Of a DNA stretch of 42,894 bases, positions 1 to 42,894 are shown in pieces. Source of the stretch: Novosphingobium sp. (GTDB lineage Bacteria; Pseudomonadota; Alphaproteobacteria; Sphingomonadales; Sphingomonadaceae); contig JAGREN010000077.1 of NCBI GenBank assembly GCA_020446505.1, positions 1 through 42,894 on the forward strand. Direction: 5' to 3'. The notes under the pieces were generated by a model. It did no database searches. It was not told the DNA's origin and saw nothing but the letters and a program-made list of their open reading frames with translations. The first letter of the stretch is position 1. The number at the start of each line of letters is the position of its first letter. The translations under genes and the position numbers were made by a program.

Positions 1-23
1 TTCAAATCCTACCCCCGCAACCA
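1..23 (+). tRNA. 3' end of initiator tRNA-fMet (partial; gene continues left of the window)
   Basis: The window opens in the T-loop (TTCAAAT), followed by the T-stem 3' strand CCTAC, acceptor strand CCCCGCA, discriminator A and encoded CCA. The acceptor end CCCCGCAACCA is the same as in E. coli initiator tRNA, where A72 leaves position 1-72 unpaired, the mark of tRNA-fMet. No tRNA-like sequence precedes the second repeat at 40149, so the functional copy must be this left one. The 5' part is outside the window, so the anticodon is not seen. Confidence 0.8.
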
Positions 24-1605
24 TCTTTACAGTACAATCGGAGGGATTGGCCGGCTTTGCTTGGTCGATCTGCAGCAAGGCGGCGAGATCGCCGTGGACA
101 ATCAGGTCCACGCCGCGCTTGCCGTCCTGCCTTGGCATGACCTCGATCTTCTCCACCAGGTCATTGAGGATGGCTCGTAGTGATGGCTGAAGGTCAGGAT
201 CTTGGGCCAGGGCGTCGTGCAGATCAGCAATATGTCGATGGTAGCGTTGAATGGCAGCCGGATGGGCGACCATTGATGCGAAGTCTGGCATATCATCGAG
301 ATCAGATTGCAACGAACGCCGTTCTTCTGCGATGGCATGAGAGCGGGCGACGAATTGATCGGGATCCACGCCGCGCACGATCGCGTCGACCATGCGATCA
401 GATTCGCGCTGAAGTTCGTCCAGGCGTTGCTGTCGATCTGCACGTTGGCCAATGATTTCGCGACGCGCCTCATCAGCGGCCGTCTTCAATTCTTCAAGAT
501 AGGCTGCAATGACGTCCGGGTGAAGCAGCTCTCGCTTTAGCGCCGACAGGACGCGCCGTTCGAGCACCGCATTGGTGATCGTCGTGCCGTTTGCGCATGT
601 GCCGGTCTGCTTGTGGCTAGAACATCCCCAGCGATCGGCACCCAGTATGGTGACGGTTCCGCCGCACGAACCGCAGCGGAGTAGGCCCGACATCAGACGC
701 TTGGGTCGCCTCGCCATATGTGAGGGCCTGTCGCCATAGCTCGCCACACGATCATGCACACGCTTCCATAGATCTTCGTCGACGATGCGCAGAGTCGGCA
801 CGTCGGCCGTGACCAGCTCGCTCTCTGCATTAGGTCGGGAAACTCTTTTTCGTGTCTCCGGGTCTTTCCTGAAGGATTGCCGGTTGTAGAGGATTCGGCC
901 GCGATACAGTTCGTTGTTGAGAATGCCGTTACGGCGCTGGCGATGGCCGATGATCGTACTAGCGCGCCAATGGCCACCTCTTGGGGAAGGAACGCCTTCG
1001 GCGTTGAGCCGAGCTGCGATTTCGCGGGGGCTGCGACCTTCTGCATACTCGTGGAAGATTCGCCGAACGATATCGGCCTGGTCCTCATCGATCTCGCGTA
1101 GCCCGCGCTCGGGCTCCCCGTCCTCACGCAACTTGCGGACAGGACGATAGCCGTAGGAGTTGCCACCAGGGATGCGCCCTGCTTCGACCCGGCCGATCTG
1201 GCCGCGCCTTGTCTTCTCGGCGAGCTGCTCGACGTAAACCGCCGAGATGGTGCCGCCCATGCCTATGTGAAGCGATCCGACTTCACCTTCGGAAAGGGTA
1301 ACAATGCGCGCACCTCGAAACCGGATACGCTTGAAGATTCGAGCCAAGTCTTCCTGGTCGCGGCTGATGCGATCAAGTGCTTCGGCGAGCAGGATGTTCG
1401 CCTCGCCATTCTCGATAGCCTGCATCGCGCAGTTGAGGCCAGGGCGATCGCGAACCGTGCCGCTAATGGCGCGATCGGCTTGCTCTCCTACAATCGACCA
1501 GCCTTCGCGATCTGCGCGCTGACGTAGCAGGCGAAACTGATCTTCGACCGATGCGGCAGACTGCATGGCCGTGGAATATCGGGCGTAGAGTAGAGCTTTC
1601 GTCAT
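1..1605 (-). CDS. Large serine recombinase (phage integrase), frame open through attL
   Basis: This is a site-specific recombinase of the large serine family and the probable integrase. The ATG at 1605 opens 535 codons that reach the window edge without a stop. Residues 1-140 form the resolvase catalytic domain, with YARYS holding the likely nucleophile Ser11 and a later DRISRDQEDLARI segment. A recombinase domain follows, then a zinc ribbon from about residue 309 (CGSCG, then later Cys residues), a charged coiled-coil stretch and a C-terminal tail. The start codon overlaps the stop of the 50-codon gene upstream (ATGA). It is the last gene of the early operon. The final codons lie inside attL and continue antisense into tRNA-fMet. 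In the circular phage the same frame would end at a TAA at 40117-40119. Confidence 0.9.
   Translation of the reverse strand, partial: MTKALLYARYSTAMQSAASVEDQFRLLRQRADREGWSIVGEQADRAISGTVRDRPGLNCAMQAIENGEANILLAEALDRISRDQEDLARIFKRIRFRGARIVTLSEGEVGSLHIGMGGTISAVYVEQLAEKTRRGQIGRVEAGRIPGGNSYGYRPVRKLREDGEPERGLREIDEDQADIVRRIFHEYAEGRSPREIAARLNAEGVPSPRGGHWRASTIIGHRQRRNGILNNELYRGRILYNRQSFRKDPETRKRVSRPNAESELVTADVPTLRIVDEDLWKRVHDRVASYGDRPSHMARRPKRLMSGLLRCGSCGGTVTILGADRWGCSSHKQTGTCANGTTITNAVLERRVLSALKRELLHPDVIAAYLEELKTAADEARREIIGQRADRQQRLDELQRESDRMVDAIVRGVDPDQFVARSHAIAEERRSLQSDLDDMPDFASMVAHPAAIQRYHRHIADLHDALAQDPDLQPSLRAILNDLVEKIEVMPRQDGKRGVDLIVHGDLAALLQIDQAKPANPSDCTVKMVAGVGFE
3..23 (+). repeat. attL core (21-bp direct repeat, copy 1)
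   Basis: This repeat is identical to 40149-40169. Identity stops on both sides (T2 against C40148, T24 against A40170). It coincides with the last 21 nt of the tRNA, so integration leaves the tRNA sequence intact. The core also encodes the last seven complete codons of the recombinase frame on the minus strand. Confidence 0.9.
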
Positions 1606-1754
1606 TTCAGCAGCGAATCGGACCTCCGGCCTGAGATCATGGCGGCCAGATCGCGCCGCGCAAGCCTGCGCGCAAATGCCAATGCTCTCGGTGAGGCCGG
1701 TTCCCGGACGTCCTTGCCTCCTTGGACCACGCGGAGAGTTGGGCGTTCCGACAT
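1602..1754 (-). CDS. 50-residue basic protein coupled to the recombinase
   Basis: This short reading frame begins MSERPTLRVVQGGK and ends SLLK. Its TGA overlaps the recombinase ATG by 4 nt (1602-1605), and its ATG lies 5 nt after the methyltransferase stop. It has no clear Shine-Dalgarno sequence, so translation probably depends on coupling. The C-terminal half is Arg-rich and looks helical. I do not recognise a family. Its place directly before a serine integrase makes a directionality factor or recombinase partner possible, but that is inference from position only. Confidence 0.6.
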   Translation of the reverse strand: MSERPTLRVVQGGKDVREPASPRALAFARRLARRDLAAMISGRRSDSLLK

Positions 1755-1759
1755 GAGAA

Positions 1760-2455
1760 TTAGTTCGCACTAGCCTTATGAGAAGCTTCCCAGGCGGCTG
1801 TGATGCGATTGACGGCGGTTTCGAAGTGCGTGGGGTTATGCTCAATGCCGGTGAAGCGCCTTCCAGCGCGGATCGCGGCCACGCCGGTTGAGCCGGTGCC
1901 CATAAAGGGGTCGCAGATATTGGTGCCGGCGACGTTGCGCAGGATCTTGTCCATGACGTCGTCGGGCTTGACGGTTGGGTGGCCGAAATCCTTCAGCGCC
2001 CGTGATCTGCAGGTGAAAATTCGCTTCAGGTCCGCCAGTTCACCTTGTGGATGATATCCTCTGTTCCACGCGTGGAAGTAGATCTCGATTTCGGGCACGT
2101 AGTGCTTGTTCGCCACCGGCATGGGGGTGGTCTTCTGCCAGCAGCACAGTACAAAGCGACGGAACAGCCGCTTCAGGTCGGCGGAGACTTCGGGAATCTG
2201 GTCGTTATGGCAGAAGACCACCACAGCCCCACACAGGGCTGGATTGATGATCGAATGGTCAAAACCCCGGTCGAGACCCTCTTCCATGATCAGATCCAGA
2301 TAGGGTCGGTGCTTGCGGAAGCTGCCGCCCCCCGATGCATTGATGACATATGGCGGGTCCATGACATCGGCATCGAAGAAGCCGAGCGTGGGGCGGATTG
2401 CATAGGCATCGCCGCAATAGAGCGTGGCTGGGCCGATGACGACGGGCGCGGTCAT
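1760..2455 (-). CDS. DNA methyltransferase, beta-class motif order (N6-adenine or N4-cytosine)
   Basis: This 231-residue protein should transfer a methyl group from S-adenosylmethionine to an exocyclic amino group in DNA. The catalytic motif DPPY is at residues 33-36. The SAM-binding motif DPFMGTGST is at 182-190 and is preceded by TVKPDDVMDKIL. The order DPPY before FxGxG is that of beta-class enzymes such as CcrM. No target-recognition specificity can be read. Its ATG overlaps the stop of the PP-loop gene upstream (2452-2455). No restriction endonuclease is adjacent, so protection of phage DNA or regulation is more likely than a restriction system. Confidence 0.88.
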   Translation of the reverse strand: MTAPVVIGPATLYCGDAYAIRPTLGFFDADVMDPPYVINASGGGSFRKHRPYLDLIMEEGLDRGFDHSIINPALCGAVVVFCHNDQIPEVSADLKRLFRRFVLCCWQKTTPMPVANKHYVPEIEIYFHAWNRGYHPQGELADLKRIFTCRSRALKDFGHPTVKPDDVMDKILRNVAGTNICDPFMGTGSTGVAAIRAGRRFTGIEHNPTHFETAVNRITAAWEASHKASAN

Positions 2456-3546
2456 GATCCGCGCCTCGCGCTTCTGGCTTTGTGCTCCGCCATCAACAGC
2501 GCGAAGCGAGCGATGACAGACGTTGCAGTGGGATAATGCTCGGGCTGACCGTGATGTGAGAGGATCGTGCGGCGAGCAGTGACGATTGCTTCGGCCTCGT
2601 CATTCGTTGGCACCCTGACCGGCCAGCCTTTCACGTATCGCAGGCCTGCAGGCATGGCCGCCTCGATTGCTTGGCGTTCGGCGGCCTTCGTCTTCCCCTG
2701 TACAACCAGCGCCGCGAGCGCCGGGCTCAAGAGCAACGGCGCAACGTCAGCCAGCCACCGATCCGGCCAAAAACTGAACGTGCTGATGGCCTCCATCTCC
2801 ACCAGATGAAGATACAGGGGCACATTGCCCGCCACTGTCGCTGCCGCCTTCGCGTCGGCAATACTCTGCATGATGCAGAACGCGCAGCTCACCCGAGAGC
2901 AGCCCCATGAATAAGCGGGATGCAAGGGGAGTCCATGCCGGGTGTGGAATGAGAAAACCTCTTGCGTGGTCCAGTCGACCAACGGATGGAACATCGTCAT
3001 CTGCGTGCCCCATCGGTTGCCCGGCTTGGCATAGCGATGATCGGGTTTGCTGATCGGCGAGTGCCGCCGATTTACGCTTTCCTCTCGCCGGATGCCGACA
3101 ACCTGCACGATATGCCGTCCGCGCAACTCGCGCGACAGATGAGGGCCGATCACCTGCGCTTTTAATTCGCTGGTGCAGAAGCGGAGCGAGGCAGAGGACC
3201 ATGGGCCTATCAGATTGTAAGTGAGAAGGTCGACATAACGCGCCAGTCCATTCGCGAACCGCTGCTCCCAGCGGTGGACCATGTCGCCAGCTTTTCTGCG
3301 AACGACTACCAGCGGCACGCCGATGAATGCCGCTTGGCGTTCCGCCATTGCCATCGTCTCGCGCCATTCGGCGCGGCCAAGGTCGGCATGGATCGCAACG
3401 CGACGGTCTCTCGGGTGCCCGATCCCGTCAAGAAAATGGGAAACCGCGAGCGCCGCTGCGCCGCTGTCCTTCCCGCCGCTGAGGTTAAATGCAACATCGG
3501 CACCTTCACTAAGGGCTCGCCGGACAGTCAAATCGAGCGCGATCAT
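2452..3546 (-). CDS. PAPS reductase-like PP-loop protein (adenosine-nucleotide alpha hydrolase fold)
   Basis: The 364-residue protein has the PP-loop SGGKDS at residues 23-28, typical of N-type ATP pyrophosphatases. These include PAPS reductase, tRNA thiolation enzymes and DndC. A conserved-looking CTSELK (Cys124) and a cluster with Cys216, Cys221 and Cys224 could bind an iron-sulfur cluster. I chose the ATG at 3546, preceded by GAGGCGAGC, because an upstream ATG at 3666 would overlap the DUF5131 gene by about 90 nt. Phages carry many such proteins of unknown substrate. Next to a DNA methyltransferase, sulfur- or adenylation-based DNA modification is possible, but that is inference. Confidence 0.8.
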   Translation of the reverse strand: MIALDLTVRRALSEGADVAFNLSGGKDSGAAALAVSHFLDGIGHPRDRRVAIHADLGRAEWRETMAMAERQAAFIGVPLVVVRRKAGDMVHRWEQRFANGLARYVDLLTYNLIGPWSSASLRFCTSELKAQVIGPHLSRELRGRHIVQVVGIRREESVNRRHSPISKPDHRYAKPGNRWGTQMTMFHPLVDWTTQEVFSFHTRHGLPLHPAYSWGCSRVSCAFCIMQSIADAKAAATVAGNVPLYLHLVEMEAISTFSFWPDRWLADVAPLLLSPALAALVVQGKTKAAERQAIEAAMPAGLRYVKGWPVRVPTNDEAEAIVTARRTILSHHGQPEHYPTATSVIARFALLMAEHKARSARRGS

Positions 3547-3577
3547 GCTGCTCGCCTCGCTATGCTTGAGGTGAGCT

Positions 3578-4516
3578 TCATGTCGGCATCTCAGACCAGG
3601 TGCGGCCATCAAGAAGCCGACCAGCGCGCATCTTGCCGACGCGCCAAATCCTGACCCGATCATCAAGTGCTTTCAGTTCACAGCGAGCTTTGATCGGCAC
3701 TTGCTCGTCCGACCGGAACGATGGCCAACCGGCTACAGGAAGCCACTCGCCCCATTGTTTGAAGAAGAATGGAACGCCTGCCGACACGCACTGGTCGCGC
3801 AGGGAGCGCGCCCAATCGGGATGCATTGGTCTCGCATTCGGTCCGCTCTCGCCACCGACGATTACCCAGTCAGGCAGCAGATCCGGCACAATAAGGCCGA
3901 GATCGGCGAGCAGCGGTTCGGCGCTCCAGAACCGAACGACGGCGGGTGTCATATCGAGATCAAGAGCGCGCTCCAACAGTCGGGGGCGATCCTCGACTGA
4001 AACGCCGAGCCAGACGTTGGAGAGAGGCATTCTGAGCGCGCCATGCCGATTACCCATGCCCGCCGGTATTTCGTTGATGGCCTTACAGAGACTGGCATTA
4101 CCCATCCCGTCGCGCGTGGTCAGGTACTCTCGCATGCGGTCGCTGCGCTTCGTCAGCACCTGAAACGTATGCTGCGGGCATAGCGCCATGACGGCGACGA
4201 TCCGGTCGATCATTTCGTCCGATACCCATTCGCCGAACAGGTCCGTCATCGAGCAAGGGAAGATCATGCGCCGCTTTTTCCAGCGCAGGGGCTGCAGCAG
4301 CACCTCTTCGTCGAGGAAGACTTCGACCCGAGCCCGGTCCTGCCAGGCGAAGCGCACCGGGTTCTTGAAGCGGGGCTGAAATCCCTCGGAGTAGCAGTGC
4401 TTGCAGCCGGGGCTCATGTGCACGCAGAAATGACCGATACCGCCGGTTTCGAGATTGCGCGCACGGATCGGGTTCCAGGTCGCGTCGGTCCACTCGATTT
4501 TGGTCTTATCGGCCAT
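3578..4516 (-). CDS. Phage Gp37/Gp68-like protein (DUF5131), three-Cys motif
   Basis: The 312-residue protein opens with TKIEWTDATWNPI, the signature start of the Gp37/Gp68 (DUF5131) phage family. Cys31, Cys38 and Cys41 form C-X6-C-X2-C (in MSPGCKHCY), a likely iron-sulfur site resembling radical-SAM proteins. Later segments WLGVSVED and WVIVGGESG are also family hallmarks. No biochemical function is firmly known. The start is supported by a GGGGG-rich Shine-Dalgarno 8 nt upstream, and the gene overlaps the preceding one by 11 nt. It sits between an ASCH/hypothetical pair and a PP-loop enzyme. Confidence 0.85.
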   Translation of the reverse strand: MADKTKIEWTDATWNPIRARNLETGGIGHFCVHMSPGCKHCYSEGFQPRFKNPVRFAWQDRARVEVFLDEEVLLQPLRWKKRRMIFPCSMTDLFGEWVSDEMIDRIVAVMALCPQHTFQVLTKRSDRMREYLTTRDGMGNASLCKAINEIPAGMGNRHGALRMPLSNVWLGVSVEDRPRLLERALDLDMTPAVVRFWSAEPLLADLGLIVPDLLPDWVIVGGESGPNARPMHPDWARSLRDQCVSAGVPFFFKQWGEWLPVAGWPSFRSDEQVPIKARCELKALDDRVRIWRVGKMRAGRLLDGRTWSEMPT

Positions 4517-4976
4517 CGTTTACCCCCTGTACGGCTTCGAGGGCATGTATGAGTGCCCATCCGGCGCGGGTGAGGCGGACATAGCCATTGTAGGGGTACA
4601 GCAAGCCCAGGCCGGTGCCCGGCTTCCGATCGTCCTCGCCCCGACGATGCGTGCCGAGCCGTTTGTAGGCGAGGTAGGCAGCTCTACCGCGCGGCCATGT
4701 CCAGTGGCCCGCGTATTTCAGTTTCGGCGAGCGCGCGTCACCGTGGGCAATGGCGTTGCGTTCGTTTTGCGCGATCTGGATGAGGAGCTTCAGTTCGTCT
4801 TCGGTGAGCCGGGGCTCCTCGAACCGCTCTTCGAGCGTGGCAATGGCAACGGCATGATGGGCATGGGTCGCATAGGGAAGATCGAGCGCGGTCTTGATCT
4901 CGACGGCAGACTTGCCTTTGCGACTGAGTTTGAGGGCCTTCCGGGCGGTTTCCAGATAGGCTGTGGGAGTTGACAT
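4506..4976 (-). CDS. Conserved-looking hypothetical protein, 156 aa
   Basis: This starts at ATG 4976, which shares one base with the TAA of the ASCH gene (TAATG). The N-terminal 50 residues (AYLETARKALKLSRKGKSAVEIKTAL) look helical and might form a small DNA-binding domain. The rest is rich in Lys/Arg with WTWPRGRAAY and GLLYPYNGYVRLT. The last part, LTRAGWALIHALE, resembles the end of a winged helix. No family is recognised. A longer in-frame opening up to 5273 is only the shadow of the ASCH gene. Confidence 0.65.
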   Translation of the reverse strand: MSTPTAYLETARKALKLSRKGKSAVEIKTALDLPYATHAHHAVAIATLEERFEEPRLTEDELKLLIQIAQNERNAIAHGDARSPKLKYAGHWTWPRGRAAYLAYKRLGTHRRGEDDRKPGTGLGLLYPYNGYVRLTRAGWALIHALEAVQGVNDGR

Positions 4977-5482
4977 TACAGGACTCCTTCGAATTGCTCG
5001 GGGGTGGGCCAGGTCCAGAAGCCCTGAGCACCGCGCATGGGGATGGGTTCGGGCCAGGCCTCGATATCGAGCATGGGCCAGCCCCAGTTGGCGTGTTCGT
5101 CGCGGTTGCTGTCGTTGGCGCGCGGAACGCCGAATTCGGCGGCGATGTCGATGCCGTTGCGCGGTTCGCCGAGCACGACAGTGCCGAGGCCTGCCGACAT
5201 GGGAAGGCCGCCTTCGAGTGCCCGGTTGAGGACGCCCTGCGCCTTTTCCGCAATAAGACAGGTTTCTGCCCAAGCGAGTTTGATCGTGTTATCGACGTTG
5301 CGGAACTGACGTAGGTGGAAGAGATCGGACAGTTCGTGACGGTTCATCTTCCGCGCGGCGGCGTGGATGACGATGCGCTGGCCGACCAGCGCGCGCGGTG
5401 CGCGCCAGCCCCGGAATTCATAGGGCTTTGCCCCGGCGATGATTAGCGAGGCCCATGGCTGCCAGACGGTGAGAGCCTTCAT
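4976..5482 (-). CDS. ASCH domain protein
   Basis: The 168-residue protein starts MKALTVWQPWASLIIAGAK and continues YEFRGW, the typical opening of ASCH domains. These are PUA-like folds that bind RNA or modified nucleosides; some, such as YqfB, hydrolyse N4-acetylcytidine. Middle segments IVIHAAARK and GTVVLG fit the beta-barrel core. The ATG at 5482 overlaps the stop of the gene upstream (ATGA). The longer opening at 5557 is ruled out by that overlap. The neighbours suggest a role with modified nucleic acid, but the substrate cannot be read. Confidence 0.8.
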   Translation of the reverse strand: MKALTVWQPWASLIIAGAKPYEFRGWRAPRALVGQRIVIHAAARKMNRHELSDLFHLRQFRNVDNTIKLAWAETCLIAEKAQGVLNRALEGGLPMSAGLGTVVLGEPRNGIDIAAEFGVPRANDSNRDEHANWGWPMLDIEAWPEPIPMRGAQGFWTWPTPEQFEGVL

Positions 5483-5757
5483 TGTCCGTAGCCCATGCTG
5501 GAGAGGGCCTTGGCAACAAGGTTCCAGACGTGCTCGCTCAAGCGGGCGTGACCGCATACCTTCCCTTCACGCTGGGTTCCCGTTGTGTTGATGCGTAGCA
5601 ACGCACGATCGAGCGCCTCGGCCGATCGGCCACGCAACGAGCGGGCACGATAGTCGCGCTGCCGATCGGTGCCGCCGATGTTGTCGATCACGGCGCGGGC
5701 GATTTCGGTCTTCTCGCCAGTGACGGCCGACCATAGTTCAACGCGAACGACGATCAT
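5479..5757 (-). CDS. Hypothetical phage protein, 92 aa
   Basis: The protein starts MIVVRVELWSAVTGEKTEIAR and contains IDNIGGTDRQRDYRARSLRGRS. This beta-hairpin opening followed by a basic stretch is, as I recall, common in small proteins of alphaproteobacterial phages without known function. It overlaps the gene on each side by 4 nt (5754-5757 and 5479-5482), so it is a firm member of the operon. No membrane segment, signal peptide or metal motif is seen. Confidence 0.72.
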   Translation of the reverse strand: MIVVRVELWSAVTGEKTEIARAVIDNIGGTDRQRDYRARSLRGRSAEALDRALLRINTTGTQREGKVCGHARLSEHVWNLVAKALSSMGYGQ

Positions 5758-6002
5758 TGTTCGCCATCCTGCCGAGTGATCGGCCTCAGGTCGGTGGCGA
5801 GGACAGTCCGCACTCCGGTGCTATTTGCTTTGCTAACGAAGCCTTCGGCTTCCATGCGCTCGACGTATCGGGCCGCCTCGTTGTAGCCGACGCCCAGACG
5901 GCGCTGAATAAAGGATGCCGATGCCTTGTCGGCACCCAGCACGAGTGCCCGGGCTTCCAGATATCGGTCCTGCTGGGAATCCTGAATTGACGGGTCTTGC
6001 AT
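5754..6002 (-). CDS. Stand-alone FtsK gamma-like winged-helix protein
   Basis: This 82-residue protein resembles the gamma domain at the C-terminus of the DNA translocase FtsK/SpoIIIE. That domain reads KOPS sequences and contacts XerD. The matching stretch is about residues 25-70: KASASFIQRRLGVGYNEAAR, then a YVERMEAEGFVS helix-wing and a GVRTVL strand. The motor and membrane domains are absent. The start at 6002 has a good TTAGGATC Shine-Dalgarno. A free gamma domain could bind host KOPS sites or interfere with FtsK or Xer. It could also simply be a regulator with the same fold. Confidence 0.75.
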   Translation of the reverse strand: MQDPSIQDSQQDRYLEARALVLGADKASASFIQRRLGVGYNEAARYVERMEAEGFVSKANSTGVRTVLATDLRPITRQDGEQ

Positions 6003-6029
6003 GATCCTAACTCCCTGTGGTGGTGGTGA

Positions 6030-6302
6030 TCAGCGCTCGCCGAGCAGGCGCTGGTTGCGGTGGAAGGCTTCTTCGGAGCTGATGTGCGACGTGCCGCTGC
6101 GCGCGGGCTTATCTCCCGCGAAGAACTCGCCGGCACGCCTGCAGGCGGCGCGCCAGTCGCTTCGTCGTCCGTGACGGTGGGCGTCGATAATTGCGGTGCG
6201 GATGTCGCCGGGCAGGCGGGGAAAGCAGTGCTCGCAGATGCGCTGCCAGCGCTTCCGGTGCCGGCCGCAGCCGGGGACGTCGCAAACATAGTTACGCGCC
6301 AT
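6030..6302 (-). CDS. Possible nested in-frame gene: zinc-binding protein, 90 aa
   Basis: This is an internal start of the preceding frame. ATG 6302 has GAAGGAGAGG about 7 nt upstream, the best Shine-Dalgarno in this part of the operon. Translation from here gives a compact 90-residue protein MARNYVCDVPGCG with a four-Cys zinc site. Nothing in the sequence decides whether the long form, the short form or both are made. Confidence 0.45.
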   Translation of the reverse strand: MARNYVCDVPGCGRHRKRWQRICEHCFPRLPGDIRTAIIDAHRHGRRSDWRAACRRAGEFFAGDKPARSGTSHISSEEAFHRNQRLLGER

Positions 6303-6614
6303 GGGCTTCCTCTCCTTCGTCTGGCCAGAAGGGGGCGGCGATGAAGCTGGGCGGGCCACCCCAGACTTCCGGCATAGCTGCACGGGGAGCCGATCGAGCG
6401 GCACGACGGTGACGACAGTGGCGCCCGTGGCAGTGTGCTTGATGATGATGCGCCCGGATTCGAGCCGTACTACGCGCGCACCAAACGGGATGGCTGCCTG
6501 GACAGCGCGGCAGGTGAGTGCGCAGCGGGCCTCGGCCTCGCTGTCCGCGCCGATACGCTCGATGAAGCGGCGCACGGCGTGATGCGAGACATGGATTTCC
6601 GGCGCGGCATTCAT
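6030..6614 (-). CDS. Two-part hypothetical protein with a C-terminal four-Cys zinc domain, 194 aa
   Basis: The frame starts at ATG 6614, overlapping the stop of the LexA-like gene by 4 nt. Residues 1-85 carry HVSHHAVRRFIERIG followed by beta-rich segments (GRIIIKH, VVTVVPLD). That pattern is seen in small toxin-like or RNA-binding phage proteins. A low-complexity linker follows. Residues 105-194 hold Cys ligands in CDVPGCGRHRKRW and ICEHCF, a probable zinc site. A second strong ribosome-binding site sits inside the frame before Met105, so two products are possible. The function is unknown. Confidence 0.65.
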   Translation of the reverse strand: MNAAPEIHVSHHAVRRFIERIGADSEAEARCALTCRAVQAAIPFGARVVRLESGRIIIKHTATGATVVTVVPLDRLPVQLCRKSGVARPASSPPPSGQTKERKPMARNYVCDVPGCGRHRKRWQRICEHCFPRLPGDIRTAIIDAHRHGRRSDWRAACRRAGEFFAGDKPARSGTSHISSEEAFHRNQRLLGER

Positions 6615-6898
6615 GGCCGGACATCCCAGGGGCCGGGAACGGCATGGAGCGGCTCGCCCTCGATCGACGGGATCGAGATCGGGTTCAGCACCTCTATGGC
6701 GCGCTCGCGGCCTGGCAGGCGGCGGATTGCTCCGCGCCGTTCGAGTTCCTGCAGTGTGCGGTGAGCACCGGATCTGTGTCTTATGCCAACACCATCGGCG
6801 CATTCGCGCAGGCACGGTGATTTGCCACCGTGCGCGCGCTGGTGGCCGACGATAAACCGCAGCATATCTGCCTGGCGAGGGGTGAGGCCATAGCTCAT
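6611..6898 (-). CDS. LexA-like winged-helix DNA-binding protein without peptidase domain
   Basis: Residues 4-70 follow the LexA N-terminal DNA-binding domain. LTPRQADMLRFIVGHQRAHG matches the opening, then come SPCLRECADGVGIRHRSGAHR as the recognition helix-turn-helix and LQELERRGAIRRLPGRERAI as helix and wing. The protein ends at residue 95, so the autoproteolytic S24 domain of LexA is absent. It probably binds DNA as a regulator that is not cleaved on DNA damage, or binds SOS boxes passively. It overlaps both neighbours by 4 nt. Confidence 0.8.
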   Translation of the reverse strand: MSYGLTPRQADMLRFIVGHQRAHGGKSPCLRECADGVGIRHRSGAHRTLQELERRGAIRRLPGRERAIEVLNPISIPSIEGEPLHAVPGPWDVRP

Positions 6899-7083
6899 GG
6901 CCGTTCTCCAAGCCTGCGTTCATGATCGACCTGAAGGCCCCGCCAGGCTCGATGGTATGCGGCATCCGCGAGGCGGTCTGCTTCTGCCTGCTCCGAGTCT
7001 GTCAGTGGTCGCTCAAGGCGCAAGAGATCCAGCTCATGGGTGCGCTGCAACTGCTGGGCCAGCGGTATGCGAGCGGGCCTCAC
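6895..7083 (-). CDS. Small helical protein, 62 aa, GTG start
   Basis: The GTG at 7083 overlaps the preceding stop (GTGA, 7080-7083), and the TGA overlaps the LexA-like start (6895-6898). The sequence begins VRPARIPLAQQL and is largely one charged helix (DLLRLERPLTDSEQAEADRL). No known family is recognised. The overlap at both ends is the main evidence that it is translated. A longer ATG frame from 7227 would run through the membrane gene upstream and is less likely. Confidence 0.55.
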   Translation of the reverse strand: MRPARIPLAQQLQRTHELDLLRLERPLTDSEQAEADRLADAAYHRAWRGLQVDHERRLGERP

Positions 7084-7241
7084 CACGGGAGACACCCGAG
7101 GATCGAGCACTGGACGATCCCAGCCAGAATCCGATCCAGCATGTACATGCCGAAGGCGAAGGCACATGACCAAGCGGTGATGGACACACCCTCTCTGAAA
7201 CGATCTCGACGGTGGCGCCGTCCGCAACGGTGCCGGGTCAT
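7080..7241 (-). CDS. Small membrane protein, 53 aa
   Basis: The ATG at 7241 overlaps the stop of the zinc-ribbon gene (ATGA), and the TGA overlaps the next GTG start. A basic N-terminus (MTRHRCGRRHRRDRF) precedes a hydrophobic stretch, SITAWSCAFAFGMYMLDRI, that can span a membrane once. It contains three Cys. The function is unknown. The charge distribution predicts the basic end in the cytoplasm. Confidence 0.5.
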   Translation of the reverse strand: MTRHRCGRRHRRDRFREGVSITAWSCAFAFGMYMLDRILAGIVQCSILGCLPW

Positions 7242-7423
7242 GCTGCGCACCGTTCGTCGCAGCGGCTGCCAGTGCCGTCGATCACCCGGTTGATGGTTTC
7301 GACATTCTGGCAGTCCGGGCAAAAGACATGGCCCTGGCAGGTGGACCAACCCACCGGAAAGACCGGCGAGCGATACTCAGCGCCGCAAGCGCTGCATGCG
7401 TAGATCAAAATCTGGCTGTTCAC
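7238..7423 (-). CDS. Zinc-ribbon protein, 61 aa
   Basis: This small protein has two CXXC knuckles, CSACGAEYRSP near residue 10 and CPDCQN near residue 39. Together they form a rubredoxin-like zinc ribbon, followed by a short helical tail. Such proteins often bind nucleic acid or act as protein adaptors. The stop overlaps the next ATG by 4 nt. Confidence 0.65.
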   Translation of the reverse strand: MNSQILIYACSACGAEYRSPVFPVGWSTCQGHVFCPDCQNVETINRVIDGTGSRCDERCAA

Positions 7424-7446
7424 GGTACGGCTCCTTTTTGGGGTGA

Positions 7447-7635
7447 TCAGGGTTGAACGGCGCTGGCGATGCCGGTGAGAATCCAGGCGAAGAGCAGGCC
7501 GATGAGCGCGAGCAGCAGGCGGTCGACGAAGGTCGAGCCGAACTCGCGCCGAGTTGGTCCGGACGGTGAAAGCGGCGGCTCACCGGGGTTCGGGGTGGTT
7601 TCTCGCCACAATTCGGAGGTGCTGGGCTCGCGCAT
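7447..7635 (-). CDS. Small single-span membrane protein, 62 aa
   Basis: A polar, Pro-rich N-terminal half (about 36 residues) is followed by a clear transmembrane helix, VDRLLLALIGLLFAWILTGI, almost at the C-terminus. The topology is that of a tail-anchored protein. It follows the GapR-like gene after two bases. The function is unknown; a membrane role in the early phase is possible. Confidence 0.6.
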   Translation of the reverse strand: MREPSTSELWRETTPNPGEPPLSPSGPTRREFGSTFVDRLLLALIGLLFAWILTGIASAVQP

Positions 7636-7637
7636 GG

Positions 7638-7874
7638 TCAGTCGAGCCCCAGCGCGGACTTGTAGCTGTCGAGGATAGCGGCTTCCTCGCGGCGATCGGC
7701 AGGCAGCATGCGCCGCAACCTGACCACCTGCTTCATGATTTTGGTGTCGTATCCGACGGCCTTGGCTTCGGCGTAGACGTCTCGGATATCGTCAGCGATG
7801 CCCTTCTTTTCCTCTTCGAGGCGCTCTACGCGCTCGATCAGGAGGCGGAGCCGATCTTCGGGTTCGTTGGCCAT
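7638..7874 (-). CDS. GapR-like DUF2312 protein
   Basis: The 78-residue protein matches DUF2312 along its whole length. It has [20 protein letters not shown], then [16 protein letters not shown] and [15 protein letters not shown]. The founding member, GapR of Caulobacter, is a nucleoid protein that clamps overtwisted DNA ahead of replication and transcription. It is expected here as a DNA-binding coiled-coil oligomer. A phage copy may support replication of the phage genome or redirect the host nucleoid. The family assignment is strong; the phage role is inferred. Confidence 0.9.
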
Positions 7875-7885
7875 GACATTGCCTT

Positions 7886-8380
7886 TCAGGTTGTGACCGC
7901 GCGCTGCGGTCGGATGGTTGAAGCGGGGTGGAACTCATCAGGCCGGGGCTCGAACCTCGGTCGGCCTTCCTGCTCACAGGCTGTGCAGATGCCCGGATCG
8001 ATGGCGGACCAGACGACATCGTCGCCGTATCGGTCGAAGGATTGGGTCAGGGGATCCCACCCGCACGCCATGCAGAGGCGCGGGTGACGACGGGGGTCGC
8101 CGGTGCAAAGCTGGCGGTAGATGTCGATGTCGAGCGGATGCGAACGCGACATGTCGACGACGTAGAAGCCACGCTCCAGCCTGAAGCCAACGCTCTCGAA
8201 CATGCGGAAGTTGCGTTCGACATCGGCCTGATGCTCGGGCCGGTGCCAATAGGGACGCGCGGCCTGCTCGATCGAGCGTCCGGCTGCCTGGCGCCGCATG
8301 CGGACATAGTCCCATGGCAGAACTGCCGGTGCCGACGGTCCCTGGTCGAGCATGGTGAAGAGGGAGGGGGCGCCGGTCAT
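7886..8380 (-). CDS. Hypothetical protein with possible HTH and two CXXC knuckles, 164 aa
   Basis: The ATG at 8380 overlaps the primase stop by 4 nt. The N-terminal region [20 protein letters not shown] looks like the first helices of an XRE-type domain. The C-terminal half has CMACGW and CTACEQEG, a likely zinc pair. Its position directly after the primase-helicase suggests an accessory replication or regulatory role. No family is recognised with confidence. Confidence 0.65.
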
Positions 8381-11103
8381 GGCCGGACCTTCGATGCGGC
8401 AGCGCGTGCCTGGTCATGGAAGACCCAGCAGCGCACCGGGGGCACACCATCATTGCGCGAATTGACTGTGGCCTGCTCGATGAAGCGGCGTGCCTTTGAT
8501 GTCTTGAGTGCCCGGATCAGTTCGGGATGGGTCGGCAGGCTGAGCCGGCGCTCTGCGCAGCGAGCCTCCATCTCGTTGAGGCGAACGGCGATGAGGCCCT
8601 CATCGGCGCGTCGGTGATGATTGATCCTGCCCGTAAGTGCCGCCGGATCCTCATTCTCTTCGAGATAGTCGAACCGCTCCCAGAACAGGTTGACGTTCGG
8701 GTCTTCGCTGTTGACGGCGACCTGTCGCTCACTGGCCATCTGGACAATGAAGCGCGCCGCAGCGGCCTGCTGTTCGTCGGACAGCGGAACCAGCGTGCGC
8801 ATGGCGTCAAGGAAGGCGAGCAGCTGACCGTGGGTCTTTGCGAGGCGATTGGTGCGGATGGTGTCGATCGCGAGCAGCTCGCCCTCGTACTGGGCGAACG
8901 CCTGTCGAAATCGCGCCATGATTTCGGCCTCGCGGCGCGCGGCGTGGACGATGAAGCCGGAAATCTGTTCGATCGGCCATTGCTCAAGGCGCTCGGCCGA
9001 GGCCTTGGTGCCCGCGGACCAGCCCGACATGTCGAAGCCCAGCGACATGATACGCTCAAGGATGGCGCGGCTCGCGTTGACCGGCTCATTCTGTTCGATG
9101 ACGATCGCACCGCGAAACGGCGGCTCGAAGGTCTCCATGCCGCCGTTCTTGACCCCGCGGGACCGGACGGTGCGCCCGTTGTAGGCAGTCTTGAGTTCCT
9201 CCCATTCAAACTTCTTCGAATGGCTGGCCTCCTCGCGCCGGTCGCCCTCGATCAGGACCACGGGCAGGTTGCCGACCTTGCCAAGGTTGCGCGCCATCGC
9301 CGCCGGTGTTGCCTTGGCCGGATCGAAGCCTTCGTAGTTCTCGCGGCCGAGCAGCTTCCACAGGAACTCGACCAGCGTGGTTTTTCCCGTGCCGGGCAGG
9401 CCGTGCATTTCGAGGAAAGGAAAGCTCTTCATCTCGGCGCGCACCTGCTCGGCGAACAGGGCGGAAAACCAGAAGGTCAGACAGACGATGCCTTTGGCGC
9501 CATAGGCATCCCAGAGATCGGCCAGCCAGCTGGTATCGAGGCGCTCGGCGTCGTAATTTATGTCCAGCAGCCGTTCGGCGGTGCCGAGTTTCAGGGCCTG
9601 CTTGCCGATCTGGAAGAATTCGTTGTCGTTCGGCTTGTAGACGCGACCGCCGGCAACGGCGAGGTCGCCGAGGATGTAGGCCTTGGCATCGCGGCAATAG
9701 CCGGTGAAACCCAGCGGCCGGACGTCGGGCAAGTCGGGCGTCTGATGCTGCAGGATGCGGGTAAGCTGGTGGCCCGATCCGGTCCACACGCCGCCGAAGG
9801 CGAACAGCCGGTCTTCGAAATTCGCGGCCTTGCGCAGCTGGGCTGCGGTGAAATCGCCCTTGACCGCAGCGCGCTTTCCGCTGGGATAGGAGATGTTCAC
9901 GAAGAACCTGGTCTCGTCGGTTGCCTCGTCGCGCTGGCGATAGAGAACGCGGAACGCGCAGTTTGCGATTTCCTCAACGGTCAGGGCCTCTCGGCTCGCA
10001 TCCATGCGGATTTCAGCCTCGGCTTCGGCGTCGATTTCCTCCAGCTTGCGGGTGCGCTCGCGCCGGTATTCGTCAATCTTCTCCTGGACGGTCGCAACGT
10101 CGATCGCGCACCAATAGGTCCGGGAACCGAAGCTGAAGTGGAAGCTGTTCCAGCGGTGCTTTTCCCAGATCAGGAAGGCCTTTTCCTGCGCTGTCCTGGC
10201 CAGAAGCACTTTGCCATTCCACAGGTATTCGGCGCGGTGGGTCTCGGTCAGCCGGTCGAAGCCGAGCAGATCGTTCCAGTCGAGTTCCTTGCCGTTCTCG
10301 TCTTCTTCCTGCGGCTGCGCGGCGGTGGCGTTCCATCCTTCTTCGCGAGCCCTCCGCACGAAGTCGCGCGAAGCCTTGGTGCCGGCGGGGCCGACGTCGA
10401 AGGCGAAGACGATCACGGGTTTGCGGAAAGGTCGGTCGGAGCCGGCGATGTGGGTGCGCAGCGCCTTGAGGAACTCGGAAGGGTAATTGTTGCTCGACAT
10501 GGTCGATGCGGCGCGCTGCCCTGCATCTTCGAGTGCCCAGGCGTTGAAGATGCCTTCGGCCAACCAGATCGATGAGGCGTTGGCCATGTCCTCGATCGTG
10601 ACATCGGGCCGCTGCCATGCCTGGCCCTTGTAGGATTTGCCGGGCGCGAAATGGGCCTTGCGATCGAAGCGTCCGGGCTGGTCGATAAGCCGTTCCCACC
10701 AGCTGCCGCCGGGCAGCGGAAAGCGGACAGTGGCCGATCCGATCTTGCGCGCGTCGTCGTGGAAATATTCCTGCGTGTAGGCTTCGCGCATGCCCATCAG
10801 GTTCAGCCGGCGGGCGTCAGCGAGATAGGCATCGGCAGCGGCTGTGGGGTTCTCCGGAGTCTTCTTGTAGCGGTTGGACCAGGTGTCGAAGATCTCGGGA
10901 TAGAGGTCGCGGACGGACCCTTCCCAACCGCACTTGTTGGCCCTGCCGCATTTCAGCACCCAGGGGCTCTCGGCACGGGCAAAGACCTCGCGCCCGTCGC
11001 AATCCGGGCATTTGCCACCTTGCAGCCATTCGCCCGAATCCTTCTTCCACCGGAAGTCGGCCTTCAGCAGGGGTAACAGGGATTTGCGGATGTCGTCGCG
11101 CAT
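8377..11103 (-). CDS. Replicative primase-helicase (zinc finger, Toprim-like, P-loop ATPase), 908 aa
   Basis: This is the probable replication protein of the phage. Residues 32-58 carry Cys32, Cys35, Cys52 and Cys58 (CPDC ... CGRANKCGW), a DnaG-like zinc finger. A Toprim-like region about 175-260 includes SIWLAEGIFNAWALED and VIVFAFDVGPAG. A Walker A motif, HGLPGTGKTTLVEF, lies near residue 565, followed by VVLIEGD as a candidate Walker B. It initiates primer synthesis and unwinds DNA at the phage origin. There is no P2-type gpA nickase in the window, so theta replication is likelier than rolling circle from a nick. Confidence 0.88.
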   Translation of the reverse strand: MRDDIRKSLLPLLKADFRWKKDSGEWLQGGKCPDCDGREVFARAESPWVLKCGRANKCGWEGSVRDLYPEIFDTWSNRYKKTPENPTAAADAYLADARRLNLMGMREAYTQEYFHDDARKIGSATVRFPLPGGSWWERLIDQPGRFDRKAHFAPGKSYKGQAWQRPDVTIEDMANASSIWLAEGIFNAWALEDAGQRAASTMSSNNYPSEFLKALRTHIAGSDRPFRKPVIVFAFDVGPAGTKASRDFVRRAREEGWNATAAQPQEEDENGKELDWNDLLGFDRLTETHRAEYLWNGKVLLARTAQEKAFLIWEKHRWNSFHFSFGSRTYWCAIDVATVQEKIDEYRRERTRKLEEIDAEAEAEIRMDASREALTVEEIANCAFRVLYRQRDEATDETRFFVNISYPSGKRAAVKGDFTAAQLRKAANFEDRLFAFGGVWTGSGHQLTRILQHQTPDLPDVRPLGFTGYCRDAKAYILGDLAVAGGRVYKPNDNEFFQIGKQALKLGTAERLLDINYDAERLDTSWLADLWDAYGAKGIVCLTFWFSALFAEQVRAEMKSFPFLEMHGLPGTGKTTLVEFLWKLLGRENYEGFDPAKATPAAMARNLGKVGNLPVVLIEGDRREEASHSKKFEWEELKTAYNGRTVRSRGVKNGGMETFEPPFRGAIVIEQNEPVNASRAILERIMSLGFDMSGWSAGTKASAERLEQWPIEQISGFIVHAARREAEIMARFRQAFAQYEGELLAIDTIRTNRLAKTHGQLLAFLDAMRTLVPLSDEQQAAAARFIVQMASERQVAVNSEDPNVNLFWERFDYLEENEDPAALTGRINHHRRADEGLIAVRLNEMEARCAERRLSLPTHPELIRALKTSKARRFIEQATVNSRNDGVPPVRCWVFHDQARAAASKVRP

Positions 11104-11204
11104 GAAGGGCGTGGGCTTTCAGTCCTGATGGCGGGCAAAGGGGGAGCGCCGCCGGAATCGCGTCCGGCAGAGCAGCGGGAATGGGTGGGAAGGCGGGTTG
11201 GGCC

Positions 11205-11546
11205 TCAGCCGGCCTGGCCGGCGGCGGGCGGCACCTCCGGGCCGCATGGCTGGTCATTGGCAGAGGCCGCGTGTTTTCGCGGCGGGGCCACCCGAAGCTG
11301 CACGTCCGGGTTGGGACGTGCGCTGGGTGAGATCGTGTGGGTAACGGTCAGTTCCGCGCCGAAGGTATGGCCGCAAGCGGCGTCAAGGCACTGGAAGCTG
11401 ATCTGGCGATAGGTTCGTGTGAGGGACCGCGATGTGCGGATGCGAGCCGGCCCACCGCAATGCGGGCAGGCCATGCCAAGGCGCGCCTGGTGCGGTATCT
11501 CCGCTTGCGTGCCGGGCAGCTGCATGTCCCCCTCCCTTTGGGTCAT
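11205..11546 (-). CDS. ogr: Ogr/Delta-type zinc-finger late transcription activator
   Basis: The protein matches Ogr/Delta activators of P2-like phages and P4. Cys27, Cys30, Cys53 and Cys58 form CX2C-X22-CX4C, the exact Ogr spacing, in ACPHCGGPARIRTSR followed by FQCLDAACGHTF. Ogr proteins bind a TGT-N12-ACA dyad about 55 bp upstream of late promoters and contact the RNA polymerase alpha subunit. Four closely similar dyads occur in this prophage. The C-terminal 45 residues are low-complexity. The start at 11546 overlaps the gene upstream by 4 nt; Met8 is an alternative. Unlike in P2, the gene lies in the early operon. Confidence 0.88.
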   Translation of the reverse strand: MTQREGDMQLPGTQAEIPHQARLGMACPHCGGPARIRTSRSLTRTYRQISFQCLDAACGHTFGAELTVTHTISPSARPNPDVQLRVAPPRKHAASANDQPCGPEVPPAAGQAG

Positions 11547-12019
11547 CAGCCGTTCCCCGAGCGTCGTTTGCGCACGATGGCGAGCAGCTGTGTCGATGCC
11601 TCGATATCCTCTTCCAGCTCGCGCTCGGTGACGAGGAGGTCAGCATGGGTGGCGCCGGGTTGCGCGGCGATAAAGGCTGCTGCCAGCGCCTCGCCCGATT
11701 CCTTGGCCGCCTTCGCGGCTGCGCTTGCCACTTCGCGCGCGCCGGTGGAGACCTGCAAGGCTTCCACTTCAAGCAGGATCGCCTGGCACTGCAGTAGCGG
11801 CGCGCCTTCGCCGCCTAGCGCGGCATATTCGGTATCGAGAGCGCGCATCTGGTCGAAGGTGATGCGTTCGCCCGCCGATGGGCTGGTGTCCGGGTTGGTC
11901 CACTTGCGCACGGCGCTTTCGCCCTGTCCGCAAATTTCAGCGACGCGATCCCAACCGATCACGCCTGCGATCCGGGTCACGGCCTGTTCGGCCGAGAAGG
12001 GCGGGCGAAGCTTCGTCAT
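11546..12019 (-). CDS. Helix-turn-helix protein, possibly CII-like regulator, 157 aa
   Basis: Residues 12-45 contain a helix-turn-helix-like segment (WDRVAEICGQGESAVRKWTN). Long helices rich in Ala, Glu and Lys follow (AREVASAAAKAAKESGEALA) and suggest coiled-coil oligomerisation. ITFDQMRALDTEYAALGG resembles the middle of phage CII-type regulatory proteins. It is the second gene of the early operon and overlaps both neighbours by 4 nt. A role in the lysis-lysogeny decision fits the place but is not proven. Confidence 0.65.
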   Translation of the reverse strand: MTKLRPPFSAEQAVTRIAGVIGWDRVAEICGQGESAVRKWTNPDTSPSAGERITFDQMRALDTEYAALGGEGAPLLQCQAILLEVEALQVSTGAREVASAAAKAAKESGEALAAAFIAAQPGATHADLLVTERELEEDIEASTQLLAIVRKRRSGNG

Positions 12020-12381
12020 CGCCCGGCAGCCCCATAGAACCGCTCGCCGCCGCCGTTGGCGTGGCGGTCGCGCCCGTCGAAAGTGCCGTTCCGATTGGAC
12101 GGGACATTCGGGAGGATCACGTCAAGAAGGGGTTCGGAAGCGTCGTATGGCACGCCATCGACAAGGCCCCGAGGATAGATATCGGGCCGCAGCTCATGGC
12201 GGGAAATGCCGGTCGCGGCTTCTACCGCGAGTACGTGCTCGGCCGGGAGGCGTTTCGATGATTGGAACCACTTCCACACCGATGGTTGAGTGATACCGCA
12301 TATGCGGGCGAGACTGGCTTGTCCGCCCGCGACATCGCGTGCGAGTTCGAGTGCTTCGAAGGGGCTTGGTGTGCAATCCAT
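12016..12381 (-). CDS. YdaS/Cro-like repressor, first gene of the early operon
   Basis: The N-terminus FEALELARDVAGGQASLAR followed by ICGITQPSVWKWF is the YdaS-type Cro fold. RLPAEHVLAVEAATGI completes the DNA-binding domain by about residue 65. The C-terminal 55 residues are low-complexity. The start at 12381 is the only Met that keeps the domain intact. No Shine-Dalgarno precedes it, and the predicted -10 box ends 7 nt upstream, so the mRNA may be leaderless. It probably competes with the divergent S24 repressor at the operators between them. Confidence 0.82.
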   Translation of the reverse strand: MDCTPSPFEALELARDVAGGQASLARICGITQPSVWKWFQSSKRLPAEHVLAVEAATGISRHELRPDIYPRGLVDGVPYDASEPLLDVILPNVPSNRNGTFDGRDRHANGGGERFYGAAGR

Positions 12382-12386
12382 GGGGG

Positions 12387-12456
12387 TATCTATAGATATG
12401 TCTATTAGACGGTCAATAGATATTTCGAACTTTAATCCTATAGACGAAGCTATAGG
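12387..12456. promoter_or_regulatory. Operator region: three inverted repeats between divergent regulators
   Basis: Three AT-rich dyads share CTAT/ATAG half-sites. They are the 12-bp palindrome TATCTATAGATA (12387-12398), TCTATT-N8-AATAGA (12401-12420) and CCTATAG-N6-CTATAGG (12437-12456, perfect 7-bp arms). They fill the gap between the YdaS-like gene (start 12381, leftward) and the S24 repressor (start 12467, rightward). The layout is that of a lambdoid switch with three operators. Confidence 0.75.
12389..12416 (-). promoter_or_regulatory. Predicted early promoter (sigma-70 type)
   Basis: On the minus strand, -35 TTGACC (12416-12411) and -10 TATAGA (12394-12389) are separated by 16 bp. The start of transcription would fall at about 12381-12383, at the ATG of the YdaS-like gene. 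The promoter lies within two operator-like inverted repeats, so repressor binding should block it. It would drive the whole leftward operon down to the recombinase. Confidence 0.65.
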
Positions 12457-12466
12457 GTTGGCGGCC

Positions 12467-13147
12467 ATGGGCTTGGGTGATCGAATTCGTAAGCGTCTAG
12501 AAGAGCTAGACATGTCCCAGGCGGAACTGGCTCGTCGCGTCGGAATAACGCAGCCGAGCATCAATCACCTGGTTAAGCGCGGTGCGGCAGGCTCCGCGCA
12601 TCTGCATAAAATTGCTCGCGTACTTGTGACGACGCCCGAGTATCTGTCCGGCGAAACCGATGATGATTCGCCGGGAGCGGGCGTGCCCGACCGCAGCTCC
12701 AAGCCTCGGGATGATGAACCAAAGGCCGCCGATAGCGACGCCATCGCCTGGATAAAGCAGGCCGATCTGACGTTGGGCATGGGCGGCAGCTATCTCGAAG
12801 GCCCGGTGGAAGAGAAGCTCATTCCGTTTCCGGCCGATTGGTTGAGCAATTATTCGCCGGCCGCCCAGCGCTTCCTTGTCTTCGTTCGGGGGAAGGGCAC
12901 CTCAATGGAGCCGACGATCTTCGACGGCAATCTCTGCCTGCTCGATCTCAGCCGCACTGTCGTCGATGAGCAGGACGAACTCTGGGCCTGTGCCTACGGT
13001 AACATCGGCATGATCAAGCGTTTGCGGGCGATGCCGGACGGATCGATAAAGATCATGTCGGACGCCGATGGCGTGCGCGACGAAACTGCCGGCGATGGCG
13101 AGCTGCACATCATTGCCCGGTGTGTCGGCGTGTTTCGGCGGACATGA
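12467..13147 (+). CDS. Phage repressor, XRE helix-turn-helix plus S24 peptidase-like domain
   Basis: This is the probable lysogeny repressor. Residues 1-60 are an XRE DNA-binding domain (IRKRLEELDMSQAELARRVG, then ITQPSINHLVKRG). Residues 110-226 are an S24/LexA-like domain with Ser146 in GTSMEPT and Lys184 in MIKRL, the Ser-Lys dyad with normal spacing. No Ala-Gly cleavage site is seen at the usual distance before Ser146; the segment there reads LGMGGSYLEG. I chose ATG 12467 because the helix-turn-helix begins at once. The earlier start at 12290 would run through the operators and overlap the divergent gene. The stop overlaps the HIRAN gene start by 4 nt. Confidence 0.88.
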   Translation: MGLGDRIRKRLEELDMSQAELARRVGITQPSINHLVKRGAAGSAHLHKIARVLVTTPEYLSGETDDDSPGAGVPDRSSKPRDDEPKAADSDAIAWIKQADLTLGMGGSYLEGPVEEKLIPFPADWLSNYSPAAQRFLVFVRGKGTSMEPTIFDGNLCLLDLSRTVVDEQDELWACAYGNIGMIKRLRAMPDGSIKIMSDADGVRDETAGDGELHIIARCVGVFRRT

Positions 13148-13560
13148 CCGGCAGCCGCCTGGCTCAAATGTCGCTGGCCGTTGTCGGCAGCCGCTACCCC
13201 AACGCGGACGGTTCCGATCGGCTCGAAGAGATTGCGCGATGTGCCGCCGGCGAGCCGGTGGAGCTGCGGCCAGAGCCGACCAACCGGCACGATCCGCGCG
13301 CCGTAGCGGTTTTCTCCATCCGCGGCGTGCAGATCGGTTATCTCACAGCGGAACGCTGCGGCCGCATTGGTGCGCTGATCGGCGAAGGGCGTGAGCTTCG
13401 TGCTGTCGTCCAGGGCAGTACCGAATTCGGAACATGGCTGCGAATCGCGTTCGATGGCGAGGAGCCGGTTCTGCCGTTGCAGCGGGCAACCCCCGCACGA
13501 GGGCTAGACTCTTATACGGATAAGGAGGTGCCGGGCTTGGAATCACAAGGTGTAGATTGA
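13144..13560 (+). CDS. HIRAN-domain protein coupled to the repressor
   Basis: The 138-residue protein consists almost only of a HIRAN domain. LAVVGSRYPN is the first strand, PTNRHDPRAVAVFS the conserved Asn-x-x-Asp motif region, and VQIGYLTAERCGRIGAL the closing segment. HIRAN domains bind DNA 3' ends or stalled-fork structures in Rad5/HLTF proteins. The ATG overlaps the repressor stop (13144-13147), so it is expressed with the repressor in the lysogen. A role in sensing DNA damage for prophage control is a reasonable inference. Confidence 0.82.
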   Translation: MTGSRLAQMSLAVVGSRYPNADGSDRLEEIARCAAGEPVELRPEPTNRHDPRAVAVFSIRGVQIGYLTAERCGRIGALIGEGRELRAVVQGSTEFGTWLRIAFDGEEPVLPLQRATPARGLDSYTDKEVPGLESQGVD

Positions 13561-13581
13561 AAGCTTGGGCTGTTGTGTAGT

Positions 13582-13932
13582 TCAGAAGCCTTCTGTTGCT
13601 GCCGTAGCCGCACATAGCTTGCTGATGTCCGCATCTGAAATATCAACCGGCAAGGGGGCTTCACCACTCCTGAAGGCAGACGCGCATTGCTCAATGTAAA
13701 TGGAATGCGCTGCATCGTCTGTTCGATGGGTACCGGAAGAGGATGGATCATCCAAAGTCGCTCCTGCTTTCTCGGAGGGTGCATCTTGATAATTGGAAAA
13801 CTCGATTCGGACAGGTTCTGAGTCCAAATTCGCTGCATCATCGCGCCCTGAAAGCGAACAATTTTTTATGGCAACAACCAACACAAGGCCCAATCCCAGA
13901 ATGGCGGCTTGAGACTTTGTTGCCCTGATCAT
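13582..13932 (-). CDS. Small membrane-anchored protein, 116 aa
   Basis: The start at 13932 has GGAGAAG upstream. An N-terminal hydrophobic helix, QAAILGLGLVLVVAI, follows MIRATKS and anchors the protein. The acidic, Ser-rich remainder would face the periplasm. Two Cys (in IEQCASAF and SKLCAAT) could form a disulfide. It is convergent with the repressor operon, and its base composition is lower in GC than the phage core. This is typical of a lysogenic-conversion gene; superinfection exclusion is possible but unproven. Confidence 0.6.
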   Translation of the reverse strand: MIRATKSQAAILGLGLVLVVAIKNCSLSGRDDAANLDSEPVRIEFSNYQDAPSEKAGATLDDPSSSGTHRTDDAAHSIYIEQCASAFRSGEAPLPVDISDADISKLCAATAATEGF

Positions 13933-13998
13933 TACAGCTTCTCCAACTGCTTCCTTGTATCGGGCATAACTAGCCGTCAATCCGGGAGTGTGTCAGCC

Positions 13999-14190
13999 TT
14001 AATGTTGATCTGCGATCAGCGCGGATTTCTCGACTTCGAAACAGCGAAACCGTAGGTCCGACCGAAAGCGGTTGGCAAGCATTGTGTCGCCTAGGCGCTT
14101 GCATTCGGCTTCTGACGAAATGTTGTCGATGACACTGATATTGGTGCCTTCCATTCCAGCGACAAAGAGCAACAGAACCCAGACATTCAT
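13999..14190 (-). CDS. Small exported protein, 63 aa
   Basis: MNVWVLLLFVAGMEG is a short signal-peptide-like start. The mature part, NISVIDNISSEAECKRLGDT, with a second Cys in FRCFEVEK resembles small two-Cys secreted proteins often found in alphaproteobacteria. It lies in the lower-GC island on the same strand as the membrane-anchored protein downstream. The function is unknown. Confidence 0.55.
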   Translation of the reverse strand: MNVWVLLLFVAGMEGTNISVIDNISSEAECKRLGDTMLANRFRSDLRFRCFEVEKSALIADQH

Positions 14191-14483
14191 AAACTTTCTC
14201 GTTTCTCACTCAGGGGGGGCACGCTTTTCGGCGGCAAGGCCAATTGGTTAATCTTTGCAGCGATATCCTCAAGCGACCACATGTGATCGGTGATGCCTAC
14301 GGCCATTGCAGGCGTAGGCCGCGTGGACAAATTCCAAATCGAATGACGACTGCTCGTGGTCAACTGCGAAAATGGGACGAATGGCTGGATGTCGGTGGGA
14401 AGCTGACCTCGAATGTAATGCAATCCAATTCTGACCGTTCTAATCGGTATATCTGTTTGACCGACCGAGATTGCAGTTCGCAC
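14187..14483 (-). pseudogene. Degenerate fragment resembling the C-terminus of an IS transposase
   Basis: The frame contains TPAMAVGITDHMWSLEDIAA near residues 57-76. This resembles the TPAM-x-AG-xTDHxWS-xEE(L/I) end of transposase-like proteins. The preceding residues (FSQLTTSSRHSIWNLSTRP) look like a decayed YNF-xR-H-x-TL segment. No upstream catalytic part is present, and its 5' end overlaps the end of the HNH gene. I read it as a relic of an insertion that brought in this island. Similarity is judged by eye. Confidence 0.45.
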
Positions 14484-15363
14484 ATAAGGTCCGCAAGTTT
14501 TCTAAAACGGTAGATCCACCACGAGACCAGGGAAGTATGTGATCTACATGCAAATCACATTCAGGGTTTTTGGCTGGATTATCTCCGCATAGAACACACC
14601 TGAAATTGTCGCGCTTCAGCACTTTGAAGCGCAAACCCAGAGGGGCATCACGCCGACCTTGTCGATTGGGATATTCCTCAATCACCTCGATTTTGGGAAG
14701 GTCACAAACAGACCGTTCTCGGTTGTCTACGTTGCCATTTACTTGGTCATCGTCACGGTTTGCTTGTTCGACAAACGCTGCCAATGCTTTGTTCCATGTC
14801 CCAAAGCGCCGCGAGTATGCTTTACCCCCGACGATCGACGGTGACTGCCCCATTTCTCGGTAAGTCGGAGGACGCCCATAATGCGTCCAAACATTTAGGA
14901 GATTTTCGAAACATTCGTCATCGGTGTACCTTGGGCTTAGCGGAGTAGTGCCAATTCCCGCTGTTTTGAGCGCCTCGCGGGTTGACCCCCAGCCCCTGAT
15001 CAAACGTTTGTTGCTGAATGGCAGATGTTGTTTCACATCCTCCACGGTTAGAAAATCCTTACCTAGCTTTGTGGCCAGATCCCTTAGTCGTGATAGAACC
15101 TCATCATCAGACAGTGAAATTGCATGTCGGCCAATTCTATGGCCGACCCCAGCTGCATTGAGTGCATTCGCCCATGAGCCAAATCGACGGGTCACTGTTG
15201 TCCGATCAACTTTTGCGTGACGGCCAAACGCCTCCTGAGTGAGTTCCTTGCCGGGAATCAAGGCCGAGACACGTCGAATTTCAGCAAGGATTGCTTCATC
15301 CGAGGTGTCCACCAGTCTGTTTAATTCGAAGCGGGCATCATCTTCATTCACGCTACAAGCCAT
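14440..15363 (-). CDS. HNH endonuclease with homing-endonuclease-associated repeats, 307 aa
   Basis: Residues 20-200 hold three tandem modules of the homing-endonuclease-associated repeat type. Each begins like DEAILAEIRRVSALIPGK and ends like RRFGSWANALNAAGV (also RGWGSTREALKTAGI and RRFGTWNKALAAF). The C-terminus is an HNH domain: RFKVLKRDNFRCVLCGD, LHVDHILPWSRGG and LRTLCANCN, with paired CXXC zinc ligands. It should cut DNA at a site chosen by the repeats. As a free-standing gene in a prophage it may be a mobile endonuclease or a defence nuclease. GC content is visibly lower than in neighbouring phage genes. Confidence 0.85.
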   Translation of the reverse strand: MACSVNEDDARFELNRLVDTSDEAILAEIRRVSALIPGKELTQEAFGRHAKVDRTTVTRRFGSWANALNAAGVGHRIGRHAISLSDDEVLSRLRDLATKLGKDFLTVEDVKQHLPFSNKRLIRGWGSTREALKTAGIGTTPLSPRYTDDECFENLLNVWTHYGRPPTYREMGQSPSIVGGKAYSRRFGTWNKALAAFVEQANRDDDQVNGNVDNRERSVCDLPKIEVIEEYPNRQGRRDAPLGLRFKVLKRDNFRCVLCGDNPAKNPECDLHVDHILPWSRGGSTVLENLRTLCANCNLGRSNRYTD

Positions 15364-15440
15364 CGCCGTCTGGTCGTATCACAATCCAACAAGAACCTTC
15401 TTTTTTCATCTTATGAATATTCTTGCAAATCGGCAACTGC

Positions 15441-15474
15441 GACAATGTCGTCGATTGCCGACAGTCCGCTTTTG
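15441..15474 (+). repeat. Imperfect direct repeat A near the tiny membrane gene
   Basis: This shares CAATGTCGTCG followed by GCCG-ACAG-CCGCTTT with 15751-15783. The copies lie about 310 bp apart, on either side of the small membrane gene. The word pattern recalls intergenic repeats seen in sphingomonad chromosomes. That is from memory and unproven here. Confidence 0.5.
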
Positions 15475-15558
15475 GTGGTGAAATGCGATAAGCTGCCATG
15501 TCCGCTATCGGGTGGCGTGAAAATCGGACCTAATGGCAGGAAAGGGGGTGGGGAGCTG

Positions 15559-15720
15559 TCACTCGTCCTCGTTCGTTGTGAACGCATAGAGCGCCGCCCA
15601 CCCGACCGCTTCTGCAACAAATATGAAAATGGCTGTCGTTGTATCACCAAGTAGCCAGAGAAGGACGCCCACAACTGCGCCGATTAGCAATGTGCTTTTT
15701 GCCGGGCTAAGTTTCCTCAT
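15559..15720 (-). CDS. Tiny two-helix membrane protein, 53 aa
   Basis: The frame from ATG 15720 encodes MRKLSPAKSTLLIGAVVGVL, then LWLLGD and TTTAIFIFVAEAVGWAALYAF, and ends NEDE. It has two hydrophobic helices, a basic N-terminus and an acidic C-terminus, the look of a real small membrane protein. It stands alone in a 476-bp gap between the HNH gene and the tail genes and is flanked by two copies of an imperfect repeat. The function is unknown. Confidence 0.5.
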   Translation of the reverse strand: MRKLSPAKSTLLIGAVVGVLLWLLGDTTTAIFIFVAEAVGWAALYAFTTNEDE

Positions 15721-15750
15721 CCAAGCACCGTGCAGACTTTCCGAAACGTC

Positions 15751-15783
15751 CGCAATGTCGTCGTAGCCGGACAGGCCGCTTTA
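15751..15783 (+). repeat. Imperfect direct repeat B near the tiny membrane gene
   Basis: This is the second copy of the repeat at 15441-15474, diverged at about six positions. It lies between the small membrane gene and the end of the tail operon. No promoter or terminator was recognised in it. Confidence 0.5.
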
Positions 15784-15839
15784 AGTAAGATTTTGCAGTA
15801 AGTTGCCGCTCTAACCAGTTTGGAATTTGCCCAGGTGGC

Positions 15840-16883
15840 CTAGCCCTTCACCTCAAGCTTGATCCTCGTCGCCAGGCCGCTGCTGTCGAGCGTATGCGTC
15901 AGGCTGGCGATCAACCAGGATTGCTCATCGATTGTCGACTTGAGCCCGCTAACCTTCACCGGCTGTTCCGGGATCAGGTCGGGCCGTCCCAGGCCGAGCG
16001 TCAGATCCAGCGTGGCCTCGGCGCGTTTCGCGCGCTTTGCCTCCGCCTCGGCCGCCGCGCGCGCTTTTGCCTCGGTGTGATAGACGCGGCGCATCCGGCG
16101 CGGCTTGCCCTTGGCATCGCTGCCGCCGCCGATCGTCACGGTCTTGCGCGTGCCGCTGGCCTGATCGTGCCATCGCGCTTCCACGCCGGCCTCGCCCGAT
16201 CGTTCGGTTTCGTTGTAGCGGTATCCGGCCAGCTGCGCCTTCGCCAGTTCCAGCGTGGGCAGGGCCTTGCCGCCTGCCGACTGGCTCTTGCCGATCGGCG
16301 TCAGCAGCAACTTGCCGTCCTTCACCGTCGCCACGGCATCGTGCTCGCGGCCCAGCTGGCGCAACAACGCCATGTCGCTTTTCTGATGCTGCGACAGCAC
16401 CTTGATCTCGATATCTTCGAGTTCGGGTGAAACCTTCGCGGTCAACCCGTTACGCCCGGCGACCTTGCGGGCTAGATCGCCCAGCGTGGTGTCCTTGTGC
16501 TTGTCCTCTCGCCGCTTGCGGAAGCTGCCGGTCAGATCAGCCGATCGCGCGCGGATCGTCACCTGGTCCGCCGGGCCGCCCCAGTCCACCTGGTCGACGG
16601 TGAACTTGCCCTTGTCGATCAGGCCTGGCGTCACGTCCATGCCCTGCTTCCAGCCAAGCTGCAGCGTGATCTGCGCGCCCTTCTTCGGCAAGGCCAGCTT
16701 GCCGTCGGAATCGTCGAGCACGATATCGAGCTGATCGGCCTCTCCGGCGCGTTCATCGGTGAGCGTCAGCGACACCAGGCGGGGCTTTGCCTTGTCCGAA
16801 AAATCCTGTCCGTCGACCGAAAGCCGAAAGTCGGCGATGTTCGCGCGTGCCTGCGCCTGCGCGTCCGGCGGCGCGGTTGCCAT
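15840..16883 (-). CDS. D: Tail protein gpD (late control protein D family)
   Basis: This is the baseplate-hub or tail-tip protein of P2-like contractile tails. From ATG 16883 the protein has 347 residues and opens ANIADFRLSVDGQDFSD, with KPRLVSLTLTDERAGEADQL as the family signature. The middle holds SADLTGSFRKRREDKHKD and TTLGDLARKVAGRNGL. The start shares one base with the stop of the small gene upstream (TAATG). It is the last gene of the V-to-D tail operon. No clear intrinsic terminator follows. Confidence 0.9.
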   Translation of the reverse strand: MATAPPDAQAQARANIADFRLSVDGQDFSDKAKPRLVSLTLTDERAGEADQLDIVLDDSDGKLALPKKGAQITLQLGWKQGMDVTPGLIDKGKFTVDQVDWGGPADQVTIRARSADLTGSFRKRREDKHKDTTLGDLARKVAGRNGLTAKVSPELEDIEIKVLSQHQKSDMALLRQLGREHDAVATVKDGKLLLTPIGKSQSAGGKALPTLELAKAQLAGYRYNETERSGEAGVEARWHDQASGTRKTVTIGGGSDAKGKPRRMRRVYHTEAKARAAAEAEAKRAKRAEATLDLTLGLGRPDLIPEQPVKVSGLKSTIDEQSWLIASLTHTLDSSGLATRIKLEVKG

Positions 16884-17047
16884 TAGCGTGTTCCGGAGAG
16901 CAGCCGCAGGCAGGCCTTGCAGGTGGTCCGTGCCCGGGCATGGTTGTTGTTGGCGACGCCGTCCGGCCCGCCTGCGCCGGTGCGACCGCACAGGTTGGTG
17001 CCCAGCGGCCTGCGGTAATGAATGACGGCGGGTCTGTTCTTGCTCAT
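16883..17047 (-). CDS. Small Cys-containing protein between U and D, 54 aa
   Basis: It starts MSKNRPAVIHYRRPLG, with CGR near residue 20 and TCKACLRLL at residues 42-50, so three Cys may bind a metal. Its ATG overlaps the gpU stop by 4 nt and its stop touches the gpD start, so it sits firmly in the tail operon. I know no P2 counterpart at this position. A virion or regulatory role cannot be decided. Confidence 0.6.
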   Translation of the reverse strand: MSKNRPAVIHYRRPLGTNLCGRTGAGGPDGVANNNHARARTTCKACLRLLSGTR

Positions 17048-17418
17048 CGTATCCTCTTCAGGTCTATCGCGAAGTCCACCATGCGCGGCACGCCGTCGAT
17101 CAGCAGGTGCTGCTTGCGCAGATCCAGCGCGACGATCACATATTCGCCCCAGACGCGGCCAGTGCCGTCGACGAAGGTGTAGGGCTCGCCCGCGTCGGCC
17201 ATGTCGTTCAGCGTGTCGATCTCGGCATAGGAGCCGGCCAGTTCGGGCGCGAGAATCCCGCTCAGAGTCTTTACGTCGTCGCGGGGGCCGACGAACTGCG
17301 CGGAGTCCCGCTCGCCGACCAGGCTGACGGGCTCGTGCCGCCATGACCGGCGGTGCTCCTCCTCGGAGAAAGGCACGGTGGCCAGCTCGAACACGAACAA
17401 TCCCAGCGCGGCGTACAT
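17044..17418 (-). CDS. U: Phage tail protein gpU
   Basis: The 124-residue protein starts MYAALGLFVFEL, has the RRSWRHEPV segment and ends VDFAIDLKRI. All are hallmarks of P2 gpU, which caps the head-proximal end of the tail tube and is needed for tail completion. Length agrees with the family. It overlaps the tape measure stop and the next start by 4 nt each. Confidence 0.9.
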   Translation of the reverse strand: MYAALGLFVFELATVPFSEEEHRRSWRHEPVSLVGERDSAQFVGPRDDVKTLSGILAPELAGSYAEIDTLNDMADAGEPYTFVDGTGRVWGEYVIVALDLRKQHLLIDGVPRMVDFAIDLKRIR

Positions 17419-20400
17419 CAGTCCATGTCCTCATAGCTCGATGCGCGCCGCGCCTCGGCGGCGCGCGCCTGCTCGGCCAGAGCATCCTTGATCTGTTTCG
17501 CCAGATCCGCGCCGTCCTGCCCCGGCTGCGCTTCGACCTTGATCGTTATCGGGCCAGAGAAGACGATGGGCCGGGCGCTACGACGCGAGGTGTTCGATTC
17601 GCCCCTGCGATCGAGGGTGTTCTTGTCCGGCCGGCGTGGTGGTTCGATGCGCACATCTTCGACCGCCGATCGCCGAAGCGCGTGCGGCATCGGCGGTGTG
17701 ATGGCGCGTGGCAGAGCGGATGGTGGCCGGTTCGGGGTTGACGCGAGTCGGCGCATCAGTGGGGGTTGCGCAGGTGCTTCGTCGCGTTCGGCGCGCCAGC
17801 GGATTTCCCGCTGCAGCAGTTCCGGCAGGCGCGGCCTTGGTGGCCTGCCGTAGGTCAGCCCGATCTGGTGTGCAGGAATGGCAGGAAGGCGCGGCAGTGC
17901 AGGCACATGGGCCATAGCTCGCCCACCTGGCATCACTTTCGGATTTGGCAAGATGATCGGCTTTGGCGGGATCGGCGCCCCGTCCTCGGCCATGCGGCGC
18001 GCCAGGCTGCGAATGCTGGCTAGTGGAGATCGCGAACCGCCGTCGATCCCCCGCGCGAGGCCTACGGTGATGAACCTGCCGTAGCCGTCGAACACGCGGC
18101 TCGGCGACTTGATTTTCATCTGGCCGCGGAATGCACCCTTGATACGGCCCGACAGAGTCGTGATCGAGGCGAGGACACCCGGCAAGCCAGCGATCATGCC
18201 GCCGGCAAGGCCAAGCATCATGTTGCGACCGAGAGAAGAATACTCCGAACTGCCGCCCAGTTGCTGGCGCATCCGGCTCCTGACCCGCCCTGCTTCGGTG
18301 ACGGCCTGGTTTCCGGCTGAGCGCTGATCGGCAAGACCGCGGGCCATGAGCGAGCGTGCCTGGGTGTTCTGCCGGGTAAGTTCGGCGGCCCGTGCCTCGC
18401 CGATTTTCCTGAGGCCGGCAGTGGCCTGTGCCGGCGACAGGTCGGCCTTCGGTGGCTTGGGGCGTCGAGGCGTTACGGGTGTGGCGTGTTGGGGCCACTC
18501 GACCGGACGAAGCTGCCCCAACTGCGGAGCGCTACGCTCGGCACTACGGCCAGGGCGCGCGGCCCTGCGTGGACGGGCGGCTAGCATCGGCGGAGGAGCC
18601 GGGATCGGCCATTTCGCCTTTTTCGGAGCGGCGAGCATCGGTGGCACGGCATCCGGTTTCGCACGCAGCAGGATCTGGCGATAGGCCGTGGCCCTGGTCT
18701 TGCGCTCCTCCTCGCGCTTGCGGTCCCGGGCGTCTATCGTAGCCTTCAGGCGTTCGATAGACTTGGCGTCGGCAGTCGACAGCAGATGCCCGCCAGGCAT
18801 CATGGAGCCAAGCGTGTTTCCCACGCCGCGCGCCTCGATGTTGGCCGTGACCTGTTCCAGTTTATCGCTGGCCGCATCGATAATGAAGTTGGTGGCTGGC
18901 GCAGTTTTCTTGCCCATCGCCTGCTTCAGGCTGGCCCACTGAGTCTCAAGGCGCTTCAGCTTGGCCGTCTGGTCCTTCATGCGTTCGTCGAACGCCTTGT
19001 CGACTGTGCCACCCGAATTCATCACGTCATCGCGCAGCTTTTTGTATTTGCCAAGCTTGGTGATCAGAGCCGTGACCCCCATCTGCGCCTGCTGGTCAGT
19101 GAATATCTGACCGATCTTGTCGTTGTCGCCCTTCGTCGCCTTCAGGGTCAGCTCGGCGACCACTTCCAGCAGGTCGCGGCCTTCGGATTTTGCCTTCTTC
19201 AGCGCCTTGGGAAGGTCCACCCCGAACTTGTCGAAGTTCTTGGCCAGTTCGCGCGAGTTGAGCTTGAGGATCAGGTTGCGCAGGTTGTTCGCGGCCTCGG
19301 CGTCGTCACCGGCCAGCGTGCGCGTGATTTGCAGCCCGGCGACCAGCTGGCCCAGCGCCTTGTCCCCGGTCTGGCCCAGCGCGCCCCATGCGCCGGTCAG
19401 CGCCGGCAGCTCGCCGGCCATGGCCTTCATGCCGAAAGCGCCGGCATTGTCTCCCGCCGCCATGATGTCGAGAATGCGCTGGGCCTGTTCTGCAGGGATC
19501 TTCAGGTTGGCCACGCCTGCCGCGACCGAATTGACGAGATCGTTTTGCTCCGCCTCGTAGGCCGTGGCCGCCCTTCCGGTCGCCCGCATGATCGAAACCG
19601 TGGCCTTCTGGATCGTGAGGAAGCGTTTCTCGGGATCCTTAATCGAATCAAAGTCGCTGAGCAGGCCTATTCCGGCCAGGGTGTCGACGGAACCAGCCAT
19701 GTCCTGCGGCAGCCGCGCGACATCAGGCGAGAGCTTGCGCAGCGTTTCGCCCAGGCGCTGTGCCTGGTTGCGCGTGAGGTTGGCCTTCTGGCCGATGCTG
19801 GTGAGCGTGGATTCATAGGCCGCGTTGGCCTTGATACCATCGGTCACCTCGCGCAGGGCGCCATATCCCGCCGCCAGCCCCATGGCGACGGGCAGCCGGC
19901 CGATGATGACCCCGGAAAGGCCACCGGAACCACCATCCTGGGGCCGCTGCATGCGGCCCTCGCGCGCCATCTCGCGATCGACCTGGGCAGCGGCCCGAGC
20001 TTCCTGCATTCGGCGCGGCGCGGTGCGCTTCAGCTCCGCATAGTGACGGTTGCGTTCGGCCAGGCGTGAATTGGCCTGGCCCAGTTCCCTTACCAGCTTG
20101 CGTTCGTCGTCGGCCAGGTTGCGGGTGGAGACGCCGGCATCGCGCAGGCGGTCGCGCGTCTCCTGCAATTCGCGCTGCTGACGATCGAACTCACGGCCCA
20201 GATCTGCCGCCTCGCGCTTTGCGCGGGAGAATTCACGGGTCAGTTCCCTGGTCGGCCTGTCGGTCTGCTCGATTTGCCGTGCGAGCGCGGAGGTGCGCTT
20301 CCTGGCATCGTCGAGCCGGGTGCCGGTTTCGGAAAGGCCGCGCTTGAGATCACGGAAGCCGTGGATGTCGGCCTGTGCCTTTTCGAGCCGGGTGATGTCA

Positions 20401-20522
20401 GCGCGGGTCTCGCGGATCGCCTGACCGGCCTTCTTCGAGGCATCGCGGATCGCGGTCAGCGGGCCACTGGCCTTGTCCATGGCTGCCAGCAGCACGCGGA
20501 TGCGCAGATCGCGGTCGGACAA
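17418..20522 (-). CDS. T: Tail tape measure protein (P2 gpT-like), 1034 aa
   Basis: This sets tail length. Residues 10-200 are long charged coiled coils rich in Arg and Glu (REFDRQQRELQETRDRLRDA). A hydrophobic stretch at about 205-230 includes VIIGRLPVAMGLAAGYGAL. The central region (about 235-560) is the conserved TP901/P2-type minor tail domain. The C-terminal 400 residues are Pro/Arg-rich, with a second hydrophobic segment (MMLGLAGGMIAGLPGVLASI) near 775. The order E, E', then tape measure is as in P2. It is the longest reading frame in the window. Confidence 0.92.
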   Translation of the reverse strand: MSDRDLRIRVLLAAMDKASGPLTAIRDASKKAGQAIRETRADITRLEKAQADIHGFRDLKRGLSETGTRLDDARKRTSALARQIEQTDRPTRELTREFSRAKREAADLGREFDRQQRELQETRDRLRDAGVSTRNLADDERKLVRELGQANSRLAERNRHYAELKRTAPRRMQEARAAAQVDREMAREGRMQRPQDGGSGGLSGVIIGRLPVAMGLAAGYGALREVTDGIKANAAYESTLTSIGQKANLTRNQAQRLGETLRKLSPDVARLPQDMAGSVDTLAGIGLLSDFDSIKDPEKRFLTIQKATVSIMRATGRAATAYEAEQNDLVNSVAAGVANLKIPAEQAQRILDIMAAGDNAGAFGMKAMAGELPALTGAWGALGQTGDKALGQLVAGLQITRTLAGDDAEAANNLRNLILKLNSRELAKNFDKFGVDLPKALKKAKSEGRDLLEVVAELTLKATKGDNDKIGQIFTDQQAQMGVTALITKLGKYKKLRDDVMNSGGTVDKAFDERMKDQTAKLKRLETQWASLKQAMGKKTAPATNFIIDAASDKLEQVTANIEARGVGNTLGSMMPGGHLLSTADAKSIERLKATIDARDRKREEERKTRATAYRQILLRAKPDAVPPMLAAPKKAKWPIPAPPPMLAARPRRAARPGRSAERSAPQLGQLRPVEWPQHATPVTPRRPKPPKADLSPAQATAGLRKIGEARAAELTRQNTQARSLMARGLADQRSAGNQAVTEAGRVRSRMRQQLGGSSEYSSLGRNMMLGLAGGMIAGLPGVLASITTLSGRIKGAFRGQMKIKSPSRVFDGYGRFITVGLARGIDGGSRSPLASIRSLARRMAEDGAPIPPKPIILPNPKVMPGGRAMAHVPALPRLPAIPAHQIGLTYGRPPRPRLPELLQREIRWRAERDEAPAQPPLMRRLASTPNRPPSALPRAITPPMPHALRRSAVEDVRIEPPRRPDKNTLDRRGESNTSRRSARPIVFSGPITIKVEAQPGQDGADLAKQIKDALAEQARAAEARRASSYEDMD

Positions 20523-20526
20523 GGCT

Positions 20527-20646
20527 TCAGCTCCTCATGATCTTGAACCGCTCCACAGCGCGGTCCTGCCAGCGGAGCAGTTCGGTCAGCGACATTGCCC
20601 GCAAGACGTCGGGCGGCCAGTGAAAGATGGCGGCAAGGTCCGCCAT
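20527..20646 (-). CDS. GpE'-type tail assembly protein, 39 aa (reached by -1 frameshift)
   Basis: From ATG 20646 this encodes MADLAAIFHWPPDVLRAMSL, TELLRWQDRAVERF and KIMRS, a clear GpE-family match (WPP ... LSLTELLxWxxRA). In P2 the equivalent segment is made as the end of a longer protein by a -1 ribosomal frameshift. Here the same frame is open back to the slippery site at 20694-20700, so the fused form is expected. The free start is an alternative. Confidence 0.85.
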   Translation of the reverse strand: MADLAAIFHWPPDVLRAMSLTELLRWQDRAVERFKIMRS

Positions 20647-20654
20647 CGCTTCCT

Positions 20655-20996
20655 CTATTCGCTCGGGGAGTCCACCCTCACGCCCCGCGGCAGCAAAAAA
20701 TTCGCGGCTTCTCCCGACAGAGCGGTGAAATCGGCCGGATTCATCGTAGCCAGTTCGCCAGGAAGAAGCGCGGGCTCAGTAATCCGCGCGAGCAGCCGAC
20801 GCATCGAGCCAGCCTCCATGTCGATGACATCGCGCAGCGACAGGCCTTCCAGTTCGCCAGGATCCGGACGGCGGACCGAGACTTCGGCGATGTCGCCTCC
20901 GGCACGGGCGATAGACTGTTCCAGAGGAACCTTGGCGCGGGGTTTTGCATCTGTCTGCTCGGCCACCGCGACGGGCTTGTCAGGCGTGTCTGTCAT
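20655..20996 (-). CDS. E: Tail assembly chaperone gpE, 113 aa
   Basis: The gene lies between tail tube and tape measure, the place of P2 gene E. Its centre (DPGELEGLSLRDVIDMEAGS) and end (FTALSGEAANFLL) match tail assembly chaperones. A T-TTT-TTG heptamer near the 3' end allows a -1 shift into the E' frame. Start ATG 20996 is the first Met compatible with the operon. Confidence 0.87.
   Translation of the reverse strand: MTDTPDKPVAVAEQTDAKPRAKVPLEQSIARAGGDIAEVSVRRPDPGELEGLSLRDVIDMEAGSMRRLLARITEPALLPGELATMNPADFTALSGEAANFLLPRGVRVDSPSE
20694..20700 (-). promoter_or_regulatory. Programmed -1 frameshift site (T TTT TTG)
   Basis: In the frame of gpE the codons are AAT TTT TTG, so the heptamer T-TTT-TTG fits X-XXY-YYZ exactly. 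This is the sequence described for P2 E+E'. After slipping, the reading frame passes through GCT GCC GCG and enters the E' frame without a stop, ending at 20527. It would produce a gpE-E' fusion of about 156 residues. Confidence 0.88.
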
Positions 20997-21025
20997 GTCG
21001 GATTCCTCCCTGTCGTGCCGTGAGA

Positions 21026-21535
21026 TCAGATGCCGATGGCGTTGCGGATATCGGCGTAGCGATCCTCGCCATCGACGATGTAGATGCAGTTGAGCATGTC
21101 GATTTCGAGAAGGACGCGGCCGTCTTCCGACCAGCGGATGTAGGACCAGATCAGTTTGCCGGTCTGTTCGGTCTTGGCGCCGATCTCGGCGGTGCCGCCG
21201 CTCGCCTCGGGAATGCGGCCGCGTGCGACCAGCTCGCCTGCCTTGACGACGCCCTCGACGTCTTCCTGGTACGCCCCCTGCCAGCGGAAGAGGGTCGAGG
21301 CTACGCCGGCGCGTCCGAAGCGGGTGATGATCTTCGACCACAGGCCGGCGCAGGTGATCTCGATCTCGCCCTGTTCGATGCCCATGGGTGTGTCGATCTC
21401 GCCGAGGACACCGCCAGGGCGGATCTTCTCTGTTTTCTCCTTGAGGTCACCGAGGTTCACCTTGGTGAACTCGCCGAGGAAACTGTCACCGTCGATCCAG
21501 GCGTTGCCGTTCTTGAGCTGGGAGGGGAGGCCCAT
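21026..21535 (-). CDS. FII: Major tail tube protein (P2 gpFII)
   Basis: The 169-residue protein forms the inner tube. It starts MGLPSQLKNGNAWIDGDSF and contains LGEFTKVNLGDLKEKTEKI and FRWQGAYQEDVEG. The C-terminal segment IDMLNCIYIVDGEDRYADI is the family end. It is preceded by the sheath gene, as in P2. Length is as expected for gpFII. Confidence 0.95.
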   Translation of the reverse strand: MGLPSQLKNGNAWIDGDSFLGEFTKVNLGDLKEKTEKIRPGGVLGEIDTPMGIEQGEIEITCAGLWSKIITRFGRAGVASTLFRWQGAYQEDVEGVVKAGELVARGRIPEASGGTAEIGAKTEQTGKLIWSYIRWSEDGRVLLEIDMLNCIYIVDGEDRYADIRNAIGI

Positions 21536-21580
21536 GGGAATGTCCTTTACGTATCAGAAGGGAGCGGGGAGGGTGGCGTG

Positions 21581-22741
21581 TCAGCCGTTCACCTGGTCGG
21601 CGAAACCGAGGTAGTACCGGCCGGTGATCCGCTGGTTGAGCGTCAGCCCTTCCAGCGGGGCGACGAAGCCATAGTCGTAATCGACCGCGAGTTGGCCGTT
21701 TTGCAGGTTGATGACCGGATTGAGCGCGTCATTGAGCCAGGCGCTGCCCCCCATCAGCCGGCCCTGGGCAACCCAGTTCGCCAGCTTCATATTGGCGGTC
21801 TCGACGATGTTCTTGGCCAGGCCAACCGTCATTGGCCGCTTGAGGTAGGGGGCCTCGGCATCGGCAATGGCGTCCTGGATTGCCTGCGCCGATCGAGTCG
21901 CCACCTCGAACGAGAAGGCTGCCTGGTCGAGACCCGCAAGCGTTCGCACGCCCCAGAAGCGGAAGCCGTTCATCCGGACCAGCGTCGTAACGTTCGCGGT
22001 GTTGAGTACGCCGGCATCGGTCGCATCGTCGCGGATGTCGAAGCTGACATCGACGGTGATCCCGGTCACGCCGTTGACAGCGACGTTGGCGATCGAATCG
22101 TGCCAGCCAGAGCGCTGGTCGATCATCGCGCGCAGACCCAGAGCGACGGCGACAGCCTTGCCATCGAAGGCGACCGCGCCGGTGAAATCGGGCCAGATGC
22201 CCATCAGTTCGCGCTGGCCGAAGTTGCCGGCGGCGGTCACCGCGTCGTCGCGATCGGCGCAGAGCGTACCGTCAGCCTCGCGCAGGTGGAAATAGAGGAA
22301 CCCGCGCAGGGCCTGCGCCACGGAGACAAAGGACGCGACGACATCGGGCGAATCGAGCCCCGGTGCGCCAAGGATGCGCGGACGGATGCCGGTATGCGCT
22401 TCGGCATACATCAGCGCCTGCGCCGCGGCGATGGTCAGATCCTCCTGCACCGCCGGATCTGCGTCGATCACCGCGCGGCTGACGATCACCAGCGGCTTGC
22501 CCTGCTCGCGGATCGTCTGGAGCACCGGGGCGAGCGTGCCGCCGCTTCCGGCAACTTCGATGGCGGCGTCGAGATCAGTCACCAGCACCGGCGTATCCAC
22601 CGGGAAGGCGGCGTCGAGATCGGCGGTTGCCTGCCCGGCCGCCGCGCTGGCGGTGCAGACCACGCCAACGATCGAGAGCGACTTTTCAAGAACGGGGCGA
22701 AGGCCGTCGACGGGTTCGTTTACGATGATTCCGAAAGGCAT
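21581..22741 (-). CDS. FI: Tail sheath protein (P2 gpFI)
   Basis: The 386-residue protein is the contractile sheath subunit. It opens FGIIVNEPVDGLRPV, continues SLSIVGVVCTASAA and PVDTPVLVTDLDAAI, and near the end has FRFWGVRTL and LAKNIVETANMKLANW, all typical of sheath proteins. It follows W and precedes the tube gene. The presence of sheath and tube defines a myovirus-type contractile tail. Confidence 0.95.
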   Translation of the reverse strand: MPFGIIVNEPVDGLRPVLEKSLSIVGVVCTASAAAGQATADLDAAFPVDTPVLVTDLDAAIEVAGSGGTLAPVLQTIREQGKPLVIVSRAVIDADPAVQEDLTIAAAQALMYAEAHTGIRPRILGAPGLDSPDVVASFVSVAQALRGFLYFHLREADGTLCADRDDAVTAAGNFGQRELMGIWPDFTGAVAFDGKAVAVALGLRAMIDQRSGWHDSIANVAVNGVTGITVDVSFDIRDDATDAGVLNTANVTTLVRMNGFRFWGVRTLAGLDQAAFSFEVATRSAQAIQDAIADAEAPYLKRPMTVGLAKNIVETANMKLANWVAQGRLMGGSAWLNDALNPVINLQNGQLAVDYDYGFVAPLEGLTLNQRITGRYYLGFADQVNG

Positions 22742-22751
22742 GTTCTGGTCC

Positions 22752-23111
22752 TCAGACGCTGAAAGATGGAAGGGGAACGGTCAGGCGAAGCAGGCCGTTG
22801 GGAGCAGGCTCTTCGGTCGAATAACCTTCGAGCCTGATAGTGAAGGCCCCGTCCGGGCCGGCGACCGGCATCAGGACGCGAGTCAGGCGCAGGCGCGGCT
22901 CCCAGCGTTGCAGGGCGACCGCAACCGCGGCGAAGAGGCGAACCTTGCCGGGGCCGTTCATCGGCCGGGCGAGCAGTTCGAACAGCGGCGAGCCGTATTC
23001 GCGGCGGCACACGCGCGATCCAATCGGCGTGGTCAGGATGTCGGCAATCGACTGGGCGAGGTGTTCGAGGCCGGAAAGCCGCTTGCCGGTGCTGGCATCT
23101 GTGCCGTTCAT
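22752..23111 (-). CDS. W: Baseplate assembly protein gpW (gp25-like)
   Basis: This 119-residue homologue of T4 gp25 is the sheath-initiating wedge protein. LSGLEHLAQSIADILTTPIG, then SRVCRREYGS, LFELLARP and LRLTRVLM, are the family core. The EPR-like motif region is present as WEPRLRL. The ATG overlaps the gpV stop by 4 nt. Confidence 0.93.
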   Translation of the reverse strand: MNGTDASTGKRLSGLEHLAQSIADILTTPIGSRVCRREYGSPLFELLARPMNGPGKVRLFAAVAVALQRWEPRLRLTRVLMPVAGPDGAFTIRLEGYSTEEPAPNGLLRLTVPLPSFSV

Positions 23112-23656
23112 GTCGGCAGCCCTGTCTGGCCGCTGCCCGGCTCGACACCGCCGTGCTTGTGGGTCTTGAGCCCGATCGCGCCGGCGAGGACATTGGCGGG
23201 GGTGGTGATGTTGCCGCTGGCGGTGATCGTGCCGGTCACGGTGACATCGCCCTGGATGCTGACGCCGCCGGGCGCGACGATCGATGCGGTGGCTGCGCCG
23301 GCCAGCGCAATATCCAGCGCATGGCTTGCCGGATCATAGGCGATGAGGCTGCCGTCCTCGAACTCCACGACTTCGCGGGTTTCATCGCCGATATGGGGAA
23401 AGGCATCGCAGGTGTGGCCGCGCAGCGCCACGGCGCCTTCGATATCGCCGTCAGGGCATAGCAGCGTGACCTGCTCGCCAACCTTGGGCCGGCTCCAGAC
23501 GCGGGTACCGCCGGCACCGCCGGTGAGGAAGCGGATCGGCCCGGTCTCGACGTCGCCGCTTTCGACCACGATGCGACCGGCGGACAGGTCAACCGAAGCG
23601 ATCCGGCCATGCCGGATCATCTCGCCAACCAGTCCAGGAAGATCGTCTTCGCGCAT
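23108..23656 (-). CDS. V: Baseplate spike protein gpV
   Basis: This is the central spike that punctures the outer membrane. The N-terminal OB-fold has MIRHGRIASVDLSAGRIVVE and WSRPKVGEQVTLLCPDGD. The C-terminus is a beta-helix-like run (VSIQGDVTVTGTITASGNIT) ending with THKHGGVEPGSGQTG, the metal-binding HxH tip of P2 gpV. I use ATG 23656; an in-frame GTG lies at 23665. It is the first gene of the V-to-D operon, with an Ogr-like dyad centred 57 bp upstream and no evident Shine-Dalgarno. Confidence 0.93.
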   Translation of the reverse strand: MREDDLPGLVGEMIRHGRIASVDLSAGRIVVESGDVETGPIRFLTGGAGGTRVWSRPKVGEQVTLLCPDGDIEGAVALRGHTCDAFPHIGDETREVVEFEDGSLIAYDPASHALDIALAGAATASIVAPGGVSIQGDVTVTGTITASGNITTPANVLAGAIGLKTHKHGGVEPGSGQTGLPT

Positions 23657-23700
23657 GAACGTCACATGCGCGCAGGCGCGAACACGGTGCGAGGCAGGGC

Positions 23701-23725
23701 TGTTGTAGCTGGCAGTGCTACAACA
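23701..23725. promoter_or_regulatory. Ogr-like late control dyad, copy 1 (upstream of V)
   Basis: TGTTGT-N13-ACAACA, within a perfect 10-bp inverted repeat with a 7-nt centre (23700-23726). It stands between the fibre gene end and gpV. The dyad centre is 57 bp from the gpV ATG. It is the same motif as at 27461, 34758 and 37903. Confidence 0.75.
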
Positions 23726-23759
23726 GGGGGCTATGGCATGTCGTGATCGGTCCCGCGGC

Positions 23760-25964
23760 TCACGGGCGCGGCGCGGCGGGCATATCGCCGCGTCTTTCCA
23801 GCGCAGCCAGACGCGATGCCAGATCGGTTATTGTCGCTTCCTGTGCCGCCAGGCGGGCATCCTGACGCTTCACGATATCGAGCAGCGGCACGACCAGGCG
23901 GTCATAGGCGATGCCATCGGGGACCATGCGGGCGCCCTCGATCGGGAACCGCTCGTTGTTCTCGTCGGGCTCGGTCCAGTCGTCAGGGTGAGGCCCCCAC
24001 TGGACGAAGCGCGGATCGATCTGGGCCATCTCTTCGGCCGACAGACCATAGAACGACCAGTCTTGCCGGTCGGTCTCAGCGGTCGAACGGTAAAAGATCG
24101 GTGTCGCTGCGAGCAGGGCGTCCGAATAACGGGCCTGCATCGGCTCGACATCGCGCTTGTAACGCATAGACGACGTCGATCGCAGCAGCCGGTTGGTGCT
24201 GAAGTCGATGAAGGCATTTGCCGCGCTCGCTGTCGTGCTGGTCAATACATAGGCGTACGTCCCGTCATGCCAGAAGCGGCGCGTACCAGTGCCGTCCGAG
24301 ATCGCGACATTGCCGGCCATTCCTGGAGTGCCGGAATATTTGCCAAGGAAGGTATTGTCGTCGCCGTTCGTCAGCGAACTGCCGGCATCTGTCGGCCCGA
24401 CGATCGTGTTGTCCGCGCCGGTCAACGCCCAGGCAGCCTTGGCACCGATGATCGTGTTGTTAAGACCAATGCTGGCCGAGGCAGAGCAGGCAGAGGCACC
24501 GATCACTGTATTATAGTTCGCGATGGTGACAGCGCTTGTCAGGACCACATTTCCCAGACACACGACGCCAGTAGGGGCCGATGTCGCATCCTCGGCGGCG
24601 CGGCAGCCGATGACGGTGTTCTGCTGTGCACCGGCTCCGAGAAGGTGCGCAGCGTTGTAACCGAACAGGGTGTTGTTGCCGCCGATGACACCGTTGCCGG
24701 CATCGACGCCTACGACGCTGCAGCCGAATGACGTTCCCGCACCGAGGCCGGTTCCCGTGCCAAGCCGTAGACCGGTTCCTCCGTTTCCACCCTCGGCCTG
24801 GGGAATGATCGACTGGCTCAGCTTGTAGGTCGTGCCATTGACGCGCGCGAAGAAGCCGGTTGTCGTGGACCAGAAGTCCCCGTTGGCCGGCGCAGCAGGT
24901 GCGACGCCGTGCGGGATGTTAAAGCTTGCGCCGGGGGCGGTGCTGGGCGCTGCCGTGAAACGGCCTGACAGGGTCATGGCCTCGAACGTGGCAGTGCCGG
25001 TATGCGCGCCGCTGGCCGCCGCAGGCACTCCCAGATTGGTGCGCGCGGTTGCCACGGATGCCACGTCGGCAAGGTTATTTGCGGCCAGCATCGCGCCGAT
25101 CAGGTTCGACTGGATGAGCATCCACGACGCGCCGACTGCCGCCTGGGAGCCGCCGGCATTGTCAGCCACGGCGACGTAGACGTCACCGACGTCGACGACG
25201 ATACCGGCTGCACCACCGATCTTGCCGGCGCCGCTGACGAACCAGGCATCGCCCTTGCTTGCGGCCGGATAGTTGGGATTGCCCGCGCAGTTGGTGAGGC
25301 CCTTGATCTCCCACAGGCCGGTGACGGCGGCCGTGATCGCCGTCTTGACCGCCTTCTGGCTGGGCACGCGGGTATCGCTGTTGGCAGTCAGGTTGCCATC
25401 GGTGTCGACATCGAGCGTTGCCGATGTGCCGAGGCCCAGATTGGCGCGGGCGGTGCCGGCGTTCGCCAGGTCGGAAAGGTTCGCGGTCTGCTGCAGGAAG
25501 CGCGCATTACACCAGTCCTGCGTGGCATAGAGCAGCGATCCGTCGATGAGTACCGTGACATCGTCCGTGCTCGACAGACGCACCGATCCCCGGATGCGCA
25601 GCTCGCGCGGCGCACCGTCCTCCGGCACCGGCTTGTAGGTGGCGGGGAAATTGCCATAGGCAAACAGGTCGCCGTCATCGTCGAAGATGCCGAACTCCCT
25701 GACATGAAAGCCGCCTTCCTCGATCGGTACGATGCCCTCGGCAATCATGACCGTGGGATCGAGCGAACTGACGTCGAGCGCCGAGATTGCACCGCGCCAG
25801 AGTTCATTGACCAGATCGGTTTCCGCGCCGGTCGGCGGCGGCACTTCCGCACCGTTGCCGTCGCCGACCGCCATCTCCGTCAGCACGACGGGTGGCCCTC
25901 CGGCATCCGCGGCGGTGACCTTGGCGGCGCCTGTTGCCGTGACAGACATATAATAGGTAGGCAT
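23760..25964 (-). CDS. Tail fibre protein with C-terminal S74 chaperone domain, 734 aa
   Basis: This is the receptor-binding fibre. Residues 1-150 match the P2-type tail-collar fibre N-terminus (TYYMSVTATGAAKVTAADAG, then ELWRGAIS). Linker repeats follow (LSDLANAGTARANLGLG near 165; LADVASVATARTNLGV near 300). Residues about 430-560 form short repeats around NTVIG, NTIIG, NTIVG and NTFLG, probably a left-handed beta-helix shaft. The last 140 residues start SSMRYKRDVEPM, the intramolecular chaperone of endosialidase type (peptidase S74), which cleaves itself after trimer folding. No separate fibre-assembly gene is seen, consistent with the built-in chaperone. Confidence 0.9.
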   Translation of the reverse strand: MPTYYMSVTATGAAKVTAADAGGPPVVLTEMAVGDGNGAEVPPPTGAETDLVNELWRGAISALDVSSLDPTVMIAEGIVPIEEGGFHVREFGIFDDDGDLFAYGNFPATYKPVPEDGAPRELRIRGSVRLSSTDDVTVLIDGSLLYATQDWCNARFLQQTANLSDLANAGTARANLGLGTSATLDVDTDGNLTANSDTRVPSQKAVKTAITAAVTGLWEIKGLTNCAGNPNYPAASKGDAWFVSGAGKIGGAAGIVVDVGDVYVAVADNAGGSQAAVGASWMLIQSNLIGAMLAANNLADVASVATARTNLGVPAAASGAHTGTATFEAMTLSGRFTAAPSTAPGASFNIPHGVAPAAPANGDFWSTTTGFFARVNGTTYKLSQSIIPQAEGGNGGTGLRLGTGTGLGAGTSFGCSVVGVDAGNGVIGGNNTLFGYNAAHLLGAGAQQNTVIGCRAAEDATSAPTGVVCLGNVVLTSAVTIANYNTVIGASACSASASIGLNNTIIGAKAAWALTGADNTIVGPTDAGSSLTNGDDNTFLGKYSGTPGMAGNVAISDGTGTRRFWHDGTYAYVLTSTTASAANAFIDFSTNRLLRSTSSMRYKRDVEPMQARYSDALLAATPIFYRSTAETDRQDWSFYGLSAEEMAQIDPRFVQWGPHPDDWTEPDENNERFPIEGARMVPDGIAYDRLVVPLLDIVKRQDARLAAQEATITDLASRLAALERRGDMPAAPRP

Positions 25965-25979
25965 CCGCGGGGGTGCTCC

Positions 25980-26516
25980 TTAAGGGACAGGTGCGATGGT
26001 GACGGTGTCGGCGCTCTGGGCGGCGCCGGCGGCGTAGAAGGTAGCGGCGCTCACGCCGTCGACGCGCACGCTGGTCAGATGGCTGCGCAGGTTCTTCGCG
26101 CTCATTGCCGCGGCATCCAGATCGTCGTACATTTCGGCATCGGCGATGCCGACCTGGTCCACCGTGATCTCGACCGCGAAGGTGAACGGATCTCCGGGCG
26201 GCACCTGGTCGAACCATTCGATCAGCAGCGCGCCGTAGCCCAGGATGTCGATCGCGCTCTTGATCGCCGCGATCGTGCCCTTGCGCTCGTGGATCTCGCG
26301 GCTCGCGCCAATGACCGCGCGCTTGCGGGCTTCGCTCCAGTCCGGATTCCAGTCATCGACCGATTCCGCCCAGGCCAGCCACGGCAGCAGCGCCGCGGGG
26401 CAGGTGGCGGGATCGTCAAGCTCGCGCACCGGGGTCTCGACATCGTTGACGCGCGCGAGCGTGAGCGAGACATCGCGCTCCTCGCTGCAGGCGTTGGGCG
26501 GCAGCAGGTCAGACAT
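25980..26516 (-). CDS. I: Baseplate protein gpI
   Basis: The 178-residue protein matches P2 gpI. LLPPNACSEERDVSLTLARV, CPAALLPWLAWAESVDDWN and SREIHERKGTIAAIKSAIDI are the family blocks. The last is the typical HRxKGTxxAI motif. It joins the wedge protein gpJ to the fibre. The ATG lies 8 nt inside the end of gpJ, and the fibre gene follows after 15 nt. Confidence 0.93.
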   Translation of the reverse strand: MSDLLPPNACSEERDVSLTLARVNDVETPVRELDDPATCPAALLPWLAWAESVDDWNPDWSEARKRAVIGASREIHERKGTIAAIKSAIDILGYGALLIEWFDQVPPGDPFTFAVEITVDQVGIADAEMYDDLDAAAMSAKNLRSHLTSVRVDGVSAATFYAAGAAQSADTVTIAPVP

Positions 26517-27417
26517 CGGAGCCTACCACGGTCACCGTGATGCTGGTCGGATAATACGCCTCGCCCGCGCCTGCGATGAGATCGGCGGCGGGCTCTGTCA
26601 GCGCGACATTCTGGACCAGCCCGGCACGGTGCAGCGCGCCGAACAGGCCCGAGCGCCTGACATCGTATTCAAGCCGGTGGACCGAAAAGGCATAGGCAGT
26701 GACGGCCTCCAGCGCGGCCAGGCGAACAACTTCGGCATCGGGGCCGGGATAGATGGTGAGCTGCGCCTCGATCGTATAGCCGGTGACATCGGCAGACAGG
26801 ACTGTGACGCTGTCGGTGAGTGGGCGCACGTTCTCCGCCGTCAGTGCCGCTTCGACCGTATCGAGCAGGGCGCCATCGGCAGTTCCGTCGCCTTCCTGGC
26901 CGAGCACGTAGACGGTGACTTCGCCGGGATCGGGCGAGACGGCCTGGATATCCTTGACGTCGGCCGAGGCCCCCAGGCCGTGAAAGATATAGCTGCCCTC
27001 GCTGCCCGCCGTGGTGAAACCTTCGGGCGCGAGCTGGATGCGCCGGCGGAAATCCTCGTCGCTCTCATAGGTCGGCGGCACCGGCGGCACGGCCTCGGCA
27101 TCGCCGGGGTCGAGGGTCAGGCGCACCACGCCCTTGCGCGAGCCGATGTGATCGAGCGCGGCCCCGGTGGCATAGGCCAGCAGCAGCGATCGGCAGCCGT
27201 CGTTGAAATCGGCGCGGATCAGCAGTTCGCGATAGGCCGCGACTTCAAGGATCTTGTAGACGGGATCGCTTTCAACCAGCGCGTCGAACACGGGATCGCG
27301 CGCGCGCAGATCGGCCAGCATTTCAGCCAGGATCGCCTCGTAATCGAGCTGCTCGACCACTTCGGGCGGCGGCAGCAACGACAGGTCGAGCGTGGAAATC
27401 GCGGAAGTGGCAGCCAT
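26509..27417 (-). CDS. J: Baseplate wedge protein gpJ
   Basis: The 302-residue protein is the gp6-like baseplate wedge. EVVEQLDYEAILAEMLADL, LLIRADFNDGCRSLLLAYAT and ALDHIGSRKGVVRL are the P2 gpJ hallmarks, followed by ESDEDFRRRIQLAPEGFTTA. It heads a J-I-fibre operon. An Ogr-like dyad is centred 56 bp upstream of the ATG, and no Shine-Dalgarno is visible. Confidence 0.94.
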   Translation of the reverse strand: MAATSAISTLDLSLLPPPEVVEQLDYEAILAEMLADLRARDPVFDALVESDPVYKILEVAAYRELLIRADFNDGCRSLLLAYATGAALDHIGSRKGVVRLTLDPGDAEAVPPVPPTYESDEDFRRRIQLAPEGFTTAGSEGSYIFHGLGASADVKDIQAVSPDPGEVTVYVLGQEGDGTADGALLDTVEAALTAENVRPLTDSVTVLSADVTGYTIEAQLTIYPGPDAEVVRLAALEAVTAYAFSVHRLEYDVRRSGLFGALHRAGLVQNVALTEPAADLIAGAGEAYYPTSITVTVVGSDV

Positions 27418-27460
27418 GCCCGCATGTCGTCGCGCGCACGCGATGGCTGCCAGCGGGGGC

Positions 27461-27485
27461 TGTTGTAGCGCGGCGCTCTACAACA
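27461..27485. promoter_or_regulatory. Ogr-like late control dyad, copy 2 (upstream of J)
   Basis: TGTTGT-N13-ACAACA, inside 9-bp perfect arms (27460-27486). Identical over 27 bp to copy 3 at 34757-34783. Its right part overlaps the stop and last codons of gpS. The centre is 56 bp upstream of the gpJ ATG. Confidence 0.78.
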
Positions 27486-28002
27486 GGGAGGGTTGCGACA
27501 GCGCGGCGCTCTCGATGGCGGCGGTCACCTTGTCGAAGATGCGCTCGCGGTCTTCATCGGGCAGGCCGATCAGCGGGCGAGCGGCATAGGTGACTTCGGG
27601 CGATCCCGGATCGCGGGTGACGTGATCGCGCAGGCCGAAGTGATGCACGGACATAACCCGCGCCACAGCGCCGGGATAACCGACGCTGGCTTCTTCGGCG
27701 GTGGACTGTGCGCGCAGGACCGAGGTCGAGGTGGCGCGCTGGAACATGCGGTCCCTCCTGGCGACCTTCGTGACGGCGGTCTTCGCGCCCGATCGCAGCG
27801 GCACGGGACGGGCCTTTTCAAGTACCGCGCGGCGGGGCGCCATCGGCGCGCCCTCGGGCGTGACGTTTGCCTTGATGCGCCGGGCGTTCGCGCCGCGCAG
27901 ATCCCGGGCTATCTCGCGCGAGAGCTTGCCCCGCCCGGACGGGGAGACGGCATCGATCAGGCCATCGACCACATGGTCGAGCGGGGAGAAATCGTCGCTC
28001 AC
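27478..28002 (-). CDS. S: Tail completion/virion morphogenesis protein gpS
   Basis: The 174-residue protein matches P2 gpS. LSREIARDLRGANARRIKAN and TPEGAPMAPR form the N-terminal block, and VHHFGLRDHVT with ARPLIGLPDEDRERIF the C-terminal block. It acts with gpR in joining tail and head. The start is GTG 28002, overlapping the gpR stop (GTGA). Its end overlaps the control dyad of J. Confidence 0.92.
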   Translation of the reverse strand: MSDDFSPLDHVVDGLIDAVSPSGRGKLSREIARDLRGANARRIKANVTPEGAPMAPRRAVLEKARPVPLRSGAKTAVTKVARRDRMFQRATSTSVLRAQSTAEEASVGYPGAVARVMSVHHFGLRDHVTRDPGSPEVTYAARPLIGLPDEDRERIFDKVTAAIESAALSQPSLL

Positions 28003-28526
28003 GGTTCCTCGATGTCTTCATCGCGCGGCAGGATCCTGACCCCGCCGAAGAACAGCTCTTCCAGCAGGACAGGGCCTTCGGGCGTGTCGAGGCTGGGATC
28101 CATCAGCGGATCGTCGGGCGAAGGTTCGGGCATGTGGACCACGTCCCATCCGCTGCCGTCTTCGCGCGCGGTGACGGTCACCGTCTCCTGCAGCTCGAAC
28201 GTAATCGCCACGTCCCAGCTCTTGTCGTCGAGGATATCGGCGGCGAAGCGGATGTTCTCATCCTCTGTCGCATAGCGCAGCAGCAGGTCGGGCTGATGCG
28301 TGCGCAGCCACAGCAGCAGCGGAACCATGATCAGGTCCGGCCCTTGCGTATAGCCTTCGAAGAACAGGCGCACGGCATAGCGGTACTGGAACCCGAGCTT
28401 GCCCGTCCGGCGCGAGACGATGCGCCCCTGATCGACGAACACCTTCAGCCGTTCCGGGCTGCGGCCTTCGGCGAACTCGGGATTGGCTGCGACCAGCGCG
28501 GCGCGCAGGGATGCGATCTTGTCCAT
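27999..28526 (-). CDS. R: Tail completion protein gpR
   Basis: The 175-residue protein matches P2 gpR: IASLRAALVAANPEFAEGRS, then LKVFVDQGRI, QYRYAVRLFFEGY and VPLLLWLRTHQPDLL. It is needed for stable head-tail joining. The C-terminal 60 residues are acidic. It directly follows the lysis genes, as in P2. Confidence 0.92.
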   Translation of the reverse strand: MDKIASLRAALVAANPEFAEGRSPERLKVFVDQGRIVSRRTGKLGFQYRYAVRLFFEGYTQGPDLIMVPLLLWLRTHQPDLLLRYATEDENIRFAADILDDKSWDVAITFELQETVTVTAREDGSGWDVVHMPEPSPDDPLMDPSLDTPEGPVLLEELFFGGVRILPRDEDIEEP

Positions 28527-28799
28527 TCAGGAAGCCGGAACCGTCGTGCAGCCCGGCACGATCAGCGCACGCAAATCACCGTTCTCGGCCCGCAGATCGA
28601 GATTTTCGGCCCTGAGGATCACGGTATCGGCCCGCGCATCGCCGGTGAGGCTGCTCTTCGGCGTAACGGTCGGAAGATCGGCGGTATTGACACAGGGCAC
28701 AGGTGTGGGGACGGGCACGGTGCGGACCTCGATTCCCGGTTCATCGTGTCCGCAGGCGGCTAGCAGGGCGATAAGCGGGAACAGGATCAATCTGTGCAT
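28527..28799 (-). CDS. Outer-membrane spanin lipoprotein (Rz1-like)
   Basis: The 90-residue protein has a lipoprotein signal MHRLILFPLIALLAACG with lipobox LAAC (Cys16). Pro-rich VPVPTPVPC follows, then a helix (ILRAENLDLRAENGDLRAL). This is the build of an o-spanin, which pairs with an inner-membrane Rz protein to fuse the membranes at lysis. It lies just downstream of the Rz-like gene but is not nested in it, unlike lambda Rz/Rz1. Confidence 0.8.
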   Translation of the reverse strand: MHRLILFPLIALLAACGHDEPGIEVRTVPVPTPVPCVNTADLPTVTPKSSLTGDARADTVILRAENLDLRAENGDLRALIVPGCTTVPAS

Positions 28800-28802
28800 G
28801 GC

Positions 28803-29165
28803 TCAGTCCTCCATCACGAAGCCGGGCGTCCGGCACTGATCGTCGGGTTCCAGGCTTTCGAGTTCGGCACGGATCGCGGCGGCCTTGCTGCGCAGGACAG
28901 CGGACCTGGGGGCTTGCGCCTCGATCGAGGAAAGCTGTGCGGCTCGCGCCGCCTTGCCGGCGCCGACGAATTTCTCCAGCGCTCCCTGCAGTGTCTCGAC
29001 AGAGCCACGCGTGATCGCATGAGCGGCGCGTTCGGATGCCAGTTCGTTGCGTTTGGCCTCCAGACTGTCGCTGAGACCGTCTGCCCGCCAGATAACGAAG
29101 GCGAGGGCGATGGCGAGCGCGCACACGATGCCGGCAGTGATCTTGGCTGCAAGCGATTGGAACAT
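28803..29165 (-). CDS. Inner-membrane spanin (Rz-like)
   Basis: The 120-residue protein has an N-terminal transmembrane helix (ITAGIVCALAIALAFVIW). A periplasmic helical coiled coil follows, with regular Glu/Arg/Ala spacing (EAKRNELASERAAHA) to the end. This is the i-spanin build. The ATG overlaps the stop of the membrane gene upstream. The partner o-spanin follows. Confidence 0.78.
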   Translation of the reverse strand: MFQSLAAKITAGIVCALAIALAFVIWRADGLSDSLEAKRNELASERAAHAITRGSVETLQGALEKFVGAGKAARAAQLSSIEAQAPRSAVLRSKAAAIRAELESLEPDDQCRTPGFVMED

Positions 29166-29524
29166 CAGCTTCCCCCCTTTGCATCTTCAAAGTCGGGTTC
29201 CGGCTCGAACCAGCTCGATTGCTGGTTGTAGCCACATCCGTAGCCCTGGTTGAACGACTGCGGAGACTGGCTGAATGCCCGCCCCATCCATTTGATCTTG
29301 GCCAGCTGCTCGGCCGTTGGCGCGACCAGGTAGAGGATCAGCGACAGCGCCATGAGCCAGACGATATTCCCGGCGACGCCCTCAAGCTCGGCATGCGAAC
29401 CCGCACGTCCCATCGCAGTCGTGATCTTGTCGAGTTGCCAGAACCCGGCGGTCAGGACGGAAAGATTGACCCAGCGGCGCCATGCGAACTTGGTCTCTGG
29501 GCGCAGGACAGAAGGTTCGTTCAT
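29165..29524 (-). CDS. Membrane protein in the lysis cassette, 119 aa (possible holin)
   Basis: A first hydrophobic helix lies around residues 18-32 (VNLSVLTAGFWQL) and a clear second at 52-68 (GNIVWLMALSLILYLVAP). The tail is Gly/Gln/Tyr-rich, SFNQGYGCGYNQQSS. Its place between endolysin and spanins and its two helices fit a holin or antiholin, but no holin family is recognised. It overlaps the spanin start by 4 nt. Confidence 0.6.
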   Translation of the reverse strand: MNEPSVLRPETKFAWRRWVNLSVLTAGFWQLDKITTAMGRAGSHAELEGVAGNIVWLMALSLILYLVAPTAEQLAKIKWMGRAFSQSPQSFNQGYGCGYNQQSSWFEPEPDFEDAKGGS

Positions 29525-29525
29525 C

Positions 29526-30155
29526 CTAGGCCTCGTTGCGGCTGATCACGCCGCCGTTCATTGGCGGGAGTGGAACTGTGCTCAATGGCAGCCCGGCAGG
29601 CCAGCGCGTAGCCAGCAAACGGCTCTTCGCGATCGGCATGATGTTGACCGCGTTCGACTGGTTTCCGCCAAGGATGTAGAGGTTGCTCGCACTCTCACCG
29701 ACAGCGAACCCGACATGACCGCCACCCTGCCGTCCGAAAACGGCGATGCAGCCATAACGCGGCGGGCTGGCCTTGCCCCAGCTCGCCCATTCCCTGGCAC
29801 GGGCGAAGGCGCCCTTGCCGGGATAGGGCTGACCTGCCGCATCGAGGCAGTGAGCGACGAAGAAACCGCACCATGGCGTTTCGTCATCATTGAACCATCC
29901 GGCACCGAGTCGCGCCCAGCCTTTGGCTATCCAGCTGTTGTGCCGTGGTCCGGGAATTTCCCTTTGTCCTATCAGGCGGCGCGCTTCTGCGATCCATGGC
30001 AATTCGATCCGCTGTGTGGCTGGCGAGGCAGGCTCCCACTTGCCGCTGATAGCGGCCATGACGAGATCGTACTCGCGCTGGGTGATCTTGCTGCCGTCAG
30101 GCGAGCGTACGGAGCGCCACTCGGCCATGAATGCGTCATGGCTGAAAACCGTCAT
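29526..30155 (-). CDS. Endolysin, CHAP/NlpC-like (TIGR02594-type) amidase, 209 aa
   Basis: This is the probable peptidoglycan hydrolase. After about 50 N-terminal residues of their own type, the domain reads PWIAEARRLIGQREIPG, then TPWCGFFVAHCLDAAG with the likely catalytic Cys, and GGHVGFAVGES with the likely His. This order matches TIGR02594-family phage lysins. There is no signal peptide, so it needs a holin to reach the wall. Genes with membrane helices lie on both sides. Confidence 0.82.
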   Translation of the reverse strand: MTVFSHDAFMAEWRSVRSPDGSKITQREYDLVMAAISGKWEPASPATQRIELPWIAEARRLIGQREIPGPRHNSWIAKGWARLGAGWFNDDETPWCGFFVAHCLDAAGQPYPGKGAFARAREWASWGKASPPRYGCIAVFGRQGGGHVGFAVGESASNLYILGGNQSNAVNIMPIAKSRLLATRWPAGLPLSTVPLPPMNGGVISRNEA

Positions 30156-30406
30156 GTCAGGTTCTCCAGCAAACGCGAGCCCAGCAGACAGCGATAGACA
30201 TCGATGATCGTGGCATTCTGCCGCGCGATCAGGTCGCTGGCGCGATCTAGTACCCTGGCAGCTTCGGGATGCGTGCGCGCAAGCTGCTGCAGCTCACGCA
30301 TGACCTCGATCGGGCAGGGCGGCTGCTCGCAGACTGACCGGCGCGATATCGCCTGCGCCCCGGCCAGCATCTCGCCGGGATACGGTGACGCCGCTCGTTC
30401 CGTCAT
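30152..30406 (-). CDS. Hypothetical protein in the lysis cassette, 84 aa
   Basis: This soluble, helical protein (PIEVMRELQQLARTHPEAAR, VLDRASDLIARQ) has two Cys near the N-terminus. Overlaps of 4 nt at both ends place it in the operon. No signal or membrane segment is seen. A regulatory role in lysis is possible but unsupported. Confidence 0.6.
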   Translation of the reverse strand: MTERAASPYPGEMLAGAQAISRRSVCEQPPCPIEVMRELQQLARTHPEAARVLDRASDLIARQNATIIDVYRCLLGSRLLENLT

Positions 30407-30729
30407 TGACCCTTCTCCCTGTGATACCGCTCCAGATCGGAGACGCGGGTCCGCAGGCTTTCGAACTGGTCGCTCATCAGACTCATCTGTCCCGACTGGC
30501 GCTCATCGATCCGCGCGACGGTGACCTGCATGGAGTTGACGGCAGTGGTCAGCCAGACGAAGAACGCGGCGACCAGTGCCGTCATCACCGCCGCACCGAT
30601 GGCTCCTGCCCATTTGAGGGGCGGCGGAATTTCCGTTTTGCGCACTTCGGGATGCTGGTTCACGAAGCGGTTCAATGCCTCTTCGGCAGCACGTTCCGCT
30701 TCTTCGCGCAGCTGCTGGGTCATCGGCAT
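30403..30729 (-). CDS. Single-span membrane protein, holin-like, 108 aa
   Basis: A charged N-terminal helix (QQLREEAERAAEEALNRFV) precedes one strong transmembrane helix (AGAIGAAVMTALVAAFFVWL) at residues 42-61. A coiled-coil tail, DQFESLRTRVSDLERYHRE, follows. The gene stands first in the lysis group, after gpX. In P2 the holin gene Y is at this place, so a holin function is likely though the sequence family differs. Confidence 0.62.
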   Translation of the reverse strand: MPMTQQLREEAERAAEEALNRFVNQHPEVRKTEIPPPLKWAGAIGAAVMTALVAAFFVWLTTAVNSMQVTVARIDERQSGQMSLMSDQFESLRTRVSDLERYHREKGQ

Positions 30730-30774
30730 GCCGCTCTCCCGTTCGCGCCTTTTCCAGAATCGCCAACCATCCGA

Positions 30775-30999
30775 TCAATCCCAGAGCTGGACGATTTCGC
30801 GCAAGGCGGGGGCCGGGCTGCGGACAGGGACCAGCACTTCGCGTCCGGCGGGCAGCAGTGCACCGAGCGCAGCGAGACCGGGGTTGATATCGAGCACTTC
30901 GGGCAGATCGGCAGGGCCGAGCCCGCGCGTGCGCCAGATCAGCGCGTCGAGCGTGTCGCCGGCTTCGGCGGTGACGGTGGCGGTGTTCAGCGCGGTCAT
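30775..30999 (-). CDS. X: Tail protein X (LysM-like)
   Basis: The 74-residue protein matches P2 gpX: VTAEAGDTLDALIWR, then VLDINPGLAALGALLPAG and VLVPV, a LysM-type fold. It is a small tail component. The ATG overlaps the gpL stop by 4 nt, as in the L-X order of P2. Confidence 0.92.
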   Translation of the reverse strand: MTALNTATVTAEAGDTLDALIWRTRGLGPADLPEVLDINPGLAALGALLPAGREVLVPVRSPAPALREIVQLWD

Positions 31000-31469
31000 T
31001 TCAGCGCCACCCGGCAGCGGGTCTTGCCCATGAGGTCTCGCAGTGCGGCGGTTGCCTCGCGGCGAAGCGCGTCGCAGGGATCCTCGCGAAGGGCATTGCG
31101 ATCGCGCCCGGCGTCGGTGGCGCTGATGTCGGTGTGCGTTTCGGCCAGGTCTGCCGCGGCGAAGGCGTGGACCGCTCGCCGCCAGAGGATGACGGCGCGA
31201 TTCTCGCCGCCGATCGTCACTTCCGATGTTGCGGCAAGGTCAGCCGCGCCTTCCTCTTCGCGCACGGCGCGCCAGGCAGCGAGGCCAACCGATGCGCTGA
31301 CCATGCCGCCAAGCAGCGCCTCACGCACACGCTTGCCCGAGGCGGTCTCGGGAATGCGCTGGGCATCGCGAAAGCTCTGGATGGACAGTGCCGGATACCA
31401 GCCATCGCCCGCGACGGCATCTTCGACCGTTGCGGGCGGCTCTGCAGGCGGGGCGGCGACGAACGACAA
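30996..31469 (-). CDS. L: Head completion/stabilisation protein gpL
   Basis: The 157-residue protein matches P2 gpL (head-tail connector adaptor). It has DGWYPALSIQSFRDAQRIPE, then VREALLGGMVSAS and LWRRAVHAFAAADLAET. The start is TTG 31469, supported by GAAGGATATC as Shine-Dalgarno; no nearby ATG fits. It follows gpM after 116 nt. Confidence 0.9.
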   Translation of the reverse strand: MSFVAAPPAEPPATVEDAVAGDGWYPALSIQSFRDAQRIPETASGKRVREALLGGMVSASVGLAAWRAVREEEGAADLAATSEVTIGGENRAVILWRRAVHAFAAADLAETHTDISATDAGRDRNALREDPCDALRREATAALRDLMGKTRCRVALK

Positions 31470-31585
31470 CGCGATATCCTTCGGTCAGGTCAGATCGGGG
31501 GGTGAGGATGCAAGCGGCGCGGGTTGGGCCAGAGGCCCGCCTTGCCGTTCGATCCGCCCCCCGGGCGCCGGGGGCGCAAGCTGGT

Positions 31586-32464
31586 TCATTCTCCGCCTTG
31601 CTCGGCGGCGAGGTGCGCGACTTCCTTGTCGAGCTGTTCGATGCGTTTCTTGACGCCGATCTTCTCATCGAGTTCGAAAGCGCGGCGGAAGTGTGCGAGG
31701 GCGACTTCGTACAGCGCCCGCTTGGTGCCGGCGGGACCGTCCGCGTCGGCATCGAGCAGCAGGCCGCTGCGCTGGGTCATCAGGCCCAGCGCCTTGTGCG
31801 CCTTCGCCTTGACCGGATCGGGCATGTCATGGGTGCCGGCCAGGTCGACGATATAGCCCAGGATCGGCGGCGCGGTTTCGAAAGGGGCGAGTTTGTCAGC
31901 ATCGATCTTGTCGAGCTTTGCGGTGCCCATCAGCCTGAGCGCGGCCTCGGCGATTTCCTCGACGATCAGCGTCGGGGCCGTGCGGTCGAAGCGTTCGGGC
32001 AAAGGGAGGTCGTGGCGTAGCACGTACTCGATCATCGGCAGCGCGGCGCCATAATCGCCCACGTCGATCGCCCAGATCATGCAGTAGGCTAGGATGACAT
32101 CGTCGGGACCACTGTCCGCGGCAAGCACGCCATCCACCCATTCGCGGTAGGCTGGCAGCAGATCGTGCTTCAGCGCGATCTTGCGCTCGACCGACTGGAT
32201 CTCGGAAAGGCGGCGAAGGTCAACGCCAAGGCGTGCCTTCTGGAGTTCATACTCGCTGGCGCCCGGATTGCCGGGCTGGGGCGCTTCGGCAGCCGGAGCC
32301 TTTGCGGCGTCTTTCGCGTGCTGTTCGCCAAGGGCTCGGGCACGGCGCCGGCGGGCAAGCGAGACGTTGGGATTGTCAACCGAAGCGGCCGGCTTGACCG
32401 AAGCTTCAAGCGCGGTGGCGTTCATCCTGGCGGCGGCGGCACGGCGGCGGGTGGCAAGGCTCAA
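31586..32464 (-). CDS. M: Terminase small subunit/endonuclease gpM
   Basis: The 292-residue protein matches P2 gpM. Its core runs KIALKHDLLPAYREWVDGVL, then VILAYCMIWAIDVGDYGAAL and MIEYVLRHDLPLPERFDRT, with the C-terminal ALAHFRRAFELDEKIGVKKR. The first 75 residues are a long basic, Ala-rich extension. The opening codon at 32464 is TTG with GGAGA upstream; ATG 32425 is an alternative start. Confidence 0.9.
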   Translation of the reverse strand: MSLATRRRAAAARMNATALEASVKPAASVDNPNVSLARRRRARALGEQHAKDAAKAPAAEAPQPGNPGASEYELQKARLGVDLRRLSEIQSVERKIALKHDLLPAYREWVDGVLAADSGPDDVILAYCMIWAIDVGDYGAALPMIEYVLRHDLPLPERFDRTAPTLIVEEIAEAALRLMGTAKLDKIDADKLAPFETAPPILGYIVDLAGTHDMPDPVKAKAHKALGLMTQRSGLLLDADADGPAGTKRALYEVALAHFRRAFELDEKIGVKKRIEQLDKEVAHLAAEQGGE

Positions 32465-32579
32465 AGTCGGTCTCCGTTCGAATCAGGGGGAGGGGGTTCG
32501 GTGTGGCCCCCTCCGTGTCGTGGCTCCGGGCTGGCCGCACACACCTGCAGCGTCACCCATCAGCGCCGCTCCGCAGGTA

Positions 32580-33707
32580 TTACGGGGCCGCAGCGCGTGC
32601 CGGCGCCGGGCTCATGACGATGTTCTCGACCAGCGCGCACTGGCCATAGTCCTCGACCACATAGGCCTCGTTGACGCTTTCGTAGTTCGCGACCTGGTCC
32701 AGCTCGGGCTCCTCGCGCAGAGTGCGGCGGCGGGTTTCGTTCTGAACGTAGATCTTGAGGTTGGAGAGCTTGGTCACCAGCAGCGCGTTGGCCGGGAAGA
32801 ACGGCACCATGATCGCCTTCTTGCCGCCGACCATCTTGGGCAGCGTCAGGATACGGTCGCGCGCCTCGATCTCGGTCGCGGTGTCGGCTGCCTGGTTGAC
32901 GATGTTCTGGAACTTCTGATGCACCAGATCGCGGCCGAGGATCACGACGATATCGGTATCGTCGCGGTGCCATTCGTCCATCAGCTCCACGGCGTCATGT
33001 ACCAGGGCGTCGAGATTGACGTAGTCGGCATCGGCGGTGGTGGCGTTGTCGGCCACCGGATCGAACAGGTCGCCATCGGCAACGTAGATCGCCTTGACGC
33101 CGGGATTGTTCTCGCCGTCGTCATAGACGGTCAGATCGCCGTCATTGAGCACGCGGGCGGGTCCGAAGGTGCGGATCTTGTAGAGCCAGCCCTTGTTGAC
33201 GTCCTGGAGCAGCGGATAGGTATCGCGATCAGTCTCGACGGCCACGTCGACACCGTTCCACCCGATCATGATCCGGTCGCGGCCCTGCTGCTTCAGGATG
33301 ACGTCGCGGATCAGCTGCTGGAACTCCGGCCGATGGCGCCAGGCATCGATCTTCGCGTATTTGATCGCGGAATCGAAGTCCGTTTTCTCGCAGCGATACC
33401 GGCCCAGATCGAGGCTGTCGGTCGGATCGGTCGGCTCGCGCTTGTTGCCCGCGCCGGTGTTGGTGCGGCTCGCCAGCGGGCGGGTAACGTCGATGCCGAC
33501 CTTGTCGCCTTCCTGCTGGTCGACCGGGACAGTCTCGATCAGCGAGAGGAATTCGCTCGATTCGCGAATTTTCTCTTCGAGCTTTTGCTCGACGGCCGGG
33601 GCCACGGTGAACTGCTTTCCATCGGCTACGACCGAGGGATCGACGCCATTGATCAGCGCGAGCTGCGAGACGTAGGCGGTGAAGAGGAGGCGGGTGTCGT
33701 TGCGCAT
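32580..33707 (-). CDS. N: Major capsid protein gpN
   Basis: The 375-residue protein matches P2 gpN. TRLLFTAYVSQLALINGV, VEQKLEEKIRESSEFLSLIE, TVPVDQQEGDKVGIDV and RYRCEKTDFDSAIKYAKIDA are family blocks. PFFPANALLVTKLSNLKIYV and ERNESVNEAYVVEDY-like segments complete it (here YESVNEAYVVEDYGQCAL). It forms the HK97-fold shell after trimming by gpO. Confidence 0.95.
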   Translation of the reverse strand: MRNDTRLLFTAYVSQLALINGVDPSVVADGKQFTVAPAVEQKLEEKIRESSEFLSLIETVPVDQQEGDKVGIDVTRPLASRTNTGAGNKREPTDPTDSLDLGRYRCEKTDFDSAIKYAKIDAWRHRPEFQQLIRDVILKQQGRDRIMIGWNGVDVAVETDRDTYPLLQDVNKGWLYKIRTFGPARVLNDGDLTVYDDGENNPGVKAIYVADGDLFDPVADNATTADADYVNLDALVHDAVELMDEWHRDDTDIVVILGRDLVHQKFQNIVNQAADTATEIEARDRILTLPKMVGGKKAIMVPFFPANALLVTKLSNLKIYVQNETRRRTLREEPELDQVANYESVNEAYVVEDYGQCALVENIVMSPAPARAAAP

Positions 33708-33748
33708 CGGGTGGCGTCCTTAAGGGTGCTGGCGAATCGGGCGTGGGT

Positions 33749-34642
33749 TCAACAGTCGGTGGCGAACTGAGTAGCGCCACCGGATGCCGGCGGGCGCTGC
33801 TGCTGCGGATTGGCGTCGGTGGTCTCGATGGCGGTCAAGAGTTTCGCGACATCGGCCTTCACCGCGGCAAGGCCGGACGTGAACGCGGTGGACTGCGCTT
33901 CGATCCCCTTGGCCATGGCTTCCATGCCTTGTGCGATGGCGGCGAAGCGGGCGTCGTTGCCGCTGGCGAGTTGCTCTGTGGCGGGCGGCGTCTGGGCTGG
34001 CGCGGCAGGGGTAGCGGGCGGCTCGCTCGGCGTTGCGGTGAGGCCCTTGAAGAACTCCGCGGCGGCGGTGAAGAAGCCCTTTGCCTCGGTCGAAAGCACT
34101 GGATCGTCGCCCTGGGTTCCATCGGTCAGCTCGAAGCTGGTTTCGAGACCGAGCGAGAAGATGTTGCCTTCCGCCTGCGGCGTCGGGCCATGGCGCATCA
34201 GGCCGGGGTTCTTGACCGCAAAGGTCAGCATGTCGGTGCCGAGCGAGGCAGGGCTGTCAGTTACGGCCAGCCCCATCAGATAGGCCTTGCCGGTGGCGGC
34301 GAAGTTCGGATTGACTTCGATCGAGGTGTAGAGCTTCTGCTTGTCGCGGTTGATCGCGACCAGTTCGTCAGTGGGCTCGATCTCTGCGAAAAGCGCCAGC
34401 TTCTGCTGCTGCTTGCCGTCGAGATCGATCGCTACTTCCTCGGTGCGCAGCGCCAGGACGTCGCCATAGGCCTTGAACGGCTTGTCGGCAGACATCCCGC
34501 GGATATGTTCCATGTTCACGCGCGCGGCATAGGTCGAGCGGTTGTAGCTGGAGGCCATTTCGGTGAGCCAGCTGCGCTCGATTACCCGTCCATCGACGGT
34601 TGCGCCTTCGACGGCGACGCGGAAGAACTTAGTCTTTGACAT
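33749..34642 (-). CDS. O: Capsid scaffolding protein and serine protease gpO
   Basis: The 297-residue protein matches P2 gpO. The N-terminal protease has Asp17, His46 (NMEHIRG) and Ser107 (KLYTSIEV), in step with the P2 triad. GLAVTDSPASLGTDML follows. The C-terminal half is a Gln/Ala-rich helical scaffold. It cuts capsid proteins and itself during head maturation. A pair of alternative hairpins precedes the start, and the control dyad centre is 128 bp upstream. Confidence 0.95.
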   Translation of the reverse strand: MSKTKFFRVAVEGATVDGRVIERSWLTEMASSYNRSTYAARVNMEHIRGMSADKPFKAYGDVLALRTEEVAIDLDGKQQQKLALFAEIEPTDELVAINRDKQKLYTSIEVNPNFAATGKAYLMGLAVTDSPASLGTDMLTFAVKNPGLMRHGPTPQAEGNIFSLGLETSFELTDGTQGDDPVLSTEAKGFFTAAAEFFKGLTATPSEPPATPAAPAQTPPATEQLASGNDARFAAIAQGMEAMAKGIEAQSTAFTSGLAAVKADVAKLLTAIETTDANPQQQRPPASGGATQFATDC

Positions 34643-34669
34643 GGACGGGCTCGCTCTCGCTGATCGGGC

Positions 34670-34720
34670 GGCGGCCCGGCCCAGGGAGATCCAAACCGGG
34701 CCGCCATAAGGATGGCGGCA
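34670..34720 (-). promoter_or_regulatory. Two mutually exclusive hairpins in the gpO leader
   Basis: Hairpin one pairs 34670-34679 (GGCGGCCCGG) with 34697-34706 over a 17-nt loop. Hairpin two pairs 34701-34708 (GCCGCCAT) with 34713-34720 over AAGG. Bases 34701-34706 take part in both, so only one can form at a time. The segment lies 28 nt from the gpO start and could act on transcription or translation of the O-N-M group. Confidence 0.55.
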
Positions 34721-34757
34721 CAGGGCATCGGAAGGGGGCGACAGCGCAACGCGGGGC

Positions 34758-34782
34758 TGTTGTAGCGCGGCGCTCTACAACA
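34758..34782. promoter_or_regulatory. Ogr-like late control dyad, copy 3 (between O and P)
   Basis: TGTTGT-N13-ACAACA with 9-bp perfect arms (34757-34783), identical to copy 2. It lies between the divergent gpO and terminase genes. The centre is 59 bp from ATG 34829 of the terminase and 128 bp from the gpO ATG, so it could serve one or both directions. Confidence 0.78.
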
Positions 34783-34828
34783 GGTCGCAGCGCAGCGGCT
34801 TCGCATGGCGAGGGTAGCGTCCGCCGCG

Positions 34829-36802
34829 ATGACTGCCGCCATTCCCTTTAATGCACGCCGCCGCGCCAAGCACCTGTACTGGGCCGGTTATACGCTGGAA
34901 CAGGTGGCTGAAACGCTGGACCTTAATGCGGCGACCGTGCGTAGCTGGAAATCGCGCGACAGCTGGGACCAGGCCTCCTCGCTCGAACGCATGGAGGGCG
35001 TGACCGAGGCGCAATATTGCCTGCTGGTCCTGAAGGACAAAAAGACCGGCAGCGACTACAAGGAAATCGACCTGCTGGGCCGTCAGGCCGAGCGATTTGC
35101 CCGTGTGCGCCGTTACGAAGAGCCGGGCGGGCACGAGGGCGATCTCAATCCCAACATTGCCGCGCGCAATGCCGGTCCGCGCAAAAGGAAGCGCAAGAAC
35201 CACCTGGACGAAGAACAGCAGCGCCAGCTGATCGACGCCTTCGAGGAAGGCCTGTTCGGCTACCAGCTGGGCTGGCGCGGCGCGAAATCCGAGCTGGCGT
35301 GCTCTACCAGTCTCAAGAGCCGGTTCATCCTCAAGAGCCGCCAGATCGGCGCGACGTTCTATTTCGCGCGCGAGGCGCTGATCCGCGCGATCGAGACCGG
35401 CAACAACCAGATATTCATTTCGGCGAGCCGCGCCCAGGCCAATATCTTCCGCCAGTACATCGTGGCCTTCGTTGCCCAGGTCTGCGGTGTGAAGCTGGAA
35501 GGCGATCCGATCACGCTCGACCTCGACGGCGTGACCGGGCCGGAGGGTGAGCCGCCGAAGCTCTATTTCCTCGGCACGAACTATCGCACGGCACAGGGCT
35601 ATCACGGCGATGTCTACATCGACGAATGCTTCTGGATCTACGGGTTCGAGCAGCTCAACAAGGTCGCCTCGGCGATGGCGACGCACAAACGCTATCGCAA
35701 GACGTACTTCTCGACCCCGTCGACGCTGGCGCACGAAGCCTATGCAATGTGGAGCGGAGACCGCTTCAACCGGCGCCGGCCAAAGGACCAGCGCGTGGCG
35801 ATCGACATCAGCCACAAGGCGCTGCAGCGCGGGGCGGCCGGGCCGGACGGCATCTGGCGCCAGATCGTCACTATCGACGATGCCGAAGCCGGCGGCTGCG
35901 ACCTGTTCGACCGCAATGAGCTGGAGCTGGAATATTCGCCCGACGAATTTTCCAACCTGTTCCTGTGCGAATTCGTCGACGACAGCCAGTCGATGTTCCC
36001 GTTCGCGCTGATGCGCCGCGCCATGGTCGATTCCTGGATCACATGGAAAGCGGACTTCGATCCCTTTGCCCTTCGGCCTTTCGGCGACCGGCCGGTATGG
36101 ATCGGGTACGATCCCGCCGAGAGCGCGGCGGGGGACGATGCCGCGCTGGTGATCGTCGCGCCGCCCGAAAAGCCGGGCGGCAAGTTCCGAGTGCTCGAAA
36201 AGCACCGGCTCAAGGGGCTCGACTTCAAGGCGCAGGCCGACCGGATCATCGAGCAGCTCGATCGCTACAATGTCCAGTACATCGGCATCGACACAACAGG
36301 CGTGGGCAAGGCGGTGTGGGAAATCGTGGTCACCCGCTTCCCGCTCGCCAAGCGGCTCGACTATTCGGTGCCGCTCAAGACCCAGATGGTGCTCAAGGCG
36401 AAGAACGTCTTCAGCGAAGGCCGGATCGAGTTCGATGCCGGTTCCACCGATATTGCCGCCAGCTTCATGGCTATCCGCGCCGAACTGACCCCTTCACAGC
36501 GGCAGGTCACTTATGTGGCAAGCCGCGCCGGCGACACCGGCCATGCCGATCTCGCCTGGGCGATCATGCACGCGCTCCACAACGAACCGCTCGACCCGAC
36601 CCGGGCGGGCACCCGCAAGTCACGAGTAAGGATCTTCGGACATGGACAAGACGATACCGCCGGCCCCGGACGCGGGCGAGAGCGATCCCGCGACCGCAAT
36701 CGCCGCATCGCAGGGCGCCGCCCGCAATGGCGGCGCAGCCGCAATCGGCAGGGGGCGCGCGTTCCGCTTCGGCGACCCGGAGCCTATACTCGAACGGCGT
36801 GA
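34829..36802 (+). CDS. P: Terminase large subunit gpP
   Basis: This is the ATPase that drives DNA packaging. An N-terminal helix-turn-helix (AKHLYWAGYTLEQVAETL, AATVRSWKSRDSWD) is typical of gpP. The P-loop-like KSRQIGATFYFARE lies near residue 170 and Walker B VYIDECFWIY near 262. WIGYDPAESAAGDDAALVIV and YIGIDTTGVGKAV mark the nuclease part. I use ATG 34829, which fits the family start and the control-site spacing; an in-frame ATG at 34805 adds eight residues. The frame runs 161 nt into the portal gene, giving an Arg-rich tail of about 53 residues after the usual family end (RKSRVRIF). Confidence 0.93.
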   Translation: MTAAIPFNARRRAKHLYWAGYTLEQVAETLDLNAATVRSWKSRDSWDQASSLERMEGVTEAQYCLLVLKDKKTGSDYKEIDLLGRQAERFARVRRYEEPGGHEGDLNPNIAARNAGPRKRKRKNHLDEEQQRQLIDAFEEGLFGYQLGWRGAKSELACSTSLKSRFILKSRQIGATFYFAREALIRAIETGNNQIFISASRAQANIFRQYIVAFVAQVCGVKLEGDPITLDLDGVTGPEGEPPKLYFLGTNYRTAQGYHGDVYIDECFWIYGFEQLNKVASAMATHKRYRKTYFSTPSTLAHEAYAMWSGDRFNRRRPKDQRVAIDISHKALQRGAAGPDGIWRQIVTIDDAEAGGCDLFDRNELELEYSPDEFSNLFLCEFVDDSQSMFPFALMRRAMVDSWITWKADFDPFALRPFGDRPVWIGYDPAESAAGDDAALVIVAPPEKPGGKFRVLEKHRLKGLDFKAQADRIIEQLDRYNVQYIGIDTTGVGKAVWEIVVTRFPLAKRLDYSVPLKTQMVLKAKNVFSEGRIEFDAGSTDIAASFMAIRAELTPSQRQVTYVASRAGDTGHADLAWAIMHALHNEPLDPTRAGTRKSRVRIFGHGQDDTAGPGRGRERSRDRNRRIAGRRPQWRRSRNRQGARVPLRRPGAYTRTA

Positions 36803-37736
36803 CTTCCTTGGCTATGCCGAGGTGATGCAGAACGGGCGCTGGTACGAGCCGCCGATTCCGATGCATGGCCTCGCCCGCGCCTATGACATGAGCCCGCACC
36901 ACCGATCGGCACTTCTCTACAAGCGCAACCAGTTGCTCCGCTTCTTCAAACCGAGCCGCTGGCTGGACCGTCGCCAGTTCGGTGAATTCGTGCTCAACTT
37001 CCTCGGCATGGGCAATGGCTACCTCGAACGACGTGACAACCTGGCCGGACGGCCGATGCGGCTGCGCAACTCGCCGGCGATCCACACCCGGCGGGGCATG
37101 ACGGAAGGCCAGTTCTGGTGGGTGCCGGGGTGGAAGCAGGAAGTGGAATTCCGCGAGGGGACCGTGTTCCACCTGCTGGAAACGGACCTGCGGCAGGAGA
37201 TCTACGGCCTGCCCGAATGGACCAGTGCGCTGCAGTCCGGCCTCCTCAACCAGGAAGCGACGATCTTCCGCCGGAAATATTACCTCAACGGCAGCCACAT
37301 GGGTTACATCCTCTACATCAACGAGGCGACCTTCGAGGATGCCGACGCCGAAGCGCTGGAGGAAGCGCTCGACAAGTCGAAGGGGCCGGGCAATTTCCGC
37401 AACCTGCTGCTGCACCTGCCCAACGGCAAGGAAAAGGGCGTGCAGGTGATCCCGGTCGGCCAGGAGGCCGCGAAGGACGAATTCCTGGGCATCAAGAACA
37501 CGAGCCGCGACGACGTGCTGGCCGCGCACCGCGTGCCGCCGGTGCTGATCGGGGTGGTGCCGCAGGTGACCGGCGGCTTCGGCAAGCCGGGCGAGGCGGC
37601 GGACGTGTTCCACTTCGCCGAGATCGAGCCGCTGCAGCTGCGCATGCTGGAAATCAACGACTGGCTGGGCCTGGAGGCGGTGGCCTTCGATCCTTACGAA
37701 CGGCAGGCGATCGCCGGGGCTGCGGAGCCGAAGTGA
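36642..37736 (+). CDS. Q: Portal protein gpQ
   Basis: The 364-residue protein forms the portal ring. FRFGDPEPILERRDFLGYAE, then NGRWYEPPIPMHGLA, HHRSALLYKRNQLL, NFLGMGNGYLERR and GLPEWTSALQS are P2 gpQ hallmarks. HRVPPVLIGVVPQVTGGFGK leads to the C-terminal part. Start ATG 36642 has AAGGATC upstream and keeps the conserved N-terminus, so the long overlap with the terminase frame seems real. A strong hairpin follows the stop. Confidence 0.95.
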   Translation: MDKTIPPAPDAGESDPATAIAASQGAARNGGAAAIGRGRAFRFGDPEPILERRDFLGYAEVMQNGRWYEPPIPMHGLARAYDMSPHHRSALLYKRNQLLRFFKPSRWLDRRQFGEFVLNFLGMGNGYLERRDNLAGRPMRLRNSPAIHTRRGMTEGQFWWVPGWKQEVEFREGTVFHLLETDLRQEIYGLPEWTSALQSGLLNQEATIFRRKYYLNGSHMGYILYINEATFEDADAEALEEALDKSKGPGNFRNLLLHLPNGKEKGVQVIPVGQEAAKDEFLGIKNTSRDDVLAAHRVPPVLIGVVPQVTGGFGKPGEAADVFHFAEIEPLQLRMLEINDWLGLEAVAFDPYERQAIAGAAEPK

Positions 37737-37738
37737 CA

Positions 37739-37767
37739 CGCGGCCGGTGAGGTTATCACCGGCCGCG
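37739..37767. terminator. Strong hairpin after portal, between convergent genes
   Basis: A perfect 12-bp inverted repeat, CGCGGCCGGTGA / TCACCGGCCGCG, with a 5-nt loop starts 3 nt after the portal stop. It lacks a clear T-run. It lies between gpQ (rightward) and the tRNA-like gene (leftward) and could end or protect both transcripts. Confidence 0.65.
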
Positions 37768-37780
37768 CGGGCTTTCGCCG

Positions 37781-37854
37781 AATTCCTGGCGGGAGTCGAA
37801 CCCGCGCGCACTCCTTCGTTAGGGGAGCGCTCTATCCAGCTGAGCTACAGGACT
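37781..37854 (-). tRNA. tRNA-like gene, anticodon reads AAC (or degenerate Arg-ACG)
   Basis: A full cloverleaf can be drawn on the minus strand. The parts are acceptor AGTCCTG/CAGGAAT with one mismatch at 2-71, D-arm GCTC/GAGC in TAGCTCAGCTGGATAGAGC, and T-arm GCGGG TTCGACT CCCGC. The anticodon stem is CTCC/GGAG with a C31-A39 mismatch. The seven-base loop is CTAACGA, giving formal anticodon AAC (Val), rare in bacteria. One inserted A in an Arg-ACG loop (CTACGAA) would explain it, and the D-arm is Arg-like. CCA is not encoded. It may be active, or a decayed phage tRNA. Confidence 0.65.
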
Positions 37855-37902
37855 GTTGCCAAGGTGGGCGCGTCCATGGCGATTTCAAGTGCTAGCGGCC
37901 TA

Positions 37903-37927
37903 TGTTGTAGCAGCCCACACGACAACA
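37903..37927. promoter_or_regulatory. Ogr-like late control dyad, copy 4 (upstream of the tRNA-like gene)
   Basis: TGTTGT-N13-ACAACA with the same 13-bp spacing but weaker inner arms. Its centre (37915) is 61 bp from the 5' end of the tRNA-like gene, close to the 56-59 bp seen at the other copies. The rightward methylase gene starts 166 bp away, so the tRNA side fits better. Confidence 0.6.
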
Positions 37928-38080
37928 ACCGTACAGTGGTGATGCTCACCGCAAAGGCCGAGCGGGGTCGGGCGGGTTGCACCCCGCACCGACGACGAGA
38001 ACAAGCCTCGCCATGACCACATTGGCCGGAATGGCCACCCCGCACCCGTGCACCGGGCGGGGGCCTTGGAGCATGCTCTC

Positions 38081-38899
38081 GTGAACAATTCCTCAACGCG
38101 GGCGGTGAAGCCCGTTTCGCCGGCGGCCGGATATATCGGCGGTAAGCGCAATCTCGCCGGGCGGATCGTGCCGGTCATCGACCGCACGCAGCACCTGACC
38201 TATGCCGAACCGTTCGTCGGCATGGGTGGCATCTTTCTGCGCCGCACGCGGCAACCTCAGGCCGAGGTGATCAACGATATCAGTGGTGATGTCGCCAACT
38301 TCTTCCGGATACTGCAGCGGCACTATCGGGCCTTTATGGACGAACTCAAATGGCGGCCCGGCAGCAGGGCCGAATTTCAGCGGCTGATCAAGGTCGATCC
38401 CGCCACCCTGACGGATCTGGAGCGCGCGGCCCGGTTCCTCTATCTTCAGCGCATGACGTTCGGTGGCAAGGTTGCCGGCCGAACCTTCGGCGTGTCGCCT
38501 ACGCAAGGTGCTCGCTTCAATGTGCTGAAGCTTGCCGAGCAACTTGCCGAGATCCACGAGCGCCTGGCGAACGTCGTCATCGAGCAGCTGCCCTACACCG
38601 ATTTCATCCGGCGGTACGATCGGCCGGGCACGCTCTTCTATCTCGACCCGCCATATTGGGGGTGCGAGACCGATTATGGTCCGGACGTCTTCTCCCGTGA
38701 TGATTTCGATCAGCTGGCCGAGCAACTCGCCTCGATCGAGGGCAAGTTCCTGCTTTCGATTAACGACACGCCCGAGACACGCGCCTGCTTCGAACGGTTC
38801 GCGGCGCGGGGCGTCGAGACCACCTATTCGATCGCCGGGAACCAGAACGCCAAGCGCGCCGGTGAACTGCTGGTGTCGAACTTCCCGATCGGCGACTGA
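38081..38899 (+). CDS. Dam-type N6-adenine DNA methyltransferase (D12 class)
   Basis: The 272-residue protein should methylate adenine in DNA. GYIGGKRNLAGRI (residues 17-29) and YAEPFVGMGGIFLRR (about 41) form the SAM site. LYLDPPYWG (DPPY from residue 189) is the catalytic motif, and FLLSINDTPE follows. Motif I before DPPY is the alpha/D12 order. I chose GTG 38081 with GGAG 9 nt upstream; an upstream GTG at 38048 lacks such a site. It is a second phage methyltransferase, of a different class from that at 1760. Position: right arm, convergent with the next gene. Confidence 0.88.
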   Translation: MNNSSTRAVKPVSPAAGYIGGKRNLAGRIVPVIDRTQHLTYAEPFVGMGGIFLRRTRQPQAEVINDISGDVANFFRILQRHYRAFMDELKWRPGSRAEFQRLIKVDPATLTDLERAARFLYLQRMTFGGKVAGRTFGVSPTQGARFNVLKLAEQLAEIHERLANVVIEQLPYTDFIRRYDRPGTLFYLDPPYWGCETDYGPDVFSRDDFDQLAEQLASIEGKFLLSINDTPETRACFERFAARGVETTYSIAGNQNAKRAGELLVSNFPIGD

Positions 38900-38907
38900 C
38901 CGGGGCG

Positions 38908-38936
38908 GCGCTCCCGTCTGACACAGGCGGGGGCGC
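38908..38936. terminator. Hairpin between convergent genes
   Basis: A 9-bp stem GCGCTCCCG/CGGGGGCGC (one G-T pair) with an 11-nt loop starts 8 nt after the methylase stop and ends at the stop of the leftward gene at 38937. It has no T-run. It is placed to end transcripts from both sides. Confidence 0.5.
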
Positions 38937-39197
38937 TCATGCGTCGCGCATCGGTTCAAAGCGGCCTCTCCCGCTGAAGTAGAAGCGGTTCCATCCCTTG
39001 CATCCGGGCTCGATCCGGCAACGCGTCCGCTTGTTCCACAAATCGTAGTCCATGCCTTTCACCTGGGCCAGCGCGTCCAGGTCGATGTCGCGGAAGCGAG
39101 CGCAAGTGTCGCACATCGCGCGCACTGGTACTTGCCTGTCGATCAGCCCGGCGAGGCTGTGCGTGAACCCGGGCCGTAAAGGCGTGCGCTTGCCCAC
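38937..39197 (-). CDS. Small four-Cys protein, 86 aa, probable GTG start
   Basis: The C-terminal 60 residues contain MCDTCARFRDIDLDALAQ, then DYDLWNKRTRCRIEPGCKGW, a CXXC plus CX5C zinc-type pattern. I recall the same pattern in small hypothetical proteins of sphingomonad phages. Start choice is uncertain: GTG 39197 keeps the conserved-looking LAGLIDRQVPVRA segment, while ATG 39116 gives only 59 residues. It follows the gene at 39199 almost directly, so the two form a pair. Confidence 0.6.
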   Translation of the reverse strand: MGKRTPLRPGFTHSLAGLIDRQVPVRAMCDTCARFRDIDLDALAQVKGMDYDLWNKRTRCRIEPGCKGWNRFYFSGRGRFEPMRDA

Positions 39198-39198
39198 C

Positions 39199-39417
39199 TC
39201 AGCCGCGCCATCCGATCGTGACGGTTTTCGCTCGGGGCCGAACGCGCTCACCGACTTCGATCCTGGTGAGCGGGCCGAGGCCAGCCATTCCGTAATCATC
39301 CTCAAAGGCAAGGCCGTGGTGAAGTGCAGCACGCCAGATCGACGCTTCGTCAGGCATCCAGTGTGTGTAGCGCTTCCGGCCACACCAGAGGCGGTAGAAT
39401 CGCTGAGGAGGTGCCAT
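39199..39417 (-). CDS. Small hypothetical protein, 72 aa
   Basis: It starts MAPPQRFYRLWCGRKRYTHW and continues with DEASIWRAALHHGLAFED, ending GERVRPRAKTVTIGW. It is compact with a mixed beta/alpha look and no Cys pair or membrane segment. It is followed within 2 nt by the four-Cys gene. The Shine-Dalgarno is weak. The reading frame is open further upstream, but that stretch is low-complexity and is left out. Confidence 0.6.
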   Translation of the reverse strand: MAPPQRFYRLWCGRKRYTHWMPDEASIWRAALHHGLAFEDDYGMAGLGPLTRIEVGERVRPRAKTVTIGWRG

Positions 39418-39585
39418 GCCCGCCAAATAGAACAAAAAGTGAACATCAGCAAGCCAAGCCGACCCAGACGCGGGGGCAGGGTCGCGACCCCCGCGCGCCG
39501 CGCTTGCCCCCGCGCCTCGCCTGCCCGCTTTTTGGATTACGATTGATGCAGTCGATCTCCGTGCGCTGCGGCGGGACATGGTTGG

Positions 39586-39933
39586 TTGCGTTGAGCTTCG
39601 TTGCAAGCAGAGGCATCGACTAAGGTGCTGCTCCGACGTGAAAACGCGTCGCCTGCCATCAATTCCAACGTGGGAGGGGCCGGAAAAACGCAACATCAGC
39701 AGAGCAGCCGGTAGATCGGCCCTTAAGGTGCGGAAATTGTGTGGAATTATTGGTTGCATGCCAGATGCAACATGGCGGCATCTTTGATGCCTGAAAAGTG
39801 CAACCACCGCAGAAATCCTAGCTTTTTCAGTTCAGAAATGTTGCACTTTCAAAACGTAACCTGATTGCATGGATGTTGCGTCATAAGTTGCATGAAAAAT
39901 GGCGGAAAACCGCCGATGTTGCGTATGTTGCAT
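39586..39933. repeat. Cluster of GTTGCA/TGCAAC words in the non-coding right end
   Basis: The stretch 39418-40148 holds no convincing gene. Within 39689-39933 the word ATGTTGCAT or a close variant occurs about ten times. Plus orientation copies start near 39753, 39838, 39864, 39873, 39887, 39916 and 39925; minus orientation copies near 39689, 39765 and 39798. GTTGCAT-N5-ATGCAAC at 39753-39771 is a perfect inverted pair. Two more GTTGC words lie at 39586 and 39601. This looks like an iteron array or multi-site protein-binding region. Confidence 0.7.
39895..39914 (-). terminator. Possible intrinsic terminator, leftward
   Basis: On the minus strand GGCGG-TTTT-CCGCC is followed by ATTTTTC. The stem is short (5 bp) but GC-only, with a T-run directly after it. 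It would stop leftward transcription entering the repeat cluster from the right side. Confidence 0.45.
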
Positions 39934-40148
39934 TTTTTCCGGTACCCCCCGTCATATGCGAAGCAACGGTCGATTGTCCTTTCAATCTCGCAGACTCGTT
40001 AGCGCTTTGCATCGTGCGCAGCGATTAGGCTCAACTTCAGCGCAGTGGACTGCGCCGCTTGCTCTTTCATAAGGATATGGTGGAGGGGCCGTATAGGGCC
40101 TGCGCCACAAGCTAAGTTAGGCAGCGATCGGCATTGTACGCCAGCGAC

Positions 40149-40169
40149 CAAATCCTACCCCCGCAACCA
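40149..40169 (+). repeat. attR core (21-bp direct repeat, copy 2)
   Basis: Identical to 3-23. The sequence to its left is phage DNA that cannot fold as a tRNA. The sequence to its right is host DNA starting with the tRNA terminator. Read on the minus strand, the phage side extends the recombinase frame by ten codons to TAA at 40117-40119. Confidence 0.9.
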
Positions 40170-40176
40170 ACACAAG

Positions 40177-40199
40177 ACCCCGCTTCGGCGGGGTTTTTT
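40177..40199 (+). terminator. Intrinsic terminator, originally of tRNA-fMet
   Basis: ACCCCGC-TTCG-GCGGGGT followed by TTTTTA: a 7-bp stem with a UUCG tetraloop and a T-run, 8 nt after the attR core. Before integration it would have stood directly after the tRNA-fMet CCA end. It is now 40 kb away from the tRNA. Confidence 0.9.
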
Positions 40200-40385
40200 A
40201 TTGGCTCTGCGGTGGTGCCGGGATTGGATATTGGTTCAGCCGAATCGCGCATGAGCGCGGCACCCCGAGGTGAGGAAGCGGGGTACCCTCGCCCCACACA
40301 ACCAGTTCAGGTCATCGCCCCCCGACGGTCGCTCTGAAGCGGTCGGGCGTGGGTTTCTCTCGGATCGGCAAAGATCTCAAGCAAA

Positions 40386-41501
40386 CTAGAGCTTTACGGC
40401 TTCGTTGCCATCCAGCCTGTGCGTGCAGCCCAGGGCCGCCGCATCGTCCCGTTCAGACAAGGCTGCACGGGTGCGCCAGCCGATGGCGCGCAGGCGGTCT
40501 GCCGTTGCCGGGTCGTGGCCGATCGGAAGGAACAGCAGGTTCTCTGATCCGGAAGATGCCGTCAGCTTGTCAATCAGCGGATCGGGATAGAGCGAGAAGC
40601 CAGTCGCTGGCTCGTCGCGACCGAGGATGCTGTATGTCCCGCCCCGGCCCAGAGCACCCGAAATGCCTTCGCCATAAATGGTGAAGCCGAACCAGGACTG
40701 GTACTCGAATCCGTGGCGCTCGCTCGGATCGAGGGTCACTCGCGCCTTGCCAGCGATCCGCGCAGCAATTTCGCGCAAGCCTTCGATGCGACTGGCCAGT
40801 GCGCCGCCAAGGTCGAAGGCCGCCAGGCGCTCGATGGCCTGATCGAAGGGGCCGATCGCTGACAGGAGCGGGAGATAGTCCTTCCCTCCTACTTCGACCA
40901 GGCCGCCCGCGTCCTTGGCATCGAGTTCGCGCCGTACGGCGTCGATGTTCTCGGATGGTAGCGGCAAAGCGCTTTCCGCCAGGGTGTCGACGAGATCGGG
41001 CAGGGTGAAATCAACCGAAATGCCAGTCGCCCCCGCCGCCTGAAGCGCCTCTATCGCCAGCGACACGACTTCCGCCGCCGCGGCCACGCTGTCGCTGCCG
41101 ATCAGTTCCGCGCCAAGTTGCAATCGCTCGCGCGCCGGATCGAGGCCATCGCCCTTGATGGTGACGACCTGCCCGGCATAGCAAAGCCGCAAGGGGCGAG
41201 GCGCATCGGCAAGGCTGGTCGCTGCAATCCTGCCGACCTGCACGGTAATGTCCGAACGCAAGGCAAGGGTGCGCAGCGAAGCCGGATCGACGAAACGGAA
41301 CATGCGGCGCGGCTGAACGCCCGCCATGCGGCTCGCCATCGACTTCTCGAATTCGATCGAGGGCGTTTCCACCCGGTCGTATCCGTGCGCGGCAAGCACG
41401 TCGAGGCTCGCGCGCCGCACTGTCTGTGCGGCAGCGGCGGCGGCGGGGAGGCGGTCGCCCAGTCCTTCGGGCAACAGGTCGCGGTCGTTATCCTGCGTCA
41501 T
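40386..41501 (-). CDS. hisZ: ATP phosphoribosyltransferase regulatory subunit HisZ
   Basis: The 371-residue host protein is a catalytically inactive histidyl-tRNA synthetase paralogue. It activates the short form of HisG, the first enzyme of histidine synthesis. DLLPEGLGDRLPAAAAAAQT at the N-terminus, then GYDRVETPSIEF, RMFRFVDPASLRTLALRSDI and ARERLQLGAELIG are class II synthetase-like motifs. GFTIYGEGISGALGRGGTYS is the C-terminal core block. It is read leftward, downstream of serA after a 25-bp gap. The 216 bp between attR and its stop hold the tRNA terminator and no gene. Confidence 0.93.
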   Translation of the reverse strand: MTQDNDRDLLPEGLGDRLPAAAAAAQTVRRASLDVLAAHGYDRVETPSIEFEKSMASRMAGVQPRRMFRFVDPASLRTLALRSDITVQVGRIAATSLADAPRPLRLCYAGQVVTIKGDGLDPARERLQLGAELIGSDSVAAAAEVVSLAIEALQAAGATGISVDFTLPDLVDTLAESALPLPSENIDAVRRELDAKDAGGLVEVGGKDYLPLLSAIGPFDQAIERLAAFDLGGALASRIEGLREIAARIAGKARVTLDPSERHGFEYQSWFGFTIYGEGISGALGRGGTYSILGRDEPATGFSLYPDPLIDKLTASSGSENLLFLPIGHDPATADRLRAIGWRTRAALSERDDAAALGCTHRLDGNEAVKL

Positions 41502-41526
41502 CCGGGCCTCCCTGCCCCAGACCGGC

Positions 41527-42894
41527 TCAGAAGGCCAGCGGCATCACCGTCTTCACGCCCGGAAGCGCGCATGCCTTGTCCACCAGCTCCTTCGAGAGCG
41601 GGCTGTCGAGCGACAGCAGCAGCACGGCTTCACCGCCTGCCTCGCGGCGTCCGAGGTGGAACGTGCCGATGTTGATGCCCGCTTCGCCGAGCAGGGTGCC
41701 GACCCGGCCGATGAAGCCGGGCGCATCCTCGTTGACGATGTAGAGCATGTCGCCGTCGAGATCGGCTTCGACGCCGATGCCGAAAATCTCGACCAGGCGC
41801 GGCGCGGCATCACCGAACAGCGTGCCCGCCACCGAGCGGGGGCCCTGGCTGGTCGAAACGGTGACGCGCAGCAGGGTGTGATAGACCCCCTCGTGCTCGC
41901 GCCGGATCGAACGCACGTCGAGCCCGCGTTCGCGCGCAAGATAAGGTGCGTTGACCATGTTCACGCTGTCCGAATACTTGCGCATGAGGCCTGCCAGAAC
42001 GGCGGCTTCGATGGGCTTGCCGTTGAGGTCGGCGGCAGCGCCCGAACGTTCGATCGAGATCTCGGTGAGGTTGCCGTGGGCAAGCTGGCCGACCAGCGAG
42101 CCGAGCTTTTCGGCAAGGCCCATATAGGGGCGCAGCTTGGGCGCTTCCTCGGCCGAGAGCGAGGGCATGTTGAGTGCATTGGTGACGCCGCCGTTGACCA
42201 GATAGTCCGACAGTTGTTCGGCCACCTGCATCGCGACGTTGACCTGCGCTTCGTTGGTCGAGGCGCCCAGGTGCGGCGTGCAGATGAAGTTCGGAGCGCC
42301 GAACAGGACGTTGTCCTTGGCCGGCTCTTCGGCGAACACGTCAAGAGCCGCGCCAGCGACGTGGCCGCTTTCCAGCATGTCGCGAAGAGCCGCTTCATCG
42401 ACGAGGCCGCCACGCGCACAGTTGACGATGCGCACGCCCTTTTTGGTCTTGGCGAGGTTCTCGCGGCTCAGGATATTGCGTGTCTGGTCGGTCATCGGAA
42501 CGTGCAGGGTGATGAAGTCGGCTCGTGCCAGTAGCGTGTCGAGGTCCGCCTTTTCCACGCCCAGTTCGACCGCGCGCTCCTCGGTCAGGAACGGATCGTA
42601 GGCCACAACCTTCATCTTCAGGCCCAGCGCGCGCGAGGCGACGATCGAGCCGATGTTGCCCGCGCCGATCAGGCCCAGCGTCTTGCCAGTAACTTCCACG
42701 CCCATGAAACCGTTCTTGGGCCATTCGCCTGCTTGGGTGCGCGTGTTGGCTTCGGGAATCTGGCGCGCGAGGGCGAACATCAGGGCGATGGCATGCTCTG
42801 CGGTGGTGATCGAGTTGCCGAACGGCGTGTTCATCACGACGATGCCCTTGGCGCTGGCATAGGGGATGTCGACATTGTCGACGCCGATGCCGGC
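41527..42894 (-). CDS. serA: D-3-phosphoglycerate dehydrogenase SerA (5' end outside window)
   Basis: This catalyses the first step of serine synthesis, oxidising 3-phosphoglycerate with NAD+. The visible 455 codons begin AGIGVDNVDIPYASAKGI inside the substrate domain. The NAD-binding GLIGAGNIGSIVASRALG follows, then the catalytic NCARGGLVDE (Arg) and CTPHLGAST (His). A long intervening domain and a C-terminal ACT domain (GDMLYIVNEDAPGFIGRVGT) make it the type-I long form. About 70 N-terminal residues are cut off by the window edge. serA-hisZ adjacency is, as I recall, common in sphingomonads. Confidence 0.95.
   Translation of the reverse strand, partial: AGIGVDNVDIPYASAKGIVVMNTPFGNSITTAEHAIALMFALARQIPEANTRTQAGEWPKNGFMGVEVTGKTLGLIGAGNIGSIVASRALGLKMKVVAYDPFLTEERAVELGVEKADLDTLLARADFITLHVPMTDQTRNILSRENLAKTKKGVRIVNCARGGLVDEAALRDMLESGHVAGAALDVFAEEPAKDNVLFGAPNFICTPHLGASTNEAQVNVAMQVAEQLSDYLVNGGVTNALNMPSLSAEEAPKLRPYMGLAEKLGSLVGQLAHGNLTEISIERSGAAADLNGKPIEAAVLAGLMRKYSDSVNMVNAPYLARERGLDVRSIRREHEGVYHTLLRVTVSTSQGPRSVAGTLFGDAAPRLVEIFGIGVEADLDGDMLYIVNEDAPGFIGRVGTLLGEAGINIGTFHLGRREAGGEAVLLLSLDSPLSKELVDKACALPGVKTVMPLAF

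Follow-up and report, generated by a model that had tools for sequence, protein, structure and literature searches.

The question raised by this locus is whether a phage integrase gene that runs into a tRNA gene has its own 3′ end rewritten by the recombination that its product performs, and what such a rewriting would mean for the enzyme. The window, that is, the whole stretch of 42,894 nt analysed here (Novosphingobium sp., assembly GCA_020446505.1, contig JAGREN010000077.1), begins at base 1 of its contig, in a genome of 3.18 Mb distributed over 178 contigs. The element that it carries is a prophage with contractile-tail genes, in which terminase, portal, scaffold, capsid, sheath, tape measure and baseplate proteins were identified (PHROG and Pfam), together with a CI-like repressor containing an HTH and an S24 peptidase (12290-13147, plus strand; Pfam and PHROG), which is encoded separately from attP. 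A large serine recombinase (integrase) gene was found at 1-1605 of the minus strand (ATG at 1603-1605), with 535 residues readable in this prophage form before the gene is cut by the contig edge. Since the four matches of PF00589 (tyrosine integrase) in the genome were all located off the window's contig, the serine recombinase is the sole recognised integrase of the element. The minus-strand reading of 1-1605 was free of stop codons from M1 to ...CTVKMVAGVGFE, with MVAGVGFE as the terminal residues, in agreement with a preliminary description of this DNA, according to which the recombinase frame from 1605 stays open to the window edge and ends in VAGVGFE.

These last codons overlap a core of 21 bases, CAAATCCTACCCCCGCAACCA, which appeared in two exact copies on the plus strand, at 3-23 (attL core) and at 40149-40169 (attR core), confirming the duplication that had been described. 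The attL core corresponds to the 3′ end of a tRNA (end of the T-arm, acceptor strand and CCA) and its antisense encodes the residues VAGVGF of the integrase. On one side of the attR core, the phage-only 3′ end of the integrase gene was located at 40117-40148 of the minus strand, encoding GRWRTMPIAA followed by TAA (40117-40119), and severed from the rest of the gene by integration; on the other side, host DNA beyond the tRNA (40170-40206, plus strand) presented a terminator-like stem CCCCGC...GCGGGG with a T run, read directly from the sequence. The inferred circular join (phage arm, core and phage arm) translates as MVAGVGFGRWRTMPIAA followed by a stop, whose TAA is complementary to 40117-40119. 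Thus, the phage form would comprise 534 residues to F plus 10, that is, the 544 residues ending in FGRWRTMPIAA that had been anticipated. Pattern searches of the genome assembly for the body of the window's tRNA found no further copy; because these patterns matched nothing else in the genome, the contig break falls within the tRNA, and the prophage-form tail of the window was predicted from its relatives, given the absence of the tRNA body from the assembly. In the nearest relative found (L033, ~60% identical), the integrase ends in MVAGVGFEPTTFRL and its stop codon lies within an intact tRNA-Met(cat). Moreover, the collected integrase ends comprised FRL in 30 cases and FGL in one (L152, of another class). 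The tail EPTTFGL with a stop at the anticodon, as initially suggested, was therefore right in kind as regards the stop, judging from L033, but EPTTFRL is the likelier ending.

To establish how widespread this arrangement is, relatives of the integrase were collected by protein searches at E 1e-60. Matches were found in 38 of 298 genomes of a family sample and in 38 of 296 genomes of an order sample, two samples that overlap and that each include the window's own genome. At the same threshold, 12 of 299 genomes of a phylum sample matched, 11 of them from the same class as the window, counting its own genome, and one from another class, while a genus sample searched at E 0.001 gave matches in 68 of 99 genomes, many of which were distant resolvases. 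Furthermore, a scan of genome contigs with P0001 yielded three loci, and viral records scanned with P0001 yielded distant relatives only (six loci). A search for the P-arm pattern in 98 genomes of the genus gave three matches, each with two or three mismatches. Among the 30 plasmid matches listed of 64 records, 13 were without a listed gene, the gene table being incomplete. A total of 104 loci were finally considered, a set that excludes the window itself (L004), distant or partial sequences (L018, L019 and L021-L032), the phage records L145-L147 and matches without a locus. The integrase stop fell inside an antisense tRNA, predicted to be intact, in 46 of them; the whole tRNA was read through in four, a tRNA was nearby in one, and none was found in 53. 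The last group comprises, among others, loci at a contig edge, viral records that break off at the stop, sites into which later islands had inserted, damaged genes and clades whose ends are of another kind. The 50 tRNA overlaps involved mostly tRNA-Met(cat) (35), followed in frequency by Gly (10), Asn (3), Leu (1) and Gln (1). The arrangement that the preliminary description proposed to look for in related recombinases is thus a recurrent one, and this recurrence rules out a chance origin of the overlap between gene end and tRNA. The window taken alone, with a contig ending inside a tRNA whose body is missing from the assembly, might suggest an artefact of assembly or annotation at the contig edge; nevertheless, like junctions appeared in these many genomes, and the phage form was present in two deposited phage genomes, so that such an artefact is hardly credible.

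The exchange of the tail was further analysed in the relatives for which both ends of the element could be located. An attR core repeat was found for 24 of the 44 elements tried, situated 28-59 kb from the integrase in 18 of the 24, with extremes of 8.3 and 91 kb. Some doubtful picks are counted among them: the 10-nt key of L213 was matched with one mismatch; for L066, another candidate, at 41.7 kb, continues as a tRNA; L045 offered two candidates and has its stop 168.5 nt away; and the attR of L047 adjoins a damaged copy of the 3′ end of the integrase gene. No attR was detected in the remaining 20 of the 44 (L072, L040, L033, L008, L081, L155, L150, L048, L217, L225, L229, L246, L250, L161, L162, L163, L164, L167, L173 and L174), for which possible causes are a short contig, an element perhaps larger than 60 kb or a viral record trimmed at the stop; for L009, attR was sought in 20 kb only and none was found. 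The attP sites were inferred by joining the ends, except for five forms read directly, and in one batch the choice of candidates made use of the dyad described below. The tail of the phage form was unlike that of the prophage form in all 25 cases, i.e. the window and the 24 relatives with an inferable attP, which upholds the claim that integration rewrites the C-terminus of the recombinase. The five directly read phage forms were those of Rhizobium phage RR1-A, Microcystis phage Mae-JY30, the viral contig L171 and the genome contigs L039 and L153, the last two, which are doubtful, being classed as phage forms on the ground that their core is not followed by a tRNA. In particular, the integrase of the free phage RR1-A (L145) ends in GRVVAGERFEQSPQIILGRFVA, and that of L161, which is 88% identical to it, ends in GRMVAGEGLEPPTRGL, of the tRNA-Met type, in a record that stops there with the tRNA outside it. 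In a third deposited phage, Mae-JY29, the integrase ended without the core. As read from these junctions, integration replaces the tail of the integrase, with attP lying inside the gene and the tail being exchanged. Annotation and att mapping may miss genes of this kind, which end inside a tRNA.

A different reading is that in some relatives there would be no swap, because attP would already contain the tRNA as far as the stop codon and leave both forms with one tail. This was considered for L006, L007, L075, L076, L165, L170 and L177, which keep a tRNA-type tail with no complete tRNA at the stop, and especially for L006, where the 20 kb downstream were devoid of tRNAs and of any second copy of the segment. 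However, the tRNA segment recurs downstream in the genomes G029 (L007), G431 (L075) and G444 (L076); in G431 and G444 it belongs to a tRNA that is intact, and in G029 the contig ends inside the recurring tRNA; moreover, a tyrosine integrase ORF adjoins the stop in G029 and G444. Because the segment recurs downstream and a tyrosine integrase ORF lies at the stop, a later island appears to have entered the same tRNA at the anticodon in these genomes. An unchanged tail in such relatives is considered very improbable. This extended-identity class had initially been read as phages with an unchanged tail; later islands account for three of its cases only (G029, G431 and G444).

The location of the crossover was then approached from the symmetry of attP. 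Across 29 attPs, the complementarity between the left and right arms peaked 10.5 nt from the T of the antisense CCA, with 58% at this centre vs. 31% at the next-best one. In the 16 attPs picked without the dyad criterion, 57.7% of positions were complementary at the shared centre compared to 25.6% elsewhere; the shared centre was the best one in 12 of these 16, and when the right arms were exchanged at random among elements, none of 2000 shuffles reached the observed count. The geometry of a tRNA puts this point at the junction between the acceptor stem and the T-stem. In the window, the dyad centre of the inferred attP, placed by the family, corresponds to the dinucleotide CC at 12-13 (GG in the sense of the integrase), which is likely to be the strand-exchange point. 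The window's own dyad was weak, with 10 of 22 positions complementary at the family centre and 10 and 11 at other centres, although a 7-bp block favours the former: the outer half of the left arm (GTACAAT, 32-38, plus strand) is inverted in the outer half of the right arm (ATTGTAC, 40133-40139, plus strand), giving seven contiguous complementary pairs about the same centre. The attP is described as a dyad of ~52 bp contained wholly within the 3′ end of the integrase gene. This size fits, since the half-sites of serine integrases are given as 25 bp in the available part of a published study (PMC3783163). The right arm of attP is coded by part of the tail, and a constraint on the DNA contributes to the conservation of the latter.

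The part of the protein that is exchanged was compared with the known architecture of these enzymes. Matches over the cut-off were obtained for PF00239 (Resolvase), PF07508 (Recombinase) and PF13408 (Zn_ribbon_recom), as well as for PHROG 95 (integrase), so that the features of a large serine integrase were present, namely the resolvase catalytic domain, the recombinase domain and the zinc ribbon with coiled coil. Residues S11, C311, C314, C328 and C337 were invariant in the A1 alignment, and long helices were predicted at 363-410, 419-438 and 449-468. The best solved match of the family profile was the SPbeta integrase YokA (9dxh and others; E 9e-24), and the match ended at profile position 498, while the model of the window protein (14-sequence alignment, pTM 0.49) had pLDDT <50 at 507-535. 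Since the match to the solved integrase ends at 498 and the model is disordered at 507-535, the tail, which lies beyond the conserved region, is probably free. The linker preceding the core was, in addition, rich in indels across the family alignment, and prophage tails varied with the target tRNA, and even in frame. All this would suit a tail swap that is real but inert, in which attP merely sits at the end of the gene, the terminal residues are dispensable and an open tail of whatever sequence suffices as long as a stop is nearby.

Nevertheless, the composition of the phage-only tails spoke against such indifference. In 28 of 30 tails, the stop codon was no more than 60.5 nt away from the dyad centre, when L037 is counted from the last of its three tandem cores (counting from the core actually used moves its stop away by another 102 nt and lowers the tally to 27/30), compared to 23.7% for random positions and 38.4% for controls in which long open frames were excluded; in 13 of the 30, it lay at exactly +42.5. 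Not included among the 30 were L009 (VAGAGHSMGD), L011 (whose frame enters other DNA) and L172. Moreover, a terminal A or V was found in 20 of the 30 tails vs. 14.7% of 48,260 open stretches and 21.2% of 1,975 long ORFs (p 1e-7). All of these features, those below included, were chosen after viewing the tails, so that the p values of the C-terminal motifs are descriptive, and the elements are related by descent. The tails ending in A, V, L or I amounted to 24 of 30, or to 18 of 24 when six near relatives were dropped (p 1.5e-5), and the other six ended in K (L066), R (L221), Y (L083), P (L045) or G (L152 and L153). As for the prophage-form tails, those specified by tRNA-Met end in L, which is hydrophobic too, and those of L017 and L242, specified by tRNA-Gly, end in A. 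Four of the seven elements integrated in tRNA-Gly (L053, L074, L012 and L077) had phage tails ending in LKAxV with differing codons, L012 doing so from another frame of the core, while the remaining three ended in LRVGV (L016), QRASV (L017) and IVGRA (L242). Furthermore, the tails of L035 and L036 differed by six synonymous codons (stop included) and three non-synonymous ones, a bias reached by 0.6% of random change sets (p 0.006). Taken together, these statistics suggest that the phage-only tail is selected, its length and frame being kept and its C-terminus biased. The position of the stop, the A or V end, the persistence of LKAxV despite codon changes and another core frame, and the synonymous bias between L035 and L036 all argue against the inert swap, which is consequently regarded as rather unlikely.

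A selected tail might also be a peptide for docking or regulation, recognised by a directionality factor or some other partner; the swap would then alter the activity or direction of the enzyme, which is the effect that the preliminary description had in mind. Conservation of the tail at the protein level suits any bound peptide, the clade-specific ends LKAxV, RRIRL and IAA could be specific to particular partners, and the C-terminal domains of serine integrases are known to govern direction, according to the accessible part of PMC3783163. On the other hand, no partner is known and the bias sits at the extreme C-terminus. In particular, IAA ended three of the 30 tails (those of the window, L147 and L171, the last from another core frame) compared to 0.06% and 0.15% in the controls, and these are the last residues of the tmRNA tag, although AA ended only five of the 30. 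The window's host encodes a tmRNA of the alpha type, which was detected in Caulobacter alone among 14 control genomes and marks the host as an alphaproteobacterium, and its tag, ANDNEALAIAA, ends with the same IAA as the phage form of the window. A docking peptide is thus a clearly unlikely account, and the sequence evidence points more to a change in stability than to a change in direction upon loss of the tail.

The preferred reading is that integration strips a degron-like phage tail from the integrase, where the swap is read from the sequence and the degron from resemblance; it is put forward tentatively, somewhat short of what would be called probable. In the circular phage, as the sequence shows, the integrase gene reads through attP and stops just beyond it, with a phage-specific tail (GRWRTMPIAA in the window), whereas in the integrated form the same gene enters the tRNA in antisense and, in the relatives with a whole junction, ends there in EPTTFRL-like residues with TGA at the anticodon; the phage would supply the 3′ strand of the acceptor and CCA, by which the tRNA would be restored. 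The phage-only tail would serve as a C-terminal degron of the ssrA or a related kind, making the integrase of the free phage short-lived, and removal of this tag by integration would yield a more stable prophage-encoded enzyme for later excision with a directionality factor. The broader proposal, namely that integration constitutes a one-step switch of integrase stability, in which a selected degron that sometimes copies the end of the tmRNA tag is swapped for a stable, tRNA-specified tail, is possible and held with still more reserve. If true, the integrase would record the state of the phage, free or integrated, in its own sequence, and, if the phage tail is a degron, recombination itself would couple the commitment to lysogeny with the lifetime of the enzyme.

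The integrase IntP of the myxophage Mx8, reported, it is said, by Tojo et al. in 1996, reportedly has its attP inside int and tRNA-Asp as its target. The window's integrase is like Mx8 IntP in that attP lies within the integrase gene and the C-terminus is altered by integration; however, Mx8 has a tyrosine integrase, whereas the window's family consists of large serine recombinases that use several tRNAs as targets and whose phage-only tail looks conserved. Hence the window integrase acts like the Mx8 type but is not a member of it, having serine domains. The remaining comparisons draw on parts of the papers cited. In mycobacteriophage BPs, it is the repressor gene that contains attP; the repressor bears an ssrA-like tag in its viral form, and integration drops its C-terminus; the BPs integrase also bears a C-terminal proteolysis signal (PMC4557955). 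BPs thus shares with the window's family an attP within a gene whose product loses its C-terminus on integration, but in the window this gene is that of the integrase, the new tail comes from the host tRNA and the degron is putative (PMC4557955). The phage phiRSM1 likewise has a serine recombinase, a 13-nt core equal to the reversed 3′ end of tRNA-Ser and an attP adjoining the integrase gene, although its enzyme is small and resolvase-like, the phage is filamentous and attP lies between ORF14 and ORF15 (PMC3816273). ORF13 of phiRSS0 is similar in having attP inside a phage gene whose product loses 26 C-terminal residues on integration, but the target is the host dif site and ORF13 is a putative regulator, not a recombinase (PMC3816273). 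Paracoccus phage vB_PamS_Pami6, a serine recombinase prophage in an alphaproteobacterial tRNA-Met(CAT) (PMC6536676), is possibly a member of the window's integrase family; for 11 other Paracoccus serine recombinases in the main cluster, the available part of the same paper gives no identified site. The serine recombinases of mycobacterial AICEs also integrate in a tRNA gene (tRNA-Leu), but these are conjugative elements, and the excerpt of that study calls tRNA integration by serine recombinases rare, naming cases, and contains no mention of a tail swap (PMC3218068). In the consulted part of the Islander paper (2014), serine integrases are described as not known to target tRNA genes, and the Mx8 and SSV integrases as extending across attP (PMC4383910). 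The open-licence literature searched yielded no description of a serine integrase whose tail is swapped, and the present family is one of serine integrases that target tRNA genes with a common crossover position and an attP in their own gene.

Whoever uses such an integrase as a tool would have to decide with which of the two natural ends it should be cloned. Finally, tandem cores were observed in several elements. The attR of L037 presented three cores in frame and 51 bp apart, and three cores at the same spacing, with no tRNA, were found in L039, while L040, L013, L063 and L065 had a pair of cores ahead of the end, the second of which seems to be where they integrated. With several cores per attP, the tail may therefore vary within one phage type.

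Tandem attP-like copies lying within the integrase gene were present in frame at the integrase 3′ ends of loci L037, L039, L040, L013, L063 and L065. The spacing of these copies was 51 bp in L037, L039 and L040, while it ranged from 66 to 96 bp in L013, L063 and L065. Separate prophages among these loci seem to have used differing copies, with the result that their tail lengths differ.

A later island was located at the anticodon of the tRNA already occupied by the serine integrase element in genomes G029 (loci L007/L178), G431 (L075/L185) and G444 (L076/L186), separating the serine integrase from the remainder of the tRNA, and a tyrosine integrase ORF came next after the serine integrase in G029 and G444. 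The integrase at locus L006 had a tRNA-type end, but no tRNA or repeat was found in the 20 kb downstream of it (L179; G080:C125).

Moreover, L014, L015, L051, L073, L078, L080 and L084 had no tRNA at the integrase stop and shared similar terminal peptides (VITKVASGSRG-like); perhaps a different target gene is read into likewise in this group. A second family member was found in the genome carrying the window (L160, G000:C162:11695-13215), its stop falling within a tRNA-Asn(gtt), and L232 (G390:C1:2014330-2017611) comprised two convergent family integrases with about 115 bp between their 3′ ends. Among the 30 listed plasmid matches to the integrase (H21-H50, of 64 records), 13 had no listed gene beneath them in a gene table that is incomplete, perhaps owing to overlap of the gene with a tRNA.

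Within the window, DNA methylase, PAPS-reductase-like and DUF5131 genes appeared in a row adjoining the integrase (1760-4516), perhaps constituting a DNA modification set. Furthermore, the prophage harboured a tRNA-Val(aac) on the minus strand (37780-37854), and an HNH endonuclease with homing-endonuclease-associated repeats was encoded at window positions 14440-15363.
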